A stretch of 64,000 nt of DNA from Haloferax litoreum (lineage in GTDB: Archaea > Halobacteriota > Halobacteria > Halobacteriales > Haloferacaceae), in NCBI RefSeq assembly GCF_009674605.1, contig NZ_WKJO01000001.1, positions 1,426,001-1,490,000 of the forward strand, in the 5' to 3' direction. How positions within the stretch are numbered: the first letter of the stretch is position 1; each line of letters opens with the position of its first letter. The position numbers were made by a program, and so were the translations under genes. This document shows, piece by piece, positions 1 to 64,000 of this stretch. The notes under the pieces are model-generated. The model was not told the DNA's origin and made no database searches. It saw only the letters and a program-made list of their open reading frames with translations.

Positions 1-318
1 AACGTTCTGATGGTTCACCCAAAGCACCTCTCTCCCGAGAACTGTACCGTCCAACGGGAGCGCGTCGAAGAAGTAGTCGCAGAGTTGCATGGCGTGACAA
101 TACGGTTCAGCAAAGAGCCCTTGCCGTGGCGTGGGACGATTATTGACCCCTCTATGGATTACCAACACGGAAAGGCGATTCTTCTTGTCGAAGAGAAAGA
201 CATCCCTCTCCACATGCGTCAAGCAGCTGTCACCGAGAACGGGTCGTTCGTCGCCGGCTTACAACGCTACTTCAGTCTAATTTGGAAGTACGAGAGTGTT
301 TCCGAGAGCCCACATTGA
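1..318 (+). CDS. Hypothetical protein, probably C-terminal part of a longer gene
   Basis: The frame is open from the first base of the window. The first ATG is at 10, but codons 1-9 are also open, so the gene may begin outside the window. The visible 102 residues are soluble, with a hydrophobic/aromatic end (RYFSLIWKYES) and no motif I recognise. Base composition is less GC-rich than the neighbours. It is convergent with the epimerase gene that ends at 422. Function unknown; it could be the C-terminal domain of a sensor or TrmB-like regulator, but that is a guess. Confidence 0.55.
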   Translation, partial: NVLMVHPKHLSPENCTVQRERVEEVVAELHGVTIRFSKEPLPWRGTIIDPSMDYQHGKAILLVEEKDIPLHMRQAAVTENGSFVAGLQRYFSLIWKYESVSESPH

Positions 319-421
319 GTTAGTCGGCTTTCTCTTTGTTTAATGCCCGAATCCCACTCTCCGACGGCGCGACTCGGTTCCTAGGCGGGGTTCTTCCATG
401 CCCAGATATCGAGTGTAAAGT

Positions 422-1591
422 TTACTCCGTGAGGACGCCGGGGAGGAAGCGGTCTTCGTGCGCTTTGATGGTCTCGTCGTACTCGACGAGCGTCCCGAGA
501 ATGTCGCGCGCGCCCTCCTCGAAGTCCTGACGCTGCTCACCGATGACGTTCATGTAGCGCTCGTTTTCGATCTCCATCTTGTGGGTCTCGTCTTCGTCAC
601 GTGGGTTCTCGAAGTGTTCGACTTCCACGTCGAGGTCGAACTCCGCGGAGACGTCGGCGATGGTGTTCGCCATCTCGACGATGCTGATCGCGCGCGTGAC
701 CTGGTTGTAGACGACGTGGTCATCTTCGCGGTCGTCGGGGTCCATGAGCGCGAGGCGGGTGAGTCCCTCGACTGCGTCTTCGAGGCTGATGAACGGCTTG
801 CGCTGTTCGCCCTTGCCGTAAACGGTCATCGGGTAGCCTGCGATGGCCTGCGCACAGAAGCGGTGCGAGACGACACCGAAGTAGTAGTCGAAGTCGAAGC
901 GAGTGGCCAGACGTGGGTCTGCCGCCGTCTCGTCCGTCTCTGTCCCGTAGGTGATAGCCGTTCGCACGTCGGAGATTGGGATACCGAACTGCTTGTGCGC
1001 CAGTCGCATGTTGGCCGCGTCGTGGCTCTTGGTGAGGTGGTACCACGACCCCGCCATCGCCGGGAACGGAACGTCGTCACGCTCGCCTTGGTTCTCCATG
1101 ACTGCGCCGCCTTCCGGGATGGGGAACTCGGGGGCACCGTAGACACCCGTGGTGGTCGTCTCGATGAAGTGCGTGTCCGTCAGGTCGTGTTCTTCGAGGC
1201 CCCACAGGAGGTTGCGTGTCGCCTGGAGGTTGTTGTGCTGCGTGTAGTTCGCGCGCTCGCCGTTGATCTGGGAGTACGGCGCAGAGGGCTGTGCTGCCGT
1301 ATGGACGATGGTGTGCGGTTCGTGGACTGTGAGGAGTTGGTCGGTGAAGTCCTTGTTCGTGAGGTCGCCTTCGACGAACGACAGGTTCGAGAGTCCGTGG
1401 ACCTCTTCGGCGGCTTCGATGCGCGTCTCGATGTCCGAAATGGGCGTCGCGGAGACGCTGCCAATCTCTTCGACCCAGTTCCGTCGCCCGAAGTTGTCGA
1501 CGAGGATGACGCGGTCGTCGGTTTGCGAAGCGATGCGGAGTGCGGTCGGCCAGCCGAGGTAGCCATCGGCGCCGGTGATGAGGATGGACAT
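422..1591 (-). CDS. NAD-dependent epimerase, SQD1/Agl3-like (UDP-sulfoquinovose synthase family)
   Basis: A 389-residue extended short-chain dehydrogenase. The N-terminal Rossmann motif GADGYLGWP binds NAD, followed by an acidic residue pair (VDN) after beta-2. The region SAPYSQINGERANYTQHNN and the sequence GVYG/YHLTKSHD match the SQD1 subfamily; the expected catalytic set would be Thr148, Tyr184 and Lys188. SQD1 and archaeal Agl3 make UDP-sulfoquinovose from UDP-glucose and sulfite, used for sulfolipid or for sulfated N-glycans of the S-layer. The subfamily rests on motif resemblance; another UDP-sugar epimerase is possible. The gene stands alone, with a roughly 300 bp upstream region. Confidence 0.85.
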   Translation of the reverse strand: MSILITGADGYLGWPTALRIASQTDDRVILVDNFGRRNWVEEIGSVSATPISDIETRIEAAEEVHGLSNLSFVEGDLTNKDFTDQLLTVHEPHTIVHTAAQPSAPYSQINGERANYTQHNNLQATRNLLWGLEEHDLTDTHFIETTTTGVYGAPEFPIPEGGAVMENQGERDDVPFPAMAGSWYHLTKSHDAANMRLAHKQFGIPISDVRTAITYGTETDETAADPRLATRFDFDYYFGVVSHRFCAQAIAGYPMTVYGKGEQRKPFISLEDAVEGLTRLALMDPDDREDDHVVYNQVTRAISIVEMANTIADVSAEFDLDVEVEHFENPRDEDETHKMEIENERYMNVIGEQRQDFEEGARDILGTLVEYDETIKAHEDRFLPGVLTE

Positions 1592-1893
1592 TTTGAGTTA
1601 CTCAGTATGTGGGTAACCCGTACCGATTAATGAATGTACTGTTTGTCATTCGAACTAACATATCTGTGGTATTCACATGTGATCTGACCTGAAAGCCCAC
1701 GAGACCAGTGTATAATAGTCAAATTGACTGACTTGATACGTCGCGTCTCCTCGTTCTACTCTGTGCCAACAGTGGTATCCTTACGGGACAAATAGTGCAA
1801 TCTGATCACTCGGTATCGGCCGTGAACGACTCGGTTCGGTGCCCGAAAACAACCGCGACGTACCTTTTTGTCTCGTGACCGCCGAAGAGAGGT
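1592..1893. other. Divergent intergenic region with palindrome
   Basis: No gene is seen in these 302 bases between the divergent epimerase and samp3 genes. A TATA-like stretch (TATAAT, 1711-1716) is followed directly by the 13-base palindrome AGTCAAATTGACT (1717-1729) and a further half-site (GACTTGA). This could be a regulator-binding site. It lies about 165 bp before samp3 and 120 bp from the epimerase start, so which gene it would serve is unclear. Confidence 0.4.
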
Positions 1894-2172
1894 ATGGAAC
1901 TCGAATTACGATTCTTTGCGACGTTTCGGGAGGCGGTGGGCCAGAAGACGATTCACTGGCGTGTCGACGACGACTCGAAGGTGGGTGACGTGCTTCACTC
2001 CCTCGAATCCGAGTACGACGGCCTGACAGGGCAGCTCATCGAGGACGGGAACGTCCGGCCACACGTGAACGTCCTGCGAAACGGCCGCGAAGTCGTGCAC
2101 CTCGACGGCCTCGAAACGACGCTCGAAGACGGTGATACGATAAGCGTCTTCCCACCGGTGGCGGGAGGCTGA
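1894..2172 (+). CDS. samp3: Ubiquitin-like small archaeal modifier protein SAMP3 (MoaD/ThiS family)
   Basis: A 92-residue beta-grasp protein ending in the diglycine VAGG that is adenylated by the E1-like UbaA and then joined to lysines or used as a sulfur carrier. The start (MELELRFFATFREAVGQ) is typical of MoaD proteins, and the whole protein resembles SAMP3 of Haloferax volcanii, which modifies MoaE and tunes molybdopterin synthase. Two small genes follow with no gap, suggesting one operon. SAMP3 rather than SAMP1/2 is chosen from length and N-terminal sequence; I could not run an alignment. Confidence 0.85.
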   Translation: MELELRFFATFREAVGQKTIHWRVDDDSKVGDVLHSLESEYDGLTGQLIEDGNVRPHVNVLRNGREVVHLDGLETTLEDGDTISVFPPVAGG

Positions 2173-2173
2173 G

Positions 2174-2431
2174 ATGGTACGACGAGAGCGAGCGTTTCGG
2201 GGCATCTCGACCCGGCTCGTCGTTCAGTACCTCGAAGGACTCGGGGGTGAGGCCGACGGCGAGCGTCGCGTCGTCGGCCCAGACTGGACCGTCGATATCG
2301 ACACCGAAGTAGTCACCATCACGAGTAGTATCCAACTAACTGAGGTCCAACTCACGTTCGAGGGTGACGAAGAGACGCTCGACGAACTCATCCCCACGTT
2401 CGCCCAGAAAGCGATGCGCGCAGGTGGGTGA
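2174..2431 (+). CDS. Small protein downstream of SAMP3, possibly MoaD-associated C-terminal domain (DUF1952-like)
   Basis: 85 residues, beginning one base after the samp3 stop codon. The sequence alternates short charged and hydrophobic strands (WTVDIDTEVVTITSSI, EVQLTFEG) and ends in a helix. Some bacterial MoaD-related proteins carry a C-terminal domain of this size fused to the ubiquitin fold, and the position here suggests a split version. That family assignment is inference from context and rough pattern. The stop codon overlaps the GTG start of the next gene, so the three genes are probably translated together. Confidence 0.7.
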   Translation: MVRRERAFRGISTRLVVQYLEGLGGEADGERRVVGPDWTVDIDTEVVTITSSIQLTEVQLTFEGDEETLDELIPTFAQKAMRAGG

Positions 2432-2892
2432 CCGTGGGCACCGACCGCGACTCGCAGCGAGACCCAGAGCGTCTTCGTGACCGACTCGGCCCCGACGAGG
2501 ACGACACCTCGCCGAGCGGTGGTGCCATCGACGGAACTGCGATTATGATTGCCGCCGCAAAGGCGAGCATCCCCGCCGCGCTCCTGCCGGCGCTTCTCGA
2601 CCGTGCACAGGGGTTCCTCGACGACAACGCAGACGAGTACGCCCGAGAGTTCGAGTGTGTCTACGAGGACGACGACACGGCAGTCTACTTCGTCCCGCTC
2701 GGTCACTGGGATACGAAGGGAACGGAACTCGGCTTCTCACACCGAGAAATCGACGCCGTCCGCCGTGCCCACACCGAACACCTCCGGCGCATCGGAACCA
2801 GCGACGACCGACGCGACGAGTTCGAGACGGCACTCGAGATACGCGAAGTCGCCGTCGTTAGTCGTGGACGACCCCGGCAATCCGCGCGCTGA
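2428..2892 (+). CDS. Conserved haloarchaeal hypothetical protein in the samp3 operon
   Basis: 154 residues from a GTG at 2428 that overlaps the preceding stop (GTGA); a second GTG six bases on is also possible. The N-terminal 30 residues are a charged, disordered stretch. The core (35-120) contains an alanine-rich helix (IMIAAAKASIPAALLPALL) followed by an alpha/beta segment with VYFVPLGHWDTKG. No catalytic motif is recognised. Third gene of the samp3 operon, so a role near protein modification or molybdopterin supply is possible but unproven. Confidence 0.7.
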   Translation: MTVGTDRDSQRDPERLRDRLGPDEDDTSPSGGAIDGTAIMIAAAKASIPAALLPALLDRAQGFLDDNADEYAREFECVYEDDDTAVYFVPLGHWDTKGTELGFSHREIDAVRRAHTEHLRRIGTSDDRRDEFETALEIREVAVVSRGRPRQSAR

Positions 2893-2931
2893 TAGACGCA
2901 TATTTCGGGGCTGGTCTCCTGCTACCGACAG

Positions 2932-3627
2932 ATGCCTACAGTTCCTCCGGATTTACTCGACGGCGTTCGGGACGTCATGCCCCTTCATCTCGGCATCGTC
3001 CCGTTCGGCCTCGTCGCGGGTGTCGCCGCCGTCGAACAGGGGCTCTCGATACTCCACGCCATCGGCTTTTCTACCATCGTCTTTGCAGGCGCGTCCCAAC
3101 TCGCGATGATAGAACTCCTAGGCGCAGACGCACCGCTCGCTATCGTCGTCGGTACCGCCGTCGTCGTCAACCTCCGTATGCTGATGTACTCGGCGTCTAT
3201 CGCGCCGTACTTCCGCGACTTCGCCGCCCAGTCGAAGACCGTCGCGTCCTATCTCCTCACCGACCAGGCGTACGCGCTCTCGCTCGCACGCTACGGCGAG
3301 GACGGGCAGACCGACCGCTTCGCGTACTACATCGGTGTCGCGGCGTCTCTCTGGGTCGTCTGGCAACTCTCTACGATTGCCGGTGCCTTCCTCGGTGCGG
3401 GCCTCCCGCCGGAGTGGGGGTTCGAGTTCGCTGCACCGCTCGTATTTCTCGCCCTGCTCGTCCCGGCGCTGAAAGACCGTGCGTCGGCAACCTCGGGCCT
3501 CGTGGGTGGCCTCGTCGCCGTCGCCGTCGTCGCCGCGGGAATCCCGTTCCACCTCGATATCATCGTCGCGGCAGTCGTCGGTGTCGGTGCCGGCCTCGCC
3601 GTCGAATCGCTCGGAGGTGACGCGTAG
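2932..3627 (+). CDS. azlC: AzlC family branched-chain amino acid exporter, large subunit
   Basis: 231-residue integral membrane protein with about seven or eight hydrophobic segments and the AzlC signature near residues 15-70 (MPLHLGIVPFGLVAGVAA, FAGASQLAMIELLGADAP). AzlC pairs with the small AzlD subunit to export branched-chain amino acids or analogues; bacterial examples give 4-azaleucine resistance. The azlD gene starts at the next base after the stop codon, so the pair is an operon. The substrate in this organism is not shown by the sequence. Confidence 0.9.
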   Translation: MPTVPPDLLDGVRDVMPLHLGIVPFGLVAGVAAVEQGLSILHAIGFSTIVFAGASQLAMIELLGADAPLAIVVGTAVVVNLRMLMYSASIAPYFRDFAAQSKTVASYLLTDQAYALSLARYGEDGQTDRFAYYIGVAASLWVVWQLSTIAGAFLGAGLPPEWGFEFAAPLVFLALLVPALKDRASATSGLVGGLVAVAVVAAGIPFHLDIIVAAVVGVGAGLAVESLGGDA

Positions 3628-3966
3628 ATGCCGACGAGTTACGATGCGACGACTGTCTGGGGCGTCATCGTCGTCGCTGGCGTGCTCACGTTCGCCATCA
3701 GAGGGTCGTTCGTCTACCTCTTCGGCCGCATCGACGAGATTCCACCGCAGGTCCAGTCTGCGCTCGAATACGTCCCCGCGGCCGTCTTCGCCGCACTCGT
3801 CTTTCCAGCGATTCTCGTCCCCGAGGGGGCTGTCTCACTCTCGCTCGGAAACGAACGACTCGTCGCGGGGGTGCTCGCGGCCATCGCGGCGTGGTACACA
3901 GAGCGCGTCTTCGTCACCATCGTGGTGGGGATGGGGACGCTCTGGGTGCTCCGATTCGTCGTCTGA
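3628..3966 (+). CDS. azlD: AzlD family branched-chain amino acid exporter, small subunit
   Basis: 112 residues, four predicted membrane segments, with the AzlD pattern TFAIRGSFVYLFGR and VPAAVFAALVFPAIL. It begins immediately after the azlC stop codon and would form the two-component exporter with it. The length is normal for the family. Confidence 0.9.
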   Translation: MPTSYDATTVWGVIVVAGVLTFAIRGSFVYLFGRIDEIPPQVQSALEYVPAAVFAALVFPAILVPEGAVSLSLGNERLVAGVLAAIAAWYTERVFVTIVVGMGTLWVLRFVV

Positions 3967-4114
3967 GCGCAATACGGGGCAAGGGTACTACCGAACGACG
4001 ACACGACAGGTCGAAGGCGAACAACGTGGCCAACGCTGGACGACACGTCGCGATTCTCGGGGTGAGAACGCCTTTGGTACGACGTATATGCTGACCTTAT
4101 CCACCGATAGTCTC

Positions 4115-4122
4115 TGTATATT
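4115..4122 (+). promoter_or_regulatory. TATA-like box upstream of the tRNA-like gene
   Basis: TGTATATT in an otherwise GC-rich stretch, about 50 bases before the 5' end of the tRNA-like sequence. This would fit a short 5' leader that is trimmed during maturation. Confidence 0.35.
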
Positions 4123-4167
4123 CAATACCGTGCCAACGAATGTATGCATCAGCGGTCGACTCCGCGT

Positions 4168-4255
4168 GAAAGGGTCGCTCAGTCTGGCAGAGCATCCACC
4201 CTCGTGGTGGGTGGCCTGAAAAATGGCCTCGATGGTTCGAATCCATCCCCTTTCG
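4168..4255 (+). tRNA. tRNA-like gene, isotype not assigned
   Basis: An 88-base cloverleaf can be drawn. The acceptor stem GAAAGGG/CCCTTTC (4168-4174 with 4248-4254) is perfect, the D arm is GCTC-AGTCTGGCA-GAGC (4177-4193), and the T arm is GATGG-TTCGAAT-CCATC (4231-4247). The middle is abnormal. The best stem (CCACCC/GGGTGG, 4196-4213) encloses TCGTGGT, which lacks U33. Reading GTG would mean His, but the spacing to the D arm is two bases rather than one. An extra hairpin GGCC-8 nt-GGCC (4213-4228) resembles a class II variable arm. It could be an intron-bearing tRNA with unusual splicing, a degenerate tRNA, or a tRNA-like RNA. Confidence 0.4.
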
Positions 4256-4310
4256 TTCACGCCTTCTTTCTCCCACCCCTCACCGTCACCCTCAACGAGA
4301 GGAGGTCAGA

Positions 4311-4922
4311 CTACTCCACGACCGGTTGCCGGATAATCGTCTTCAACTTCTCCGGGTCGGTCCGGCGCATGTCGCTCAGGTAGATTTCGTGGTGTGCGCC
4401 GCGACGAGTGTAGCCCTGCTCCTCAATGAACTCGTGGACACGTTCGACAGTCGGCCCTTCTTCGGAGTAGGGACCGACGTGGAGCGTCTGTGCAGACAGT
4501 CCTTCGTCGAACGATTCGTATCTCACCTCCGAGAGCGTGGGGAGGTCTTTCTTCTGACTGACTTGCTCGCGTGCCTGTTCGACCATATCCTCGGTCACCA
4601 CGTCCGGTTGCATCTGCAGTAGTGTCCATTGCCACTCGTCTTTCTTCCCCACGTCGAACGCCTCCATGTCGTCGGCCCACCAGAGGCCTTCGAGCGGCAT
4701 GACGACGTACTTCATCTCTCGTTCGGCCTTGACGATGGACCGAATCGCGTAACTGAACGGGTACAGCGTCTCGACTGCGGCGCTGAACTCGGCTGACGTG
4801 TTCGGGTCGCCCTCGCCGTCTATCATCAGGTAGTCGAGTGTGGGGACCTCGACGAGTGAGACTTCGTTCGCCGACTGGCGGTACAACTCCTTCAGTTCCC
4901 TCTTGTGGTCCACCGACTCCAT
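4311..4922 (-). CDS. GyrI-like small-molecule-binding domain protein
   Basis: 203 residues from the ATG at 4922; an ATG ten codons upstream (4952) would add MSVSVQLSHT, but family members usually begin close to KELYR. The sequence shows the GyrI-like fold pattern: an N-terminal strand (VEVPTLDYLMIDGEG), a central segment with WWADD, and a C-terminal GPYSEEGPTVERVHEFIEEQGY motif typical of the SOUL/GyrI ligand-binding domain. It lacks a DNA-binding domain. The family binds small amphipathic molecules; the ligand here is unknown. Confidence 0.85.
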   Translation of the reverse strand: MESVDHKRELKELYRQSANEVSLVEVPTLDYLMIDGEGDPNTSAEFSAAVETLYPFSYAIRSIVKAEREMKYVVMPLEGLWWADDMEAFDVGKKDEWQWTLLQMQPDVVTEDMVEQAREQVSQKKDLPTLSEVRYESFDEGLSAQTLHVGPYSEEGPTVERVHEFIEEQGYTRRGAHHEIYLSDMRRTDPEKLKTIIRQPVVE

Positions 4923-5018
4923 CGTGTGGGACAGTTGAACAGATACGGACATAAGCCTATCAGCGGTCTACCAATTGTATCACCAGAACTAAGTTTGGGA
5001 GTTAGATACAATACTTCG

Positions 5019-6422
5019 ATGCCCTCCACTTCGGATTCGACTGCCCCTCTCGAAGCGAGCGATGCTGAGCAGACACTGTCCGATTCGCTTGAGGATTCGC
5101 CGAACGGTGTGACGCTCTCTCGGCGGCAACTGCTCGGTGCAGGTGGAGCGGCAGTCGGCCTCGGCGGCCTCGGGGGATACGTGCTCGGTGCACGCCCGTT
5201 CAGGGCATCCGGGTGCGACCGTTCGCCGATTTCCGTCGAAGACGACGAGTGGTCGTTCCCGAACTACGACCGTCGACACACGTCCACCGCCCCTGCTCGC
5301 GCGGCCCCCGATTCGCTGGACGAACGGTGGCATCTCGAGTGGGACGTCTTTCAGTACGGCACACCGGTGGTCGCGAACGACCGGATATTCCTCGCGGTGG
5401 AGAACGACCGGGGGAGTTCACTCCGTGCACTCGATATCGTGACGGGGAGCGAGCTGTGGCGAAAGCGGTTTCAAGAGGTTCACGAAGCTCACCCGGCTGT
5501 CGCCGCCGGTGACAGCGTTTATTATCACACGAACACCGACGAACGTGGCCGAACCGCCCTCGCACTGGCGATGGGTGACGGCCGAGAGCGATGGGCGTAC
5601 TCGCTCGAAAACCTTCACGCGTACCCGCCACTGCTCGTCCTCACCGACGGGATGGCACTCGTAGACGACCCCGCCATCGGCGATGAGCAGACAGAGGTGA
5701 TGGCCGTCGACACGCGCTCCGGGGAACAGTGCTGGCAGACGTCGCTCGATACGAACGCTCTCAACCCGACGCCTGCCGTCGCCGGTGGCCGTGCCTACTA
5801 CACAGCACGGAGACACCTGGCGGGCGACGACGACGAAAACGAATCGGGTGCCCTCTTCGCGCTCGACACGGAGACGGGGACGGTAGCGTGGGAGACGGCG
5901 ATTCCACGGAATGTCGACGGTCCCCCGGTCGTCGGCGACGACATCGCGTACCTGTCGGTGTTCAACGGTCCGCTGGTTGCCGTCTCGCGTCATACCGGTG
6001 ATGAAATCTGGCGGCACGAACAGACCGAGTTGTTCGGCAGGGGTGAGGCCGGGACGGAGTACGCCCACCCGTCGTACGAACTCGGCGCACTGACACCGGA
6101 CGCGCTTGTGACTCGGCTCGAAGCCTATTCCGAGGCCAGTGACCGTCTCCGTGCGTTCGACCCGAAGACGGGCGAGTTGCTCTGGGAGCGAGTCGCAGAA
6201 GGGACCGATGCGTGGTTCACCTCACCGACCGCCGCGGGTACCGACGCCTTCGTCGCCGAAAACCGCGACGACGATTCTGGACGACTCGTTCGTCTCGACG
6301 CCCGGACTGGCGTGGTCGAAGAGACTGTCTCGTTCGACTCGTGGGCACACCACAGTCCTATCTTCGCCGACGGCAGCGCAGTCTTCGTCACGGGGACCGG
6401 GATGCGAGTGTTCGGTCCCTGA
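5019..6422 (+). CDS. Exported PQQ-like beta-propeller protein with Tat signal
   Basis: 467 residues from the ATG at 5019; the frame is open upstream, but the downstream ATG fits a Tat protein. The twin-arginine motif SRRQLLGAGG (about residues 44-53) with the hydrophobic run after it predicts folded export, and ASGC just after may be a lipobox. The rest consists of repeated propeller blades with the PQQ-type consensus (ALDIVTGSELWRKRF, AVDTRSGEQCWQTSL, ALDTETGTVAWET, AFDPKTGELLWERV). Haloarchaeal members act outside the cell as putative binding scaffolds; enzymatic PQQ binding is not indicated. Confidence 0.85.
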   Translation: MPSTSDSTAPLEASDAEQTLSDSLEDSPNGVTLSRRQLLGAGGAAVGLGGLGGYVLGARPFRASGCDRSPISVEDDEWSFPNYDRRHTSTAPARAAPDSLDERWHLEWDVFQYGTPVVANDRIFLAVENDRGSSLRALDIVTGSELWRKRFQEVHEAHPAVAAGDSVYYHTNTDERGRTALALAMGDGRERWAYSLENLHAYPPLLVLTDGMALVDDPAIGDEQTEVMAVDTRSGEQCWQTSLDTNALNPTPAVAGGRAYYTARRHLAGDDDENESGALFALDTETGTVAWETAIPRNVDGPPVVGDDIAYLSVFNGPLVAVSRHTGDEIWRHEQTELFGRGEAGTEYAHPSYELGALTPDALVTRLEAYSEASDRLRAFDPKTGELLWERVAEGTDAWFTSPTAAGTDAFVAENRDDDSGRLVRLDARTGVVEETVSFDSWAHHSPIFADGSAVFVTGTGMRVFGP

Positions 6423-6511
6423 GACGCCACGTTCGGTTTGCTGGGGCTCTGCGGACAGGTTCGAAAGAAAACCGAGGTGTGCGTGGTTCGACGCCGCCCA
6501 CGTCCGTCCGA

Positions 6512-8443
6512 TTAGTCGTCTGCCGGTGCGGGGGAGTCGCCACGGGAGACGCCCGTGCCGGGCCCGATGTCGATGCCGAGTTCTTCGAGACGCTCGTCTG
6601 GGACGACACCGTCGACCCACTGGCGGCGCGCGTAGTACTCTTCTTTCATCTCGTCGAGTTCACAGAGTTGGCCTTCGGAGGCTCCCTGCCCCGGAATCGC
6701 CTCGTCGCCGGGGATGAAGCGTCCCGGCAGCGAGTCGTCCGCCCCGTCGAACCCTGCGAGATTGTTGTAGTAGCGCTCCAGCGTGTAGATGCGGTCGCCG
6801 GTCTCCAGCAGTTCGTCTTCGGTCACGTCGAGGCCGGTCATGCCGTTGTACTGGAGGACGTACTCTTCGATACCCTCTGCGAAGGCGTTGAACTTGCAGA
6901 TGTCGAAGGAGTCCGAGATGGCGTGCATGTCCTGGAACAGGGCGACGAGTTCACCCTTCCCCTCGTACTCGTGGGGGTCGACCTTCTCCGGGATGCCGAG
7001 CAGTTCGGCAGACGGCGTGTAGCCGCGCAGGTGGCAGGCACCGCGGTTCGAGGTGGCGTAGCCGATGCCCATGCCTTTCATACAACGCGGGTCGTACGCC
7101 GGGATGGTCTGCCCCTTGACGGCCAGCGAGTTGCTGTGAGCGTCGAAGCGCTCGGCGAGACCGTTCGCACCCTCTGCGAGCGCGTCCGGGAGTTCGCCCT
7201 CGCGGTTGGCAACTTCGTCGATGAGGTCGATCATCCGCTCGGTGTCGCCCCAGTCGAGTTGCTCGTCGAGGTCGTCGAGTTTGCCCTCTTCGGACATCTC
7301 CATGGCCATCGCCATCATGTTCCCCATCTCGATGGTGTCGACGCCCATGTCGTTACAGCGTTCGATCATGACGGCGACTTCGTCGCGTTCGGTGTGGCCG
7401 GCGTTCGGCCCGAGTGCGTACGCAGATTCGTACTCGTACGACTCGGTACGGACGTTCATCTCCTCGCCTTTGTGCATCACCGACACCTCGACTTCCTTCT
7501 TACAGGCGACCGGACAGGAGTGACACGTCGGTTCGTCGACGAGGATGTTCTCGCGGACGTTCTCACCGGAGACGCGTTCGGCATCGATGTCGACGCCTTC
7601 GGCATCACGCATCGACCCCGTGGAAGTGTACCTGCCGTTCTTCGTCGGGAGGCCGTCCAGTTCTTCACCCACGTTCATCAGGACGTTCGTCCCGTACACC
7701 GACAGTCCACCCTCGTTGGGACCGGTGACTTCGGACTCGCGGATGAGTTGCATCGCCTGCTGGTAGCCCTTCTTGAACGTCTCGGGGTCAGCGGGCTTCG
7801 GCATTCGCGTGCCGGACTTGACGACGACTGCCTTGAGGTTCTTCGACCCCATGACTGCACCCGTCCCACCGCGGCCCGAAGCGCGGTCGTCTTCGTTGAC
7901 GACACACGCGTATTTGACCTGATTTTCCCCACCCGGGCCGATTGCCATCACGGAGAGGTTCTTGCCGAGCGACCCGTCGACTTCGCCTTCGATTTCTTCG
8001 ATGGTGTCGTGGACGCCCTTGCCCCACAGGTGTGAGGCGTCGTGGAGTGTCACGTCACCGTCTTCGACGACGGCGTACACTGGGTTCTCAGACTTTCCGT
8101 CGAATAGCAGGCCGTCGACACCGGACCACTTGAGTCGGGCACCACTCCACCCGCCGTGGTGGGAGTCGGTGACGGTCCCCGTGAGCGGGGATTTCGTCAC
8201 GAGGGCGATGCGGCCACTCATCACCGTCTGGGTTCCCGTAAGCGGCCCCGTCATGAACGCCAGGAGGTTGTCCGGGCTGAGCGGTTCCACCTCCGGGCCG
8301 TTGTCGAAGACGTATTTTACACCAAGCCCGCGTGCGCCGATATACTTCTTCGCATCCTCGTCGTCGATACTCTCGTATTTCACATCACCAGCCGACAGGT
8401 CCACCCGCGCGACTCTGTCGTTGTAACCACCGAGTTCTGTCAT
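6512..8443 (-). CDS. aor: Tungsten-containing aldehyde ferredoxin oxidoreductase family protein
   Basis: 643 residues, close to the usual AOR length. The N-terminal domain holds the pterin-binding strands (MSGRIALVTKSPLTGT, HHGGWSGARLKWSG). The 4Fe-4S ligands would be Cys307, Cys310 and Cys314 (CHSCPVAC) with Cys516 (DICKFNAF), matching the CX2CX3C plus distal Cys pattern of the family. AOR proteins bind a tungsto-bispterin and oxidise aldehydes to acids with ferredoxin as acceptor. Haloarchaea carry several paralogues of unknown substrate. The gene stands alone; no ferredoxin lies beside it. Several in-frame antisense ORFs across it are shadows. Confidence 0.9.
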   Translation of the reverse strand: MTELGGYNDRVARVDLSAGDVKYESIDDEDAKKYIGARGLGVKYVFDNGPEVEPLSPDNLLAFMTGPLTGTQTVMSGRIALVTKSPLTGTVTDSHHGGWSGARLKWSGVDGLLFDGKSENPVYAVVEDGDVTLHDASHLWGKGVHDTIEEIEGEVDGSLGKNLSVMAIGPGGENQVKYACVVNEDDRASGRGGTGAVMGSKNLKAVVVKSGTRMPKPADPETFKKGYQQAMQLIRESEVTGPNEGGLSVYGTNVLMNVGEELDGLPTKNGRYTSTGSMRDAEGVDIDAERVSGENVRENILVDEPTCHSCPVACKKEVEVSVMHKGEEMNVRTESYEYESAYALGPNAGHTERDEVAVMIERCNDMGVDTIEMGNMMAMAMEMSEEGKLDDLDEQLDWGDTERMIDLIDEVANREGELPDALAEGANGLAERFDAHSNSLAVKGQTIPAYDPRCMKGMGIGYATSNRGACHLRGYTPSAELLGIPEKVDPHEYEGKGELVALFQDMHAISDSFDICKFNAFAEGIEEYVLQYNGMTGLDVTEDELLETGDRIYTLERYYNNLAGFDGADDSLPGRFIPGDEAIPGQGASEGQLCELDEMKEEYYARRQWVDGVVPDERLEELGIDIGPGTGVSRGDSPAPADD

Positions 8444-8569
8444 TGTAATCCTCGATGATTATATAGGGTCGCAACTGAGTTAGTGATTCCCACACCGACG
8501 TAACGACAAACGGTTACGTGTTCGCAAAACGACACCGTACCGTCTCTGGATTGCGGCAATCCGTGCGAC

Positions 8570-9637
8570 TTATCCCGGTTTCGGACCAGCGGCCCTGAGC
8601 GTCAGGCTCCCGGTAGCGTCGACGACAACACTTGCCGTCCCTCGCGGCGGGCACGACCACCACATCCCCTCGGTCTCCGCACCGGTCTCAGTGCTCGCGA
8701 ACACCCGCTTCGGACCAGACTCCACCATCGGGACGAAGTCGCGAGTCTCCCCCGCTTCGAGGTTGATAGTCTGCTCGAACGTCTCGGAGTCCGACTCGAT
8801 TCGGAGGGTGAGGCGGTGCGGGCGGTCGTCTCGATTCGCGACGGTGAGCGTCGTGTTCGCCGGACCACATCCAGTTGTCCCGCTCTCGGTGTCGACGTAC
8901 TTCGTCGGTTCGTCGGGGACCTGCCACGGTGTCTCGACTTCCATCTCGTCCGTTTCGAGGGCGACACGGTACGTGCCCGTCCGGTACGATACCGGCACGG
9001 AGAGTCGCGTCTGAGACGGGAGTCGGTAGGTTCGGTCGAGGAGTGTCGAATCGAACAGGTCGACGCGAAGTCGTGCCGTCGTCTCGTCGCCGGGGTTCTC
9101 GACGACGACGCCAGCAGGCGCGTACCAGCGCCCCGACCCGTCACCGACGAGGGGGAGGTCGACGGTCTCGCCACCGTCGTCTACCGCACACTCACGGTTG
9201 GGCCGACAGGAGACCGTCCGCCAGAACTCGGCACTCTCTCGGCCGAGCACGACTTCGAGGCCGTCGAGTGTCTCTTCGGTCGCCCACGTGGACGTCGAGC
9301 GAATGCCCGTATCTGTCTGGACGAGTACCTCGACGTCGTCCGGTGGGACGTCGACTCGGCGGACGGTTCGCTCGCCGGGGACGAGGTCGACGTTCTCGAA
9401 GAATACGTCGCGACTCCCCCGAGTGACGACGAGCGTCGTGAACACGGGGTCCGGCGTCGGATTCCAGACCGAGAGTATTCGCTGGACGCTCGCGTCGGCA
9501 GTCGTAACTGCGGTCGGTTCTCCGGTCCCCTCTTCGGGAGTCGGCGTCTCCGTCTCCGTCTCTCCCTCCGGCGACCCACACCCCGCGAGACCGGCGACGC
9601 CGGACGCGACGAGCGAGAGGAGGGTTCGGCGGTCCAT
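8570..9637 (-). CDS. Haloarchaeal Tat-type lipoprotein, unknown function
   Basis: 355 residues. The N-terminus has a short signal (MDRRTLLSLVASGVAGLAGC) with a twin-arginine and a lipobox ending at Cys20, so it is probably exported folded and lipid-anchored. A Thr/Glu-rich linker (22-45) leads to beta-rich repeats (roughly 55-200 and 205-355) that look like two Ig-like modules: each has Cys residues and strands such as TLTLRIESDSETFEQTINLEAG. No enzymatic motif is recognised. Confidence 0.8.
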   Translation of the reverse strand: MDRRTLLSLVASGVAGLAGCGSPEGETETETPTPEEGTGEPTAVTTADASVQRILSVWNPTPDPVFTTLVVTRGSRDVFFENVDLVPGERTVRRVDVPPDDVEVLVQTDTGIRSTSTWATEETLDGLEVVLGRESAEFWRTVSCRPNRECAVDDGGETVDLPLVGDGSGRWYAPAGVVVENPGDETTARLRVDLFDSTLLDRTYRLPSQTRLSVPVSYRTGTYRVALETDEMEVETPWQVPDEPTKYVDTESGTTGCGPANTTLTVANRDDRPHRLTLRIESDSETFEQTINLEAGETRDFVPMVESGPKRVFASTETGAETEGMWWSCPPRGTASVVVDATGSLTLRAAGPKPG

Positions 9638-9817
9638 ACCGGAGGATACGGACTGGTCTCATATGAACGTCGTTCTGCGAGGCTGGTTGCCGTCTTCGTA
9701 GGTGGTTGCCGTCTTCGTATCCTGCTCGCCCTCACGACAATTATTTACACGATTTGATAATTGGTCCCAAACTGCTATTTCGCCCCTGTTCGAGTGTTCG
9801 GTACCTAACAGGTATCT

Positions 9818-10603
9818 ATGGCACTTGAAGACTTCTTGGACGCAATCGAGCCTTCGCGACGGTCGTTATCTGTCGTCAATCGCTCGGCCCCCGACCCCGT
9901 CTTGCGGATGCTCGAAACGACGTTCGAAGACCAGTCGGTCCAGGTCGGCGAACAAATCGTCGCAGACCGCGGTGACGACGTCGTCGTCCTCTCTGAAGAG
10001 ACGGGCGATGGACGAGAGATTCTCGCCACGTCTCCGCTCGAAGAGTTGATGAACACCATCCTGCTCGTGAACTCGGACCTCTACAAGACCGGACAGACCG
10101 ACCTCGACACCTTCGAACTGCCCGCGGTTCTCACCGAACTCGACGACGTTCCATTCAAACTCCGAGGCTATCCGGAATCGGACAAAGAGAAACTCCTCTT
10201 GGTCGCGATTTCTCGGTACATCGAACGACACGCGTGGCGTAGCGGTGCCGGGCGACTCCGGTCGTCGTTTCAGCGACTCTCTCGAATCAAAGACGAGCGA
10301 GGAACGCGAGTCGTGTACAAGAAAATCGCGTCGACCGACGTGCAGACCCACGTCTACGGCGTTACAGACTGGACGCCACCGTTCGACTTCGGGGTGCGGA
10401 GCCACGGCGGATACACGGCCGACTACCGCGATTCGTGGTTCGTCGTCTACACTCCACCGGACGACTCCCTTCCCGGCCGTCCCGACCAGCCACCGGTCGC
10501 CCTCCTCGCACTCGAAACCGAGCCAAAGCGATGGGAAGGGTACTGGACGTTCGACTCGTCTCTCGTCGCCGATATCGACGACTACATCGCGCGCAACATG
10601 TGA
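9818..10603 (+). CDS. DICT sensory domain-containing protein
   Basis: 261 residues without membrane segments. The N-terminal LEDFLDAIEPSRRSLSVVNRSAPDP followed by a conserved segment around EELMNTILLVNSDLYKTGQTDLDTF and the later DWFVVYTPP/ALLALE pattern match the DICT domain, a putative light or signal sensor found with diguanylate cyclases and two-component systems. Here the domain occurs alone, as is common in haloarchaea. No partner kinase or regulator lies next to it. Confidence 0.8.
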   Translation: MALEDFLDAIEPSRRSLSVVNRSAPDPVLRMLETTFEDQSVQVGEQIVADRGDDVVVLSEETGDGREILATSPLEELMNTILLVNSDLYKTGQTDLDTFELPAVLTELDDVPFKLRGYPESDKEKLLLVAISRYIERHAWRSGAGRLRSSFQRLSRIKDERGTRVVYKKIASTDVQTHVYGVTDWTPPFDFGVRSHGGYTADYRDSWFVVYTPPDDSLPGRPDQPPVALLALETEPKRWEGYWTFDSSLVADIDDYIARNM

Positions 10604-10687
10604 CGAGGGCGAACAGCACTCGACGACCACCGTGACTGCGCACGCCAGACGAAGCGGCTTTACGCCCCCATCCGATAAGAGACTCCA

Positions 10688-11769
10688 ATGAGTAAGCCGA
10701 GCCCCGAGGTCTACGAACGGGGACGCGGGATGGACGCGCACAACAAGGTGATGCGCGACATCCGTTCGCGGAAGCAGAAGACCTACGACCCTCACGAGCC
10801 GACGCGGGTGTGGATCGACGAGGACAACACGCCCGACGGCGTCTACGACTCGCTGACGATTATCCTCAACACCGGGGGTGTCGCTGGGCCCGTGCCGGTG
10901 GCTGTACGATGTGCGGCTACGTCGCCGAATCGGTCGAAGGCGGGAGCGTCTCCCACGAGGCGCTCATGGACCAGATTCAGGTCTGTCTCGACCACGAAGC
11001 CGAGGAGATGGACGACGGCGAGAAGGCAGGCCTCATCAAAATCTACACCTCTGGTTCGTTCCTCGACGAGCGTGAAGTCCCCGCCGAGACGCGTGACGCC
11101 ATCGCCGAGACGTTCGCCGACCGCGACCGGATGGTCGTCGAGTCGCTGCCGGACTTCGTCACGCGCGAAAAACTCGCTGACTTCACCGACCGCGGCCTCG
11201 AAACAGACGTGGCAATCGGTCTGGAAACCGCAACTGACCGCGTCCGCCACGACTGCGTCAACAAGTACTTCGACTTCTCCGACTTCGAAGACGCCTGTGA
11301 CGAAGCGGCCGCGGCGGGCGGCGGCGTGAAGGCCTACTTGCTGATGAAGCCGCCGTTCCTCTCGGAACCGGAGGCACTCGGAGACATGAAGTCGTCTATC
11401 CGACGCTGTGCCGCAGTGGACAACTGCCACACCGTCTCGATGAACCCGACCAACGTCCAGCGCTACACGATGGTGGACGAACTCTTCTTCAACGGTGGCT
11501 ACCGGCCGCCGTGGCTCTGGTCGGTCGCCGAGGCTCTCCGCGACACGGCCGACGTGGACGCCATCGTCGTCTCCGACCCCGTCGGGGGTGGGCAAGAACG
11601 CGGTGCTCACAACTGTGGCGAGTGCGACGAACTCGTCTTCAAGGCCGTCAAGGACTTCAACCTCCGACAGGACCCGAGCGTCTTCGACCAGGTGTCCTGT
11701 GCGTGTGAGTCGACGTGGGAGTACGTCCTCGACGCGGAGACGAGTTACAACATGCCGCTGGTCCGCTGA
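10688..11769 (+). pseudogene. Archaeosine biosynthesis radical SAM protein RaSEA, frameshifted
   Basis: Two overlapping frames together give an intact RaSEA. Residues 1-62 read from the ATG at 10688 (MSKPSPEVYERGRGMDAHNK to ILNTG). The rest, from CRWARAGGCTMCGYV onward, is in the +1 frame and runs to 11769. The break sits at a run of five G at 10874-10878; one more G restores GGCRWARAGGCTMCGY, the CX7CX2C cluster of this radical SAM family. With it the protein would be 360 residues, the normal size. RaSEA acts with ArcS to convert preQ0-lysine-tRNA to archaeosine at tRNA position 15. The gene is otherwise undamaged, so a sequencing error in the G run is the simplest reading; real inactivation or programmed shifting are alternatives. 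Confidence 0.85.
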
Positions 11770-11968
11770 GGCCACCGTTCTCGACGGACGTTTGTCCACA
11801 AACACCCCGTAGAACGCACTGCTTTCTCCCGGTTTGACGGCGTTAGGGTGTCCTAGCGTCCGGTAACTATCTCCTAACTACTCGGCTAGGATATTCGTAT
11901 CAAAGAGGGTGTAACCCGTTGTCATATTCGGGAGTTCGGACACGTGCCCACCCGGACTGCCCGCCATC

Positions 11969-12085
11969 ATGACGAAACACACGTACAAGACCGTCTACTA
12001 CGCGGACGGGTGGTTTGAAATCCGCGAGGAAGAGAACACCGAGGCGTGGATCGCCACGGACGCTCCTCGCGCACTCATGCCATAG
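11969..12085 (+). CDS. Haloarchaeal small protein, 38 residues
   Basis: ATG at 11969 opens a 38-codon frame (MTKHTYKTVYYADGW... IATDAP) ending at TAG 12083-12085. The pattern of a short aromatic strand then EAWIATDAP resembles tiny haloarchaeal proteins with a WI(A/Q)xD motif. It is followed by a textbook hairpin-T-tract terminator. Function unknown. Confidence is limited by the size. Confidence 0.5.
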   Translation: MTKHTYKTVYYADGWFEIREEENTEAWIATDAPRALMP

Positions 12086-12168
12086 CACGCGGTACGCGGG
12101 TCGGAAAAACTCCAACCATCGCTCATCGTGTACGCTGCTACATTCGCCCGTCCGACCCCGTATCGCCC

Positions 12169-12192
12169 ACCGCCGCTGCGGCGGTCTTTTTT
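12169..12192 (+). terminator. Hairpin followed by T tract
   Basis: A 7 bp stem ACCGCCG/CGGCGGT with a three-base loop (12169-12185) is followed by C and six T (12187-12192). It would end the transcript of the small gene at 11969; it lies between convergent genes, the other being purQ. Confidence 0.6.
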
Positions 12193-12219
12193 ATCGAAAT
12201 CGAACGTCGAGCCTCGGCG

Positions 12220-12894
12220 TTAGCCTTCGAAGCCCGACAGGATTCCGCGTCCGTCGGTACTCCCGAGTTCCGGTAGCGACGCGCGTTCCGGGTGCGGCAT
12301 CAAGACGGCGACGGACTCGGTGTCTCCGAGGATACCGGCGACGTTCCCACGCGACCCGTTCGGGTTCGCCTCGTCGGTGACGTTGCCGTCTTCGTCGCAG
12401 TAGCGGAACAGGATGCGGTCGTCTGTTTCGAGTTCTTCGTACCCCTCGTCGTCGATTTCGAAGCGTCCCTCGCCGTGGGCGATAGGGAGTTCGATGACCT
12501 CGCCCTCGTCGTAGGCGCGGGTCCACCGGGTGTCGGCGTTCTCGACGCGGAGGTAGACGTGTTCGCACTGGAAGCGAGCGCTCGCGTTGGTGGTGAACGC
12601 GCCGGGCGTCAGACCGGCCTCACAGCCAACCTGTGCACCGTTGCAGACGCCGAGGACGGGGATGCCTTCCTCGATAGCCTCGCGGACGGCGTTCATGACC
12701 GGCGACCGTGCGGCCATCGCGCCGCCGCGGAGGTAGTCACCGTACGAGAAGCCACCGGGGAGCATGATACCCGTCGTCTCCTCTGGAAGCGGGTCTTCGT
12801 GCCAGACGCGTTCGGCCTCGAACCCGAGGTCCGTCAGCGCGCGGACGGCGTCTCGGTCACAGTTCGACCCGCCAAACTGCACGACTGCAATCAT
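12220..12894 (-). CDS. purQ: Phosphoribosylformylglycinamidine synthase, glutamine amidotransferase subunit PurQ
   Basis: 224 residues. Class I glutaminase: nucleophile in GVCNGAQ (around Cys84), and the His-Glu pair in MPHPERA near the C-terminus. MIAVVQFGGSNCDRDA at the N-terminus is diagnostic of PurQ. It supplies ammonia to PurL for FGAM formation in purine synthesis, with PurS bridging the two. The ATG at 12894 is one base after the purS stop codon, so purS-purQ form one transcript. PurL is not in the window. Confidence 0.95.
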   Translation of the reverse strand: MIAVVQFGGSNCDRDAVRALTDLGFEAERVWHEDPLPEETTGIMLPGGFSYGDYLRGGAMAARSPVMNAVREAIEEGIPVLGVCNGAQVGCEAGLTPGAFTTNASARFQCEHVYLRVENADTRWTRAYDEGEVIELPIAHGEGRFEIDDEGYEELETDDRILFRYCDEDGNVTDEANPNGSRGNVAGILGDTESVAVLMPHPERASLPELGSTDGRGILSGFEG

Positions 12895-12895
12895 C

Positions 12896-13147
12896 TCAGG
12901 CCTCGACGACCTCGACCTCGTAGTCGTGGATGGTCGGGTTCGCCAGTAAGCGTTCGGCCATCTCGTCGGCGCGTTCGGCCGCCGCGTCGGCGTCCGCCGC
13001 GTCGAGGTCGACTTCGTACCGTTCGGTGAAGCGCAACGCGTCGAGTTCGAAGCCGAGTCGTTCGAGTGCGCGCTTCGTGGTCTCCGCCTCCGGGTCGAGC
13101 ACGCCACGCTTGAGGCGCACCGTCACCGTCGCGGTGTAGGTGGTCAT
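12896..13147 (-). CDS. purS: Phosphoribosylformylglycinamidine synthase subunit PurS
   Basis: 83 residues from the ATG at 13147 (MTTYTATVTVRLKRGVLDPE); a longer frame upstream is rejected because the PurS fold starts here. The pattern GVLDPEAETTKRALERLGF and the C-terminal strand IHDYEVEVVE are typical. PurS dimers assemble PurL and PurQ. It is the first gene of the purSQ pair. Confidence 0.93.
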   Translation of the reverse strand: MTTYTATVTVRLKRGVLDPEAETTKRALERLGFELDALRFTERYEVDLDAADADAAAERADEMAERLLANPTIHDYEVEVVEA

Positions 13148-13233
13148 CGGATGACGATGCGTGGTGATGTGCAAAAACGGTTTTGGGTCGCGTTTGATAT
13201 ACACGAACGTGCTCACGAATCGGAGAACGCTGT

Positions 13234-14124
13234 CTACGGGGCTGGAGAGCGTTCTACGTCGTGGACGTTCAGTTCCTCGTCGATGACGAGGGTGAGTGTG
13301 TCGCCGTCGAGTTCGAAGTCGACGGTGGCGCGGAGGGGATTCTTTTCGACCACGGTGAGCGTCGGTTTGTCACGCCACGCGGTCCCCCACAGATTCGGTT
13401 GCGAGAGGTCCACCCCGTGGTCGTAGTAGAACGAGACGACTGCCGGGTGGTCGAGGTACGCCAAGCCCACGCCAGAGATGAGTTCCTCGCGGCACCGCGT
13501 ACACGTGTAGACGGCCATCGCCTCTTCACACACCGTCTCCGGGTGGGGGTCGTCCACATCCATCGAGAGGTGCGGTTCCATTCGACCCTGACAGCTCACA
13601 CAAAAGCCGTTTCGGGCCTGTGCGAACAAGGATAGTACGTATCGTTCTGCGACTTCGGGGAGGTCAGCGTCGTCGTAGCCTTCGAACACGCCCGGCGGGA
13701 TGCCGGCGTCTGTAATCGTCTTGTCACAGTCGACACAGCGGACGTGCATGCGTTCGTCCGTGTAGGTCGCTTCGACCTGTCCGTCACACGTCGGACAGGG
13801 AGTCTCGACTGGGAGTGGCCCGACGTCGTCGCCGCGAGTGTACGCCCCTGCGAGAATAGCACCGACGACGGTCCACCCGGCGAGACGGATTTCGTACCCT
13901 GCGTCGGACTTCTTGACGAAGAGTCCCGTGAGTTTGCCGAGGTGGTAGTTGAACCGACCGCTGTCGGTCACGCCGACTCGCTCGCGGAGTTGTGAGAACG
14001 TGAGCGGTTCGTTCGGCGAGTCTGCGAGGACGCGGAGGATGGCGACCCGTGTCTCGTCGGCGAGGAGGGAGAACGCGGTTTCGGCCCCGGGTTCGGTGGA
14101 CGGGGATGCATCGCGGGCACGCAT
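13234..14124 (-). CDS. ArsR-like winged-helix regulator with zinc-ribbon C-terminal domain
   Basis: 296 residues. Residues 15-90 form a winged helix (LADETRVAILRVLADSP, FSQLRERVGVTDSGRFNYHLGKL). The remainder is rich in Cys pairs: CPTC and CVDC (zinc ribbon near 110-135), CVSC, and CTRC, so at least two metal knuckles. A beta-rich tail follows (VDFELDGDTLTLVIDEE). This architecture is common in haloarchaeal regulators of unknown ligand. It is encoded divergently from purU and could regulate nearby genes. Confidence 0.85.
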   Translation of the reverse strand: MRARDASPSTEPGAETAFSLLADETRVAILRVLADSPNEPLTFSQLRERVGVTDSGRFNYHLGKLTGLFVKKSDAGYEIRLAGWTVVGAILAGAYTRGDDVGPLPVETPCPTCDGQVEATYTDERMHVRCVDCDKTITDAGIPPGVFEGYDDADLPEVAERYVLSLFAQARNGFCVSCQGRMEPHLSMDVDDPHPETVCEEAMAVYTCTRCREELISGVGLAYLDHPAVVSFYYDHGVDLSQPNLWGTAWRDKPTLTVVEKNPLRATVDFELDGDTLTLVIDEELNVHDVERSPAP

Positions 14125-14302
14125 GGGTATCGATACGCTCGTCTCGGGTTTAATAGAATCGTGTGGTGACAGTATCTCCCGGCCACCCCTGCGACGACAG
14201 CGACGATGGCGAACGGCAGGAAGATAGCTAGCCCGAGTCCGAGGACCCGTCTTCGGTGAAGAATGAACTCGCCACCGAGTTCATTGCGGAGAACGACAGC
14301 GG

Positions 14303-14308
14303 TTTACC
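14303..14308 (+). promoter_or_regulatory. TATA-like box before the purU leader ORF
   Basis: TTTACC about 27 bases before the ATG at 14331. That spacing would make the transcript begin at or next to the leader ORF start, i.e. a leaderless message. Confidence 0.35.
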
Positions 14309-14330
14309 GCTCGCCGTCCCACGGCGGTAT

Positions 14331-14366
14331 ATGTTCAGCCTCGAACAGCTGGAGGTGACGGTATGA
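14331..14366 (+). CDS. Putative 11-residue leader peptide overlapping purU
   Basis: ATG at 14331 opens MFSLEQLEVTV, ending at TGA 14364-14366, which overlaps the purU ATG as ATGA. A strong ribosome-binding sequence GGAGGTGA (14351-14358) lies inside it. A leaderless start on this ORF followed by reinitiation at purU is plausible. Short ORFs arise by chance, so this is tentative. Confidence 0.3.
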   Translation: MFSLEQLEVTV

Positions 14367-15346
14367 CGCGAGAATTAACCGAAATCACGGTCATCGGAGG
14401 AGACAAGACCGGACTCATCGCGAATGTGACCACCCTGCTGTTCGAACGCGGAATCAACGTCGAGGACTTAGACCAGGCTGTCCGCGAGGGAATCTTCCGG
14501 ATGACCCTCCACGCGGACACCTCGGAGATGACCTGTTCCCGCGACGAACTCCGCGAGGCACTCTCAGACCTCGGCGACGACCTCGGCGTGGAGGTACAGG
14601 TTCGCTTCCCGTCCGACCGCGAAACCCGCGAAATCGCCGTCCTCGTCACGAAGGAGTCCCACTGCCTCGAAGCACTGTTCGAGGCGTGGGCGAACGACGA
14701 CCTCGGCGCGGAGATTTCGGTCGTCATCGGCAACCACGACACCCTCGAACCGCTGGCGAGTCACTACGACGTTCCCTTCCACGACATCGGCGACGAGAAA
14801 GGGACCGCGAACGAAGACCGCCTGCTCGAACTTCTTGCGGAGTACGACGTCGACCTCATCGTCCTCGCGCGGTACATGCGCATCCTCGGCCCGAAGGTCG
14901 TCTTCCGGTACGAAGACCGCATCATCAACATTCACCCGTCGTTGCTCCCGGCGTTCCCCGGTGCCGCCGCGTATCGACAGGCGAAGGAGAAAGGCGTCCG
15001 CATCGCCGGCGTGACCGCCCACTACGTGACGACAGACCTCGACCAGGGGCCGGTCATCACCCAGCGAGCGTTCGACGTCCCCGACGACGCGAGCATCGAC
15101 GAGATAAAGAGTCGCGGGCAACCGCTCGAAGCGGACGCGCTCCTCGAAGCCGTGAAACTCCACCTCGACGACGCCCTCACGGTCCACCGCGGGCGTACCA
15201 GTCTCCGCGAGGAAGTCGACCCCGAGAGACACCAACTCGGCCTCACTAGCGAGGCACAGGCGTCGAATCCAGACCGCCCGGTGGACGGAATCATCGACGC
15301 CCTCGGGACGAAGAAACTGGCCGCCCCCGAGCAGTCCGAAGACTGA
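14363..15346 (+). CDS. purU: Formyltetrahydrofolate deformylase PurU
   Basis: 327 residues. An N-terminal ACT domain (about 5-85, ITVIGGDKTGLIANVTTLLFERGINV) is followed by a formyltransferase fold (90-270). The catalytic trio would be Asn189, His191 (INIHPSLLPAFPG) and Asp227 (TDLDQGPVI). PurU hydrolyses 10-formyl-THF to formate and THF, which can feed formate-dependent purine synthesis. The C-terminal 50 residues (EVDPERHQLGL...) extend beyond bacterial PurU. A good Shine-Dalgarno sequence lies six bases upstream, unusual for a haloarchaeal gene. Confidence 0.92.
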   Translation: MTRELTEITVIGGDKTGLIANVTTLLFERGINVEDLDQAVREGIFRMTLHADTSEMTCSRDELREALSDLGDDLGVEVQVRFPSDRETREIAVLVTKESHCLEALFEAWANDDLGAEISVVIGNHDTLEPLASHYDVPFHDIGDEKGTANEDRLLELLAEYDVDLIVLARYMRILGPKVVFRYEDRIINIHPSLLPAFPGAAAYRQAKEKGVRIAGVTAHYVTTDLDQGPVITQRAFDVPDDASIDEIKSRGQPLEADALLEAVKLHLDDALTVHRGRTSLREEVDPERHQLGLTSEAQASNPDRPVDGIIDALGTKKLAAPEQSED

Positions 15347-15399
15347 CCGCCCCGGGGACGGACTGAACGCTTTTCTCGTCGCCCCGCGCAGTCGGAGCG

Positions 15400-15894
15400 G
15401 TGACAGACTCCGAGTCCCAGACTGATTCTGGCCCGCCTGACTTCGGTGGCCGACCGAACGGCCCCGGTGCTGCACGCGCCCTCGGCGAGTTCGCCCTTCG
15501 TGTCGAGGACCTCCCGGCGATGCGCGCCTTTTACCGCGACGTGGTCGGCCTCGGCGACCCCATCGGTGACTACGACACGGCGACGTTCTTCGGACTCGGT
15601 GAGAGTCACACCGGCCACGAAGCCGTCTTCGTCCTCTTCGACCGAACCGAGACGGACGACTACGTTGGCATCGACCCGGCAAAGACGACCATCGACCACT
15701 TTGCGTTCAGCATCGACCCCGGCGACTTCGGCGCCGAAGTCGAACGACTTCGCGGGCACGGACTCGAACTCGACTTCGCGTACCACGAGTGGGTCGAGTG
15801 GCGGTCTCTCTATTTTTCGGACCCGGAGGGAAACAGAGTTGAGTTGGTGTGTTTCGACCCGGAAGGGAGGGAAAAGAACGAACGGTTCGAGTAG
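15400..15894 (+). CDS. VOC family (glyoxalase-fold) protein
   Basis: 164 residues from a GTG. After an acidic disordered leader (1-28) comes one full VOC module: GEFALRVEDLPAMRAFYRDVVGL, then TIDHFAFSID and the terminal YFSDPEGNRVELVCFDP. The His and Glu in HFAF and VEL are the usual metal ligands. Members include glyoxalases, extradiol dioxygenases and antibiotic-binding proteins; the substrate cannot be told. Confidence 0.85.
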   Translation: MTDSESQTDSGPPDFGGRPNGPGAARALGEFALRVEDLPAMRAFYRDVVGLGDPIGDYDTATFFGLGESHTGHEAVFVLFDRTETDDYVGIDPAKTTIDHFAFSIDPGDFGAEVERLRGHGLELDFAYHEWVEWRSLYFSDPEGNRVELVCFDPEGREKNERFE

Positions 15895-16194
15895 CACACT
15901 CTGTCGGAGTGTCCGTGCTGGACGATACCGTCTTTTTCTCCCACTGAAGCTACTAGTTATCGACCGTTTGCCGAGGGTGTGCTGAATAGAGCGCGCGAGT
16001 CGGTCAACCGAAGCAGACTGGAATGCGGCTCGTGATTCGGTCACTGTGGCGGCTATACTCGAGCAGTGTTGGTGTCCGATTCGCTGTCCGTTCCCGACCA
16101 TCCGTTCAGTCAGATACGGCCGGGTATCTCCTACTCTCCCGCTATTCTAGTCGCTTCGCAAGAATATAGTGTAATAAAGATACACTGACACGAC
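15895..16194. other. Intergenic region at the edge of an AT-rich patch
   Basis: No gene is supported in these 300 bases. GC falls markedly from about 15,940 onward (CTACTAGTTAT and later runs), marking the start of a patch of less typical composition that extends to about 16,860. Confidence 0.4.
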
Positions 16195-16374
16195 ATGGTC
16201 TCCCGCAAAAATGAAATCGTGTTCATCTGTGCTATTGTGGGCATGGTTCTTGCCGTATTTGCTGCTGACAGGTTAGATGCCCCGCTATTCGTGTCGACGA
16301 GTGTCTTAGTTTTTATCGCAGCGGTTCTCCCGATGGTCATCAACAATCACCTCGAGAGTAAGGAGAAGACCTGA
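16195..16374 (+). CDS. Small two-pass membrane protein, 59 residues
   Basis: ATG 16195 to TGA 16374. Two hydrophobic segments (IVFICAIVGMVLAVFAA and FVSTSVLVFIAAVLPMVI) are separated by a short charged turn (DRLDAP); the C-terminus is charged (HLESKEKT). GC is well below that of the neighbouring genes. No homologue recognised. It lies in a short AT-rich patch with another small membrane protein. Confidence 0.55.
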   Translation: MVSRKNEIVFICAIVGMVLAVFAADRLDAPLFVSTSVLVFIAAVLPMVINNHLESKEKT

Positions 16375-16388
16375 GAATACCCGATACA

Positions 16389-16586
16389 TTAGCCGAACGC
16401 CACGAATCCGTTTCGAATGTGGACTCTCGGACTACTGTTCATTTCGCAGGCATACTGAGTAGCTGATTCAGTTGCGTATGCCGGGACAGAGGAAGCTACC
16501 GTGATGAATGCACCCTCTGTCTGTTGCATGTCACTACCGACATCGATTGGTGAGGTTTCTGCAGTCGTGCTGAATACAGGGCGCAT
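16389..16586 (-). CDS. Possible small hypothetical protein, 65 residues
   Basis: An open frame on the minus strand with a plausible soluble, Thr/Ser-rich sequence and one Cys. No motif and no ribosome-binding site stand out. It lies in the AT-rich patch, where chance frames are less common than in GC-rich DNA, which is the only support. It may be a fragment of a degraded gene. Confidence 0.25.
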   Translation of the reverse strand: MRPVFSTTAETSPIDVGSDMQQTEGAFITVASSVPAYATESATQYACEMNSSPRVHIRNGFVAFG

Positions 16587-16644
16587 ATCTTGCAGGTAAA
16601 GCTCTGCCTCGGGAGTTAATACGAAAGAGAGAGACTAGGGAATT

Positions 16645-16815
16645 ATGGGTAATATAGACGCAACGCATCCGCTCATATTTTTCTTCGTTATACTCACAAG
16701 TTCGATTACTGGCTTGCTGTTTGGCGGTATCTTTGGCGCTGCGATTACCACAGCTCTTGGTCTTATGATTTACGCGATTACTGCTTCAGAGGCTGAGGGA
16801 GAGATTGCTGAATAG
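16645..16815 (+). CDS. Small two-pass membrane protein, 56 residues
   Basis: ATG 16645 to TAG 16815. A hydrophobic segment (LIFFFVILTSSITGLLFGG) and a second one (FGAAITTALGLMIYAITA) are linked by a glycine-rich turn; the tail is acidic (EAEGEIAE). AT content is high. Its size, topology and composition match the protein at 16195, so the two may have arrived together. Confidence 0.55.
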   Translation: MGNIDATHPLIFFFVILTSSITGLLFGGIFGAAITTALGLMIYAITASEAEGEIAE

Positions 16816-17013
16816 ACCCTCTGTCTCTTGCACCGGCGTCCTGCCAAGTGTCGGATAGTTCGTGACCAATTGCGTTACGTTGGTCAGCTATCTATCCGTC
16901 TTCAGTTGTGAGCAAAACCAACAGACAGCAGTTGCTACTTGGCGTTCATTTCTGGAGGGAATGAGGAGGGGAGTCTGTGCGTATCTATCGGGTGGGGTTC
17001 GCGAGATGCCCCG

Positions 17014-17331
17014 TCAGGACTCGCGCCACTTGTGGCCACACTCGACGCAGGTGAACAGCCGAACCTCGTAGGAACCGCCCGGCTTCGGCATCATCTCGTA
17101 GTAGGCCCGGTCGCTGTCGCAGTCGTCCGACGGACAGGGCTCCTGCACCGTTTCGGTGGAGCCTTGGGTCGCGTCGGCCACGGCGGGTGCCCCGTCGTCA
17201 CGCTGCCCCTCTCGGGTCGCCATCGCCGCTTCCGCTTGCGAGTCCCGCGGCTCTGTGTTCTCACAAGAGCGACACACCCACGTGTCGCCTTCCGTGTGCA
17301 TAATCGAACCACACTCGTCGCAGAATTGCAT
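17014..17331 (-). CDS. tfs: Transcription factor S (TFIIS/RPB9-like zinc-ribbon protein)
   Basis: 105 residues from the ATG at 17331 (MQFCDECGSIMHTEGDTWVCRSC), giving an N-terminal C4 ribbon; a C-terminal C4 ribbon follows (CPSDDC ... CVECGHKWR). TFS binds RNA polymerase and stimulates cleavage of backtracked RNA. In well-studied archaeal TFS the C-terminal hairpin tip carries an Asp-Glu pair; here the tip reads PKPGGSYEV, without it. An alternative role as a polymerase-bound factor lacking cleavage activity should be considered, or haloarchaeal TFS may use other residues. Single-gene unit. Confidence 0.88.
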   Translation of the reverse strand: MQFCDECGSIMHTEGDTWVCRSCENTEPRDSQAEAAMATREGQRDDGAPAVADATQGSTETVQEPCPSDDCDSDRAYYEMMPKPGGSYEVRLFTCVECGHKWRES

Positions 17332-17447
17332 TGTGAATGAGTCGACGTACAGTGCAAATATATGCTCGTTATTCAGCACGCCAGTCCTGTCCGGGTCCGA
17401 GGGGTTCCGCCCGAACCCTTATTATCTATTCAAACTGTCTCGAATTC

Positions 17448-17567
17448 ATGAACGTTCTCAAGATTCTGATGGAAGCCATCGAAGGCTACCGCGAGGGTGG
17501 CGTCGAAGAAGCAGTCTCCGAAGGCGTCGAAGAAGTTGCAGAAGAAGCGACAGGGCGAGACTTCTGA
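17448..17567 (+). CDS. Small acidic haloarchaeal protein, 39 residues
   Basis: ATG 17448 to TGA 17567 encodes MNVLKILMEAIEGYREGG followed by the acidic repeat-like stretch VEEAVSEGVEEVAEEATGRDF. It is probably an amphipathic helix. An AT-rich promoter-like stretch (TTATTATCTATTC) lies about 25 bases upstream, fitting a leaderless start. Function unknown. Confidence 0.55.
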   Translation: MNVLKILMEAIEGYREGGVEEAVSEGVEEVAEEATGRDF

Positions 17568-17592
17568 GACGAAGGACGGTCGCTGAACTCGC

Positions 17593-18615
17593 TCAGTTCA
17601 GGTCGCGAGCGGCGGCGACGGCGTCCTCGATGGACGGTGCGTCGAACCAGTCGTAGTCCACGTAGGCGTTGGTGCCCGCGCAGTAGAGGTCCGAGAGGGC
17701 GTCGACGATTTCGTCGGGGAGGTGTTTGGGTTCGATTTCGCACTGCTCGCGCCAGTTGGGTTCGCCCGTCTCGATGGCCTCCTGCTTCGCGGCGGCGACG
17801 GCGTCGACCCACTCGGGTTGGACGCGCTTGTAGTACTGGCGGACGACTTCCTTCGAGACCTGCTGGCCGTCGTACGAGAAGCGGTTCTCGTCGAACGTGC
17901 CGACCACGTCTGCGACCTTGACGGTCCCGTCGTGGTACAGGCACTCGATTTTCCCGTCTTCGTGGGCGAACCCGGCGCGGGCGGCGTGGTCGGTCAGAAT
18001 GTGGTTGACCGCCAGTGCGAGTTCTTCGAGTTGGTCGAGGTCCACGACGCCGGCGATGTCGTCCGCCTCGTCCCGGTCGAGGTAGCGGTCTTGTTCTTCG
18101 TACTTCGTGGAGAATTCGACGACGGGTTCGGGGAGGTCGACGGCCTCCTCGGGCCACTCCTCGGTGTCGAGGCCGTAGTCCGCGGGTTCGCCGCGCTTGC
18201 GGAGACTCGACCCCACGGGGACGGTGTTGCGGAAGACGATTTCGAGCGGAATGAGGTAGTTCTCGCCCGCGACCTCGTGGTACGCGCCGTAGTCGTACTC
18301 GCCGTCTTCGTGCGGCAGGTCCGGCACCTGCGTGAGTTCGATGGCCATCTCGGTCGGCGGCGACTCACACTCGCCGAGGTCTTTGACTTCGCCGTCTTCG
18401 ACCACACCCACGTAGTGCGTCGGGACGTGATTCACGTCCAGGAGTTCGAAGTTGTACGCACCCATCAGACAGAGACTCGCGCCCTTGTTCGGGATGTGGT
18501 CGGGCATCTCGCCCCAGTCGAAGACGGAGTAGCGGTCGGAGAAGACGAACCGGCCCCGGCCGAGGTCGGTCGCCGTCGGTTCCTCCTCGACGCGGAAGTC
18601 CTTCACGCTGGTCAT
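17593..18615 (-). CDS. purC: Phosphoribosylaminoimidazole-succinocarboxamide synthase PurC
   Basis: 340 residues, the longer archaeal form. The N-terminal [27 protein letters not shown] and later VPLEIVFRN-type segment ([21 protein letters not shown]) form the ATP and CAIR sites of SAICAR synthetase. It joins aspartate to CAIR in purine synthesis. No purine gene adjoins it; purS, purQ and purU are 3-5 kb away. The large antisense frame over this gene is a GC-bias shadow. Confidence 0.94.
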
Positions 18616-18765
18616 GTTCGACCCTCTGCGCTCTTCCCACTAAGAACCTTCCACTTCTGTGTGCATCTTGGAGTAGATTTGTGCCAAAGTATGCACGAAC
18701 ACGCGCATCACGAGGTCGTGGAAGTAATCGGGCCGCTTTTTCGATACCCGGCCGTTCGTTCGAGT

Positions 18766-19524
18766 ATGCACACCGACCTCGAATCCGACGCCGAGTGGGT
18801 CGCTCGTCTACTTCGCGAGTCGGACACTGCCGTCGCACTCACCGGGGCCGGGATGAGTACCGCGTCCGGCATCCCCGACTTCCGCGGCGAAGACGGCATC
18901 TGGAACACCGAGTTCGACCCGCAGTCGTTCCACCGCAACAGGTTCGTGAACGACCCCGCTGGCTTTTGGCAGGACAGACTGCGCCTCCACGAGCGGATGT
19001 TCCCCGAGGATGTGGGGCCGAACGCCGGACACGACGCACTCGCCGCACTGGAATCACAGGGCGTCCTCGACGCGGTGGTGACACAGAATACGGACGGCCT
19101 CCACCGTGAGGCAGGGTCCGAACAGGTGGTCGAACTCCACGGCAACGCCTCGGAAGTCGTCTGCGAGTCCTGCGGCGAACGGTACGACGCCGACTGGGCG
19201 TTGGAACGGGTCAGAGCCGGCGAGGTACCGCCGACCTGCGAGGCCTGTGACGATGTCGTGAAACCGGACGTCGTCCTGTTCGGCGAACGGCTTCCGAAAG
19301 TCGCCTACGCGGAGGCACAACAGTTCGCCGACGAGGCCGACGTCATCCTCGCGCTCGGGTCGTCGCTGACGGTCCACCCCGCCGCCGGATTAGTGGGACA
19401 GGCCGCCGAAGACGGTTCGCTCGTCGTCGTCAACTTCGACGAGACGCACTACGACGACGAGGCCGCCAGAGTCGTTCGGATGGACCTCACCGAGTTCCTG
19501 CCGGCGGTAGAAAAACGAGTCTGA
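18766..19524 (+). CDS. sir2: Sir2 family NAD-dependent protein deacylase
   Basis: 252 residues from ATG 18766; the longer upstream frame overlaps purC antisense and is rejected. NAD-binding motif ALTGAGMSTASGIPDFRG (about 25-42), TQNTDGLH, catalytic His in VELHGN, and the zinc knuckles CESC and CEAC are all present. It would remove acetyl or other acyl groups from lysines such as those of DNA-binding Alba-type or metabolic proteins. All key residues are intact. Confidence 0.94.
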   Translation: MHTDLESDAEWVARLLRESDTAVALTGAGMSTASGIPDFRGEDGIWNTEFDPQSFHRNRFVNDPAGFWQDRLRLHERMFPEDVGPNAGHDALAALESQGVLDAVVTQNTDGLHREAGSEQVVELHGNASEVVCESCGERYDADWALERVRAGEVPPTCEACDDVVKPDVVLFGERLPKVAYAEAQQFADEADVILALGSSLTVHPAAGLVGQAAEDGSLVVVNFDETHYDDEAARVVRMDLTEFLPAVEKRV

Positions 19525-19574
19525 ACACTGACGGCAGTGACGAGGGCCGCCGGTTTGCAACCGACCGTCAGTGT
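19525..19574. repeat. Nested inverted repeat between convergent genes
   Basis: Ten-base arms ACACTGACGG (19525-19534) and CCGTCAGTGT (19565-19574) flank 30 bases that contain a second small inverted repeat (CGGTT/AACCG). It begins right after the sir2 stop codon, so it could act as a bidirectional terminator or a 3' structure. Confidence 0.5.
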
Positions 19575-19618
19575 CGGTCTTCACCCCGTCGAGGGGCGCA
19601 AGTCCGTCGAGCGCGACG

Positions 19619-19866
19619 TTATGAATAAAATGGCTCGTCGTCGCGGTGGTTGTCGACGTTCTCCGTCTCGGCCGCCTCTTGTTCTCGCATCTCGTCTTCA
19701 GCGTCCGGTTCGTCGGTATTGTCCGGTCTCTCGGCGTCGATGCTTCTGTCTCTTCAGGTGCGGAAGCGCCCGCGTCGCCGCCGCCTTCGACCGTCACCCC
19801 GTGGTCGTCGTCGTCTTCGACCGCTGGGTCGCGGTCGGTGACGTCTGCCTCGGTTTCGTCGGACAT
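19619..19866 (-). pseudogene. Acidic small protein with an apparent one-base frameshift
   Basis: The frame from ATG 19866 reads MSDETEADVTDRDPAVEDDD and stays acidic to EETEAS, then turns basic and implausible (RRPRRRTSTTT). The other frame continues the acidic character (AERPDNTDEPDAEDEM ... NHRDDEPFYS) to a stop at 19619. One base is missing around 19735-19742. Repaired, the protein would be 82 residues, disordered and very acidic, as in many haloarchaeal small proteins. The shift is either a sequencing error or a real lesion. Confidence 0.6.
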
Positions 19867-19896
19867 TGGACCAGAGACCAGCGTCGCCTGATGAAA

Positions 19897-19904
19897 ATAT
19901 ATAT
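19897..19904 (-). promoter_or_regulatory. TATA box of the acidic small gene
   Basis: ATATATAT within AAATATATATTGG, centred about 34 bases upstream of the ATG at 19866, so a transcript would start a few bases before it. Confidence 0.45.
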
Positions 19905-19973
19905 TGGCCGTCTATCGGACTGTCTGTGACCCGTCACCGGTGTGGGTGAGACACTATTCCGTGTGTGCGGCGT

Positions 19974-20414
19974 CTATTGGAACTCTTCGTGGAGGTACGC
20001 CCCAAGATAGCCACCTAGCGCGCCGAGACCGACGGTGTAGAGGAGGACGACACCGAGGCCAACGAGGACCACGATGCCGAGTCCGAGGAGGCCCAACCCA
20101 AAGCCAGCACGCGGTGCGGCGATGGCGAAGATACTGAAGAACGCGAGGACGACGAACCCGAGGAGAACGGCGATGAGGCTCACGAACAGGCCAGAGAGCG
20201 CACCCGACTTCACGCCAACGTCGCGGTCGGTACCGGTGAGGTACCCCGCGAGTGCACCACCGAGAATCGTCGACCCCGGCAGTGGCGAGAGGACGATACT
20301 GGCGATAGCACCGACGATGGCAGAAAACAGGAGGCTCTCTCCGTCTTCGTCGATGGAGGATTCGCGTTCGTCCAGTGACCGCTCTGACGAACTCGGGGAC
20401 GTGGAGTGTTCCAT
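19974..20414 (-). CDS. DUF5518-like haloarchaeal membrane protein
   Basis: 146 residues from ATG 20414. A charged N-terminus (MEHSTSPSSSERSLDERESS) is followed by four hydrophobic segments: LLFSAIVGAIASIVLSPLPG, LSGLFVSLIAVLLGFVVLAFF, a long glycine-rich one (GLGLLGLGIVVLVGLGVVLL), and GALGGYLGAYL. The pattern with STILGGALAGYLTG resembles DUF5518 membrane proteins. No function is known. Confidence 0.75.
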   Translation of the reverse strand: MEHSTSPSSSERSLDERESSIDEDGESLLFSAIVGAIASIVLSPLPGSTILGGALAGYLTGTDRDVGVKSGALSGLFVSLIAVLLGFVVLAFFSIFAIAAPRAGFGLGLLGLGIVVLVGLGVVLLYTVGLGALGGYLGAYLHEEFQ

Positions 20415-20551
20415 ACCCGAGACTCTCCGCCTGTGCGTGTAATCTTTTCTGCCGTCGGTCAGGTCTGTGTTTTGCCACCGGTCCGGCCTGCGTCGATTCA
20501 CCGACTTCCGGGACCGCCCCGTTTTTAGGACCGTAGCACGTCCGTCACGCC

Positions 20552-21922
20552 ATGACCGGTCCCGCCCGCGACGACTTCGGGTTCGACCACGTCCCGGAGA
20601 CCGACCAATCGTTCGAGAATGCCCTCGCGAAGGCACGAGCGGGCGAGCGCCTCACCGTCGCCGACGGCGTCGAACTCATGACGACGGGAACCGACCGTGA
20701 CGGCATCGACCCGGTGCGGAAGGAACTCGTCTTGGAAGCGGCGGACCGTCGCCGCGCGGAGGTGGTCGGCGACGACGTGACCTTCGTCGCAAACCTCAAC
20801 AACAACGTCACGACGGCGTGTACCACTGGCTGTCTGTTCTGCAACTTCAAGAACACCGCCCACCTCTTCGAGGCCGACTCTGACGTGGACCACGGTGGGT
20901 TCACCAAGACACCTGCCGAGTCTCGTGACATCGTCGCCGACGCGGTAGAGATGGGCATCTACGAAGTCACGTCCGTTTCCGGCCTCCACCCGGCACTCGT
21001 CCTCGACGAAGAACACCGCGAGATTCTCGAATCGTACGACAACCCCGCGGCCGAGGTGAACTACAAGCCGCCCGAGGCGTACGACACGGACCCGAGCACG
21101 TACGCCGCGCAACTCGACGCGATGTCAGTCGACGGCGTCCACGTCCACTCGATGACGCCCGAAGAGGCCCACCACGCGAAGCGCGGGACCGACTGGAGTT
21201 ACGAAGAGGTCTACCGCCGACTCGCCGACGCCGGCCTCGATAGCGCACCCGGAACCGCCGCGGAGATTCTCGTCCCCGAGGTCAGAGACGTCATCTGCCC
21301 CGGAAAGATAGGCACCGACGAGTGGGTCGCCGGCATGGAAGGTGCGATGCAGGCCGGACTCGACGTGACGGCGACCATCATGTACGGCCACGTCGAAAAC
21401 GAGATGCACCGCGTGATGCACCTCGACGTCGTCCGCGACTTACAGGACCGCTACGGCGGCATCACCGAGTTCGTTCCGCTCTCGTTCGTCTACCAGAACA
21501 CGCCGCTGTACGACCGTGGCCTCGTCACCGGCGGTGCGTCGGACGACGAGGACGAACTCATGGTCGCCGTCTCACGCCTCTATCTCGACAACGTCGACCA
21601 CATCCAGTCGTCGTGGGTGAAGTTCGGGAACGCGAAGGCGCTCAAACTCCTCAACTGCGGTGCCGACGACCTGATGGGGACGATTCTCTCCGAGGAGATT
21701 ACGAAACGCGCCGGCGGCGAGTTCGGCGAGTTCCGGTCGTTCGACGAGTACGTCGACATGATTGCGGCCATCGGTCGGCGACCCGTCGAACGCTCGACCG
21801 ATTATCGGACGCGCCGACCACTCGACCCGACGGACGGCCCGCACGGTCCGCGACTCGGCCCTCGGGCGGACGGAACCCCGATGCTGGAACGCCGCCGTGA
21901 CCCGGCGACGGCAGACGATTGA
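20552..21922 (+). CDS. cofH: FO synthase subunit CofH (radical SAM)
   Basis: 456 residues. The 4Fe-4S site is Cys90, Cys94, Cys97 (CTTGCLFC). CofH joins tyrosine-derived 4-hydroxybenzyl to the pyrimidine precursor; with CofG it makes the deazaflavin FO of cofactor F420. The C-terminal about 50 residues extend past the core and are low complexity. cofG and cofC lie 2-3 kb downstream on the opposite strand, so most of the FO/F420 pathway is collected here. Confidence 0.93.
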   Translation: MTGPARDDFGFDHVPETDQSFENALAKARAGERLTVADGVELMTTGTDRDGIDPVRKELVLEAADRRRAEVVGDDVTFVANLNNNVTTACTTGCLFCNFKNTAHLFEADSDVDHGGFTKTPAESRDIVADAVEMGIYEVTSVSGLHPALVLDEEHREILESYDNPAAEVNYKPPEAYDTDPSTYAAQLDAMSVDGVHVHSMTPEEAHHAKRGTDWSYEEVYRRLADAGLDSAPGTAAEILVPEVRDVICPGKIGTDEWVAGMEGAMQAGLDVTATIMYGHVENEMHRVMHLDVVRDLQDRYGGITEFVPLSFVYQNTPLYDRGLVTGGASDDEDELMVAVSRLYLDNVDHIQSSWVKFGNAKALKLLNCGADDLMGTILSEEITKRAGGEFGEFRSFDEYVDMIAAIGRRPVERSTDYRTRRPLDPTDGPHGPRLGPRADGTPMLERRRDPATADD

Positions 21923-21923
21923 G

Positions 21924-22472
21924 ATGATGGCGACTACCCACGCCGCAGTGGGCCTCACGCTCGCCGCTCCGCTCGTCTGGGTCGCACCGGAACTCGCCGG
22001 TGCCGCGGCCATCGGTGCACTCCTCGGCGGCGTCTTTCCGGACGTGGACCTCTTCGTCGGGACCCACCGCAAGTCGCTTCACTTCCCCGTCTACTACACC
22101 GTCGTCGCTGGACTCCTCGGTCTTGTCGTCTTGGTCGAACCGACACCGCTCAGCGCCGCACTCGCGTTCTTCTTCCTCTCGGCCGGCCTCCACTCCATCT
22201 CCGACTGGTTCGGCGCGGGCGACGAACTCAGGCCGTGGGACCGGACCTCTGACCGCGCCGTCTACGTCCACCCGGCCAAACGCTGGCTTCGACCGCGCTA
22301 TCTCGTGCGGTACGACGGTGCCCCGGAGGACCTCGCGTTGACACTCCTGTTCGCACTCCCCGGCCTCCTCGCTTTCGACGGCGGAATTCGCGTCGGCGTC
22401 GCCGTCGGCGTTGCCGTCGCGCTGTTCTACACCGGATTCAGGAAACGGATGCCCGACTGGTTCGGTATCTGA
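21924..22472 (+). CDS. Membrane-bound metal-dependent hydrolase, YdjM/LexA-binding family
   Basis: 182 residues starting two bases after cofH. N-terminal MMATTHAAVGLTLAAP provides the first His; GGVFPDVDLFVGTHRKSLHFP contains the Asp/His cluster of the family (DxD, HRxxxH). There are five membrane segments. The C-terminal GFRKRMPDWFGI is cytoplasmic. Members are membrane-embedded putative phospholipid or inorganic hydrolases without settled function. The tight spacing suggests cotranscription with cofH. Confidence 0.85.
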   Translation: MMATTHAAVGLTLAAPLVWVAPELAGAAAIGALLGGVFPDVDLFVGTHRKSLHFPVYYTVVAGLLGLVVLVEPTPLSAALAFFFLSAGLHSISDWFGAGDELRPWDRTSDRAVYVHPAKRWLRPRYLVRYDGAPEDLALTLLFALPGLLAFDGGIRVGVAVGVAVALFYTGFRKRMPDWFGI

Positions 22473-22620
22473 GGGGTCCGGGTACCCCACTCACCGCTCG
22501 GGACCGACCACCTGTTCGTACGGCTTCCCTGCCGCGACGCCGCTCGTTGCACTCGTCGCGTTCCGCTCGATGCTCTCCCGGCGGCGGGAAAGCCCCCACT
22601 CGGCCAGCGTTTGCCGTCTG

Positions 22621-23127
22621 TCAGTCGCTGGCCTGCGGGCCGCCGAGTCGTCGCTGTTCGGTGACTGTGGCGGACGGGCCAACGCGTCCCTCCGCCGACT
22701 CGATGGACAAGCGAACGAGTTCGAATCCTTGGCACTCGCCGGTGTCGATGGCGTTCTGCGGGAAGACGGCGTTGTCCGCAATCGCCCCGAATGCCGCGCC
22801 CTCCTCGCCGTTTGGAACGCCGTTGAGTTCTCCGCGAACGACGACGCTGTGCCAGTCGTCGACGCTCTCGAACTCGCTGATGACCAATTCGGCGGTGACG
22901 CCGCACTCCGCGAACTTGCTCTTCGGTGACCCCGGTGGTGCCGCGAGTTGGAAGTAGAGTGACTGGCCGTCGTACCCGAACGACATTGGTCGCGCGTACA
23001 CGTCGCCATCGAGAGCGATGGACAAGACGCCGTGGCCCTGCTCTCGGAGAACCTCGTCCACGATTTCATCATTCAGTACGCGCCCGTGCTCGACCCAGTT
23101 TTTCTCGCCAGTACTCGCACGCTGCAT
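22621..23127 (-). CDS. Pyridoxamine 5'-phosphate oxidase-like flavin-binding protein
   Basis: 168 residues from ATG 23127. The split-barrel pattern is visible: GHGVLSIALDGDVYARPMSFGYDGQSLYFQLAAPPGSPKSK, then VSFG-type strands and WHSVVVRGEL. The family binds FMN, F420 or heme. Its place between cofH and cofG makes F420 a candidate cofactor, but that is inference. A TATA box sits at the leaderless distance. Confidence 0.85.
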   Translation of the reverse strand: MQRASTGEKNWVEHGRVLNDEIVDEVLREQGHGVLSIALDGDVYARPMSFGYDGQSLYFQLAAPPGSPKSKFAECGVTAELVISEFESVDDWHSVVVRGELNGVPNGEEGAAFGAIADNAVFPQNAIDTGECQGFELVRLSIESAEGRVGPSATVTEQRRLGGPQASD

Positions 23128-23146
23128 ACACTCCCTCTTTTCTCCG

Positions 23147-23154
23147 TATATATT
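23147..23154 (-). promoter_or_regulatory. TATA box of the pyridoxamine oxidase-like gene
   Basis: TATATATT centred about 24 bases upstream of the ATG at 23127, the spacing expected for a leaderless haloarchaeal transcript. Confidence 0.55.
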
Positions 23155-23256
23155 GCTCCCCATGGCTGTTTTCGCAATTCGAGAATAGCCGAAACGTGAT
23201 GGCTTCGCACGTGAGGGCCGGAACTGACGAGGTGCCAACCTCGGTCGGTGTCGGAC

Positions 23257-24420
23257 CTACCGCTCGGGTGTCGAAAGCGGCCCGTCGCCGCGGACGACAC
23301 GCCGCAATCGTCTACTGTGGACGTCATCGTCGCGGAGTCGGTCTGCGATGGGGTCTCGAATCCACGACTCTCGGTTTCGTGGGGCGGGCGCGGCGTCGGC
23401 CCCGGGCGGTCGGAACTCGTCCGGTAAGAAGCGTGCGTACACCGGCAATCGTTCCCGGAGTGGGACGCCCGCTTCGTCGGCGATGTCGGCGAGTTCTTGC
23501 AGCGCAGGCCACGCGTACTCGGGATTCACGTAGTCGTCTGTGACCGGTGAGACGCCGCCCAAATCGTCGACGCCGCAGTCGACGAGGCTGGCGGCCTCCG
23601 AGAGGTTCGGGGGCACCTGCACCGAAATCTCCTCTGGAAGTGCGACCCGCGCCATCGACACCACACGACGCATCGTCTCGATAGACGGGCGCTCGTAGTC
23701 CGACCGGTCGTTCGGAACGACGTTCTGGACGATGACCTCCTGTACGTGGCCGTACTCCTCGTGGAGCGAACGGATGGCGAGGAGACTCTCCGCACGGTCA
23801 CGCCACGACTCGCCGATACCGACGAGAATCCCCGTGGTGAACGGGACGCCTTCTTCTCCTGCGGCGCGAATCGTGTTGAGTCGTTGTCCCGGCGTCTTGC
23901 GTCGGTTCCCCGCGTGGGCGTCCACGTCTGCCGTCGTCTCCAGCATCACGCCCATGCTGGCGTTCACCGGCGCGAGCGATTCGAACTGTTCGCGGGTCAA
24001 GTCACCGGGGTTCGAGTGTGGGAGCAATCCCTCGTCGAGCGCAACCTCGCACGCGGCGACGAGGTAGTCGAGAATGTCGTCGTACCCCCACTCGTCGAGT
24101 TGGCGGTGAATCTCGGTGTATCGCTCGTCGGGTGCGTCGCCAAACGTGAACAGTGCTTCCGTACACCCGGCGTCTGCGCCCATTTGGACCACGTCTCGTA
24201 CTTCGTCCAGCGACATGAGCGTCGCCTCGCCGGGCACGTCGTAGTAGGTGCAGTACGTACACGTGTAGCGGCACGCGGTGGTGAGTGGAAGGAACACGTT
24301 GCGCGAGAACGACAGCGACTCGGGGGCGTCCACGTCGTCGGGGCCGACAGCGAGGAGTCGCTCGACAGCGTCGTCGGCGACGTCGACATCGACTCCGTAC
24401 TCGTCGGCACCCGGGAACAT
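23257..24420 (-). CDS. cofG: FO synthase subunit CofG (radical SAM)
   Basis: 387 residues from ATG 24420 (MFPGADEYG); an upstream frame extension is rejected as it adds Arg-rich sequence. Fe-S ligands Cys50, Cys54, Cys57 (CRYTCTYC). CofG completes FO from the CofH product with a second radical SAM step. C-terminal motif DDLGGVSPVTDDYVNPE is typical. It is on the same strand as cofC, about 300 bases downstream of it. Confidence 0.94.
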   Translation of the reverse strand: MFPGADEYGVDVDVADDAVERLLAVGPDDVDAPESLSFSRNVFLPLTTACRYTCTYCTYYDVPGEATLMSLDEVRDVVQMGADAGCTEALFTFGDAPDERYTEIHRQLDEWGYDDILDYLVAACEVALDEGLLPHSNPGDLTREQFESLAPVNASMGVMLETTADVDAHAGNRRKTPGQRLNTIRAAGEEGVPFTTGILVGIGESWRDRAESLLAIRSLHEEYGHVQEVIVQNVVPNDRSDYERPSIETMRRVVSMARVALPEEISVQVPPNLSEAASLVDCGVDDLGGVSPVTDDYVNPEYAWPALQELADIADEAGVPLRERLPVYARFLPDEFRPPGADAAPAPRNRESWIRDPIADRLRDDDVHSRRLRRVVRGDGPLSTPER

Positions 24421-24717
24421 ACCGCTTGGTCTGCGACGGACCACTAAAAACGTATCACTCGCGGGCGATTCGAGAGACAGAAGTCGAGAGTGAGTCGGGG
24501 TTTTGGTGCCAGACACGACCCCGACCCGTCCGAAGAGGCGTCAGATGCTGTTCCCAACCGCGTGGGTTCCAGCGAGCCACCGCGACGTTCGGACTCCACT
24601 TCGTCGCCCGTGGCGTCTCGAAGACGGCACGGGAGCGCGCGGCGCACGTTGCCTCAGTTCCCGCCGGGCACACGAACACACCGCGCTTGTTAATGTATAT
24701 CGTGCACCATTATGGAG

Positions 24718-25332
24718 CTATCGGCATCCGCGGACGGCCCCGACCCGGCCGTCACCGCGGTCCAGACGGACCCCATTCTCGGCTAACCACTCGCGTGAGT
24801 GCTCCTGTCCGTGTAGCAGCACCTCGACAAGGTCGCTCGGTTCGTCGATATCGACGGCGAGGCGCATCGAGTCGAACTCGACGAACGACGCGCCGGTGTC
24901 GTCCGCGATAGTTCGGTGGTCGGCGATGGACGCACCGTGGTAGTCGACGGAGAAGTCGGGGTGGCGGACGACGAGTGCGTTCGTCCCGCCGCCGAGTCCC
25001 GGCGCGGCGACCACGTCGCCCGCAGTCTCGAACAGACGTTCGAGCGTCTCCGGTGTGGCGAGTGCCAAGTCGGCCATGACGACGGCGATGGGTTCGTCAC
25101 CGCCGAGTTCGTCGTTGACCGCGTCGGTCAGTGGTCTGTCGTCCACAGTGACTGGGACGTCGATGTCGACGGGCGCGTCTGCGAGAACGACCGGGTCACC
25201 CCCTGCTCGCTCGATTGCAGCGAGGACGTCTCGGAGCATCGCGAGCGAGAATTCGCGTCGCTCGTCGGCGTCTAAAAACGGGGCGAGTCGCGTCTTCGGG
25301 GAACGCCCCCCGAAGGGAACGACGACTCGCAT
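24718..25332 (-). CDS. cofC: 2-phospho-L-lactate guanylyltransferase CofC
   Basis: 204 residues with the nucleotidyltransferase start MRVVVPFGGRSPKTRLAPFLDADER and MADLALATPETL. It activates 2-phospholactate (or an alternative such as phosphoenolpyruvate) with GTP for transfer to FO in F420 synthesis. The 297 bases between it and cofG hold no gene that I can support. The exported protein gene next to cetZ1 lies immediately upstream on the same strand. Confidence 0.9.
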   Translation of the reverse strand: MRVVVPFGGRSPKTRLAPFLDADERREFSLAMLRDVLAAIERAGGDPVVLADAPVDIDVPVTVDDRPLTDAVNDELGGDEPIAVVMADLALATPETLERLFETAGDVVAAPGLGGGTNALVVRHPDFSVDYHGASIADHRTIADDTGASFVEFDSMRLAVDIDEPSDLVEVLLHGQEHSREWLAENGVRLDRGDGRVGAVRGCR

Positions 25333-25338
25333 CGAAAC

Positions 25339-26133
25339 TCAGCCCAGTTTGTCGTACGTCTGCTGCTGGGACTTCCAGTAGAGGAAGCCACCTGCGAGCA
25401 GTGCGACGACGACGAGACCACCGGCGGCGTAGATGAGCAGTTGAGTCGTCTGACTCGACTGCTTCGCGTTGTTCGCGCGGGTCTCGGCTTCTTCGGCGAG
25501 GTTAGACGCGAGGCCGAACTCGCCGCCTTCGAAGGCCTCGACAGCGTTGTCGAACGACTGCTGTGCCTCCTGAGTGTTTGCACCACTGGCGGCCGTGATG
25601 GCTGCCTTCGCACCGTCGAGTTTGTCGCGCGCGGCGGCGCTCTCTTCAGTGTAGTGGGTCGCGTTCCACGTGCCGATATCGTTACTGGAGCCACCCTCGC
25701 GGGTCTGTTCGAGCGAGAGGACGGTGAACTCCTGTGCCGGGTCGTAGCTGAACTCGTCGACCGCTGGCACGGTGCCAGTCACCGACACTTCGACTTCGCT
25801 CGTTCCGTCGTCAGCGGCGACTTGCGCCCCGCTGAAGTTCTGCCCGTCGAAGGACTGCTGGTCGACTTTCGCGCCCGTCTGGTCGTAGTACGTGACGGTC
25901 CACGTCACGTCTTCGAGGTGGGTCTGTCCTGCAAGCGTCCACGCTTCGAGTTGCGGGTTCTTGTACAGTTCGTCGAGCGTGACCGATGCGGTCACTTTCG
26001 AACCGACCTGCGCCTCGGAGGGTGTGTCCTCGGAGGCGACGCTCACGGCGCCTGCCGGAATCGCAGCGACCGACAGGAGCACGAGGAGCGCGAGGGCCAG
26101 CTTAGAAAAGCGACTCCAGTTCGTCCTCGTCAT
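25339..26133 (-). CDS. Exported membrane-anchored protein overlapping cetZ1
   Basis: 264 residues. Sec signal peptide 1-29 (LALALLVLLSVAAIPAGA), then an extracytoplasmic region with a beta-rich part (45-150) and an alanine-rich helical part (165-230), a membrane segment at about 235-255 (LLIYAAGGLVVVALLAGGFL) and a short cytoplasmic tail KSQQQTYDKLG. Its start overlaps the 3' end of cetZ1 by 32 bases, so translation is likely coupled. The tail could contact CetZ1 under the membrane, which is speculation. No known domain is recognised. Confidence 0.8.
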   Translation of the reverse strand: MTRTNWSRFSKLALALLVLLSVAAIPAGAVSVASEDTPSEAQVGSKVTASVTLDELYKNPQLEAWTLAGQTHLEDVTWTVTYYDQTGAKVDQQSFDGQNFSGAQVAADDGTSEVEVSVTGTVPAVDEFSYDPAQEFTVLSLEQTREGGSSNDIGTWNATHYTEESAAARDKLDGAKAAITAASGANTQEAQQSFDNAVEAFEGGEFGLASNLAEEAETRANNAKQSSQTTQLLIYAAGGLVVVALLAGGFLYWKSQQQTYDKLG

Positions 26134-27289
26134 CGTTTATGAGGTTCTCCAAATTGGACTCGCTCTCTTGACGAATCTCCTCGATGTTGTCTTGCGCCTC
26201 GATGGCGACCTGCTGTAGTTCCTTGATGCGCGGCACGTTCGCCACGCCGGACAGGAGGATGACACTCGCGACCTTTCCGGCACCCGGAATCGGATAGTCG
26301 CCACCGCGAACTTCCATGGAACCGGTCTGCTCCTCGATCCATTTCCGCCCGCGCTCTATGCCTTTCCGGTTCAGATGCTCCGGCGGGCCAGCGAGGACGA
26401 GCAGTGCGCGTTCGGCGCCTTCGATTTCACAGGGGAGTGTAAGGCGACCGAGCGCGGCTTTGCGGACGAGGCTGGTGATTCGGTTCGTCGTGTGAGCGGT
26501 GTCGAGGTTGTCGTCGGGTTCGTCACCGCCAGTGAGTCGCGACAGGAGGCCGCCACTTTTCTTCTTCCGTGGTTCGACGCCTTCGGACGCGTAGCCGACG
26601 GTCGAGACGCCGCCACCGGCCAGCGTGTTGATAATCTCAGACGAGTCGACGACGGACTCTGCGACTTCCTGCCCGTCCGTGACTTCGCCGGCCCCGAAGA
26701 GGACGCCGAAGCGGTTGACGATCTCTTCGTTGATCTCGTCGTATCCGCCCTGGACAGACTCGCCGGTCTTACGCCAGGCGTCGTTGTCGAACACGAGGAG
26801 GTTGTCGACCTCGCGGACGAACGTCTGGAACGACCGCGCGGCGTTCAGGGTGTAGATGCCACCCTCGTCGGACCCCGGCAGGATGCCGAGTCCGTAGACA
26901 GGTTCAGTGTAGATACGCTTGAGGTGTTTCGCAAGGACTGGCGCGCCGCCGGACCCGGTACCGCCACCGAGACCGGAGACGACGAGGAAGGCGTCGACTT
27001 CGTGGACGGGGATGCTGTCGATGGCACCCTGCACCTCGTCGATGTCTTCCTCGGCGATTTCCGCGCCGAGTTCGTTGTCCGCACCGACCCCGTGTCCCTT
27101 CACGCGGGACTGGCCGATGAGGACGCGCTGGTCCTTCGGGATGTTCTTCAATCCGAGCAAGTCGGCTTTCGCAGAGTTAACTGCGACGGCGGCGCGAACG
27201 ATGCCTGCGTTTCGTTCGCGGTCGTACTCGACGAACTTGTCGACTACTTTTCCCCCGGCTTGCCCGAATCCGATCATTGCGAGCTTCAT
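26102..27289 (-). CDS. cetZ1: Tubulin/FtsZ-superfamily protein CetZ1
   Basis: 395 residues, very like my memory of Haloferax volcanii CetZ1, which controls rod shape and motility. T1 loop GQAGG (9-13), tubulin signature GGGTGSG at 108-114, T7-loop DSSE with Glu218, the residue whose mutation blocks GTP hydrolysis in CetZ1. The C-terminal tail NLENLINDDEDELESLF is acidic. It polymerises with GTP at the envelope. A membrane protein gene overlaps its 3' end. Two divergent paralogues lie at 36.8-39.3 kb. Confidence 0.97.
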   Translation of the reverse strand: MKLAMIGFGQAGGKVVDKFVEYDRERNAGIVRAAVAVNSAKADLLGLKNIPKDQRVLIGQSRVKGHGVGADNELGAEIAEEDIDEVQGAIDSIPVHEVDAFLVVSGLGGGTGSGGAPVLAKHLKRIYTEPVYGLGILPGSDEGGIYTLNAARSFQTFVREVDNLLVFDNDAWRKTGESVQGGYDEINEEIVNRFGVLFGAGEVTDGQEVAESVVDSSEIINTLAGGGVSTVGYASEGVEPRKKKSGGLLSRLTGGDEPDDNLDTAHTTNRITSLVRKAALGRLTLPCEIEGAERALLVLAGPPEHLNRKGIERGRKWIEEQTGSMEVRGGDYPIPGAGKVASVILLSGVANVPRIKELQQVAIEAQDNIEEIRQESESNLENLINDDEDELESLF

Positions 27290-27507
27290 AGGTTCGGTCC
27301 CCTCGCCATTGCGTGAATGGCAGAACGAACGCGGACATAAGCGTTGTGGGATGGACGTGTTGGTTCGCTGACTGATTAGGTGGAAAAAACGGGTGACGTT
27401 GGTAGGGTATTAATCGGACGTTATGCAAGTAGACGCGACTCAGACACCAGTTACGGTCACGCTTCATAACCGATTAATCGAGAAATTGACGACTCCCGAC
27501 GGGGGAA

Positions 27508-28413
27508 TCAGTTCCGCTCGGCGAGGTAGTCACCGAGTGTCTTCATGTCCGCCGCGTCGACACCGAAGACACCCACGTCGTTCTGGTCGGTCGTGTTGTC
27601 GAACTGTAGTGAGCGGTACTGGTCTTTCCCCATCGGGAACCCGGGGATGGCACCGAGGACGGTGAGGCCGACACCGGCCAGACCCATCGGAAGCGGGACG
27701 ATAGAGATGTTCTTCCCCTCTTCGTCGTAGACCATCTCGGTGATGTCGCGGAGGGTGAGTTTCTGCGGCCCGCCGATGGTGTACGTCGCTCCGACGTGTG
27801 CGTCGTCTTCGACGGCGTCGGCGAGCATCGGGGTGAGGTCACCGACCCAGATAGGTTGGAACCGCGTCTGTCCGTTTCCGGGTAGTGGATACAGTGGGAC
27901 GCCCGGAGCGAACATCCCCTTGAGTCGTTTGGTGAACGAGACGAACTCACCGCCGTCGCCGAAGACCACTGACGGCCGGAAGATGACCCAGTCGAGACTC
28001 GACGACTTGAGCGCCTGTTCTGCCTTCCCTTTCGACCTGATGTAGGCTGTGTCGCCCTCGGAGTCGGCACCGAGCGCACTCATCTGGACGAGTCTCGGCA
28101 CGTCGTGTGCCTCGGCGGCTTTCACGACGTTCTCGGTGCCCTGCCAGTGGACGATGTCGTGCATCCGATTGCCGCCCTTCGGTTCGAACAACGGAGAGAG
28201 GGCCACGAGGTTCACGACAGCGTCTTTCCCCTCGAACGCGCCGGCGATGGAGTCGTAGTCTGTCACGTCACCCATCGCCTTCTCGACGCCGTCTGGGAGG
28301 TCCTCGCTCGTCGGACTCCGCGACATCGCGGTGACGCTGTGTCCACGCGACTGCAGTTCACGGCACAGGTGGCTCCCGATGAATCCGCTTCCGCCGACAA
28401 CAAGGACTTTCAT
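27508..28413 (-). CDS. NAD(P)-binding atypical SDR, NDUFA9-like
   Basis: 301 residues. Rossmann motif GGSGFIGSHLCRELQ (6-20), then GDVTD, RLVQMSALGAD, a YIRSKGKAEQAL segment with an active-site-like Tyr-Lys spacing that is not the canonical YxxxK, and RPSVVFGDGGEF. This matches the atypical short-chain dehydrogenases related to complex I NDUFA9. It probably binds NAD(P) in redox sensing or quinone metabolism. It follows cetZ1 divergently after a 218-base gap with the cetZ1 promoter. Confidence 0.85.
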   Translation of the reverse strand: MKVLVVGGSGFIGSHLCRELQSRGHSVTAMSRSPTSEDLPDGVEKAMGDVTDYDSIAGAFEGKDAVVNLVALSPLFEPKGGNRMHDIVHWQGTENVVKAAEAHDVPRLVQMSALGADSEGDTAYIRSKGKAEQALKSSSLDWVIFRPSVVFGDGGEFVSFTKRLKGMFAPGVPLYPLPGNGQTRFQPIWVGDLTPMLADAVEDDAHVGATYTIGGPQKLTLRDITEMVYDEEGKNISIVPLPMGLAGVGLTVLGAIPGFPMGKDQYRSLQFDNTTDQNDVGVFGVDAADMKTLGDYLAERN

Positions 28414-28597
28414 ACCGTAATATCCGGCGGAACGAGGGTAAAGCTAACGGGCACTTTCGGTCGATTTCGCCGGTTACGAGGCCGATGATAACGTGTTTCC
28501 ACGACAATGGCCATCACTCACCGGAAGCGGACAGCCCCTCGGAAAAACGTCCGTCACAGTTCGGGCACTTTTTCGTCGGGGACGCGTCAGTGGGTGT

Positions 28598-29191
28598 ATG
28601 CTCGTCACGCTCGAGGGACTCGACGGAAGTGGGAAGACCACCGTCTGGGAGGCCCTCCACGACGTCTACCCCGATGCAGTCTTCACCCGCGAACCGACCG
28701 ACGATTCGTGGTACGGCGAGGCAGTCAACCGTGCCATCGGCGACGACGACGCGGACCCACTCGCGACGCTGTTTCTCTTTACGGCGGACCACGCCGACCA
28801 CCTCTCGCGTGTCGTCCGCCCCGCACTCGCCGACGGCGAACTCGTCATCTCCGACCGCTACTCTGACTCGCGGTACGCCTATCAGGCGGCGTCGCTCCGC
28901 GACAGCGACGTCAAGCGCCCGATGGAGTACATCATGGGTATCCACGCCGCGTTCTCTCGAACACCCGACAAGACCATCTACCTCGACGTGGACCCCGAGA
29001 CGGCCGCCGCGCGAAGCGGGAAGACCAACAAGTTCGAACAGGCGGCGTACCTCGCCGACGTGCGGGCGAACTACGAGCGACTCATCGAGGCCGAACCGGA
29101 ACGCTTCGTCCGCGTCGACGCGACGCAACCGCCCGAAGACGTCCTCGACGCTGTCGAAGCAGCGTTCGCTGACATCCTCGAAGAGAACTAG
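28598..29191 (+). CDS. tmk: Thymidylate kinase
   Basis: 197 residues from ATG 28598; the long upstream frame is rejected because the P-loop kinase starts here. Walker [10 protein letters not shown] (7-15), [11 protein letters not shown] with the DR(Y) catalytic arginine region, and a lid with [13 protein letters not shown]. It phosphorylates dTMP to dTDP. Complete and normal in length. Confidence 0.93.
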
Positions 29192-29245
29192 CGACTCCGG
29201 TCGTCCAGTCGGCAGGTGGCGCCCCTCGTCGTTCGTGCAGTGTCG

Positions 29246-29566
29246 TTATCGGGAGTCGGGCAGATTCTCGAACTCCTCCGGCGGCGGGACGTAGAGTGTG
29301 TCGATGGTGAACCCGAGTGCCAGTGGCATCCCAATCATGACGCCGAGTGCGGCGACGGGACTGCCGAGGTTCACGCCGATGCCGAAGACACCGGAGAACA
29401 CGAGTGTCGAGAAGAACAACACCAGCGGTACCAAAAAGAGGGCGTACAGGACGTAGCCCCACTGTGTCTTCAGTCGAAGGCGGAAGAAGCGCGTCATGAC
29501 CGCCGCGATGAGTGTGTGGAGGCCGATGACGACGACCATCAGCGCGAGGTTGACCACCGAGACCAT
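29246..29566 (-). CDS. Small membrane protein, unknown
   Basis: 106 residues from ATG 29566 with three hydrophobic segments (LALMVVVIGLHTLIAAVM, WGYVLYALFLVPLVLFFST, SPVAALGVMIGMPLALGF) and a soluble tail ending PPPEEFENLPDSR. The conserved Trp-Gly-Tyr and the proline-rich end look like a conserved haloarchaeal family. No function assigned. Confidence 0.75.
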   Translation of the reverse strand: MVSVVNLALMVVVIGLHTLIAAVMTRFFRLRLKTQWGYVLYALFLVPLVLFFSTLVFSGVFGIGVNLGSPVAALGVMIGMPLALGFTIDTLYVPPPEEFENLPDSR

Positions 29567-29677
29567 GCCCTGCCTAGGGAGGCGGTGGTCTTTGGCCTGT
29601 CGCTCTCGGCGACGACTCGACTCCCACCCGGCGTGCGAACGGGGGACGTTTATCACGAAGGACCGTGACGCTCCGCC

Positions 29678-30724
29678 ATGCACCGACTCATCGCAGAGCG
29701 TGGGTTGGACGACACGGGCTTCACAGCGGACGACGCCCGCGCAGTCCTCCGCGACATGATTCGAGCGCGACGGTTCGACGAGCGTGCACTCGCCCTCCAG
29801 CGACGCGGGTGGATGAGTGGCTATCCACCGTTCCGCGGACAGGAAGCGGCGCAAATCGGCGCCGCGCACGCGATGCGCGAGGACGACGTTCTCCTCCCGA
29901 CGTATCGGTCGAACGCCCTCCAGATTGCGCGTGGCGTGCCTCCGAGCGACATCTTCCTCTTCCGCCGTGGCTACGCCGAGTACGAGTCAGACCACGACGT
30001 GCCGGTGTTCCCACAGGCAGTTCCGATTGCGAGTCAACTCCCGCACGCCGCCGGTGTCGGGATGGCCGCCACCTACCGCGACGACGACTACGCCGCACTG
30101 GTCTGCTTCGGTGACGGTGCCACCTCCGAAGGTGACTTCCACGAGGGACTCAACTTCGCCGGCGTCTTCGACGCACCCGTCGTCTTCTTCTGTGAAAACA
30201 ACGGCTACGCCATCTCGCTCCCGCGCGAACGTCAGACTGCGAGCGATTCGATTGCGGCCAAAGCCGACGCGTACGGTATCGAGGGGATGCAAGTCGATGG
30301 CAACGACCCACTCGCCGTCAGAGAGGCAGTCGAAGAGGGCCTGAAGAAGGCCCGAGACGGCGAACCGGTGCTCATCGAGGCACTCACGTACCGACAGGGG
30401 CCGCACACCACCGCTGACGACCCGTCACGGTACCGTGACGACGACCCGGACCTGCCCGAGTGGCGGGTTCGTGACCCACTCGAACGGTTCGAGGAGTTCT
30501 GTCGCGAGCAAGGCATCGTCGACGACGAACTCGTCGAATCGATGTACGAAGATGCCGACGAAGAGTTGCGCGAGGCCGTCGAAACAGCGGAAGCGACGCC
30601 CGAACCTGGCCCGGACGAACTGTTCGACTACATCTACGAGGAACTGCCGACCGAACTCGAACAGCAGCGTTCGGAGTACACGGCGTTCGTCGACGAACAC
30701 GGACCGTTCGAACTCGAACGCTGA
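29678..30724 (+). CDS. Thiamine-pyrophosphate-dependent 2-oxoacid dehydrogenase E1 alpha
   Basis: 348 residues. The TPP motif begins GDGATSEGDFHEGLNFA and ends ENNGYAI, the GDG...NN signature. Other E1 alpha features are LQRRGWMSGYPPFRGQEA and GPHTTADDPSRYRDD (phosphorylation-loop homologue). It decarboxylates pyruvate or a branched 2-oxoacid, normally with E1 beta, E2 and E3. No partner genes adjoin it, so it is an orphan alpha subunit and the substrate is open. The C-terminal 60 residues are very acidic. Confidence 0.9.
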   Translation: MHRLIAERGLDDTGFTADDARAVLRDMIRARRFDERALALQRRGWMSGYPPFRGQEAAQIGAAHAMREDDVLLPTYRSNALQIARGVPPSDIFLFRRGYAEYESDHDVPVFPQAVPIASQLPHAAGVGMAATYRDDDYAALVCFGDGATSEGDFHEGLNFAGVFDAPVVFFCENNGYAISLPRERQTASDSIAAKADAYGIEGMQVDGNDPLAVREAVEEGLKKARDGEPVLIEALTYRQGPHTTADDPSRYRDDDPDLPEWRVRDPLERFEEFCREQGIVDDELVESMYEDADEELREAVETAEATPEPGPDELFDYIYEELPTELEQQRSEYTAFVDEHGPFELER

Positions 30725-30802
30725 GAACGCGCGCTGGGTCTGTCTTCGGTACCGACGGAGAAGGCACTCACCAGACACTGCATACAGCGAACGGCCCCCG
30801 AC

Positions 30803-31036
30803 TCAGTCGTCCAACGAGATGTACGTCTTCGTGTCCGAGACACCCTGCAGTCCCTGAATCCGACTCGACGCCGTCTTCAGTATCTCGTACACTGCCTCGG
30901 TGTCTACCTCGGCGATGATGTCGTACGCGCCGGCGACGATGTGTGCCTCCGCCACCGTTTCGAGTTCGCGGATTGGTCCGAGTAACTGCTCGGACTCACC
31001 AGCGCCAGTCTTCACCATGATGAAGGCGTGAACCAT
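30803..31036 (-). CDS. Stand-alone Lrp/AsnC ligand-binding (RAM) domain protein
   Basis: 77 residues, one RAM domain (MVHAFIMVKTGAGESEQLLGPIREL ... HIVAGAYDIIAEVDTEAVYEIL). It lacks a DNA-binding domain. Stand-alone RAM proteins bind amino acids or related ligands and can join full-length Lrp regulators. A very similar protein is encoded at 31832, so this pair flanks the TrkA gene. Confidence 0.88.
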   Translation of the reverse strand: MVHAFIMVKTGAGESEQLLGPIRELETVAEAHIVAGAYDIIAEVDTEAVYEILKTASSRIQGLQGVSDTKTYISLDD

Positions 31037-31145
31037 GCGTGTGATATTCTACCACATCATGCAAAAGCCTTGCTTCCGCCGAGTTCGGCAGATTCGGTCC
31101 CAACCGGGGTAAGGTTATTTGCCTCCGCCGACATACCGTCTTCGT

Positions 31146-31829
31146 ATGCGGTTCGTTATCATTGGTTCAGGACGGGTTGGTCTGCGTACTGCCCGTGTCC
31201 TTCGGGAGGAAGGACACGATATCACTCTCGTCGAGTTGGACCCCAACCGCGTCAAACAGGCGCAGGAGATGGGTTTCGAAGTGGTCGAAGGCGACGGGTC
31301 CCACGAAGACGTACTCCTCGACGCAGGAATCGACGACGCCGACGCCCTCGGGGCACTCACGGCGGACCTCAACGTGAATTTCGCGGCGTGCATGATTGGC
31401 AAGCACTTCGGGTGCCGGACCGTCATCCGTATCGACGAGGACTACCGTGAAGAGGTGTACAAGAAGTACGCGCGTGAAGTGGACGAAATCGTCTACCCGG
31501 AACGACTCGGCGCCATCGGCGCGAAGAACGCCCTCCTCGGTGGGTCGATTCGGGCGATTGCCGACATCGCACAGCACTTGCAGGTCATCCTCGTGACGGT
31601 GTCCGACAGTTCGCCGATGAACGGGTACAGTATCGAGGAGGTGGCACTCCCGGCGAACGCCCGTCTCCTCGCGTTCGGCAAGAAAGACGAACCGATGGGT
31701 ATCCCACTCCCCGACGACTCCCTCGAAACCGGTGACCGAATCGCCATCCTCGCGGACTTCGACGTCCTCGACGACGTTCGGCAACTGCTCGTCGGCGACG
31801 AAGCAGTCGCCGCGGCAGGAGGTGCGTGA
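31146..31829 (+). CDS. trkA: TrkA family potassium-channel regulatory subunit (RCK)
   Basis: 227 residues: an N-terminal RCK NAD-binding domain (MRFVIIGSGRVGLRTARVL, GDGSHEDVLLDAGIDDADA) followed by a C-terminal TrkA_C domain (about 145-215, MNGYSIEEVALPANARLLAFGK). It gates a TrkH-type channel; no transporter is adjacent. The downstream RAM-domain gene overlaps its stop codon, suggesting ligand-linked K+ control. Confidence 0.9.
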   Translation: MRFVIIGSGRVGLRTARVLREEGHDITLVELDPNRVKQAQEMGFEVVEGDGSHEDVLLDAGIDDADALGALTADLNVNFAACMIGKHFGCRTVIRIDEDYREEVYKKYAREVDEIVYPERLGAIGAKNALLGGSIRAIADIAQHLQVILVTVSDSSPMNGYSIEEVALPANARLLAFGKKDEPMGIPLPDDSLETGDRIAILADFDVLDDVRQLLVGDEAVAAAGGA

Positions 31830-31831
31830 CG

Positions 31832-32068
31832 ATGGTTCACGCCTACATCATGGTCAAAGCCGCGGCGGTGACCAACGGTATCGACCGTCTGAGAGAAGAC
31901 TTGCTCGCCGTCGACCACGGCATCGTGAGCGCACACATCGTCGCCGGCGATGTGGACTTCATCGTGAAAGTCGACGTGGATTCACCGGCCGACGTGAAGG
32001 AAGTCGCCGGAGGGATTCAGGCCATCGACGGTATCGAAGACACCCAGACGTACATCGCGATGGACTGA
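31832..32068 (+). CDS. Stand-alone Lrp/AsnC ligand-binding (RAM) domain protein, second copy
   Basis: 78 residues from ATG 31832, chosen because the paralogue at 30803 begins the same way (MVHAYIMVK versus MVHAFIMVK). A GTG at 31826 would overlap the trkA stop as GTGA. Single RAM domain, shared motif SAHIVAGDVDFIVKVDVDS. It forms an operon with trkA. Confidence 0.88.
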   Translation: MVHAYIMVKAAAVTNGIDRLREDLLAVDHGIVSAHIVAGDVDFIVKVDVDSPADVKEVAGGIQAIDGIEDTQTYIAMD

Positions 32069-32199
32069 GTCTCGGCAGTCGACACTTCCATCACGTCCCG
32101 AACCACTCGTCCTGCCCGCGATTCGACTCTTGTTCGGTTCCAACTATCGAATTTGCGACTCCTGTACGGCGCGACACGAACGAGCGGCGCGCCTCGAAA

Positions 32200-32700
32200 T
32201 CAGAATCCAGTCCCTGCCGCGTCGCGGGCGCGACCGAGAATGCTCGTGACGGGTTCGGTGTACTCGTATCCCGGGATGATGCCTTCGACGAACGTCCCTT
32301 CGACGTAGTCGATGACCGCTCCGGCGTCGTCGACACCGCGTCGCTCGTTGACATCTGCGAACGTCGTCTGGACGACTGCTTCGTCTGCGACGCGGCGAAC
32401 GGCCGGGTCGAGTTCGTGGTCACCCGCGATGACCCCGTTGATGTCTTCGATGCGGAGTTCGAACGTCTCGAACCAGCCGTCTTCGACGATTTCTGCCACG
32501 TCGTCTGCGGTGACGGCCGAGAGCATCGGGACGCGAACGGCGACGTCGAACTCGACGTGCCCACTCTCTCGTGGTGCGACGCTGACGGTTCCCTCGAACG
32601 GCGTCGTCACCGACTCGAAGGTCCGGTCGTCGACCTGTTCGAACGACCCGTGGTCGCCGAATGCCCGGTGGACGCGACTCGGAATCTCCTGCTCGCTCAT
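32200..32700 (-). CDS. DUF5813-like haloarchaeal protein
   Basis: 166 residues, acidic, soluble, with a beta-alpha-beta pattern: FEQVDDRTFESVTTPFEGTVSVAPRE, VRVPMLSAVTADDVAEIVEDGWFETFELRIEDI. Close to the haloarchaeal family DUF5813. No catalytic residues are evident. It is convergent with the RAM-domain gene. Confidence 0.75.
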   Translation of the reverse strand: MSEQEIPSRVHRAFGDHGSFEQVDDRTFESVTTPFEGTVSVAPRESGHVEFDVAVRVPMLSAVTADDVAEIVEDGWFETFELRIEDINGVIAGDHELDPAVRRVADEAVVQTTFADVNERRGVDDAGAVIDYVEGTFVEGIIPGYEYTEPVTSILGRARDAAGTGF

Positions 32701-32793
32701 AGCGATACGCTAGCCCTCAGGAGAGAAAAGCCCGTTGCGTCGGCGCACCGCCGAATCGCACTAAGGCGTGGGATTCGGCAGGATGGCGGCATG

Positions 32794-32800
32794 TTTAAGT
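32794..32800 (+). promoter_or_regulatory. TATA box before the structured RNA candidate
   Basis: TTTAAGT, about 27 bases before the first base of the 10 bp hairpin at 32823. No ATG-started gene follows at that distance, so it points to a non-coding transcript. Confidence 0.5.
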
Positions 32801-32822
32801 ATCTCGCCGCACTCCTTTCAAG

Positions 32823-32917
32823 TGACGCTTCGCTTTGGAGGGCCGAAGCGTCAGCGGGGACCAATCTAGGGCGGCATTTCCGCACGGGCCGCTCCCGTGC
32901 GGTTGCCTATCCCTTTC
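32823..32917 (+). ncRNA. Candidate structured small RNA, two perfect hairpins
   Basis: A 10 bp hairpin TGACGCTTCG/CGAAGCGTCA (32823-32853) and a 9 bp hairpin CCGCACGGG/CCCGTGCGG (32880-32902) are joined by a purine-rich linker (GCGGGGACC...), and a T-containing run CCCTTT follows at 32912-32917. A TATA box is at the right distance. No coding frame across it looks natural. It is not SRP RNA, RNase P RNA or tRNA by any signature I know. RNA-seq would show a transcript of about 90-100 nt. It lies between DUF5813 and the chemoreceptor. Confidence 0.45.
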
Positions 32918-33081
32918 TGATGAAACTCGAACGGCGAGCGGCCGTCCTGTCGGTTCTCTGTACTCTGGGCCGTGAGAGACGTCACTGAGAGGCGTCGCTA
33001 TCGGTCAGTACGTCTCTGTCCTCGGTGACGAACCCACGGCCCGTGTCAACGACGGGGAAAGGTGAAGAACTGCTGATGACG

Positions 33082-35412
33082 CTACTCGTTGTCCGTCCCC
33101 GACCCGTCGGTGGCGAGTTCGGCCATCGTTGGCGACGACACCATCTCTCCGTTCTCGGCCGGTTCGCCTTCGGTTCGGTGCTCGCCAATGGCGTCACTGT
33201 CGTGCCCATCGGCCGTTCCGTCATCGAGGTCGGTCTCAGTCGTCTCAGTCCGCACCTCGAATCGGTCGGCGAGCGACCGGAGTTCGTCGGTGGTCGTCGA
33301 GAGTTCCTGCATCTGGCCAGCGACGCCAATCATCGCGTCGTTCTGGTCGCGGGCAGCGTCGGCGACGTCCGCCGACTCGGCCTGCGTCTCCGACGCGATT
33401 TCGGCCGCTTCGTCGGCCAGACGGGCGACAGATTGGGCGGCAGACGCCTGTGACGCCGTGGCTTCGTCGATTGCGGCGACACCGTGGTCGACTTCTTCGA
33501 GTCGGTCCACCGCTTCGTCGATTGCTTCGACGCTCTCAGCCACCGTCTCTGCGCCGGTCGACACTCGCTCCCGTGCGGCGCGAACGTCTTCGACAGTGCC
33601 CGCTGCCGCCGACTCGACCGCTTCGATGGACTCTGCGATTTCGGCCGTCGCTTCCGTCGTCTCCTCCGCGAGGGCTTTGACGCTGTCGGCGACGACGGCG
33701 AATCCAGCCCCTGCGTCGCCCGCGCGTGCGGCCTCAATGGAGGCGTTGAGTGCGAGCAAGTTGGTCTGGTCGGCGATGTCGCCGATGAGGTCGACCACGT
33801 CGGCGATGTCGGCCACGTCTTCGCGCAACGTCTCGGCACCGCTCGCGGCGGCGGCGACTCGGTCGTCGATGGCCGCCATCTCCTCGTGGACGTCGGCGCT
33901 GGCGTCGCGTCCGGCCTCGCCGTACTCGCTGGCGTCACTCGCGAGCGTTGCGAGTTCGTCCGCGGACGCCGCAACCTCTTCGACGGTCGCCGAAAGGTCC
34001 TGCATCTCCGACGACACGTCGTCGAGGAGCGTGGCCTGCTCTGTCGCTCCCTCCGAGATATCTGCGGTTCCGCGCTCGACGCGGTCGGATGCAGCGGTGA
34101 CTTCCTCGGTACCGGCGGTGACGCGTTCTCCGGCGGCGTCGACGGTGGTTGCGAACGACGCGACCTGTCCGATGGTCTCTTCTAAGTCGGTGAGCATCGC
34201 GTCGATGCCGTCGCCAACGCCGGCCATCGCCTCGTCGTCTGGCGTGACCGACGTTCTGACCGTCAGGTCGCCGTCCGCGGCGTTGTCCATCGTCTCTCGA
34301 TAGTCGGTCGCGGCGCGTTCGAGGTCACGTTGGACTTCCTCTGCCTCCTCGATGCGTTCGCCCAACGCGTCGCGCATGTCCGCGAACGCGGTGGTCAGTG
34401 TACCGAATTCGTCGACACGTGAGGTCGAGAGGTCGACGTCGAGGTCACCGCCTGCGAGCGTGTCGGCGCGGTTTTGGAGTCGACGCAGTGAGACGACGGT
34501 TCCACGACCGATGGTGAGGCCCACGAGACCGAGTCCACCGAGTGCCACCCCGATGAGGATGACGATGTCGCGTTCGACGAATCGGGCGACTGCGTAGGCG
34601 TTCTCCGGGGGTGCTTCTATCAGAACGGCCCACTCGGTTCCCTCGACGGGTGCGTGTGCCACGACCGACCCGTCGCGTTCGACCACGCCGGATTCACCGT
34701 TCACTGCGGCATCGAGTGCGGGAGTCTCTGCCCCGTCGCGATACTGTGTGAGGACTTTACTACCGTACTTGTCGAAGGCGATAGTTCCCTCGGCGGTGAC
34801 GACACGCGTCCGCGACCCCTCGATGGGTTCGCTGAGCATCTCGGCGTGGCGGGTTGCGTCCACGACGACCATCACGGCGGCGTCTCGGCCCGGAACTGGA
34901 CTGAGGAAGGCGAGTCGCTCGCCGCCGCCGTATCGGTAGACTTCCGAGATTGCGACGCCGTTCGCGTCGAACATCGTCAACGACCCAGACGTCCACGACA
35001 CGCCGAGGTCCGAGACGGTCTTCGTCTCTAAGACGGAGTTCGTACTCACGACGATGTCACGGTTCGATGGTTTGACGTAGTGGACTGCGAGCACTTCGTC
35101 CGGGAGGTTGTCTTTCTCAACTTCGAGAGCAGTCTCGATTTTCTCTTCGTCTCCCGACCGAATCGCCTCGTACTCAGAGAGCATCCGAGCGGTCCGCGTG
35201 TACCCGTCCATCCAACTCGACAACTCCTGGGCCTCCAGGCTCGCGACCATCTCGAGTTCGGTGTGTGCGTCTGCTCTGACCTCTTCGCCGACCATATCGG
35301 TGACGTAGAAGCCGAGTCCGCCCATCACCGCCACGACGACCAAGAGAACGAACAGAAACTTCCGGAGGTAGCTCCGTCTGAGTACCTCCGGGACTAACCT
35401 GGCGAGTCTCAT
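33082..35412 (-). CDS. Membrane-bound methyl-accepting chemotaxis transducer (Htr)
   Basis: About 776 residues from ATG 35412 (an ATG five codons upstream at 35427 is also possible). Membrane helix near residues 18-40, an extracellular dCache-like sensing region, second helix near 275-300 ([21 protein letters not shown]), HAMP domain, then the long cytoplasmic coiled coil with the signalling hairpin ([30 protein letters not shown]) that contacts CheA/CheW. Methylation helices are Glu-rich. The signal sensed is unknown. It stands alone, with no che genes in the window. Confidence 0.93.
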
Positions 35413-35520
35413 GCTATTCGTTCGCAAGCAAATGGGACGTAAAGCATTGCCTCACCGGATATCAGGTGTGATAACGAGGGGCGCGATTTGTGCCAATCGA
35501 CCATTGTATTCGCGGCGTCG

Positions 35521-35700
35521 CTACGTCAGTTCGCTCACCGTCACACCGAGTGCGACTGCCGCCGCCCCCGTCGCACCTCCACCCGTCGCGACGTACGTCG
35601 GGAGTGCGAACACGACGCCACCGCCGACACCCGCGGCTAAGCACAGTGCCATTCCGAGGAGTGCGGCGTCGAACCGGGTGGGGGCGTTTTCGGGGAGCAC
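35521..35700 (-). CDS. Small two-pass membrane protein with GTG start
   Basis: 59 residues: GTG at 35700, then LPENAPTRFDAALLGMALC, a hydrophobic GVGGGVVFALPTYVATGGG segment, and GAAAVALGVTVSELT, ending at TAG 35521. It forms two membrane spans linked by a glycine-rich turn. Conserved-looking start with alanine-rich helices. Function unknown. Confidence 0.6.
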   Translation of the reverse strand: MLPENAPTRFDAALLGMALCLAAGVGGGVVFALPTYVATGGGATGAAAVALGVTVSELT

Positions 35701-35761
35701 GGGCTAATTACATATCATTACAGCCCCGGACAAATGGTTTGTGGAGGCGGACCTACTCGCC

Positions 35762-36508
35762 TCACTCCCTGACACCGTCGCCATCACCGTCGCCGTCTGT
35801 CTCGACAGTTCGTTCGATGTCTGCTGTCTCCGGTTCGTGCTCCGTCGCCATCTGTTCTTCCAGTTTCTCGATAGCCCGTTCGCGTTCGCCGACGACGGAG
35901 GCGTCCCGTAGGCCGAGTGAGATGGCTGTATCGAAGCACCGAACTGCCGCTTCGTACTGGCCGCGTTCGGCGAGGAAGAAGCCACGGTTGTACCACGCAT
36001 GCGGTTCTCTCGGGTCGAGTTCGACTGCTCGTTCCGCGTGGTCCAGCGGTTCGGACGAGTCGCCGAACTCCCACAGTGCGTACGCGAGGTTCGTCTCGGC
36101 AGTCGCGGCGAACTCGTTGTCGTCGTCGATGCGGAGTGCTTCTCGTGCGGCACCGATTGCCTCGTCGTACTCTGCTAACTGTGCGTGTGCGACGCCCTTG
36201 TTCACCCACGCTTCCTGTGCGTCGTGTGAGTCCTCGTCCGCGTAGGCGATGGCGCGCGCGAAGCTATCGATTGCCTGTTCGAACTCCTCGATGGCGACGT
36301 AGGTCAACCCGATTTCGATGAGTGCCAGTACGTCTACGTGTTCGGGAACGACCTGTGACTCGTCGACGATGTCCGAGAGGACGTAGTCGTCTGTCGGGTC
36401 GACGAGTCTGGTGTTCGTCCGAAGTTCGGGCGGGTCCAGGTCGAATCCGTCGTACGGGTCGCCGAATCCGTCGCCGTCCGAGTATCGGTGGTCACGCGTC
36501 GAGGCCAT
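35762..36508 (-). CDS. Tetratricopeptide repeat protein
   Basis: 248 residues from ATG 36508. After an acidic, Asp-rich leader (1-60) come about four TPR units with typical spacing: IGLTYVAIEEFEQAIDSFARAI, WVNKGVAHAQLAEYDEAIGAAREAL, AATAETNLAYALWEFGDSSEPL, WYNRGFFLAERGQYEAAVRCFDTAI. The C-terminus is acidic and disordered. It would be a protein-interaction scaffold. It is divergent from the tandem cetZ operon and shares its upstream region. Confidence 0.85.
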   Translation of the reverse strand: MASTRDHRYSDGDGFGDPYDGFDLDPPELRTNTRLVDPTDDYVLSDIVDESQVVPEHVDVLALIEIGLTYVAIEEFEQAIDSFARAIAYADEDSHDAQEAWVNKGVAHAQLAEYDEAIGAAREALRIDDDNEFAATAETNLAYALWEFGDSSEPLDHAERAVELDPREPHAWYNRGFFLAERGQYEAAVRCFDTAISLGLRDASVVGERERAIEKLEEQMATEHEPETADIERTVETDGDGDGDGVRE

Positions 36509-36531
36509 TCGTAACTGTTGGACGGCAATCG

Positions 36532-36537
36532 AGATAA
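36532..36537 (-). promoter_or_regulatory. TATA box of the TPR gene
   Basis: TTATCT on the minus strand (AGATAA at 36532-36537), about 26 bases before the ATG at 36508, the leaderless distance. Confidence 0.45.
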
Positions 36538-36589
36538 CCTTCACTCGCTGGGAAGCGTTTCCCCGAACTATTGTCTCGTCAGTAGGACA

Positions 36590-36656
36590 CCGCAGACAAT
36601 ATATTACGGACGAATAATATCATAAAGAATTAAATTCGGCCAAATCGCTTAAATGG
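36590..36656. promoter_or_regulatory. AT-rich block upstream of the tandem cetZ operon
   Basis: A 60-70 base AT-rich stretch (ATATATTACGG, ATAATATCATAAAG, TTAAATT, CTTAAAT) in an otherwise GC-rich region, between the divergent TPR and cetZ genes. CTTAAAT at 36648 could be a TATA box, leaving a leader of about 110 bases before the ATG at 36788. Confidence 0.4.
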
Positions 36657-36787
36657 TCTTGGTAATCTTGGTAGAATCGACTGGGGTGGAGTTAATCCGC
36701 GGGTGGGTTACAGTTCGAACCGCTCGAACTGACCCGTTCTGGGCAGGCCGTCCGCTTCTGGAGTCGACCCTGGTTGGAATCCAAACC

Positions 36788-37960
36788 ATGAAATTAGGTA
36801 TCATTGGTGTCGGCAACGCAGGCAGTAAGATTGTCGACAAGATGGTCGAGTTCGAATCGCTCACGAATCGGAAACTCTGTCGTCACGTGATGGTGATAAA
36901 CACCGCACGGACGGACCTCACCAAACCAGACCACATCCCGGAGAACCGACGAATTCTCATCGGTGACACCCACCAGAAAGCCAAGGGCCACGGCGTCGGT
37001 GGCGACGTGGACGTCGGTGCCGAAGTCGCGAAGAACGACATCGACGAGATTCGACGCGCGTTCGACGACGTGGATATCCACGAGGTGGACGCGATTCTCG
37101 TCTGTGCGTCGCTCGGTGGGGGCACCGGTAGCGGTGCCGGTCCGGTGGTCATCAACGAACTGCAGAAGATGTACGACGAACCGGTGTACGGACTGGGCGT
37201 TCTGCCCGGCAAGTACGAAGGCGGCCGACCCGCCCTCAACGCGGCACGGTCCCTTCAGTCGTTCGTCAACAACACGGACAACTTCATCGCCTTCGACAAC
37301 GACGCGTGGCGGTCGAAAGACCAGACGGTCGGCGAGGGCTACGAGGGCATGAACCGCGAACTCGCGACGCGTATCGTCACGCTCCTCGGCGCTGGCGAGT
37401 ACGACGAACCGACCGTCGCAGAGAACGCGATGGACTCGAGCGACATCATCCGAACGCTCGATACCGACGGCATCTCGTCTATCGGCTACGCCTCGACGTC
37501 GGTCGAAAACGGCGACGATGGACTCTTGAACCGCTTCCGCGAGGAACACGAAATCGAGGACAACTCGAACTTGGCGGCAAAGATTAACGGTCTGGTCCGC
37601 CGCGCCGTCAACTCCCGACTCACGCTCCCGTGTGACGTTTCCAGCGCCGACCGGGCCCTCATCGTCCTCTCTGGCCCGCCGTCGGAACTCTCTCGGAAGG
37701 GTCTCGAAAGCGCCCGCGAGTGGATCGAAAACGAAGTCGACACCGTCGAAGTGCTCGCTGGCGACGACCCCCGAGAGAACGCCTCTGCGCTCTCCGCGGT
37801 GGTGTTGCTGTCGAACGTCACTCAGACGCCGCGCATCGAGGCAATCCAGGAACAGGCGGTCGAAGCACAGGAGAAAATCGCCGAACAGGAGGCCGTGCGC
37901 GAGGAAGAAATCGCCGACCTCATCACGGACAAGGACGGCAAAATCGACCCGGTCATCTGA
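36788..37960 (+). CDS. CetZ-family tubulin-like protein, divergent copy A
   Basis: 390 residues from ATG 36788 (MKLGIIGVGNAGSKIVDKMV). The GTP-binding T4 loop is intact (GGGTGSG, residues 110-116). In the T7 loop MDSSDII, Asp219 replaces the Glu218 that CetZ1 uses for GTP hydrolysis. The rest follows the CetZ fold (FIAFDNDAWR, TLPCDVSSADRALIVLSGPP). C-terminal tail EEEIADLITDKDGKIDPVI is unlike CetZ1. It is first in an operon with a second CetZ and a membrane protein; the next gene starts 53 bases later. Confidence 0.9.
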   Translation: MKLGIIGVGNAGSKIVDKMVEFESLTNRKLCRHVMVINTARTDLTKPDHIPENRRILIGDTHQKAKGHGVGGDVDVGAEVAKNDIDEIRRAFDDVDIHEVDAILVCASLGGGTGSGAGPVVINELQKMYDEPVYGLGVLPGKYEGGRPALNAARSLQSFVNNTDNFIAFDNDAWRSKDQTVGEGYEGMNRELATRIVTLLGAGEYDEPTVAENAMDSSDIIRTLDTDGISSIGYASTSVENGDDGLLNRFREEHEIEDNSNLAAKINGLVRRAVNSRLTLPCDVSSADRALIVLSGPPSELSRKGLESAREWIENEVDTVEVLAGDDPRENASALSAVVLLSNVTQTPRIEAIQEQAVEAQEKIAEQEAVREEEIADLITDKDGKIDPVI

Positions 37961-38012
37961 CCATGACTCCCGGTAACCGGGGGGCCGAGAGTACCTCCCA
38001 GGGAGTGGGTCG

Positions 38013-39326
38013 ATGAAGTTGGCAGTCATCGGCGTCGGGAACGCAGGTAGTCGCATCGTCAACAACATCCTCGACGTCGAGAAAGAGACCGGTCGGAACC
38101 TCTGTAACGGGAACACGCTCCTCGTCAACTCGACGAAACCGACGTTCGACGTGGACGAACACGTCCCCGAGGAGCGTCGCTTGGTCATCGGCGACGTCTA
38201 CTGGGACGCCGACGGGTCCGACATCGACGGCGACCCGGAGTTGGCCGCCACGATTGCACGCGAAGAGAAGAACGACATCAACCGGGCGTTCGACCTCATC
38301 GAGTTCCATCAGGTCGACGGTATCTTGGTGGTCGCTGGACTCGGCCGCGGCACCGGTGGCGGTGCCGGTGCCGTCGTCATCGACCAACTGAACGAGATTT
38401 GTGACCACCCGATATACGCCGTCGGCGTCCTTCCGGCCGAGGCGGAAGGCGACGAAGCGGCGCTGAGCGCCGCCCGCACACTGCAGTCGTTCGTCACGAA
38501 GGCTGACAACGTCATCACCTTCGACAACGATGCCTGGCAGGACGACGACGAACAGCGATGGGTCGACGAAGTCGAGTCACCCGATGAGGTGGCACCACCC
38601 GATGGTGAGGCACCCACCGGCGACGACGCAGACAGAAGCGGGTACGGACCGGTGAACACAGCACTGGCCGAACGACTCGTCACGCTGTTCGCAGCAGGCG
38701 AGTTCAGTGCCCCGTCGGCGTCCGAGAGTCGAATGGACCCGAGCGACATCATGCGAACGCTCGATACCGGCGGTCTGTCGTCTATCGGGTACGCTTCGGT
38801 CGAGTTGCCGCAGGGCGGTGGTATTCGCTCACTCGTCCGGTCGTTGTCGAACCGGTACTCGTGGATGCCCGGCGGCGCGTGGGCGTCTGCACCGCTCACA
38901 GAAATGGACGACGAAGACGCCGGAACCGCCGCGGCCAAAATCAACAACCTCGTCCGCGAGGCCGCTCGCTCGAAACTCACGCTGCCGTGTGAAATCACGA
39001 GCGCCGACCGGGCACTCGTCGTCCTGTCGGGGCCGTCGGAGACTCTCTCGCGAAAGGGGTTCGAAGGCGGGCGCTACTGGCTCGAACGAGAGGCAGACAT
39101 CGTGGACGTGATGGCGGGCGACGAACCGCACGACCGGGCGACGAGTCTCACGGCAGTCGTCCTCTTCTCGAACGTGACCGACGTGGCGCGAATCGAGGAG
39201 ATTCAGGAGACGGCAGTCGAGCACCAGCAAGCGCTGGACGCCGACGAGACGCTCGACGAGTCGGCAGAAGACCCGGCTGGCGAGTCGGCAGACGAGACGG
39301 CCACTGAGGCGGTGGACTCCCGATGA
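38013..39326 (+). CDS. CetZ-family tubulin-like protein, divergent copy B
   Basis: 437 residues (MKLAVIGVGNAGSRIVNNIL). The T4 loop is altered to GRGTGGG (111-117) in place of GGGTGSG, and the T7 loop is MDPSDIM with Asp245, so nucleotide handling may be weaker. A disordered acidic insertion (about 177-212, DDDEQRWVDEVESPDEVAPP...) and a second one near 285-300 separate it from other CetZ proteins, and the C-terminal tail (DADETLDESAEDPAGES) is very acidic. The stop codon overlaps the start of the next gene as ATGA. It may pair with copy A. Confidence 0.88.
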   Translation: MKLAVIGVGNAGSRIVNNILDVEKETGRNLCNGNTLLVNSTKPTFDVDEHVPEERRLVIGDVYWDADGSDIDGDPELAATIAREEKNDINRAFDLIEFHQVDGILVVAGLGRGTGGGAGAVVIDQLNEICDHPIYAVGVLPAEAEGDEAALSAARTLQSFVTKADNVITFDNDAWQDDDEQRWVDEVESPDEVAPPDGEAPTGDDADRSGYGPVNTALAERLVTLFAAGEFSAPSASESRMDPSDIMRTLDTGGLSSIGYASVELPQGGGIRSLVRSLSNRYSWMPGGAWASAPLTEMDDEDAGTAAAKINNLVREAARSKLTLPCEITSADRALVVLSGPSETLSRKGFEGGRYWLEREADIVDVMAGDEPHDRATSLTAVVLFSNVTDVARIEEIQETAVEHQQALDADETLDESAEDPAGESADETATEAVDSR

Positions 39327-40147
39327 ACACCCCGATGGACGACGACTGGCAAGATGCGCCGACGTGGGTTCCGAGTCGGGTCGCGAACACGGCCACTGCC
39401 ATGCGTGTCGACCTGTTCTCGTTGCACGCGTCGTGGATGAAACTCGTCTTCTCGCGCGAGTATGAGGGAGACCACTCGGTCATCGAGAACTGGGAACCCG
39501 AGAGTACGGGTGAGGCCGTGGGGCACCGTCTCTGGGCCGCACTCGGCGTACTGTACCTCGTTCTCGTGTACCCCATCTTCGTCTTGGGTCTGGCGACGCG
39601 GTACTACGCGCACCGGATCGACCGCATCACGGCGGGCCTCGGGTTCGTCGGTGTCACGGCCGTCTCGCTTCTCGTCTGGGGAGGCCTGACCGCGGCGACG
39701 TACCTCTCACCAATCGCGTTCGAGGGGTTCGTCGCCGTCGCGGTGGCGGGCGTCGTCGCAACCGTCTCCGCCGTCCTCGCACTCTTCTTCTCCGGCAGAA
39801 CGGGGCGACTGACGACGGTCGCACTCGCCTATCCCTTCGGGGTCACTGCACTCTTTCTCCCGCCCGTCGTCGCTTCACTCTACTCCCCGACGCTCGCGTC
39901 GGTCGTCTTCCCGAGTTCGACGTCACTCGCAATCTGGTTGCTGAACAACGTCCTCGACTTCGCTGGCATCGCCGCGTTCATCCGCGCGTCGTTCGAGTTG
40001 CAGGGTCTGGCGTACGTCGGCATGTGGTTCGCCCTCGCGGTTCCAGTTGGCTGGTCTCTCGGTGGCCTCGTCACGCTCGTGAACCGCGTTCGGACCCCAC
40101 GTACGTCACCGCATGCAGAGGGCGCAGGGTCGAAACTGTACCGGTGA
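39323..40147 (+). CDS. Multi-pass membrane protein of the tandem cetZ operon
   Basis: 274 residues starting within the stop codon of copy B (ATGA), so translation is probably coupled. The first 65 residues are cytoplasmic (DWQDAPTWVPSRVANTATAMRVDLFSLH). About five or six membrane segments follow (LGVLYLVLVYPIFVLGLA, GLGFVGVTAVSLLVWGGL, FVAVAVAGVVATVSAVLALFF, VGWSLGGLVTLV). No homologue is recognised. Position suggests it anchors or regulates the two CetZ proteins. Confidence 0.82.
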   Translation: MNTPMDDDWQDAPTWVPSRVANTATAMRVDLFSLHASWMKLVFSREYEGDHSVIENWEPESTGEAVGHRLWAALGVLYLVLVYPIFVLGLATRYYAHRIDRITAGLGFVGVTAVSLLVWGGLTAATYLSPIAFEGFVAVAVAGVVATVSAVLALFFSGRTGRLTTVALAYPFGVTALFLPPVVASLYSPTLASVVFPSSTSLAIWLLNNVLDFAGIAAFIRASFELQGLAYVGMWFALAVPVGWSLGGLVTLVNRVRTPRTSPHAEGAGSKLYR

Positions 40148-40229
40148 ACGCGGACAGCGTGTTCACGATTTAGGTTTTGCCGCCTTGATTGGTCGGCGAC
40201 ATTGCCTCGCTGTCGCTCGCCGATGAAAA

Positions 40230-40250
40230 TGCGGGGGACGAGATTCGAAC
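40230..40250 (-). repeat. Copy of the 3' end of tRNA-Leu
   Basis: TGCGGGGGACGAGATTCGAAC repeats the T arm and acceptor end of the neighbouring tRNA-Leu (40323-40343) with one mismatch in 21. Such copies are left by integrases that use tRNA 3' ends as attachment sites. Nothing resembling an integrase lies close by. Confidence 0.5.
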
Positions 40251-40322
40251 CACGGTCGCTCCGCTCACCGATGAAAAGGCGTGGGACGCATCGCTCTGCT
40301 CACTGTCGTTCGCAGAAGCGAG

Positions 40323-40407
40323 TGCGGGGGACGAGATTTGAACTCGCGAACCCCTACGGGAGCGGATCTTAAGTCCGCCGCTTTTGGCCTGGCTCAGCCA
40401 CCCCCGC
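40323..40407 (-). tRNA. tRNA-Leu (anticodon TAA)
   Basis: 85 bases with the class II long variable arm. Acceptor stem GCGGGGG/CCCCCGC is perfect, anticodon stem GCGGA/TCCGC encloses CTTAAGA with T33 and TAA as bases 34-36, the discriminator is A, and the T arm is CGAGTTCAAATCTCG. No intron. Confidence 0.93.
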
Positions 40408-40637
40408 GCAGTTGACCGTTCTCGGAGGGATAGAAAAGTGCTTTCGTTTTACCTGAATTGAGGTGCTAAGGCCGCTTCCTCAACGAGAGTCCAGAGAGAG
40501 CGAGTCGAGAAGATACAGCGTCCACAGGAGCACTACTTTCGTGTTCGGACGTGACGCCAAAACGTCTCGTCAACACCAAACAGGTCAAAAACACGTACAA
40601 CGCTCAGCCCACAGGACCCCACAATCGCAAACTAAAA

Positions 40638-40654
40638 ATACACACTTTGTGTAT
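40638..40654 (+). promoter_or_regulatory. Palindrome before the RHH gene
   Basis: ATACACA-CTT-TGTGTAT, a perfect 7+7 inverted repeat, lies between an A-rich tract and TATAATG, nine bases before the GTG at 40663. It could be an operator bound by the RHH protein itself. Confidence 0.4.
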
Positions 40655-40662
40655 AATGTGGT

Positions 40663-40785
40663 GTGGCAACGCGTAAGAACATCTCTATCCGCGACGACCA
40701 AGCCGAGTGGATTCAAGAGAATCACCTTAATCTCTCGTCGTTCGTTCAAGAGAAGCTCGACGAACTCATCGAAGAACGCTCGTGA
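40663..40785 (+). CDS. Ribbon-helix-helix-like small protein in the TnpB element
   Basis: 40 residues from GTG 40663: MATRKNISIRDDQAEWI then QENHLNLSSFVQEKLDELIEERS. The strand (ISIRDDQ) and two helices fit a minimal RHH (Arc/CopG-type) DNA-binding fold. Its stop overlaps the tnpB GTG start (GTGA at 40782), so the two genes are translationally coupled. Similar tiny genes precede tnpB in other haloarchaeal elements; a role in repression is inference. Confidence 0.65.
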   Translation: MATRKNISIRDDQAEWIQENHLNLSSFVQEKLDELIEERS

Positions 40786-41999
40786 ACTACAGCTACAGGT
40801 ATCGGCTTCGACCGTCCGACGCGCTCGAAGAGCAGTTAGTGTGGACTGTCGATACCTGTAGACAAGTCTACAACCACTTCCTCCACCGACTCAATCGGAA
40901 CAACGACACCTCGGCGTACTCCGAACAGAAGCTCTTGCCGAGCCTAAAGACGTGGTGGGGTGACCTGAAACAAGTTCACTCGAAAGTTCTTCAGAAGGTC
41001 GTACAGCGATTGTACAACAATCTATCGTCGCTTCGTGGGCGCAAAGAGAACGGCCACCGCATCGGGACGCTCAAGTGGAAACAGAAGGGTGAGTACCGCA
41101 GTTTCACCTACAGTCAATCCGGCTTCAAGCTCAAAAACACGAGCGGCCGGACGCGGCTGTGGCTCTCGAAACTCGGCGAAATCTCAATCATATTCCACCG
41201 TGAGTTGCCCGAAGATGCTGAAATCAAGACTGTCACCGTGAAGCAGGAGCCCACCGGGAAGTGGTACGCTATCCTCGGTGTTGAGACTCCCAACGATCCA
41301 CCCGGAAAACCGGAGAACCCTGAGAGGTGTGTCGGTATCGATGTAGGGATTCTCAAATATACTCACGACACCGACGGCTACGCGGTTGGATCTCTCGACT
41401 CATCAAAGGAGCGTGAGCGGGTGGAACGCGCTCAACGCGACCTCTCACGGACGGAACATGGGTCTGCGAATTGGGAGAAACAACGCCGCGTCGTGGCCGA
41501 ACGCTACGCCGACCTCAAGCGAAAACGCCGTGACTTCCTCCACAAGTTGTCGAACTACTACGCTACCGAGTACGACTTCGTGGCGGTTGAGGACTTAGAT
41601 GCGAAAGGCTTGATCGAACTACCGGGGAACTCGCAAAATCGAGCGAGTGCGTCGTGGGGAACGTTCCTCCGGATGCTCGAATATAAGTGCGAACGCGAAG
41701 GGACACACTTCATCGCCGTGAGCCCTCACGGAACGACAAAAGAGTGCGCGTCCTGCGGTGTTTCAGCGGACAAGCCGTTGTGGCTCCGTGAACACTCTTG
41801 TCCTACCTGTGGGTTTGAAGCGGACAGGGACGCGAACGCGGCGTGGAATATCCTTTCTCGCGGCCTCAAAGACTTAGGAGTGGGACACTCCGAATCAACG
41901 CCTGTGGAGACTGCGCTCCCGGTGGATACGTTCGTATCTGCAAAGCGCGTCGTTGAAGCAGGAAGCCCTACCCCCAGAAGTGAACGGCGTCAGCCGTGA
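40782..41999 (+). CDS. tnpB: TnpB, RNA-guided RuvC-like nuclease of an IS1341-type element
   Basis: 405 residues from a GTG. The RuvC active site is complete: Asp187 (GIDVGILKYTH), Glu270 (AVEDLDA) and Asp350 (DRDANAAWNIL). The zinc ribbon CASC/CPTC (322, 325, 340, 343) sits between the last two. TnpB proteins use an omega RNA from the element's right end to cut DNA beside a target-adjacent motif. The gene is intact, and its 3' end overlaps the likely RNA region. Confidence 0.94.
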   Translation: MNYSYRYRLRPSDALEEQLVWTVDTCRQVYNHFLHRLNRNNDTSAYSEQKLLPSLKTWWGDLKQVHSKVLQKVVQRLYNNLSSLRGRKENGHRIGTLKWKQKGEYRSFTYSQSGFKLKNTSGRTRLWLSKLGEISIIFHRELPEDAEIKTVTVKQEPTGKWYAILGVETPNDPPGKPENPERCVGIDVGILKYTHDTDGYAVGSLDSSKERERVERAQRDLSRTEHGSANWEKQRRVVAERYADLKRKRRDFLHKLSNYYATEYDFVAVEDLDAKGLIELPGNSQNRASASWGTFLRMLEYKCEREGTHFIAVSPHGTTKECASCGVSADKPLWLREHSCPTCGFEADRDANAAWNILSRGLKDLGVGHSESTPVETALPVDTFVSAKRVVEAGSPTPRSERRQP

Positions 42000-42014
42000 G
42001 GTAGGGTAGTTCAC
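41950..42014 (+). ncRNA. Putative omega RNA (reRNA) scaffold at the right end
   Basis: The last codons of tnpB and the bases after it fold into nested hairpins: ACGGC/GCCGT (41984-41997) inside CCCTACC/GGTAGGG (41966-42006). In studied TnpB elements the guide RNA starts inside the 3' end of tnpB and runs across the right end into flanking DNA that acts as guide. The 5' limit given is approximate. The guide here would begin in the ferredoxin gene. Confidence 0.45.
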
Positions 42015-42355
42015 CAGTCGACAGAGAGGGTCCCGTCGCCGTGCGGATTCGGTGCGAGTTCCTCGTCGGTTCGTCGGTCGATGACGTGGATGACGCCGCG
42101 ACCCTTCTTCGCCGGGCACACCTCTGCGGCGCGGACGTTCTCGTCGAGTTCGTCCTCGCCGACGAAGTACGACTTCGCGCGGGCGAGACCAGTATCGAGG
42201 TCCATCTCCCAGTTGTCGGCGACTTCCGCGCACCGCCCGGCCCCGAAGCACTTGTTGGCCTCGAAGATTATCTTGTAGGGCTTTTCTTCGACCGGTGGGG
42301 CGTTCTCGTCGGACCCGAAGTCACTCGGCTTCGGTCGGTCGGACTCCTCACTCAT
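42011..42355 (-). CDS. Ferredoxin, haloarchaeal 4Fe-4S type
   Basis: 114 residues. An N-terminal disordered acidic leader is followed by YKIIFEANKCFGAGRCAEVADNW and VCPAKKGRGVI, a partial ferredoxin fold with three visible Cys, so a 3Fe-4S or modified cluster is possible. Electron carrier. Its stop codon (TCA at 42011-42013 on the plus strand) lies inside the right-end TTCAC of the TnpB element, so the insertion just spared the coding frame. Confidence 0.75.
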   Translation of the reverse strand: MSEESDRPKPSDFGSDENAPPVEEKPYKIIFEANKCFGAGRCAEVADNWEMDLDTGLARAKSYFVGEDELDENVRAAEVCPAKKGRGVIHVIDRRTDEELAPNPHGDGTLSVDW

Positions 42356-42448
42356 CGCCGGTGCTTACAACCCGGTGGACTTTGCGCTGTCGGTCGCGCC
42401 CCGCCACACCCCGGTGGGACTATCGGCACCGAGACCCTACTCGACACG

Positions 42449-43738
42449 ATGGGCGACACTCCTCGGGAGCGTTTCGGTGACCTCGTTCGCGCCGCGTCGC
42501 CGAGCGAACGCCGTCGCTTCGTCGCCGACGTCTGGGCCGCCCGTGGGTGGGAGACGACGGTCGACGGGTCGTTCGTCGTCGCCCGAACCGGGACGCAGAC
42601 GCGACGCATCGCTCTCGTGGCCGGGGGATGGTTCGGGGTTCGGCCGAGGGTTCCGGACGAAGTCGACGTGGTCGTCGCACTCGATGCCGCCGCCATCGAT
42701 GCTGCTGACTCTACACCCGGTGTCCGGGTCTTCTCGCTCGACGACCTCTACGATTTGCTCCGATACGGCCTTCCTAGCGACGTGGGCAACCGACTCGTCG
42801 AAACCCACTTCGGGACACTGTTCGCCGACCAGTCGGCGACGACATGGCCGGGTCGCTTCTCGTTCTCGTCACGATTCAGGTCGGCCCGGTCGGGCATCGT
42901 TCTCGTCGCCGTGGCCGCGTTGCTCGCCCTCGCCATCGTCGCCACAGCAGGGGTACCGGGCGTCGTGCCGGGACTTGGCGGTGGGACCGAGCAACCTCAA
43001 TCGGACCCGAGTTCGACCCCCATGTCGACGGTGACGCCCGAACCATGGACTATCGCGCCCGGTGTGACGACTGCGGGTATCGAGAACGCGACGCTCCTCG
43101 CCAACGCACACCGACGCGCCGTGACGAACGAATCCTACCGGTGGACAGTCGTCTACCGAGAGTCGATTGCGGGTGACGAGACGGGCCGCGAGGTAGAAGT
43201 CGTCCGCGTCGAGGCACCGCACGTGTACACCTCCGAGGTGCAACGTGTCGGTCGACTGCGAGCGTTCCCCCGGCCGACTGCGACCGAGGACTCCTACGCC
43301 GATGGCTCGATGCGCTACGCTCGTCGCCCGAACGAACCCGACGGCATCGCTGCCCGCGTTCTCGACCCTGACGTTCGCGACGGTCCGGGGCGACACGCGA
43401 CCCGCGGGGAACGATACGTCGAGTGGTACCTCTCGACGGAACGCTCCCGAGTGGTGAACTCGACAGTCGAAGACGGCGTCGTGGTGTACCGCGTCGAAGG
43501 CACTGTGAACGAGTTCCCGCGCTCACGCGACTACGAATTCACTGCGCTCGTCGAAGAAAGTGGGTTCGTCCGGTCGACGCGAGTCTCCTACGAGACGCGC
43601 GATGGACTCGGAGTCACTGTCTGGTTCGAATACGACGCCGTCGGTGAGACGACGGTCACGCCACCACAGTGGGTCGGTCCCGAGGACCGACCGACGAATG
43701 GGACCGCCGAAGACGGTGTGGCGAACCGGACAGGATAA
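42449..43738 (+). CDS. Membrane-anchored protein with N-terminal restriction-endonuclease-like domain
   Basis: 429 residues from ATG 42449. The N-terminal 120 residues (FVADVWAARGWETTVDGSFVVARTGTQTRRIALVAGG) resemble haloarchaeal Mrr/REase-like fold domains but I see no PD-(D/E)xK. One membrane segment (about 148-175, IVLVAVAALLALAIVATAGV) is followed by an extracellular beta-rich domain. The combination is common in haloarchaeal hypotheticals. It is not linked to any neighbour. Confidence 0.7.
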   Translation: MGDTPRERFGDLVRAASPSERRRFVADVWAARGWETTVDGSFVVARTGTQTRRIALVAGGWFGVRPRVPDEVDVVVALDAAAIDAADSTPGVRVFSLDDLYDLLRYGLPSDVGNRLVETHFGTLFADQSATTWPGRFSFSSRFRSARSGIVLVAVAALLALAIVATAGVPGVVPGLGGGTEQPQSDPSSTPMSTVTPEPWTIAPGVTTAGIENATLLANAHRRAVTNESYRWTVVYRESIAGDETGREVEVVRVEAPHVYTSEVQRVGRLRAFPRPTATEDSYADGSMRYARRPNEPDGIAARVLDPDVRDGPGRHATRGERYVEWYLSTERSRVVNSTVEDGVVVYRVEGTVNEFPRSRDYEFTALVEESGFVRSTRVSYETRDGLGVTVWFEYDAVGETTVTPPQWVGPEDRPTNGTAEDGVANRTG

Positions 43739-43744
43739 CTGCGT

Positions 43745-44263
43745 CTACTGGTCGACGTCGACAGATTCGAGGACGACGTCCGACACTGGCTTGTCGTTGC
43801 GGTCGGTCGGGACTGAACCGATGTCTTCGACGACGTCCATGCCGTCGACGACCTTACCGAAGACGGCGTGCTTGCCGTCGAGGTGCGGTTGCGCGTCGAG
43901 CGTGATGAAGAACTGCGACCCGTTCGTGTTGGGTCCGCGGTTCGCCATCGAGAGGACGCCGGGGCCGTCGTGACTCAGGTCCGAGTGGAACTCGTCGTCG
44001 AAGGTGTAACCCGGGCCGCCGCGGCCGGTTCCGGTCGGGTCCCCACCCTGAATCATGAAATTGCTGATGATGCGGTGGAAGAGGATGTCCTCGTAGAGGG
44101 GTTCGCCCTCCATCGTCTCGTCCGTCTCGGGGTGGACCCACGTCTTCTCGCCTGTGGCGAGGCCGATGAAGTTCTCGACCGTGTTCGGGACCTTGTCTGC
44201 GAAGAGTTCGACCGTGATGTCGCCCTTGTTCGTGTGGAGCGTGGCCGTTGGGTTGTCGCTCAT
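43745..44263 (-). CDS. Cyclophilin-type peptidyl-prolyl cis-trans isomerase
   Basis: 172 residues from ATG 44263. Core motifs: [62 protein letters not shown]. The catalytic Arg in FHRI and the Phe/Gln in MIQGGD are present. It speeds folding of proline-containing proteins in the cytoplasm. Normal size. Confidence 0.95.
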
Positions 44264-44440
44264 ACGTGATTCGTCGGGCGGGCGAGTGAAAACCGTGCCG
44301 CCTTCGGAACAGCAGTGGGGTGACCGACAGTCGGTCCGTCGCGGTGTCGTCTCTACCGACGGCGGTGGTTTTGAGTGGTCGACACAACGCCCAGCGCGGA
44401 AGCATAGCGCTACCAACCGGCGGGAACGGCCGCCGGCGTT

Positions 44441-44449
44441 TTTTATCTT
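44441..44449 (+). promoter_or_regulatory. TATA box before the DUF2892 gene
   Basis: TTTTTATCT, centred about 31 bases before the ATG at 44477, so the transcript would have only a very short leader. Confidence 0.5.
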
Positions 44450-44476
44450 GTACTCCAAAGCACGACTGAGATTCAC

Positions 44477-44707
44477 ATGAAGCACAACGTCGGAAGCCTC
44501 GACCGGATGGTTCGGTTCGCACTCGGAGCACTGCTCGGCGTCCTTGGTCTTGGGGCACTCGCGGGTGCCGTCTCGCTCGGCCCGATTCCAGCGATGCTCG
44601 GCGGTATCGTCGCCCTCGTTCTCGGCGTCGTTCTCGTCGTGACCGGATATCGGCAGACGTGCCCGCTGTACCTGCCGTTCGGTATCAACACCTCGGGCCG
44701 TAACTGA
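44477..44707 (+). CDS. DUF2892 (YgaP-type) small membrane protein
   Basis: 76 residues: [21 protein letters not shown], two hydrophobic helices ([21 protein letters not shown] and [18 protein letters not shown]), then [14 protein letters not shown] with a Cys after the second span. This is the DUF2892 pattern, found fused to rhodanese domains in YgaP. A role in sulfur or thiol chemistry has been proposed for family members. Confidence 0.85.
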
Positions 44708-44837
44708 AACCAGTGTCAGCCGACGATTGAACCGACTCTGCGACTGCTCCAGCACCACCGTCGGCGTCGCGGTCCATTTTTTCACGTCTCCCGCTGTCCC
44801 CACTAACTACAAGACACCCGACCGCATTGCGTCGAAT

Positions 44838-45869
44838 ATGCACACTGCGGAGACCGTGACGCTCGCTCGTCTTCCCTCTGGCGTCCCGGTGCAGACGACG
44901 GTTCACGTCTACGAACCCGACGACGACGACACGGATGGGGCGACACTCTACGTGCAGGCCGCCCAACACGGCCGCGAGATAAACGGAACCGAGGTCCTTC
45001 GCCGACTCCACGGCCGACTCGAACGCGCGGACCTGACAGGCCGCGTCGTCGCCGTCCCCATCGCCGACCCCCTGACGTTCGACCGAGTGTCGTACGTTAC
45101 TCCGGAGGCCATCGACTCGATACACTCCAACATGAATCGCGTCTGGCCGGGCGACCCCGACGGGTCTATCCACGAACGAATGGCCGCATCCCTGTGGGAG
45201 TACGCCGGTGACGCGGATGCTATCGTGGACCTCCACACCGGCAGTCCGGACATGCTCACCCACACGGTCTACCGCCAGAACGACGACGCCTCACGTGACC
45301 TCGCCGAGGCGTTCGGCGTCGACTTGCTCCTCGCCGAGGCCGCGGGCGAAGACGCCGAAGAAGAGTGGTCCGAACGCAACTTCGACGGCAAACTCCGTGT
45401 CGCGGCCACGGAAGCGGGTATTCCCTCTATCACGCCCGAACTCGCGCACAACAAGCAACTCGTCGAGCCCGCCATCGTCGCCGGCGTCGAGGGACTGCTC
45501 AACGTCTGTCGGAGTCTCGGTATCCTTCCCGGTGCCGTCGATTCGTGGGACGGCCAGACCTATCGGAACCACCTCGGTCGTGTCTCTGCCGACACGTCGG
45601 GCCTCTTCGTCCCCCGCGAAGACCTCGAACTCGGACGGGAAGTCCGTCCCGGCGACCACCTCGGGTGGGTCTACGACCCGACGAAGTACACGGTCCTGCA
45701 AGAAGTCGAAGCAGAGCGTGCGGGTGTCGTTTACTCCATCACGCGCGAGGCGACGGTCACCGCTGGACAGACACTCGTCGGCGTGGCACTTCCGCTGGAC
45801 GACGGTATGGACGACGAGTTGGGTGACGCCGACCCGTTCAGTGAGGCTGAGGACGAATTGGATATTTAG
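44838..45869 (+). CDS. Succinylglutamate desuccinylase/aspartoacylase family protein
   Basis: 343 residues from ATG 44838. Zinc-binding motif QAAQHGREINGTEV (His and Glu) and DLHTGS (His), with a later VYDPTKYTVLQEVEAE beta region typical of AstE/AspA. It hydrolyses N-acyl amino acids; exact substrate unknown. It lies next to a secreted-type small protein gene, with no arginine-degradation genes near. Confidence 0.88.
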   Translation: MHTAETVTLARLPSGVPVQTTVHVYEPDDDDTDGATLYVQAAQHGREINGTEVLRRLHGRLERADLTGRVVAVPIADPLTFDRVSYVTPEAIDSIHSNMNRVWPGDPDGSIHERMAASLWEYAGDADAIVDLHTGSPDMLTHTVYRQNDDASRDLAEAFGVDLLLAEAAGEDAEEEWSERNFDGKLRVAATEAGIPSITPELAHNKQLVEPAIVAGVEGLLNVCRSLGILPGAVDSWDGQTYRNHLGRVSADTSGLFVPREDLELGREVRPGDHLGWVYDPTKYTVLQEVEAERAGVVYSITREATVTAGQTLVGVALPLDDGMDDELGDADPFSEAEDELDI

Positions 45870-45908
45870 GACAGAAGATATTTGCTCGCGGTATTCGCAC
45901 AGAAATTC

Positions 45909-46265
45909 GTGAATCGTCGGCAGGCACTCTCGTTGGCGCTGATTCTCCTCGTTCTCGCGGCGGGAGCGCTATTCGTGACCGACCGATACGCGAAACGACA
46001 GGCACTGCAACAAGAAGAAGCGTACCTACAGTCTGAACTGGCGAGGTCATCGTGCGTCACGAACTTCGATACGTCTGGGACGGTAGGTGACGAGAAAGCG
46101 ACAGTCGTCGACCGGTCGCTCGACGGGCGGTGGGTTCGCGTCTCACACCCATACTGGTACGACACTGACCAGACGCATGCTGATACGTCGTCCGAAGCGG
46201 TGTACTACGTCGGTCTGAACTCGGTTTACCGTGTCAACGGAGAGTCACCGGGGCCGGTCTGTTGA
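45909..46265 (+). CDS. Membrane-anchored hypothetical protein
   Basis: 118 residues from GTG 45909 (a TTG nine codons earlier is the alternative). One N-terminal membrane helix (LALILLVLAAGALFVTDRYA), then an extracellular part with two Cys (SSCVTNF and the end GPVC) that may form a disulphide, and WVRVSHPYWYDTDQTHADTSSEAVYYVG. It has no recognised domain. Confidence 0.7.
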   Translation: MNRRQALSLALILLVLAAGALFVTDRYAKRQALQQEEAYLQSELARSSCVTNFDTSGTVGDEKATVVDRSLDGRWVRVSHPYWYDTDQTHADTSSEAVYYVGLNSVYRVNGESPGPVC

Positions 46266-46285
46266 CGCGATGAGACGGTGCCTAT

Positions 46286-47353
46286 CTAGAACGCGCGCAG
46301 GTCTTCGAGAACCTCGGCCGCGGCACCGGAGTCGATAGCCTCACGGGCCATCTCCAGCCCCTCGTCGATGGAGTCGGCGTCCTCGCGCGCGTAGATACGA
46401 AGTGCCGCGTTGAGGGCGACGGCGTCGGCGAAGCGGTCCTCGCGTGCGCCCGAGAGGACTTCCTCCGTAATCGTCGCGGAGTCGCCGGCGACGTCGTCTT
46501 CGTCGACGCCGAGGTCGTCGTACTCGAAGTCCATGCCGTACTCGGCCGTCTCGATTTCGAAGTCGTCGAATTCGCCGTTGGTCCACTCGGCCACCTTCGT
46601 GTAGCCGGGACGGATGTCGTCGTACCCTTCCATCCCCTGGAACATGACGACGCGGCGCAGGTCGTGGTGGTGGCTCTCTTCGAACGTGTTCACCATCTTC
46701 TTGGCGAACGCGAGGTGGTAGAACGACCCGAGGTGGACGGAGGCGTTCGCGGGGTTGGCGATGGTCTCGATAGTGTTGACGAACGTCCGAACGCCCATGT
46801 TGTCACGGCGCTCCCAGAGCGCGTGGATAGCGGGGTTGAAGTTGGGCTGATAGTAGAAGCCGAACCCGGTGTCGTCCACCATGTTGGCGGACTCGTCGGG
46901 TTCGAGTTCGGTACGGACGCCGAGTTCGTCGAGGACGTGCTTGTAGGCGTCCTGCTTCTGGGTCGGGACTCGGTCGCCGGAGTGGACGACGACGGGCGTG
47001 CCTGCCGCGGCGGCGGTGACGCCGGCGGCGACGCCGAGGATGGCCGTCTTGCCCTTGCCGTCGTAGTTCGCGCCGCAGTCGACGGGGTCGACTTTCGGCT
47101 CGGCGTACTGGACGTGTTCGGCCATCACGTCGGTGTACGCGGCCAGTTCCTCGGCGTTGTTGTGTTTCCAGCGGTTGGCCAACCAGAACGCGCCGAGCGT
47201 CGTGTGGTCGGGTTCGTCAGCGAGGATGCGTCGCATCGCTTCCATCGCCTGCGCTCGCGTCATGTCCTCGGCGGACTTCGTTCCCGTGCCGACGACTTCT
47301 GTCATCAGACGTTTCAGCGGCCACTCTCCGAACTCGCTGTCGACTGCTGCCAT
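46286..47353 (-). CDS. Anthranilate phosphoribosyltransferase-like protein (TrpD family)
   Basis: 355 residues from ATG 47353; the longer upstream frame adds Arg-rich sequence. Nucleoside phosphorylase/phosphoribosyltransferase fold: DCGANYDGKGKTAILGVAAGVTAAAAG, VVVHSGDRVPTQKQDA, and N-terminal MTRAQAMEAM helix bundle. Relatives include TrpD and YbiB; catalytic GTG-type motif of true TrpD is changed to GANYDGKGKT, so this is probably a TrpD2-type paralogue with another role. Confidence 0.88.
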   Translation of the reverse strand: MAAVDSEFGEWPLKRLMTEVVGTGTKSAEDMTRAQAMEAMRRILADEPDHTTLGAFWLANRWKHNNAEELAAYTDVMAEHVQYAEPKVDPVDCGANYDGKGKTAILGVAAGVTAAAAGTPVVVHSGDRVPTQKQDAYKHVLDELGVRTELEPDESANMVDDTGFGFYYQPNFNPAIHALWERRDNMGVRTFVNTIETIANPANASVHLGSFYHLAFAKKMVNTFEESHHHDLRRVVMFQGMEGYDDIRPGYTKVAEWTNGEFDDFEIETAEYGMDFEYDDLGVDEDDVAGDSATITEEVLSGAREDRFADAVALNAALRIYAREDADSIDEGLEMAREAIDSGAAAEVLEDLRAF

Positions 47354-47461
47354 GGTCGTACCTTCGAGTGAGCGTGCAAAAAACGTCCTGTTCGGTCCCG
47401 CCGACCGAGACCTGTCCGGCGGTCCGAAAGCGATAGGCCCTCCGACTCCTAAGCCGAGGTA

Positions 47462-48505
47462 ATGACCGCGCTGTCGGACGACTGGCGGGCCGACCTCGAC
47501 GAGGTCGACGCCGCGCTCATCGACGAGTATCAAAGTGGCTTCCCTGTCGAAGCGCGACCCTTCCGCGTCGTCGCCGAAGACCTTGGTATCGACGAGGAGG
47601 AGGCGCTGGACAGAGTTCGCCACCTCCGCGAGAAGGGTATCTTCCGCCGGTTCGGTGCCGTCCTCAATCCGCCCGTCATCGGGAGTTCGACCCTCGCCGC
47701 CGTCTCCGCCCCTGAGGACCGATTCGACGAGGTTGCAGAGATAATCAACGGCTACCAGCAGGTGAACCACAACTACCGCCGCGACCACGAGTGGAACATG
47801 TGGTTCGTCGTCACCGCCGGGTCACGCGAGACGCGCGACCGAATCCTCTCGGAAATCGAAGAACGGACCGGTTGTGAGGTGCTGAACCTCCCGATGCTCA
47901 CGGACTACTACATCGATTTAGAGTTCCCCGTGATGAACGACGACCGGTTCGCCCGCGAGAGTCTCGACGAGACCGAGGTGAGTGCGACACGAATCTCCGA
48001 GGACGCGACGGGCGACCTCTCAGACCTCGACGCACGACTTCTCGTGGAGATTCAAGATGGCTTCCCGCTGACGAAGACGCCGTACGCGGACGTGGCCGCC
48101 GCCATCGACGCCGACACCGACGAGGTCATCGCCGCAATCGAGCGACTCCTCGACGACGGGTGTATCAAACGTATCGGATGTATCGTCAACCACGTCGTCA
48201 CCGGGTTCCGAAACAACTGTATGGTCGTCTGGAACGTCCCCGACGACGAACTCGACGCACGCGGAGAAGTCGTCGGGAGTCTGCCGTACGTCACCCTGTG
48301 TTACCACCGGCCTCGTCGTCCGGAACAGGATTGGCCGTACAACCTCTTCACCATGATTCACGGCCGTGACGCCGACGCCGTGGACGCGAAAATAGACGAA
48401 CTCGCCACCGAGTACCTCCCGTTCGACCACGAGCGACTCTACTCGACGGAGACGCTCAAACAGACTGGCGCGCAGTACGAAGAACTGGTCAGTTCTCCCG
48501 AGTAA
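47462..48505 (+). CDS. ahbAB: Siroheme decarboxylase, fused AhbA-AhbB (Lrp/AsnC-like)
   Basis: 347 residues made of two similar halves, each a winged helix plus AsnC-type domain: about 10-160 with NHNYRRDHEWNMWFVV, and 185-340 with CYHRPRRPEQDWPYNLFTMIHG. These motifs mark siroheme decarboxylases of the alternative heme pathway (AhbA/AhbB), which convert siroheme to 12,18-didecarboxysiroheme. The two subunits, separate in many archaea and bacteria, are one protein here. It could also be NirDL-like for heme d1. Confidence 0.85.
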   Translation: MTALSDDWRADLDEVDAALIDEYQSGFPVEARPFRVVAEDLGIDEEEALDRVRHLREKGIFRRFGAVLNPPVIGSSTLAAVSAPEDRFDEVAEIINGYQQVNHNYRRDHEWNMWFVVTAGSRETRDRILSEIEERTGCEVLNLPMLTDYYIDLEFPVMNDDRFARESLDETEVSATRISEDATGDLSDLDARLLVEIQDGFPLTKTPYADVAAAIDADTDEVIAAIERLLDDGCIKRIGCIVNHVVTGFRNNCMVVWNVPDDELDARGEVVGSLPYVTLCYHRPRRPEQDWPYNLFTMIHGRDADAVDAKIDELATEYLPFDHERLYSTETLKQTGAQYEELVSSPE

Positions 48506-48592
48506 GCGACGCCTTTGCGGACACTCGGTGAAAGAGACGCGTTCGACACAACGGTAATGTCGGTCGCTAGCATTATTCTACGCGAGTTATCC

Positions 48593-49312
48593 ATGAGCAC
48601 TACCTCAGGGGCAGACGAGCAATACCGGTATCCGCAAGGGATACGGGGCCCGCTGCGACCGTTCTCCGGTGTCGTCTGTCCGTACATCGGGTTCGAGAGC
48701 GGACATACGCTGTGGCTCGTCGCGTTCGACGAGACACCGACGCCGGTCGACTCCTACGCCGAACTGTGGCTCGAACGGCCAGACGGCGAGTTGGCACTCT
48801 ACGCGTCCAGTGAGGCGGCGGAGTACATCGTGGCGTACCACGAGTTCGACCGGGTCGAAGAGGCCGCGTTCGCGTGGCAACGTGCAGACAGTGAGGCACT
48901 CGAAGTCGGGATGGACAGCGCCGACGGGACGACACTCGACCTTCGCGTCGACCTCACGACGACGACACGGACACGTGTGTTGGACGCCCTCTCTTCGCTG
49001 CTTCCGGAGGCCGTTGCGCAGACGTCCATTGGCAGCGCGACCAGTACTCGCGTGTTCAACGCCCTCTTGCCGGCCGGTGGGTCGAAGTCGCGCGGGCGCA
49101 CCGAGACTGGCATTCGATACAGGGTCGACACCGACCGAATCCTCGCCGTCGAGTCGGCGTGCGGCACACTCGACGGACTCGACCTCGGGAACGTGACGCC
49201 GTCACGTTCGACCCGAACGCACGGTGACGTCGAATGCTGGAGGTGGCCCTACGCCATCTTCGGCCGACTCTATCTCGAATACCCTGCACCGGGCCAACCG
49301 GTGGTTGCCTGA
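48593..49312 (+). CDS. Conserved haloarchaeal hypothetical protein
   Basis: 239 residues from ATG 48593. No membrane segment and no known motif; an alternating beta pattern with GHTLWLVAFDETPTPVDSYAELWLERPDGEL and FAWQRADSEALEVGMDSADG. The middle (RVDLTTTTRTRVLDALSSLLPEAV) is helical. Possibly a ligand-binding or structural protein. It is not linked to its neighbours by tight spacing. Confidence 0.65.
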   Translation: MSTTSGADEQYRYPQGIRGPLRPFSGVVCPYIGFESGHTLWLVAFDETPTPVDSYAELWLERPDGELALYASSEAAEYIVAYHEFDRVEEAAFAWQRADSEALEVGMDSADGTTLDLRVDLTTTTRTRVLDALSSLLPEAVAQTSIGSATSTRVFNALLPAGGSKSRGRTETGIRYRVDTDRILAVESACGTLDGLDLGNVTPSRSTRTHGDVECWRWPYAIFGRLYLEYPAPGQPVVA

Positions 49313-49442
49313 GTACACGGCGCGTCGAACACCGACTGCCCCCTCGTGGCGCGCACCGCTCTTTTCGTACTCGTTCTCTCCTCGAGAGAACGGCACTCTT
49401 GGATTATCCGTCGTCCCGACCAACTAGTGTCGGTGAAGTAAA

Positions 49443-50345
49443 TTGTCCTCCATTCGTCGTCGAATCACGACACATCCAATCGTCGCGTTCTTCGTCCTCT
49501 CGTTCGCGATTACCTGGGCTATCGACGCACCGGTCCTCCTGTTCGAGTTACCGCCATCGTGGGCCACGTGGGGCCTCTTCACGCTCGGCGCTCTCGGCCC
49601 GTTCGTCGCCGCCGTCGTCGTCCTCTGGGCCGGCGGTGAATCGATTCGGGCGTGGTTCGTGCCGCGACTTCGGTGGCGTCTCTCGATTCGCTGGTACGCC
49701 GCCGTCCTCGTGCTCCCACTCGTGTTCGTCGCACTCGGGACGGTACTGTACGGTCTCCTCGGGTACCCAATCGACGTGAACGTCCTCGACATGGGCGCGG
49801 CGTTCTACCTGACGGTCCCACTCTTCATCGTCTTCGAAGCAATCGTCGGTGGCGGGAAAGAGGAACTCGGCTGGCGTGGATTCGCGCTCCCGCGGTTGCA
49901 GGCCCGGTACGGTGCAGTCCAATCCGGCCTCCTCATCGGCGTCCTCTGGGCACTCTGGCACCTTCCGCTGTTCTTCACCACGTCGGCCCCACACGGGACG
50001 TGGCCACTCGGACAGCAGGTACTGTGGGGCGTCAGCATAGTCGGATTCTCGCTCGTCTTGACGTGGCTCTACAACGAGACGGGGAGTGCATGGCTGGCGA
50101 TGCTCGGGCACGGTTCGATGAACATTCTGAGTGGCCTCGTTCCCATCGACGCGGCAGTCGTCGGCACGCCCATCTACGACGAGGTTCGGGTGGCTGCAAT
50201 CGGGACGTTCGCTGTGGCGGTGTGGCTAGTCGCACTCGTCCTCGTCGCGACTCGTGGGGTGGACCATCTCTCCCGCGAACCCGCGGCGACCAGTGGGTTC
50301 CCGGAGGCGACACCACCCGTCAGTCGACCTGGCCGGGCAGATTGA
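49443..50345 (+). CDS. CPBP family intramembrane metalloprotease
   Basis: 300 residues from TTG 49443 (no ATG or GTG lies near the right place). About eight membrane segments. The family active site is present: KEELGWRGFALPRLQ (Glu-Glu and Arg), HLPLFF (His) and GHGSMNILSG (His/Asn). Members cleave prenylated or other membrane proteins; in bacteria some act in bacteriocin immunity. A convergent partner gene follows. Confidence 0.85.
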   Translation: MSSIRRRITTHPIVAFFVLSFAITWAIDAPVLLFELPPSWATWGLFTLGALGPFVAAVVVLWAGGESIRAWFVPRLRWRLSIRWYAAVLVLPLVFVALGTVLYGLLGYPIDVNVLDMGAAFYLTVPLFIVFEAIVGGGKEELGWRGFALPRLQARYGAVQSGLLIGVLWALWHLPLFFTTSAPHGTWPLGQQVLWGVSIVGFSLVLTWLYNETGSAWLAMLGHGSMNILSGLVPIDAAVVGTPIYDEVRVAAIGTFAVAVWLVALVLVATRGVDHLSREPAATSGFPEATPPVSRPGRAD

Positions 50346-50347
50346 GT

Positions 50348-50358
50348 AAAAAAAAAAA
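50348..50358 (-). terminator. T tract ending the PHP gene
   Basis: Eleven A on the plus strand (T on the minus strand) 18 bases downstream of the PHP stop codon; archaeal transcription stops efficiently at such T runs. Confidence 0.6.
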
Positions 50359-50375
50359 CCGCACCTCCGTGATTG

Positions 50376-51239
50376 CTACAGTGGCGACAATCGGGCTAAC
50401 AACTGGGCCCCGCGAACTGCGCCCCGCTTGGCGAGATAGCCGCTCTTGAGTGCGCCAACCTTCGCGATGTATGCCGATTTGAACGCTCCTTTCTTCGCCA
50501 GCACACCACTGGTCAGCGCGCCACGTTTGGCGTAGTACGCCGACTTCCGCCCCGCCGCACCCACGTAGTGTTTCGTACTCGTCGGAATCGGCGTCCGGCG
50601 TCCTTGGACCTGCGTCGAACCACTGCGGATAGCGTCGAGGATGTCGTCGGCGGTGAGCGAGGCGCGCGACACGTCGGGTATCTCGATTTCCGTGTAGGCA
50701 CGGCCGACGTATCCGACTTTGTGGGCGTCGCTCCCGGCGACGCCGGGGTACTGTCTGCTCGCGGCGAATCTGCGAGCACGGCGGTTCTTGTACCCAGTGA
50801 AGAGCCACGAGTTGTACGTCTCGATGGCGTCGAACGCGTCACCACCGGACGTGTCGTGATACCGGCCGAGTCGCTTCTTTCGGATGCCGTGGCGACTCCG
50901 CTGGAAGGGGTGCGGGACGATTGCGACGCCACCGTGGTCACGCACCCACTGGGCAGTCTCGTCGAGTGGTCGACGGCGGGGCGGGAGTTCTTCGACTCCC
51001 AGTGCGAGGAGGTGGCCGTCGGCCGTCGAGACTTCGACACCGGGGATGCCGACGAGGCCGTACATCGGTGCGAGTTGCGCCGCTCGAATGGACTCGTTGA
51101 TGACGTCGTGGTCGGTGATGACGACGGCGTCGAGTCCAATCTCCGCGGCCTGCTCTAAGATGAGTTCGACCGGGTCGTGGGCGTCGTACGACCCCTCCGA
51201 GTGGACGTGCGGGTCGATTCGAACGGTCAGCGCGGACAC
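50376..51239 (-). CDS. PHP-domain metal-dependent phosphoesterase with hendecad tail
   Basis: 287 residues. Metal ligands of the PHP fold are visible: RIDPHVHSEGSYD, ITDHDV, GVEVSTADGHLLALG, VPHPFQ and GSDAHKVGYVG. It likely cleaves a phosphodiester or phosphomonoester. After a linker (210-232) the C-terminus holds five exact 11-residue units: SAYYAKRGALT, SGVLAKKGAFK, SAYIAKVGALK, SGYLAKRGAVR and the weaker GAQLLARLSPL (233-287), all basic. Such hendecads form amphipathic helices and may bind membranes. Confidence 0.88.
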   Translation of the reverse strand: MSALTVRIDPHVHSEGSYDAHDPVELILEQAAEIGLDAVVITDHDVINESIRAAQLAPMYGLVGIPGVEVSTADGHLLALGVEELPPRRRPLDETAQWVRDHGGVAIVPHPFQRSRHGIRKKRLGRYHDTSGGDAFDAIETYNSWLFTGYKNRRARRFAASRQYPGVAGSDAHKVGYVGRAYTEIEIPDVSRASLTADDILDAIRSGSTQVQGRRTPIPTSTKHYVGAAGRKSAYYAKRGALTSGVLAKKGAFKSAYIAKVGALKSGYLAKRGAVRGAQLLARLSPL

Positions 51240-51446
51240 ACTCTGTGGTTAGGCGCGGGCGACGAAAAAGGCATGCCCGAATCGTGTTAGCGTCTGACGC
51301 ACTTCTCGGTGCGACACTGTTCTGCGCCATATCCACCGTGCGGCGTCTGAAGAGGCGGAATTTGAGGGTGACAGGTGAATGGTCGCCCTCGCTACACAAC
51401 GTCGTTTCAGCGAACCTTTACGAATTTCTCCGACGTGTGTTATCGT

Positions 51447-53177
51447 ATGGCATCTTCAGATGGGTTCGTCCCTACCGTCGAACTCGCGGACCTCCGCAAG
51501 TCCGGCCGTGAAGCCGTCGGGGTGGATGGTCGCGCAATCGCGCTCTTCGTCCACGAAGGCGACGTTCGAGCGGTCGACAACGCCTGTCCACACATGGGCT
51601 TTCCCCTCATCGAGGGAAGCGTCGACGACGGCGTCCTCACCTGCCACTGGCACCACGCCCGCTTCGAACTCTCGTGTGGCGACACGTTCGACCCGTGGGC
51701 CGACGACGTGCTCACCTATCCGGTGGACGTCCGCGACGGAACCGTCTACGTCGACCCGAACCCGGAACCGGACGACCCGCCGCACGTCCACTGGTCGAAG
51801 AGACTCGAAGATGGTCTCGAACAGAACCTTCGACTCGTCGTCGCGAAGTCCGTCATCGGCCTCCTCGACGCTGGTGTCGACGCCACGGACCCGATGGAGA
51901 CGGGGATTCGATTCGGCTGTCGATATCGGCGGCAGGGATGGGGGTCGGGTCTCACCATCCTGACCGCGATGGCGAACGTCCTCCCTGACCTCGACCCGAC
52001 CGACCAGAAACGCGCGCTCTACCACGGCCTCGTGGAAGTCGGCAGTGACGTGTCGAACGAACCGCCGCAGTTCGAACAGGATGCACTCGGCGCGACGGAC
52101 ACCGACTTCGAGCGACTCCTGTCGTGGTTCCGCGAGAACGTCGAAGTTCGAGACCCGTCCGGTGCAGAACGCGTCCTCCGAACCGCCATCGACGCCGGAT
52201 ACGACGACGAACACCTCGCGCGACTCCTCGCTACCGCGGCGACAGACCACCGCTACATCCAGACGGGGCACGTCCTCGACTACGTCAACAAAGCCTGCGA
52301 GGCACTCGACCACGTCGGGTGGGGATACGCCGACGAGGTGCTCCCGAGTCTCGTCCGTGGCCTCGCGACTGCAGACCGGGCCGAGGAGACCGCACAGTGG
52401 CGGCGGCCAATCAACCTCGCCGAACTCCTCGACAACGTGTTCGACGAACTTGACCGATTCGTCGAGTTCGGGTCGGGAAAGACGTGGTCACGACCCGACG
52501 ACGTGCTCGACACTCTCCTCAGCGACGACCCGGACGCCATCGTCGACGCCCTCGTGGACGCGATTCGTCACGGCGCGTCGCCCGAAGAACTCGCCGACGT
52601 CGTGGCACTCGCGGCCGGGATGCGCGTCGCACAGTTCGCGACGAGTAACGAGTTCAACGACTGGAACACGGTCCATCACACGTTCACGTACGCCAACGCC
52701 GTCCACCAACTCACGAGACGGACGGACGCGGTAGAACTCTACCGCGGCGTGTTCGACGCCGCAATCAACGTCTACCTCGACCGATTCTTGAACACGCCAC
52801 CAGCACCGCTTCCACCCGAGAACCCCGATGCCAATCCGTCGGTCGAACTCGACACGCTCGAAGCAGCATTCGACGCCGAGGGTCGGGTGAACGCCGCCGG
52901 CAAGGCCGCCGCCCACTTCCTCGACGCCGGTGGTGACCCAGAGACGCTGCGGCGAGAACTCGGCAGTGCACACCTCGTCGAAGACGCCGGATTCCACACC
53001 TACCAGGCGCTCGAAGCGGGGTTCGCACAGGCCGCGAACCGGCCGCCAGAAGAAGCACGGACGCTCTTCGTCGGTGTCGCCCGCTACCTCTCGGCGCACT
53101 CGCCGACCCGACGCGAACGTGAACAGACGTTCTCTATCGCCGCCCGCCTCCAGCGCGGCGAGTCAGTTCACGAATAG
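51447..53177 (+). CDS. Rieske [2Fe-2S] protein with large helical domain
   Basis: 576 residues. N-terminal Rieske domain (1-105) with ligands Cys47, His49 (ACPHMG) and Cys66, His69 (TCHWHHARF). The rest (about 150-576) is a long helical domain with HHTFTYANAVHQL and repeated alanine/leucine helices; it resembles questin-oxidase-like alpha-helical proteins, a weak match. The combination suggests an oxygenase or an electron-transfer enzyme of unknown substrate. The start codon is ATG 51447. Confidence 0.8.
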   Translation: MASSDGFVPTVELADLRKSGREAVGVDGRAIALFVHEGDVRAVDNACPHMGFPLIEGSVDDGVLTCHWHHARFELSCGDTFDPWADDVLTYPVDVRDGTVYVDPNPEPDDPPHVHWSKRLEDGLEQNLRLVVAKSVIGLLDAGVDATDPMETGIRFGCRYRRQGWGSGLTILTAMANVLPDLDPTDQKRALYHGLVEVGSDVSNEPPQFEQDALGATDTDFERLLSWFRENVEVRDPSGAERVLRTAIDAGYDDEHLARLLATAATDHRYIQTGHVLDYVNKACEALDHVGWGYADEVLPSLVRGLATADRAEETAQWRRPINLAELLDNVFDELDRFVEFGSGKTWSRPDDVLDTLLSDDPDAIVDALVDAIRHGASPEELADVVALAAGMRVAQFATSNEFNDWNTVHHTFTYANAVHQLTRRTDAVELYRGVFDAAINVYLDRFLNTPPAPLPPENPDANPSVELDTLEAAFDAEGRVNAAGKAAAHFLDAGGDPETLRRELGSAHLVEDAGFHTYQALEAGFAQAANRPPEEARTLFVGVARYLSAHSPTRREREQTFSIAARLQRGESVHE

Positions 53178-53206
53178 TCGGCGTCGACCGGTGGGGAGTC
53201 GCGCGA

Positions 53207-54529
53207 TTAGAGGTTCGACTGGATGTCGAGTTCGTTCATCCGGTCGACTTCACCACTGATTTGTTCGATTTGGCTCATCTGTTCTTCGTTCGCAGCAGCG
53301 ATGTCTTCTGCCTCCCGTGCGACCTGTTCGAACCCGTCGACGGTTTCGTCGACCATACTGGCAATCTGCTCGGTGCTCGCCGCTTGCTCGTCTGTCGCTC
53401 TGGCGACTTCGACGATACCGTCTGTCGCGTGTTCGACGACCTCTGCAATCTCTTTGAACGTCTGGCCCGCGTTCTGAACCTTCGTCGACCCCGTCTGGAT
53501 GACCTCGTTCGTCTCCCCGAGCGTCTCGACGGTCTCTTCAGAGTGGTCTAACACGCTGTCGACGAGTGACTCGATTTCAGATGCTCGGTCTTTGGACTCT
53601 TCGGCGAGCGATTTGACCTCTTCGGCGACGACGGCGAACCCGGACCCTGCGTCGCCCGCGCGTGCGGCCTCGATACTCGCGTTCAGTGCGAGCAAGTTCG
53701 TCTGGTCCGCAATCTCGTTGATGACCTCGACGATTTCTTCTATCTCGTGGACGCTCTCGTTCAGACGGGCGATTTTCGTCGTAACGTCCTTCGCCGAGTA
53801 TTGGATGTCGTCGATAATCGAGATGGTCTCTTCTGCTTCGTCTTCACCTTGGACTGCAGCGTCTCGCGCGTTCTCACTGATTTCTTCGACCTCGTCCGCC
53901 GTCGCAGCAATTTCTTCGACAGTCGCACTGAGTGACGACACCTCGGTCGATACGTCTTGGATGGCGCGGTGCTTCTCGGAACTCAGGCGACTGATGTCCT
54001 GTGAATTGTACGCGACATCGCGAGACGTCGCTTTCAATTCGTCGACGGAGTGTTTGATACTCCCCGTCGCCTCCTTTAGGTGGGAGATATCTCGGAACGT
54101 CTCACTGATTGCGACGACCGTTCCGTCCTCATCGCGGAGCGGTCTCACGACGAGTTCTGTCGGGACAATACGCCCGTCGTAACTCTCTTTTTCTACTTCG
54201 ACACGAATCTCGTCGCGCCCGTGGTCGACGAGTTGCTTCATCGTGCAGTTGTCAGTCCCGCACACTTCCGGGTTGCAGAACTGGTCGTAACACTTGACTG
54301 CGTCGTTGCCCTCCGCTTCGACGCCGCCGAGTTCCTTCATCAGGGAGTTCTCCAAGACGACGTTGAAGTTCGTGTCGAGAATTCGCATCGCTGCCCCGGT
54401 CGAATCCATTATCGTTCGGATGTTCGACCCGAACAACTCCCGTAACTCTTCGTGCGACTTCTCGGCCCCGCCAGAGATTACTTGAGAATAATCTGTCCCG
54501 CTCGTCGTGCCCTGCTCTTGGGTTGCCAT
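53207..54529 (-). CDS. Soluble methyl-accepting chemotaxis protein with Cys-rich PAS domain
   Basis: 440 residues with no membrane helix. A PAS-type domain (about 30-150) contains four cysteines with even spacing, Cys80, 85, 90, 95 (CYDQFCNPEVCGTDNC). It is followed by the coiled-coil signalling domain ([24 protein letters not shown], conserved hairpin tip). It is a cytoplasmic transducer that likely senses redox, metal or an Fe-S signal. It stands alone. Confidence 0.9.
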   Translation of the reverse strand: MATQEQGTTSGTDYSQVISGGAEKSHEELRELFGSNIRTIMDSTGAAMRILDTNFNVVLENSLMKELGGVEAEGNDAVKCYDQFCNPEVCGTDNCTMKQLVDHGRDEIRVEVEKESYDGRIVPTELVVRPLRDEDGTVVAISETFRDISHLKEATGSIKHSVDELKATSRDVAYNSQDISRLSSEKHRAIQDVSTEVSSLSATVEEIAATADEVEEISENARDAAVQGEDEAEETISIIDDIQYSAKDVTTKIARLNESVHEIEEIVEVINEIADQTNLLALNASIEAARAGDAGSGFAVVAEEVKSLAEESKDRASEIESLVDSVLDHSEETVETLGETNEVIQTGSTKVQNAGQTFKEIAEVVEHATDGIVEVARATDEQAASTEQIASMVDETVDGFEQVAREAEDIAAANEEQMSQIEQISGEVDRMNELDIQSNL

Positions 54530-54646
54530 ACTGACCCCACAGGAGTGAAATATAACGAATTAGTGGCCGTTCCCACTAAATGGGAACCCCGAACCGCGAC
54601 GCCTCGTGTGTCTCGTCCGTGCTCGTGTCCGTCGCCTACTCAGTGC

Positions 54647-55681
54647 TCACTTCTCGGCGATTCGCTCGCCCGCTTCGATACCGCTCCACAGTGCGGCGTG
54701 GACCCGACCCTCGCCCACCGTCCAATCGCCGGCGAAGAACAGACCGTCGGGTTCGCCACGGCGGATGACCTCTCGGTTTGCGACGCCGTCGGGGAGGGCG
54801 TAGCGCCACCCCTGGTCGTCGACCCAGTCGGGGTCACGCAATCGGTCGTCGTCGAGGAGGTCCGCGACCATGTCGGCCACTTCGTCTGCCGTCTCGTCGA
54901 GTGGGTCGTCGTAGTGTGCTTCCGACCACTCGGGGCTCGATTGCACGACGAGAAGGCTCTCACCGTCGGGGACGTGCCCGTCTTTGCACTCTTCGCGTGC
55001 GACCCACCCGATGGGGTGTTGCTTGTCGGGGTTGACGAGTGCGTACCACGGTTCGTCGCGCTCGAACGGATAGTGGAGTATCACCGACCGAATCGTCCGA
55101 TACTGGACGCTCCCAATCGCCTCTCTGAGACCGACCATACACTGGTCGCCCCACCCCATCTCGGTGAGCAGACTCGCTGTCTGTGGGGCAGGCGGCGTCA
55201 ACAAGACCACGTCGTACGGTCCGTGGCGAGTGCCCGACTCGTCCACGACGGACCAGTACGTCGTGTCTGGGTTGTGGTCGATAGCCGCGACCCGCGTCTC
55301 GCGTTCGACAGTGGCGTCCGTTCTGGCGAGCAGTCGCTTGGCTAATTGGGTGATTCCGTCGGTCCACGTCCACTTGTGTTGGTCGCGCCCGTCGCCGTTC
55401 GAGATGACTCCGTCGGCGTCGAACGTCCACACGGGTTCATCGATATCGACCAGTCCATCCTCGCCGAGGCTGCGAATCAGTCGCTCGGTTCGGTGGTCGT
55501 AGTCTTTGACGTAGTTGGCCCCGTGGTCGTACCGACACCCGTGTCTCCGCCGCGTCGCCGCGCGCCCGCACACCCCGCGACTCTTCTCCAGAATGGTCAC
55601 GTTCGCGTTCGCGTCACGGAGCGCGTACGCCGCGCCAGCCCCCGCGGCCCCCGCTCCGACGATACACACGTCGCGCGTCAT
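54647..55681 (-). CDS. FAD-dependent oxidoreductase, renalase-like
   Basis: 344 residues. FAD-binding GxGxxG in CIVGAGAAGAGAAYALRDA (5-23) with EKSRGVCGRAATRRRHGCRYDHGANY, and the C-terminal LFFAGDWTVGEGRVHAALWSGIEAGERIA. This is the amine-oxidase/renalase pattern; bacterial renalases oxidise wrongly reduced NAD(P)H isomers. Substrate unverified. It is convergent with the chemotaxis gene and divergent from the HAD gene. Confidence 0.88.
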   Translation of the reverse strand: MTRDVCIVGAGAAGAGAAYALRDANANVTILEKSRGVCGRAATRRRHGCRYDHGANYVKDYDHRTERLIRSLGEDGLVDIDEPVWTFDADGVISNGDGRDQHKWTWTDGITQLAKRLLARTDATVERETRVAAIDHNPDTTYWSVVDESGTRHGPYDVVLLTPPAPQTASLLTEMGWGDQCMVGLREAIGSVQYRTIRSVILHYPFERDEPWYALVNPDKQHPIGWVAREECKDGHVPDGESLLVVQSSPEWSEAHYDDPLDETADEVADMVADLLDDDRLRDPDWVDDQGWRYALPDGVANREVIRRGEPDGLFFAGDWTVGEGRVHAALWSGIEAGERIAEK

Positions 55682-55812
55682 CTCGACACCCCGCGTGTGA
55701 GTCCAGCCAGCATCGTCTCAATCTGTGTCTTCGATGCGCTAAAAGACTCGCACCGCGGCGGATTGCGTGGGTGAGACGAAAACGATTCACGTCTCGCACC
55801 CGGACGAGACGT

Positions 55813-56517
55813 ATGTACGATTCGGTCATCTTCGACCACGACGGCGTGTTGACCACGCTCGTCGATATCTCGCTCCTCCAGGACGCGACGTGGGCCGCCT
55901 TCGACGAACTCGGCGTCGTCGACCCGGACCCAGAACACGTCCGGCAGATGGTCATTCACGTCACTCCCGACGACGTACACACCGTCGCCGACGCCTACGA
56001 CCTCGACCCCGAGACGCTGTTTCGCGTCCGCGACGAGAAGTCGTCAGCCTTCCAGTGCGACGCCATTGCCGATGGCCTGAAGACCCCCTACGACGACTTC
56101 GACGCGATTCGCCGAATCGACGCGCCGATGGGAATCGTCTCGAGTAACCAGCAGGCGACGATAGACTACGTCCTCGACCACCTCGACGCGACGGAGTTGT
56201 TCGGGACGGCCTACGGCCGGGAACCGTCGATGACGAGTCTCCACCGAAAGAAACCTGAACCCTACTACCTCGAACGGGCGATGGCCGACCTCGGCGTCGA
56301 GTCTCCGCTCTTCGTCGGTGACAGCGACGTCGACATCGCCGCTGCCGAGGCCGCAGGTGTCGATTCGGCGTTCATCCGCCGCGGCCACCGCGCCGACCAC
56401 TCGCCCTCGCCCGACCCGACGCACGAGGTGTCCGGACTCGACGACTTGCTCGCCATCGACGGTGTTCCAGTCGTCACCGACCCAGACAGTACCGACGAAG
56501 CGGAGGCGTCGCGATGA
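55813..56517 (+). CDS. HAD superfamily hydrolase
   Basis: 234 residues from ATG 55813. All four HAD motifs: FDHDGVLT (nucleophile Asp and acid Asp), IVSSNQ, KKPEPYY (Lys), and VGDSDVDIAAAEAAG. Cap domain about 20-85. It resembles phosphoglycolate phosphatase-type enzymes. The stop codon overlaps the next gene start (ATGA), so it is cotranscribed with the aldo/keto reductase. Confidence 0.92.
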   Translation: MYDSVIFDHDGVLTTLVDISLLQDATWAAFDELGVVDPDPEHVRQMVIHVTPDDVHTVADAYDLDPETLFRVRDEKSSAFQCDAIADGLKTPYDDFDAIRRIDAPMGIVSSNQQATIDYVLDHLDATELFGTAYGREPSMTSLHRKKPEPYYLERAMADLGVESPLFVGDSDVDIAAAEAAGVDSAFIRRGHRADHSPSPDPTHEVSGLDDLLAIDGVPVVTDPDSTDEAEASR

Positions 56518-57287
56518 CTCGCGTCCCTCGAATCGGCCTCGGAACGATGGGGCTGGACACACCCGAGGAGGCCAGTGCCGTGACGACGGCACTGGAGATG
56601 GGTTACCGCCACGTCGACACGGCGCAGATATACGAGAACGAGGCAGTCGTCGGCGACGCCGTCGCTGCCGCAGAGACGCCGCGTGAAGACGTGTTCTTGG
56701 CGACCAAAGTCTGGGCGGACAGTCTCGCTCACGACGACGTGCTCCGAACGACCGACGAGAGTCTCGACCGTCTCGGAACCGACTACGTGGACCTCCTGTA
56801 CGTCCACCGTCCCATCGAGACGTACGACCCGCCCGAGACGCTGGCAGCGTTCGACGAACTCGTGGACGACGGACGCGCGCGTGCCGTCGGGGTGAGCAAC
56901 TTCACCGTCGACGAGTTGGACGAGGCACTCGACCTGTTGGAGACACCACTCGCCGCTCACCAGACGGAGTACCACCCGTTGTTCCAGCGTCCGGAACTCC
57001 TCGAACACGCCGACGAACACGGGTACAGCGTGGTCGCGTACTCACCACTCGCGGGCGGACGGGTCGGCGACGTAGACGAAGTCGTCTCGGTCGCAGCGAA
57101 GCACGACGTGACCCCCGAATCGGTGAGTCTGGCGTGGTTGGCCGCGAAGGGTGTGTGTATCATCCCGAAAGCGTCGAGTGAGAGACACCTCAGGGCGAAC
57201 CTCGAAGCGGTGGCTGTCGACCTCGACGACGAAGATATTGCCGCTATCGATAGCGTCGAACGCGAAGTAGAGCTCTACCCAGAGTGA
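56514..57287 (+). CDS. Aldo/keto reductase
   Basis: 257 residues overlapping the HAD gene by four bases. The catalytic tetrad is visible: Asp and Tyr in YRHVDTAQIYENE, Lys in LATKVW, His in YVHRPIE. The C-terminal cofactor site IIPKASS is NADPH-type. The substrate is not determined; with a HAD phosphatase in the same operon, a sugar-phosphate or polyol role is possible. Confidence 0.92.
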   Translation: MTRVPRIGLGTMGLDTPEEASAVTTALEMGYRHVDTAQIYENEAVVGDAVAAAETPREDVFLATKVWADSLAHDDVLRTTDESLDRLGTDYVDLLYVHRPIETYDPPETLAAFDELVDDGRARAVGVSNFTVDELDEALDLLETPLAAHQTEYHPLFQRPELLEHADEHGYSVVAYSPLAGGRVGDVDEVVSVAAKHDVTPESVSLAWLAAKGVCIIPKASSERHLRANLEAVAVDLDDEDIAAIDSVEREVELYPE

Positions 57288-57372
57288 GAAATGTGCCGTC
57301 CAACGGGGCAGAAATATCACTCGTGATACCAGTCCCGGAATGATTATAATAGGACGCACGGTGTGTCCGAAC

Positions 57373-58077
57373 ATGCGGATTCCGAGTGGGGTAAGCGGGT
57401 TCGACGAACTCATCCAGGGTGGTTTCCTTCCACGACGTCTCTACGTGTTGAGTGGGCCGCCGGGGAGTGGAAAGACGACGTTCACGGCACAGTTCATCGC
57501 CGAGGGACTTCGAAACGGCGAGCAGTGCATGTACATCACCATGCACGAAACCGAAGAGGAACTCATCAACGACATGTCGAGCTTCGACTTCGGGTTCGAG
57601 ACGCTCACGAATTCAGATGGCTTCCGGTACATCAACCTCGTGAGTCCGAAGGGGAAACACCTCCTCAACCAGTTCTCCCAGAGTGGTAGCACGTCGAGCG
57701 TGCAAAGCCTCACCGACAAGATTGTCGCCTTCGTCAACTCTCGTCAGGTCGACCGTCTCGTCATCGACTCGACTATGCTCCTGCGTCTGTTCTTCGCCAA
57801 CGGGTCCGAAGAGATGACGCGGTTCCTCACGGCGCTCAAGCAGGGCGACGCGACGACGCTCCTCATCTCCGAGATGACCGACCCCTCGTCGTATTCCGAC
57901 GAGCACTTCCTCGCTCACGGTGTCGTCTTCTTCCACAACTACCTCGAAGCGACGGGGATGACACGCGGGATTCAAGTCATCAAGATGCGCGGGACGAACA
58001 TCGATTGCGACATCAGGTCGCTCTCCTTCACCGACAACGGGCTCGTGGTAGACCCCCGGTCGAAGGTCGACCTCTGA
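57373..58077 (+). CDS. KaiC/RadA-like ATPase (HTR-like protein)
   Basis: 234 residues from ATG 57373 (MRIPSGVSGFDELI). Walker A GPPGSGKTT (28-36), then MHETEEEL, Walker B RLVIDSTML, and IKMRGTNIDCDIRSLSF. It belongs to the single-domain KaiC-like family abundant in haloarchaea and Archaea with signalling links. The next gene starts six bases after the stop, so the two are an operon. Confidence 0.88.
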   Translation: MRIPSGVSGFDELIQGGFLPRRLYVLSGPPGSGKTTFTAQFIAEGLRNGEQCMYITMHETEEELINDMSSFDFGFETLTNSDGFRYINLVSPKGKHLLNQFSQSGSTSSVQSLTDKIVAFVNSRQVDRLVIDSTMLLRLFFANGSEEMTRFLTALKQGDATTLLISEMTDPSSYSDEHFLAHGVVFFHNYLEATGMTRGIQVIKMRGTNIDCDIRSLSFTDNGLVVDPRSKVDL

Positions 58078-58083
58078 GGGACC

Positions 58084-58500
58084 ATGTACGAACGGGCCTT
58101 CGGGACGGACTGGCGGACGATTTCGGACGAAGAGGCCATCCGACGGATGTACGCACTCGGCGTCTCTACCGCCCTCGGCGCGCCGAACCCGAGCGAATTC
58201 GAGCGGATTCGCCGGCAGGCGAGCACCGCTTACGGCCGGAGTGTCCTCCAACTCTCCTTCGAAGAAGGGAAACAGCGCGTTGCCCGCAACAGAGGCGAGT
58301 ACGACACGAAACAAGAACTGTGGGATGCACTCGTCGACGAGGAGACGACGCCGAAGACGACGGGCCGTGCCGACGTGGCCATGCGGAAGCCGACAGACAA
58401 ACAGGGTGTCCCAGAGGCAGTCGGTCGAGTCGACGTGCTCGACCTCCAGTCAGACGATTTCGCACGGCTTCGGCTTCCTGACTTTCTTCGACGGGAGTAG
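58084..58500 (+). CDS. Hypothetical protein paired with the KaiC-like ATPase
   Basis: 138 residues. The first 50 residues form a helical pair (MYERAFGTDWRTISDEEAIRRMYALGVST); the rest is charged, with an Arg/Asp-rich C-terminus (FARLRLPDFLRRE). No motif recognised. Spacing of six bases to the KaiC-like gene suggests a functional pair. Confidence 0.7.
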   Translation: MYERAFGTDWRTISDEEAIRRMYALGVSTALGAPNPSEFERIRRQASTAYGRSVLQLSFEEGKQRVARNRGEYDTKQELWDALVDEETTPKTTGRADVAMRKPTDKQGVPEAVGRVDVLDLQSDDFARLRLPDFLRRE

Positions 58501-58538
58501 CCGACGCCGCTTTCTTTCTGGGCTCCGTCTCTTCACCT

Positions 58539-58943
58539 ATGAGCGACGCTGAATTCACTCTCTCGAAGGCAGAGTGGCGGGAACGACTCTCCAAGGACGC
58601 CTATCGCGTCCTCCGAGAGCAGGGGACCGAACCACGGTTCTCTGGCGAGCACGTCGACCGCTCTGAAGACGGCGTCTACCGCTGCGTAGGTTGTGGGGCC
58701 GAGTTGTTCACCTCGGATACCAAGTACGACTCGCACTGTGGGTGGCCGAGTTTCTACGCCGCCAACGACTCCAGCATCGAACTTCGCCGCGACCTGAGTC
58801 ACGGGATGGACCGAACCGAAGTCGTGTGTTCGACCTGCGGTGGGCACCTCGGCCACGTCTTCGACGACGGCCCACAACCGACGGGCAAACGCTACTGCAT
58901 CAACTCGGTGGTGCTCGACTTCGAACCGGAATCAGACGAATAG
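58539..58943 (+). CDS. msrB: Peptide-methionine (R)-S-oxide reductase MsrB
   Basis: 134 residues. Zinc knuckles CVGC (near 46) and CSTC (near 95), substrate-binding GWPSFY, GHVFDDGP, and the catalytic RYCINSVVL (Cys about 120). It repairs methionine-R-sulfoxide. Full length. Confidence 0.95.
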   Translation: MSDAEFTLSKAEWRERLSKDAYRVLREQGTEPRFSGEHVDRSEDGVYRCVGCGAELFTSDTKYDSHCGWPSFYAANDSSIELRRDLSHGMDRTEVVCSTCGGHLGHVFDDGPQPTGKRYCINSVVLDFEPESDE

Positions 58944-58959
58944 CTACGTTTCACGCACC

Positions 58960-59388
58960 CTACGCCGAACTCTGGTACGTGAGGAACGTGATTGCGACTG
59001 CCGCGAATAGGTCAGGGAGGAACGTGAACGGTCCCAGACCGCTCCCGCGGAAGCCCAGTAACAGCGAGACGAGCGGACTCGACGTGAGCGCGTACAGGAG
59101 CAACGCGGCGGTAAAGAGCAACAGGCTCAGCGTGAAGCGGTTCGGCAGGTCCCGGTAGAGTACCGCGTACGTTCCCGCGAGGAACGCGAGTGCGACGACG
59201 TTGTACGTCGATACGAACAGTTTCACCTGAACGAGCGTGTCGGGAATCGGTGGCCCGCCACCGTGGCCCGGCCCACGAGGAATGAGGATATCGGGGGCGA
59301 ACAGTGTGACGAGTGCCGCGACGACCAGCGAGACGGCGACGACGGCACCCGTTCGACGGAGCGCGTTCTGTGTCGTATCTTCGGTCAC
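58960..59388 (-). CDS. Membrane protein overlapping a winged-helix regulator
   Basis: 142 residues with four membrane spans (AVVAVSLVVAALVTLFAP, LFVSTYNVVALAFLAGTY, LSLLLFTAALLLYALTS, FTFLPDLFAAVAITFLTY). It matches the DUF7521-type pattern of haloarchaeal membrane proteins encoded behind a winged-helix gene. The start overlaps the regulator's stop by four bases. The regulator-membrane pair could be a one-component sensing system. Confidence 0.8.
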   Translation of the reverse strand: MTEDTTQNALRRTGAVVAVSLVVAALVTLFAPDILIPRGPGHGGGPPIPDTLVQVKLFVSTYNVVALAFLAGTYAVLYRDLPNRFTLSLLLFTAALLLYALTSSPLVSLLLGFRGSGLGPFTFLPDLFAAVAITFLTYQSSA

Positions 59389-59693
59389 GAGTCGTCACCT
59401 CCTGCGGGTACGTCGTCCAACTTCGCTTTTCTGGCCACCTCGTCGAGGACGTCGAGGTTCGCTTCCATCTGGTCGGTCAAAAAGTACGTCTTGCCGTAAC
59501 TGTCTCCCATGGTCATCAACACGTTATTCTCGACGAGGAGCTCCAGGTGGTGCTGTGTGGTCTTGTAGTCGAGGTCGAGTTCGTTCGACAGTTGGTTGGT
59601 GTTCATCGGTGTCTCGTCGAGGGTTCGAATGATTCGCAGGCGATTTCTCCCCCCACGAGACCCGCCGATTAGCCACCACAGCACTCGTCGCAT
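59385..59693 (-). CDS. Winged-helix transcriptional regulator
   Basis: 102 residues: GRNRLRIIRTLDETPMNTNQLSNELDLDYKTTQHHLELLVENNVLMTMGDSYGKTYFLT is a complete ArsR/MarR-type winged helix, with a short tail. It probably regulates the membrane protein gene that overlaps its end, as well as itself. No ligand domain is present. Confidence 0.9.
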   Translation of the reverse strand: MRRVLWWLIGGSRGGRNRLRIIRTLDETPMNTNQLSNELDLDYKTTQHHLELLVENNVLMTMGDSYGKTYFLTDQMEANLDVLDEVARKAKLDDVPAGGDDS

Positions 59694-59861
59694 CCAATTA
59701 CCTCGTCAAATCGCCATGTAATAAAATGGAGGGCATGTACGTCAGCGGAACCAGCGTGGGTGGAGTGCGCCGGTGTGTGGTGCATTACGGGAGTGGCGTA
59801 CGCAGTCGGGGCAGGCAGTACGACGAGCGGTATCTCTTCTGGACGGCGGATACGGTGAGCG

Positions 59862-60473
59862 TTAGGCCATCGTTCCGCGGGGACCGAAGCCACCCCCGGT
59901 GGCAGCACCCCGGCGGACCTGCATTCCGTCACCGTCGCAGTCTCGGACGGGATGTTCGATACCCCACTCGGCGAGTTGGTCGCTGACTGCGGCCCGGACG
60001 TCGTCGGTCGTCGCACCGTCGTCACGCATCTCGGTGACGAGGGCTTCGAGTTCGGCGACCTGTTCGTCGGTCAAGTCGAGGCGGTCCTGCGCGTACAGGG
60101 CCGGGTCGGGCGTCAAGTCGGCCTCGTCCACGCCGAACTCGAGGAGTTTGTCGTGGACGGCGGTCTGAATCTCGTCGCGGGTGGCACCGTCAGCGCGCAT
60201 GTCGGCGGCGAGCGTCTGGATTTCCTCAGTCTGTTCGTCGGTCAGGCCGAAGCGTTCCTGCAGGCGTTCTGCGAGTTGGAACTGTTGGCCGTCACCGGGT
60301 CCGGCGAACGGCCCGGGACCATGTTCGGCGCGGACGTGCGTTCCATCCGCGGCCTGTGGTCCGTTTCCGGCGGTCTGTGTCTGTGCGGCGAAGCCACCGG
60401 TGGCAGCAACCGTCCCCGCGAGGAGGAGGGCGGCAACCACCAGCGTGACTCCGATTGTGGTGAGTCGGGGCAT
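59862..60473 (-). CDS. Exported protein with duplicated LTDEQ motif
   Basis: 203 residues from ATG 60473. Signal-like N-terminus (LTTIGVTLVVAALLLAGTVAATGGFAA). Two similar helical modules: about 85-125 (LTDEQTEEIQTLAADMRADGATRDEI) and 130-170 (LTDEQVAELEALVTEMRDDGATTDDV), like the LTxxQ motifs of Spy/CpxP chaperones. The C-terminus is basic and glycine-rich. Family membership in Spy/CpxP is a weak inference; it may be a metal- or stress-related envelope protein. Confidence 0.75.
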   Translation of the reverse strand: MPRLTTIGVTLVVAALLLAGTVAATGGFAAQTQTAGNGPQAADGTHVRAEHGPGPFAGPGDGQQFQLAERLQERFGLTDEQTEEIQTLAADMRADGATRDEIQTAVHDKLLEFGVDEADLTPDPALYAQDRLDLTDEQVAELEALVTEMRDDGATTDDVRAAVSDQLAEWGIEHPVRDCDGDGMQVRRGAATGGGFGPRGTMA

Positions 60474-60722
60474 GGGTCTGTACCTCCATATGAAGCGTCG
60501 TTCAGTCCATAAAAGAGGATTTTCCGAACTCCAACACGACTCCACGGAGAATCCACCCTGAGTTAGACCCAAATTGAGCCAAAAAGGGTAGTCGTCCGAT
60601 GGGTTGCCACGACTTCTGGTGCGCGCAAGAGACGCCGATTTCGACCGGTTAGGTCACATCTAACGGCTGAACAGTCACGGTAGCCGACTCGTACCAAACT
60701 GCGAAGACGACGTACGAGAAGT

Positions 60723-60998
60723 ATGTCTCGCGGCTACTCCACCACTCATCACACTCCACGTCGCCACTCGTCGGTCACACCGTATGTTCTCGTCGTCGGT
60801 GGACTCGTCCTGTTCTGTCTCGCCGTCCTCGCGCCAGTCTCTGACATCTCCGCCGGACTCACGCTCTCGAGTCTCACGACCAGTGGCACCGTTCCCGCAC
60901 TCGATGGCCGTATCCTCGTCGTGAGCGGCGGACTCTTGCTCGTCAGCGCGGTATCGACACTGTTCGGCCTCGTCCTCTTGTTTATCAGATTGACGTAG
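60723..60998 (+). CDS. Small membrane protein, unknown
   Basis: 91 residues with a histidine-rich N-terminus (STTHHTPRRHSS), and two membrane spans (VLVVGGLVLFCLAVLAPVSD and ILVVSGGLLLVSAVSTLFGLVLLF). No known family. The His cluster could bind metal. Confidence 0.65.
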   Translation: MSRGYSTTHHTPRRHSSVTPYVLVVGGLVLFCLAVLAPVSDISAGLTLSSLTTSGTVPALDGRILVVSGGLLLVSAVSTLFGLVLLFIRLT

Positions 60999-61125
60999 TG
61001 CTCAAGTGGTCGCTCGTTCGGTCCACGGGACGTGATTCGTCTCCGTTCGTCGCGCGTCGGTCCGGAAAACAGTGTGCAGCAATCACCGCGGTCGCCTCGG
61101 CCGCGAGACGTACTCGTTCAGCCGG

Positions 61126-61554
61126 TCAGTCAGCCTTGATGGGTGTCGCCAGCACGGGGATATCCGACTCGATGACGACGGACCGCGAGACGCTTCCGAG
61201 GATGTTGTCTTCGAATCGGGCGTGCGTTCCCATCGCGATGAGGTCCGCGTCGATTTCCCGGGCGTAGTCGAGAATCTCGTCTGCCGGGTCGCCGCGGCGG
61301 AGCGTGGTCTCGGCGTCGACGCCGTACTCTGCCATGGCTTCTTTGGCCACGTCGAGGGCGGCAGCGCCTTTCGATTCGAGTTCGTCGCACACCTCGTCTT
61401 GTCGCTCTTGTGCGAGCGTCAAGAACGCGCGCTTGTCGACCACGTACAGCAGGAACACCGACGCCTCGCGCTCTGCGGCAAACGCAGCGGCGTCTTCTAC
61501 GATTGGCGTCATGGAATCGCTCCCGTCGATTGGCACGAGGATGGTGTCGTACAT
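61126..61554 (-). CDS. Universal stress protein UspA family
   Basis: 142 residues, single Usp domain: MYDTILVPIDGSDSM, VVDKRAF, LIAMGTHARF ... LGSVSRSVV. The ATP-binding loop is GTHARFEDNILGSVS, similar to the G2xG9xGS motif but with Ala in place of the second Gly, so nucleotide binding may be altered. It is a cytoplasmic stress-related protein. Confidence 0.92.
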   Translation of the reverse strand: MYDTILVPIDGSDSMTPIVEDAAAFAAEREASVFLLYVVDKRAFLTLAQERQDEVCDELESKGAAALDVAKEAMAEYGVDAETTLRRGDPADEILDYAREIDADLIAMGTHARFEDNILGSVSRSVVIESDIPVLATPIKAD

Positions 61555-61702
61555 CAAGCGGAGATTAGACTCCAACTGTATCAACCCTCTTAGTCGGTTC
61601 CCGCGTGGTGGGAACTACCAACCTCGCGACAGTCGCAGACGGTGGTGCCGCCGTCGCTGCATCGACGGAGGATACGTTTCCTGAAACGGAGACGGCGAGC
61701 GC

Positions 61703-62740
61703 TCAGAACTCGGTGCTCGACGACGAGTCACCCTCGTCGGTGGGTTCGCCCCCACCCGTTGCTTCGGACTCACCGTTGTCAGTTTCGTTGGCGTCTTCTT
61801 GGTCGCCGGATACCGATTCGTCAGTCGACTCGGAACCTGGTTCCGCCACGAGTGTGGATTCGGCGTACGACTCGGCGCGTCGCTTCCAGTCTGTCACGCG
61901 GCGTTCGGAGACATCGGCCGCCGCCGCGATAATCTCGTCGCCAGCATCTCGGAGTGCCGACACGGTATCGATTCCGCTGGCCCGAAGGCGAGTGGCGTAC
62001 GCCTCGCCGATTCCGCGGATGTTCCGCAGGTCTTCTGGGTCGCGTTCTTCTTCGACCACCGTCTCGACGACAGGGACGATGTCCGCGAGTTGTTCGGTCA
62101 TGGAATCGACCCGCCCGTCGAGTCCATCGACGCGTGATTCGAGGCGGTCGACTCTCTCGACGATATCCTCGTGGGTGTGGTCGGTCCCGGTCTCTTCTGT
62201 CGGTGCTTTGGTCACACCTTCGACAGCAGCTTCGACACCTGCCGAGATTGCAGTCTCGTCGGCTGGTTTTTCAGCCCCGAACTCTCCGTCGGGTTCTACT
62301 GCTTCTGCTCGTCCTGTCTCTGCGTCGCCGTCTGATTCCGATTCCGCCTCTTCCCCTTCGGTCACTTCAGTCGCTTCCTCACCTTCGGACTCCGTTTCTG
62401 CTTCCTCCTCGCTCTCTCCCGCCGATTCCTCTCCTCGTTCTTCTTCACTTTCTCCTTCCTCTTCCCGTTCCCCTCGTTCTTCCTCTTCTTCGTCCTCGCT
62501 CTCTTCGGTCTCTTCTACTTCTACTTCTGCTTCGCTCTCTCCAGTCACCTCTTCTTCTCTTCCTTCCCTGTCACGTTCAGCAGCGACTTCGTCTGGGAGG
62601 ATGTAGACGAGTGCCTCTGCGGGCACGTATCCGACGACGTGCTTTCGCTTCTTGTCGGATGTGAGAACGACACCACCGGAATCGAGCGCTTTGTACCCGC
62701 CGCACTCGAAACTCGTTCCGTCTGTGAGGTAGACTTTCAT
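61703..62740 (-). CDS. Acidic helix-hairpin-helix protein
   Basis: 345 residues. An N-terminal beta domain (1-50, KVYLTDGTSFECGGYKALDSGGVVLTSDKKRKHVVGYVP), a very acidic linker (about 55-190, long runs of Glu and Ser), a coiled coil (RVDRLESRVDGLDGRVDSM), and an HhH domain (about 235-265, LRNIRGIGEAYATRLRASGID). HhH pairs bind DNA without sequence preference. This could be a chromatin or repair accessory protein. The C-terminal tail is again acidic. Confidence 0.8.
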   Translation of the reverse strand: MKVYLTDGTSFECGGYKALDSGGVVLTSDKKRKHVVGYVPAEALVYILPDEVAAERDREGREEEVTGESEAEVEVEETEESEDEEEEERGEREEEGESEEERGEESAGESEEEAETESEGEEATEVTEGEEAESESDGDAETGRAEAVEPDGEFGAEKPADETAISAGVEAAVEGVTKAPTEETGTDHTHEDIVERVDRLESRVDGLDGRVDSMTEQLADIVPVVETVVEEERDPEDLRNIRGIGEAYATRLRASGIDTVSALRDAGDEIIAAAADVSERRVTDWKRRAESYAESTLVAEPGSESTDESVSGDQEDANETDNGESEATGGGEPTDEGDSSSSTEF

Positions 62741-62823
62741 GGTCTATAGTAATAGCTCTAACAGGATGAGTGTTTTCGGTACACCTCACGGGTCTTTATT
62801 CACACACGGCACCCTCTGGATGC

Positions 62824-63843
62824 ATGCGCGTATTCATCGTCGGCGGGACAGGACTTCTCGGCCGTGACATCGTTCGACGACTCGTCGACGCCGGTCACGA
62901 CGTGACGAGTCTCCAGCGAGGCGAGACGGACGGTTCCCTCCCCGAGGAAGTAACCCGCGTCACCGGTGACCGCGGCGACGACGCAGCACTCCGTGCCGCC
63001 GTTCGCGACGCTGACCCATCTGTCGTGGTCGATTTGGCGTGCTTCGACGCAGATGCTGCTCGTTCGGCGGTTGAAATATGCGAGGGCGTCGTCGACCGAT
63101 ACGTCTTCTGCAGCACGATAGACGTGTACCACCGACCTCCGCCGAAGAATCCCGTCTCCGAATCGAGTCCCCGAAACCCGCCGGTGAGCGACTACGCTGC
63201 GGGAAAGATTGCTGCCGAAGACGTGTTCTTCGATGCGCACGAAGCCGGCGACTTCGACGTCGTCGTCCTCCGTCCGTGGAACACCTACGGCGAAGGTGGA
63301 ACCCTCGTCCACACCTTCGGAATGGGGTCGTACTACGTCGACAGAATCCGCGCGGGGAAACCCATCGTCGTCCACGGTGACGGCACGTCGCTGTGGGGGC
63401 CGTGCCACACCGAGGACGTGGCCCGTGCGTTCTGTGGCGCAGTCGAACGCCCCGGCGTCGGTGGCCGGGCGTACAACGTCACGAGCGAAGAGACGATGAC
63501 GTGGAACCAATACCACAGGAGAGTTGCGTCCGCGCTCAACGCCCCCGAACCGGACCTCGTCCACATCCCCACGGACGTTCTCCGGCAGGTCGCCCCGGAG
63601 CGGACACGGATGCTCCGTGATCACTTCCAGTACAGCACCGTCTTCGACAACTCGCGGGCTATCGCGGACCTCGGCTTCCGCTACACGGTCGATTTCGAGA
63701 CGGGTGTCCGGCGGACTGTCGATTGGTTAGACGACCACGACGCAGTCGAGCGCTGGGAGACAGAACCGCTGGACGATACGCTCGTCGCCGCGTGGACAGA
63801 CGCGACGGATTCGTTCGTCGAGTCGTTCGAGGACGCCAACTAA
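62824..63843 (+). CDS. NAD-dependent epimerase/dehydratase
   Basis: 339 residues from ATG 62824 (MRVFIVGGTGLLGRDIVRRL). Extended SDR with GxxGxxG (7-13), VFCSTIDVYH, SDYAAGKIAAEDV (Tyr-Lys pair), and PWNTYGEGG. Lacks the C-terminal signature of UDP-glucose epimerases. It resembles the SDR_a subfamily of haloarchaeal sugar-nucleotide or isoflavone-type reductases; substrate unknown. Confidence 0.85.
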   Translation: MRVFIVGGTGLLGRDIVRRLVDAGHDVTSLQRGETDGSLPEEVTRVTGDRGDDAALRAAVRDADPSVVVDLACFDADAARSAVEICEGVVDRYVFCSTIDVYHRPPPKNPVSESSPRNPPVSDYAAGKIAAEDVFFDAHEAGDFDVVVLRPWNTYGEGGTLVHTFGMGSYYVDRIRAGKPIVVHGDGTSLWGPCHTEDVARAFCGAVERPGVGGRAYNVTSEETMTWNQYHRRVASALNAPEPDLVHIPTDVLRQVAPERTRMLRDHFQYSTVFDNSRAIADLGFRYTVDFETGVRRTVDWLDDHDAVERWETEPLDDTLVAAWTDATDSFVESFEDAN

Positions 63844-63903
63844 CGCCACCCTGTTTGCAGTCGTCGCACCGGTGCTCACTCGTGCGTCTGGAGGACCAGA
63901 TAC

Positions 63904-64000
63904 TCAGATGTGGTCGAACGGTTCGGGGTACGAAAGCGGGCCACCCGTCTCCGGGTCGTCGCCAACCGTGGCGAGCATGAACACTTCTGGCGGCGTCTCG
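63904..64000 (-). CDS. C-terminal end of a gene cut by the window edge
   Basis: A frame reading ETPPEVFMLATVGDDPETG then GPLSYPEPFDHI ends at TGA 63904-63906 and continues past the window edge. It is convergent with the epimerase. Too short to name. Confidence 0.5.
   Translation of the reverse strand, partial: ETPPEVFMLATVGDDPETGGPLSYPEPFDHI

Follow-up and report, generated by a model that had tools for sequence, protein, structure and literature searches.

A conserved CetZ tubulin pair in haloarchaea with a predicted asymmetric nucleotide site and a candidate membrane partner

Two CetZ-family tubulin genes lie in tandem on the + strand of the DNA analyzed here (the window, 64,000 nucleotides of the Haloferax litoreum genome) and are followed on that strand by a gene for a membrane protein. 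We call the genes cetZ-A, cetZ-B and MEM, and the two CetZ proteins A and B. The arrangement had been described in a first-pass annotation and was confirmed, coordinates included. The features of the locus are as follows:

35762..36544, - strand: TPR-repeat protein, the divergent flank of the operon
36788..37960, + strand: cetZ-A, CetZ-family tubulin homologue, 390 aa (PF21011, 1.9e-65; PF00091, 3.7e-31); nucleotide-pocket motifs T1-T6 all intact; T7 DxxD (D216, D219) intact
37961..38012, + strand: spacer between cetZ-A and cetZ-B, 52 nt (-1 to 142 nt at the other 45 loci)
38013..39326, + strand: cetZ-B, sister-derived CetZ, 437 aa (PF21011, 1e-49; PF00091, 1.3e-19); pocket loops T3, T4 and T5 changed (T4 GRGTGGG vs GGGTGSG); T7 DxxD (D242, D245) intact; an insert between T6 and H7; an acidic tail
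39323..40147, + strand: MEM, haloarchaeal membrane protein, 274 aa, 5-6 spans by hydropathy
40322..40407, - strand: tRNA-Leu(taa), bordering the operon
26102..27289, - strand: CetZ1 orthologue, outside the pair and given for context (831 bits to 4B46 over 1-395)

Homologue starts place the beginning of cetZ-A at the ATG at 36788, in a frame that is open upstream to 36653. The tandem order of the CetZ genes is as first annotated, but their spacing, given there as 53 bases, measures 52 nt. The stop of cetZ-B and the start of MEM do share an ATGA (39323-39326), and hydropathy bears out the five or six membrane spans assigned to MEM, with five to six hydrophobic spans. Both CetZ proteins match PF21011 (CetZ_C) and PF00091 (Tubulin), all over the Pfam cut-offs, and share these C-terminal and GTPase domains, as well as the fold, with CetZ1 and CetZ2 of Haloferax volcanii (4B46 and 4B45). 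CetZ-A scores 370 bits against 4B46 in sequence comparison, and the AlphaFold2 model of CetZ-B (pLDDT 84.7) has 4B46 as its best PDB match (TM 0.92, normalized by target). Membership of both proteins in the CetZ family is clear. The genome carries five CetZ genes, and neither member of the pair is a close copy of CetZ1, as had been noted: identity to the CetZ1 of the window, which lies 9.5 kb off (about 10 kb in the annotation), is 47% for A and 36% for B.

Orthologues of cetZ-A (at least 70% identity) were detected in 48 of the 391 haloarchaeal genomes sampled. We examined 46 cetZ-A loci (the window and 45 others), where CetZ genes were located by tblastn, gene calling by length alone having overlooked some. 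A second, overlapping set comprised 49 named loci from GTDB genomes, in which gaps were taken from alignments. In 46/46 loci another CetZ gene lies 3' of cetZ-A on the same strand, -1 to 142 nt away, and in 49/49 named loci it likewise follows cetZ-A on that strand, at no more than about 150 nt, which rules out chance adjacency; no cetZ-A without a neighboring cetZ-B was found in either of these overlapping sets. The taxa bearing the pair include Haloferax profundi, H. marinum, H. larsenii and H. elongans as well as Salinigranum, Halobonum, Natrinema, Halovenus, Halohasta, Halonotius, Halorubrum, Halarchaeum, Halopenitus, Halobacterium and others. Apparent frameshifts or splits of cetZ-B occur in a few draft genomes (L188, L224 and L225). 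When the three-gene order was checked for conservation, the A/B pair was found to be conserved but the full order with MEM was confined to Haloferax and Salinigranum: strictly, on one strand, it occurs only in five Haloferax genomes and Salinigranum salinum, a sixth Haloferax locus being cut by a contig end. The robust unit is the A/B pair, which is obligate and co-inherited at the loci examined. In Halorubrum amylolyticum (L198:8001-12500), a third CetZ-like gene lies about 470 nt past the pair, making a tandem triplet.

Phylogenetic analysis by maximum likelihood recovered A and B as two monophyletic sister groups (100/98 for A+B). Other CetZ proteins that we call S (54-58% identical) fall outside A+B, and the CetZ1 and CetZ2-like sequences fall further out. 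The A+B clade is separated from these with support of 98/96, and A and B thus belong to neither the CetZ1 nor the CetZ2 subfamily. The topology indicates that the two proteins stem from one duplication. Distances within A and within B are correlated (mirror-tree r=0.86; 0/2000 permutations), and B has evolved at about three times the rate of A. A third, uncharacterized halobacterial CetZ subfamily was reported by Brown and Duggin in 2023 (PMC9856176) and perhaps corresponds to CetZ-A. Among the halobacterial groups, the accessible text of that paper treats the gene neighborhoods of cetZ1 and cetZ2, to which it adds N. pharaonis; the neighborhoods do not cover the third subfamily, and this text makes no mention of a tandem CetZ pair or of MEM.

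We compared the nucleotide-pocket motifs across the loci. The motif table shows them kept in 46/46 A proteins. In B, the T2 Asn is retained in 14/45 sequences, T3 (KGHGVGGD) is lost and in several species carries insertions tens of residues long, the second Gly of T4 is replaced by Arg or Ser in 15/45, T5 (GxxEGG) is eroded and the T6 Asn is gone in 11/45. Over 24 pocket positions the mean number of departures is 0.3 in A, 0.9 in S and 7.8 in B (range 4-13), S being an imperfect control for divergence, with a mean pairwise identity of 67% vs 51% for B. The T7 Asp-Asp, on the other hand, is present in 46/46 A and 45/45 B, and the N-terminal residues of H10 are invariant in B. We assigned the two faces from motif positions and the FtsZ interface described in PMC5414002. 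Of the columns conserved across CetZ, B retains a fraction of 0.84 on the T7 face and 0.65 on the nucleotide face, compared with 0.77 in the rest of the protein, a modest contrast (Mann-Whitney p=0.02; circular shift 4/117). T1 and T4 persist to a large extent in B, and in some lineages the base contacts are almost all preserved. In the B of the window, most contacts to base and ribose survive and it is the phosphate loops that have changed; weak nucleotide binding is therefore possible, and certain B proteins may have kept the ability to bind nucleotide. Taken together, the motifs suggest that the GTP site is normal in A but not in B, and that A and B form an asymmetric pair resembling alpha/beta-tubulin.

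The site that the operon occupies varies within Haloferax. The TPR gene is present in all 15 Haloferax genomes, and in those without the operon it lies close to tRNA-Leu(taa); no cetZ remnant was found between them, and the operon is therefore a block that is present or absent in this genus. We considered the TPR gene as a component of the system and rejected it, since 15/15 genomes carry it with or without the operon. In one Haloferax genome that lacks the operon (G266), a different CetZ, 49% identical to CetZ-A, lies about 6.5 kb from the empty site (L254:11542-12651). The 14 bases at 40324-40337, from the 3' end of tRNA-Leu(taa), recur at 40231-40244, a distance of 93 bases. Such repeats resemble traces of integration at tRNA genes, and similar pieces are found at the empty site in other Haloferax. 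Just downstream of the tRNA gene, an open reading frame at 40782-41999 resembles a TnpB-type (IS200/IS605-like) protein by sequence.

MEM has no match in Pfam, NCBIfam or the PDB, and an AlphaFold2 run with 12 homologues gave an unusable model (pLDDT 48.8). Homologues are present in 329 of the 391 haloarchaeal genomes, whereas a sample of 242 other genomes from the phylum yielded none. The usual MEM site is downstream of an aldo/keto reductase gene, often ahead of a small membrane protein. In this home cluster (L144-L182) the small protein has 61-83 aa, and a sulfurtransferase-like gene is often nearby. A reading of MEM and its usual upstream gene as an ABC transporter was dropped when that gene proved to encode the aldo/keto reductase. 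Most MEM copies are not next to CetZ genes, and outside Haloferax and Salinigranum the gene faces the pair in convergent orientation, neighbors another CetZ or lies apart from any CetZ. MEM nevertheless adjoins a CetZ gene in four separate clades of its tree, which was rooted by midpoint, an ancestral linkage lost many times being the alternative. In the first, Haloferax/Salinigranum, MEM follows B on the same strand; in the second, Halarchaeum/Halobacterium with a related group of Haloferacaceae, it also comes after B but in convergent orientation. The third has MEM next to a solo S-type CetZ, and the fourth is a single locus (L178) where its neighbor is a divergent CetZ.

The presence of MEM also follows that of CetZ. 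Of the 391 genomes, 25 have no CetZ_C (20 named and five deduced from gaps in the lists); among these, 22 lack MEM, two have a fragment (G129 and G194) and one has an intact copy (G225); the MEM profile search took in the 20 named genomes, and none of the five is in the MEM list. MEM thus occurs in 326/366 CetZ-bearing vs 3/25 CetZ-less genomes (Fisher 1e-16, ignoring phylogeny, with Halococcus-like genomes of one family, f8, supplying many of the CetZ-less cases). As controls, all 25 CetZ-less genomes proved to have a homologue of the aldo/keto reductase, and 22 of the 25 also had the flanking gene that is sulfurtransferase-like. In several of them (e.g. G156 and G044) these two genes lie about 350 nt apart with MEM missing between them. 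Around 40 CetZ-bearing genomes, including most Haloferax, have no MEM, and MEM is therefore not required by CetZ in general. The distribution points to an independent evolutionary tie between MEM and CetZ genes, and MEM probably ties CetZ proteins to the membrane.

In FtsZ, the T7 loop of the neighboring subunit serves GTP hydrolysis. The same holds for tubulin, where the GTP of one subunit is hydrolyzed via the T7 loop of the next (PMC13394414, PMC13371889). We interpret A and B as a conserved asymmetric pair, with a probability of roughly 0.6, in which A would be the GTPase that forms filaments, B an activating, end-binding or sparse copolymer subunit, and MEM a CetZ-dependent receptor or anchor. 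A would act as a normal CetZ GTPase, from which B arose by one ancient tandem duplication. Because B retains the CetZ fold and the GTPase-activating T7 face, it could dock on the GTP face of A and complete the active site of A. The opposite site, made of the B pocket and the T7 loop of A, is predicted to be weak or dead because the nucleotide pocket and face of B have degenerated, leaving the live pockets to A. With T7 intact and its pocket degraded, B could activate A without itself being normally activated, and would therefore be a dedicated partner of A. As such a subunit, B may set filament length or turnover. Capping or punctuating of A filaments is favored over alternation by the rapid evolution of B and by the T3 insertions on the face that it leaves free. 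MEM, translationally coupled to CetZ-B at this locus, would most likely be the membrane receptor or anchor that holds the filament or its end.

The first-pass annotation had proposed a membrane-tethered heteropolymer of the two CetZ proteins. Its core, two CetZ proteins with a partner in the membrane, goes beyond a chance local arrangement, because the pair is obligate and MEM has an independent tie to CetZ, but the three-gene order is restricted to certain lineages and a symmetric heteropolymer fits poorly, the nucleotide face of B being degenerate and sometimes heavily inserted. An asymmetric pair, whether a copolymer with one live site or with B binding ends or activating, fits better. The closest contender, which we consider rather unlikely, is an obligate alternating ABAB heteropolymer of stable A/B heterodimers with one dead interface, as in alpha/beta-tubulin and the Asgard AtubAB. 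It would account for the gene adjacency, strict co-occurrence, coupled evolution and complementary asymmetry, and the operon-encoded AtubAB, with its GTPase-defective interface, is a precedent (PMC13394414). However, the face that the next A must contact is where B has its T5 changes and its large T3 insertions, which are lineage-specific; a rate about three times that of A is unusual for a stoichiometric lattice subunit; and the T7 acids retained by A would be superfluous for catalysis in an alternating polymer. The intact T7 of A is itself weak evidence for A-A contacts, A being so conserved overall.

Other readings treat the two proteins, or MEM, as independent. That A and B are ordinary CetZ proteins, merely co-expressed and building separate homopolymers, is improbable. 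Both do have the CetZ fold and the T7 acids, and other haloarchaea also have several CetZ proteins, but the pocket of B differs at 4-13 of the 24 positions kept by A and S, and no A occurs without B among the loci examined. The motif table disfavors the idea that B forms only homopolymers. Rapid evolution and pocket lesions would also be expected of a decaying duplicate heading for loss; for B this is very hard to sustain, since it is present at every CetZ-A locus, across several families, with invariant T7 acids and H10 N-terminal residues and a well-predicted fold, the broken draft copies being exceptions. For MEM, we regard it as distinctly unlikely that the protein is unrelated to CetZ function and hitch-hikes behind cetZ-B at the variable tRNA-Leu site. 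The present/absent behavior of the operon between the TPR gene and tRNA-Leu, and the position of most MEM genes beside the aldo/keto reductase instead, would suit such a passenger, whereas the independent CetZ neighborhoods in four MEM clades argue against it, as does the fact that CetZ-less lineages have lost or truncated MEM but keep its usual flanking genes.

The asymmetric pair resembles known systems in part. Asgard Heim-alpha/beta (PMC13371889), AtubAB (PMC13394414) and eukaryotic alpha/beta-tubulin are likewise paralogue pairs that arose by duplication, often in one operon, and A and B, as two co-inherited paralogues, share this property and the predicted asymmetry of a single live site. 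In alpha/beta pairs the asymmetry comes from the T7 residue (Glu vs Lys); in A and B both T7 loops are acidic, with no Glu-to-Lys loss in either partner, and one pocket has decayed instead. A and B belong to the CetZ lineage and not to tubulin proper, and would work like an alpha/beta pair without being one. Archaeal FtsZ1/FtsZ2 with SepF (PMC8178401, PMC8187382) also combine two tubulin-superfamily paralogues with a membrane tether, but SepF is a small peripheral anchor and MEM a polytopic membrane protein. Our literature search, outside preprints and most subscription journals, found no published description of a CetZ pair, heterodimer or membrane anchor. If our interpretation is true, an asymmetric tubulin pair exists outside the lineage of tubulin proper, reached by pocket decay rather than a T7 switch, and this is relevant to the question of why heterodimers have evolved again and again. 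MEM is a concrete candidate for the contact of CetZ filaments with the membrane, a question left open in the CetZ literature accessible to us. The broader proposal, that haloarchaea invented an asymmetric tubulin pair independently of the alpha/beta line and added a dedicated polytopic receptor, MEM, serving CetZ widely, is more tentative.

Elsewhere in the window, a single polypeptide encoded at 47462-48502 matches AhbA (siroheme decarboxylase subunit alpha) over its first half and AhbB (subunit beta) over its second, an apparent AhbA-AhbB fusion.
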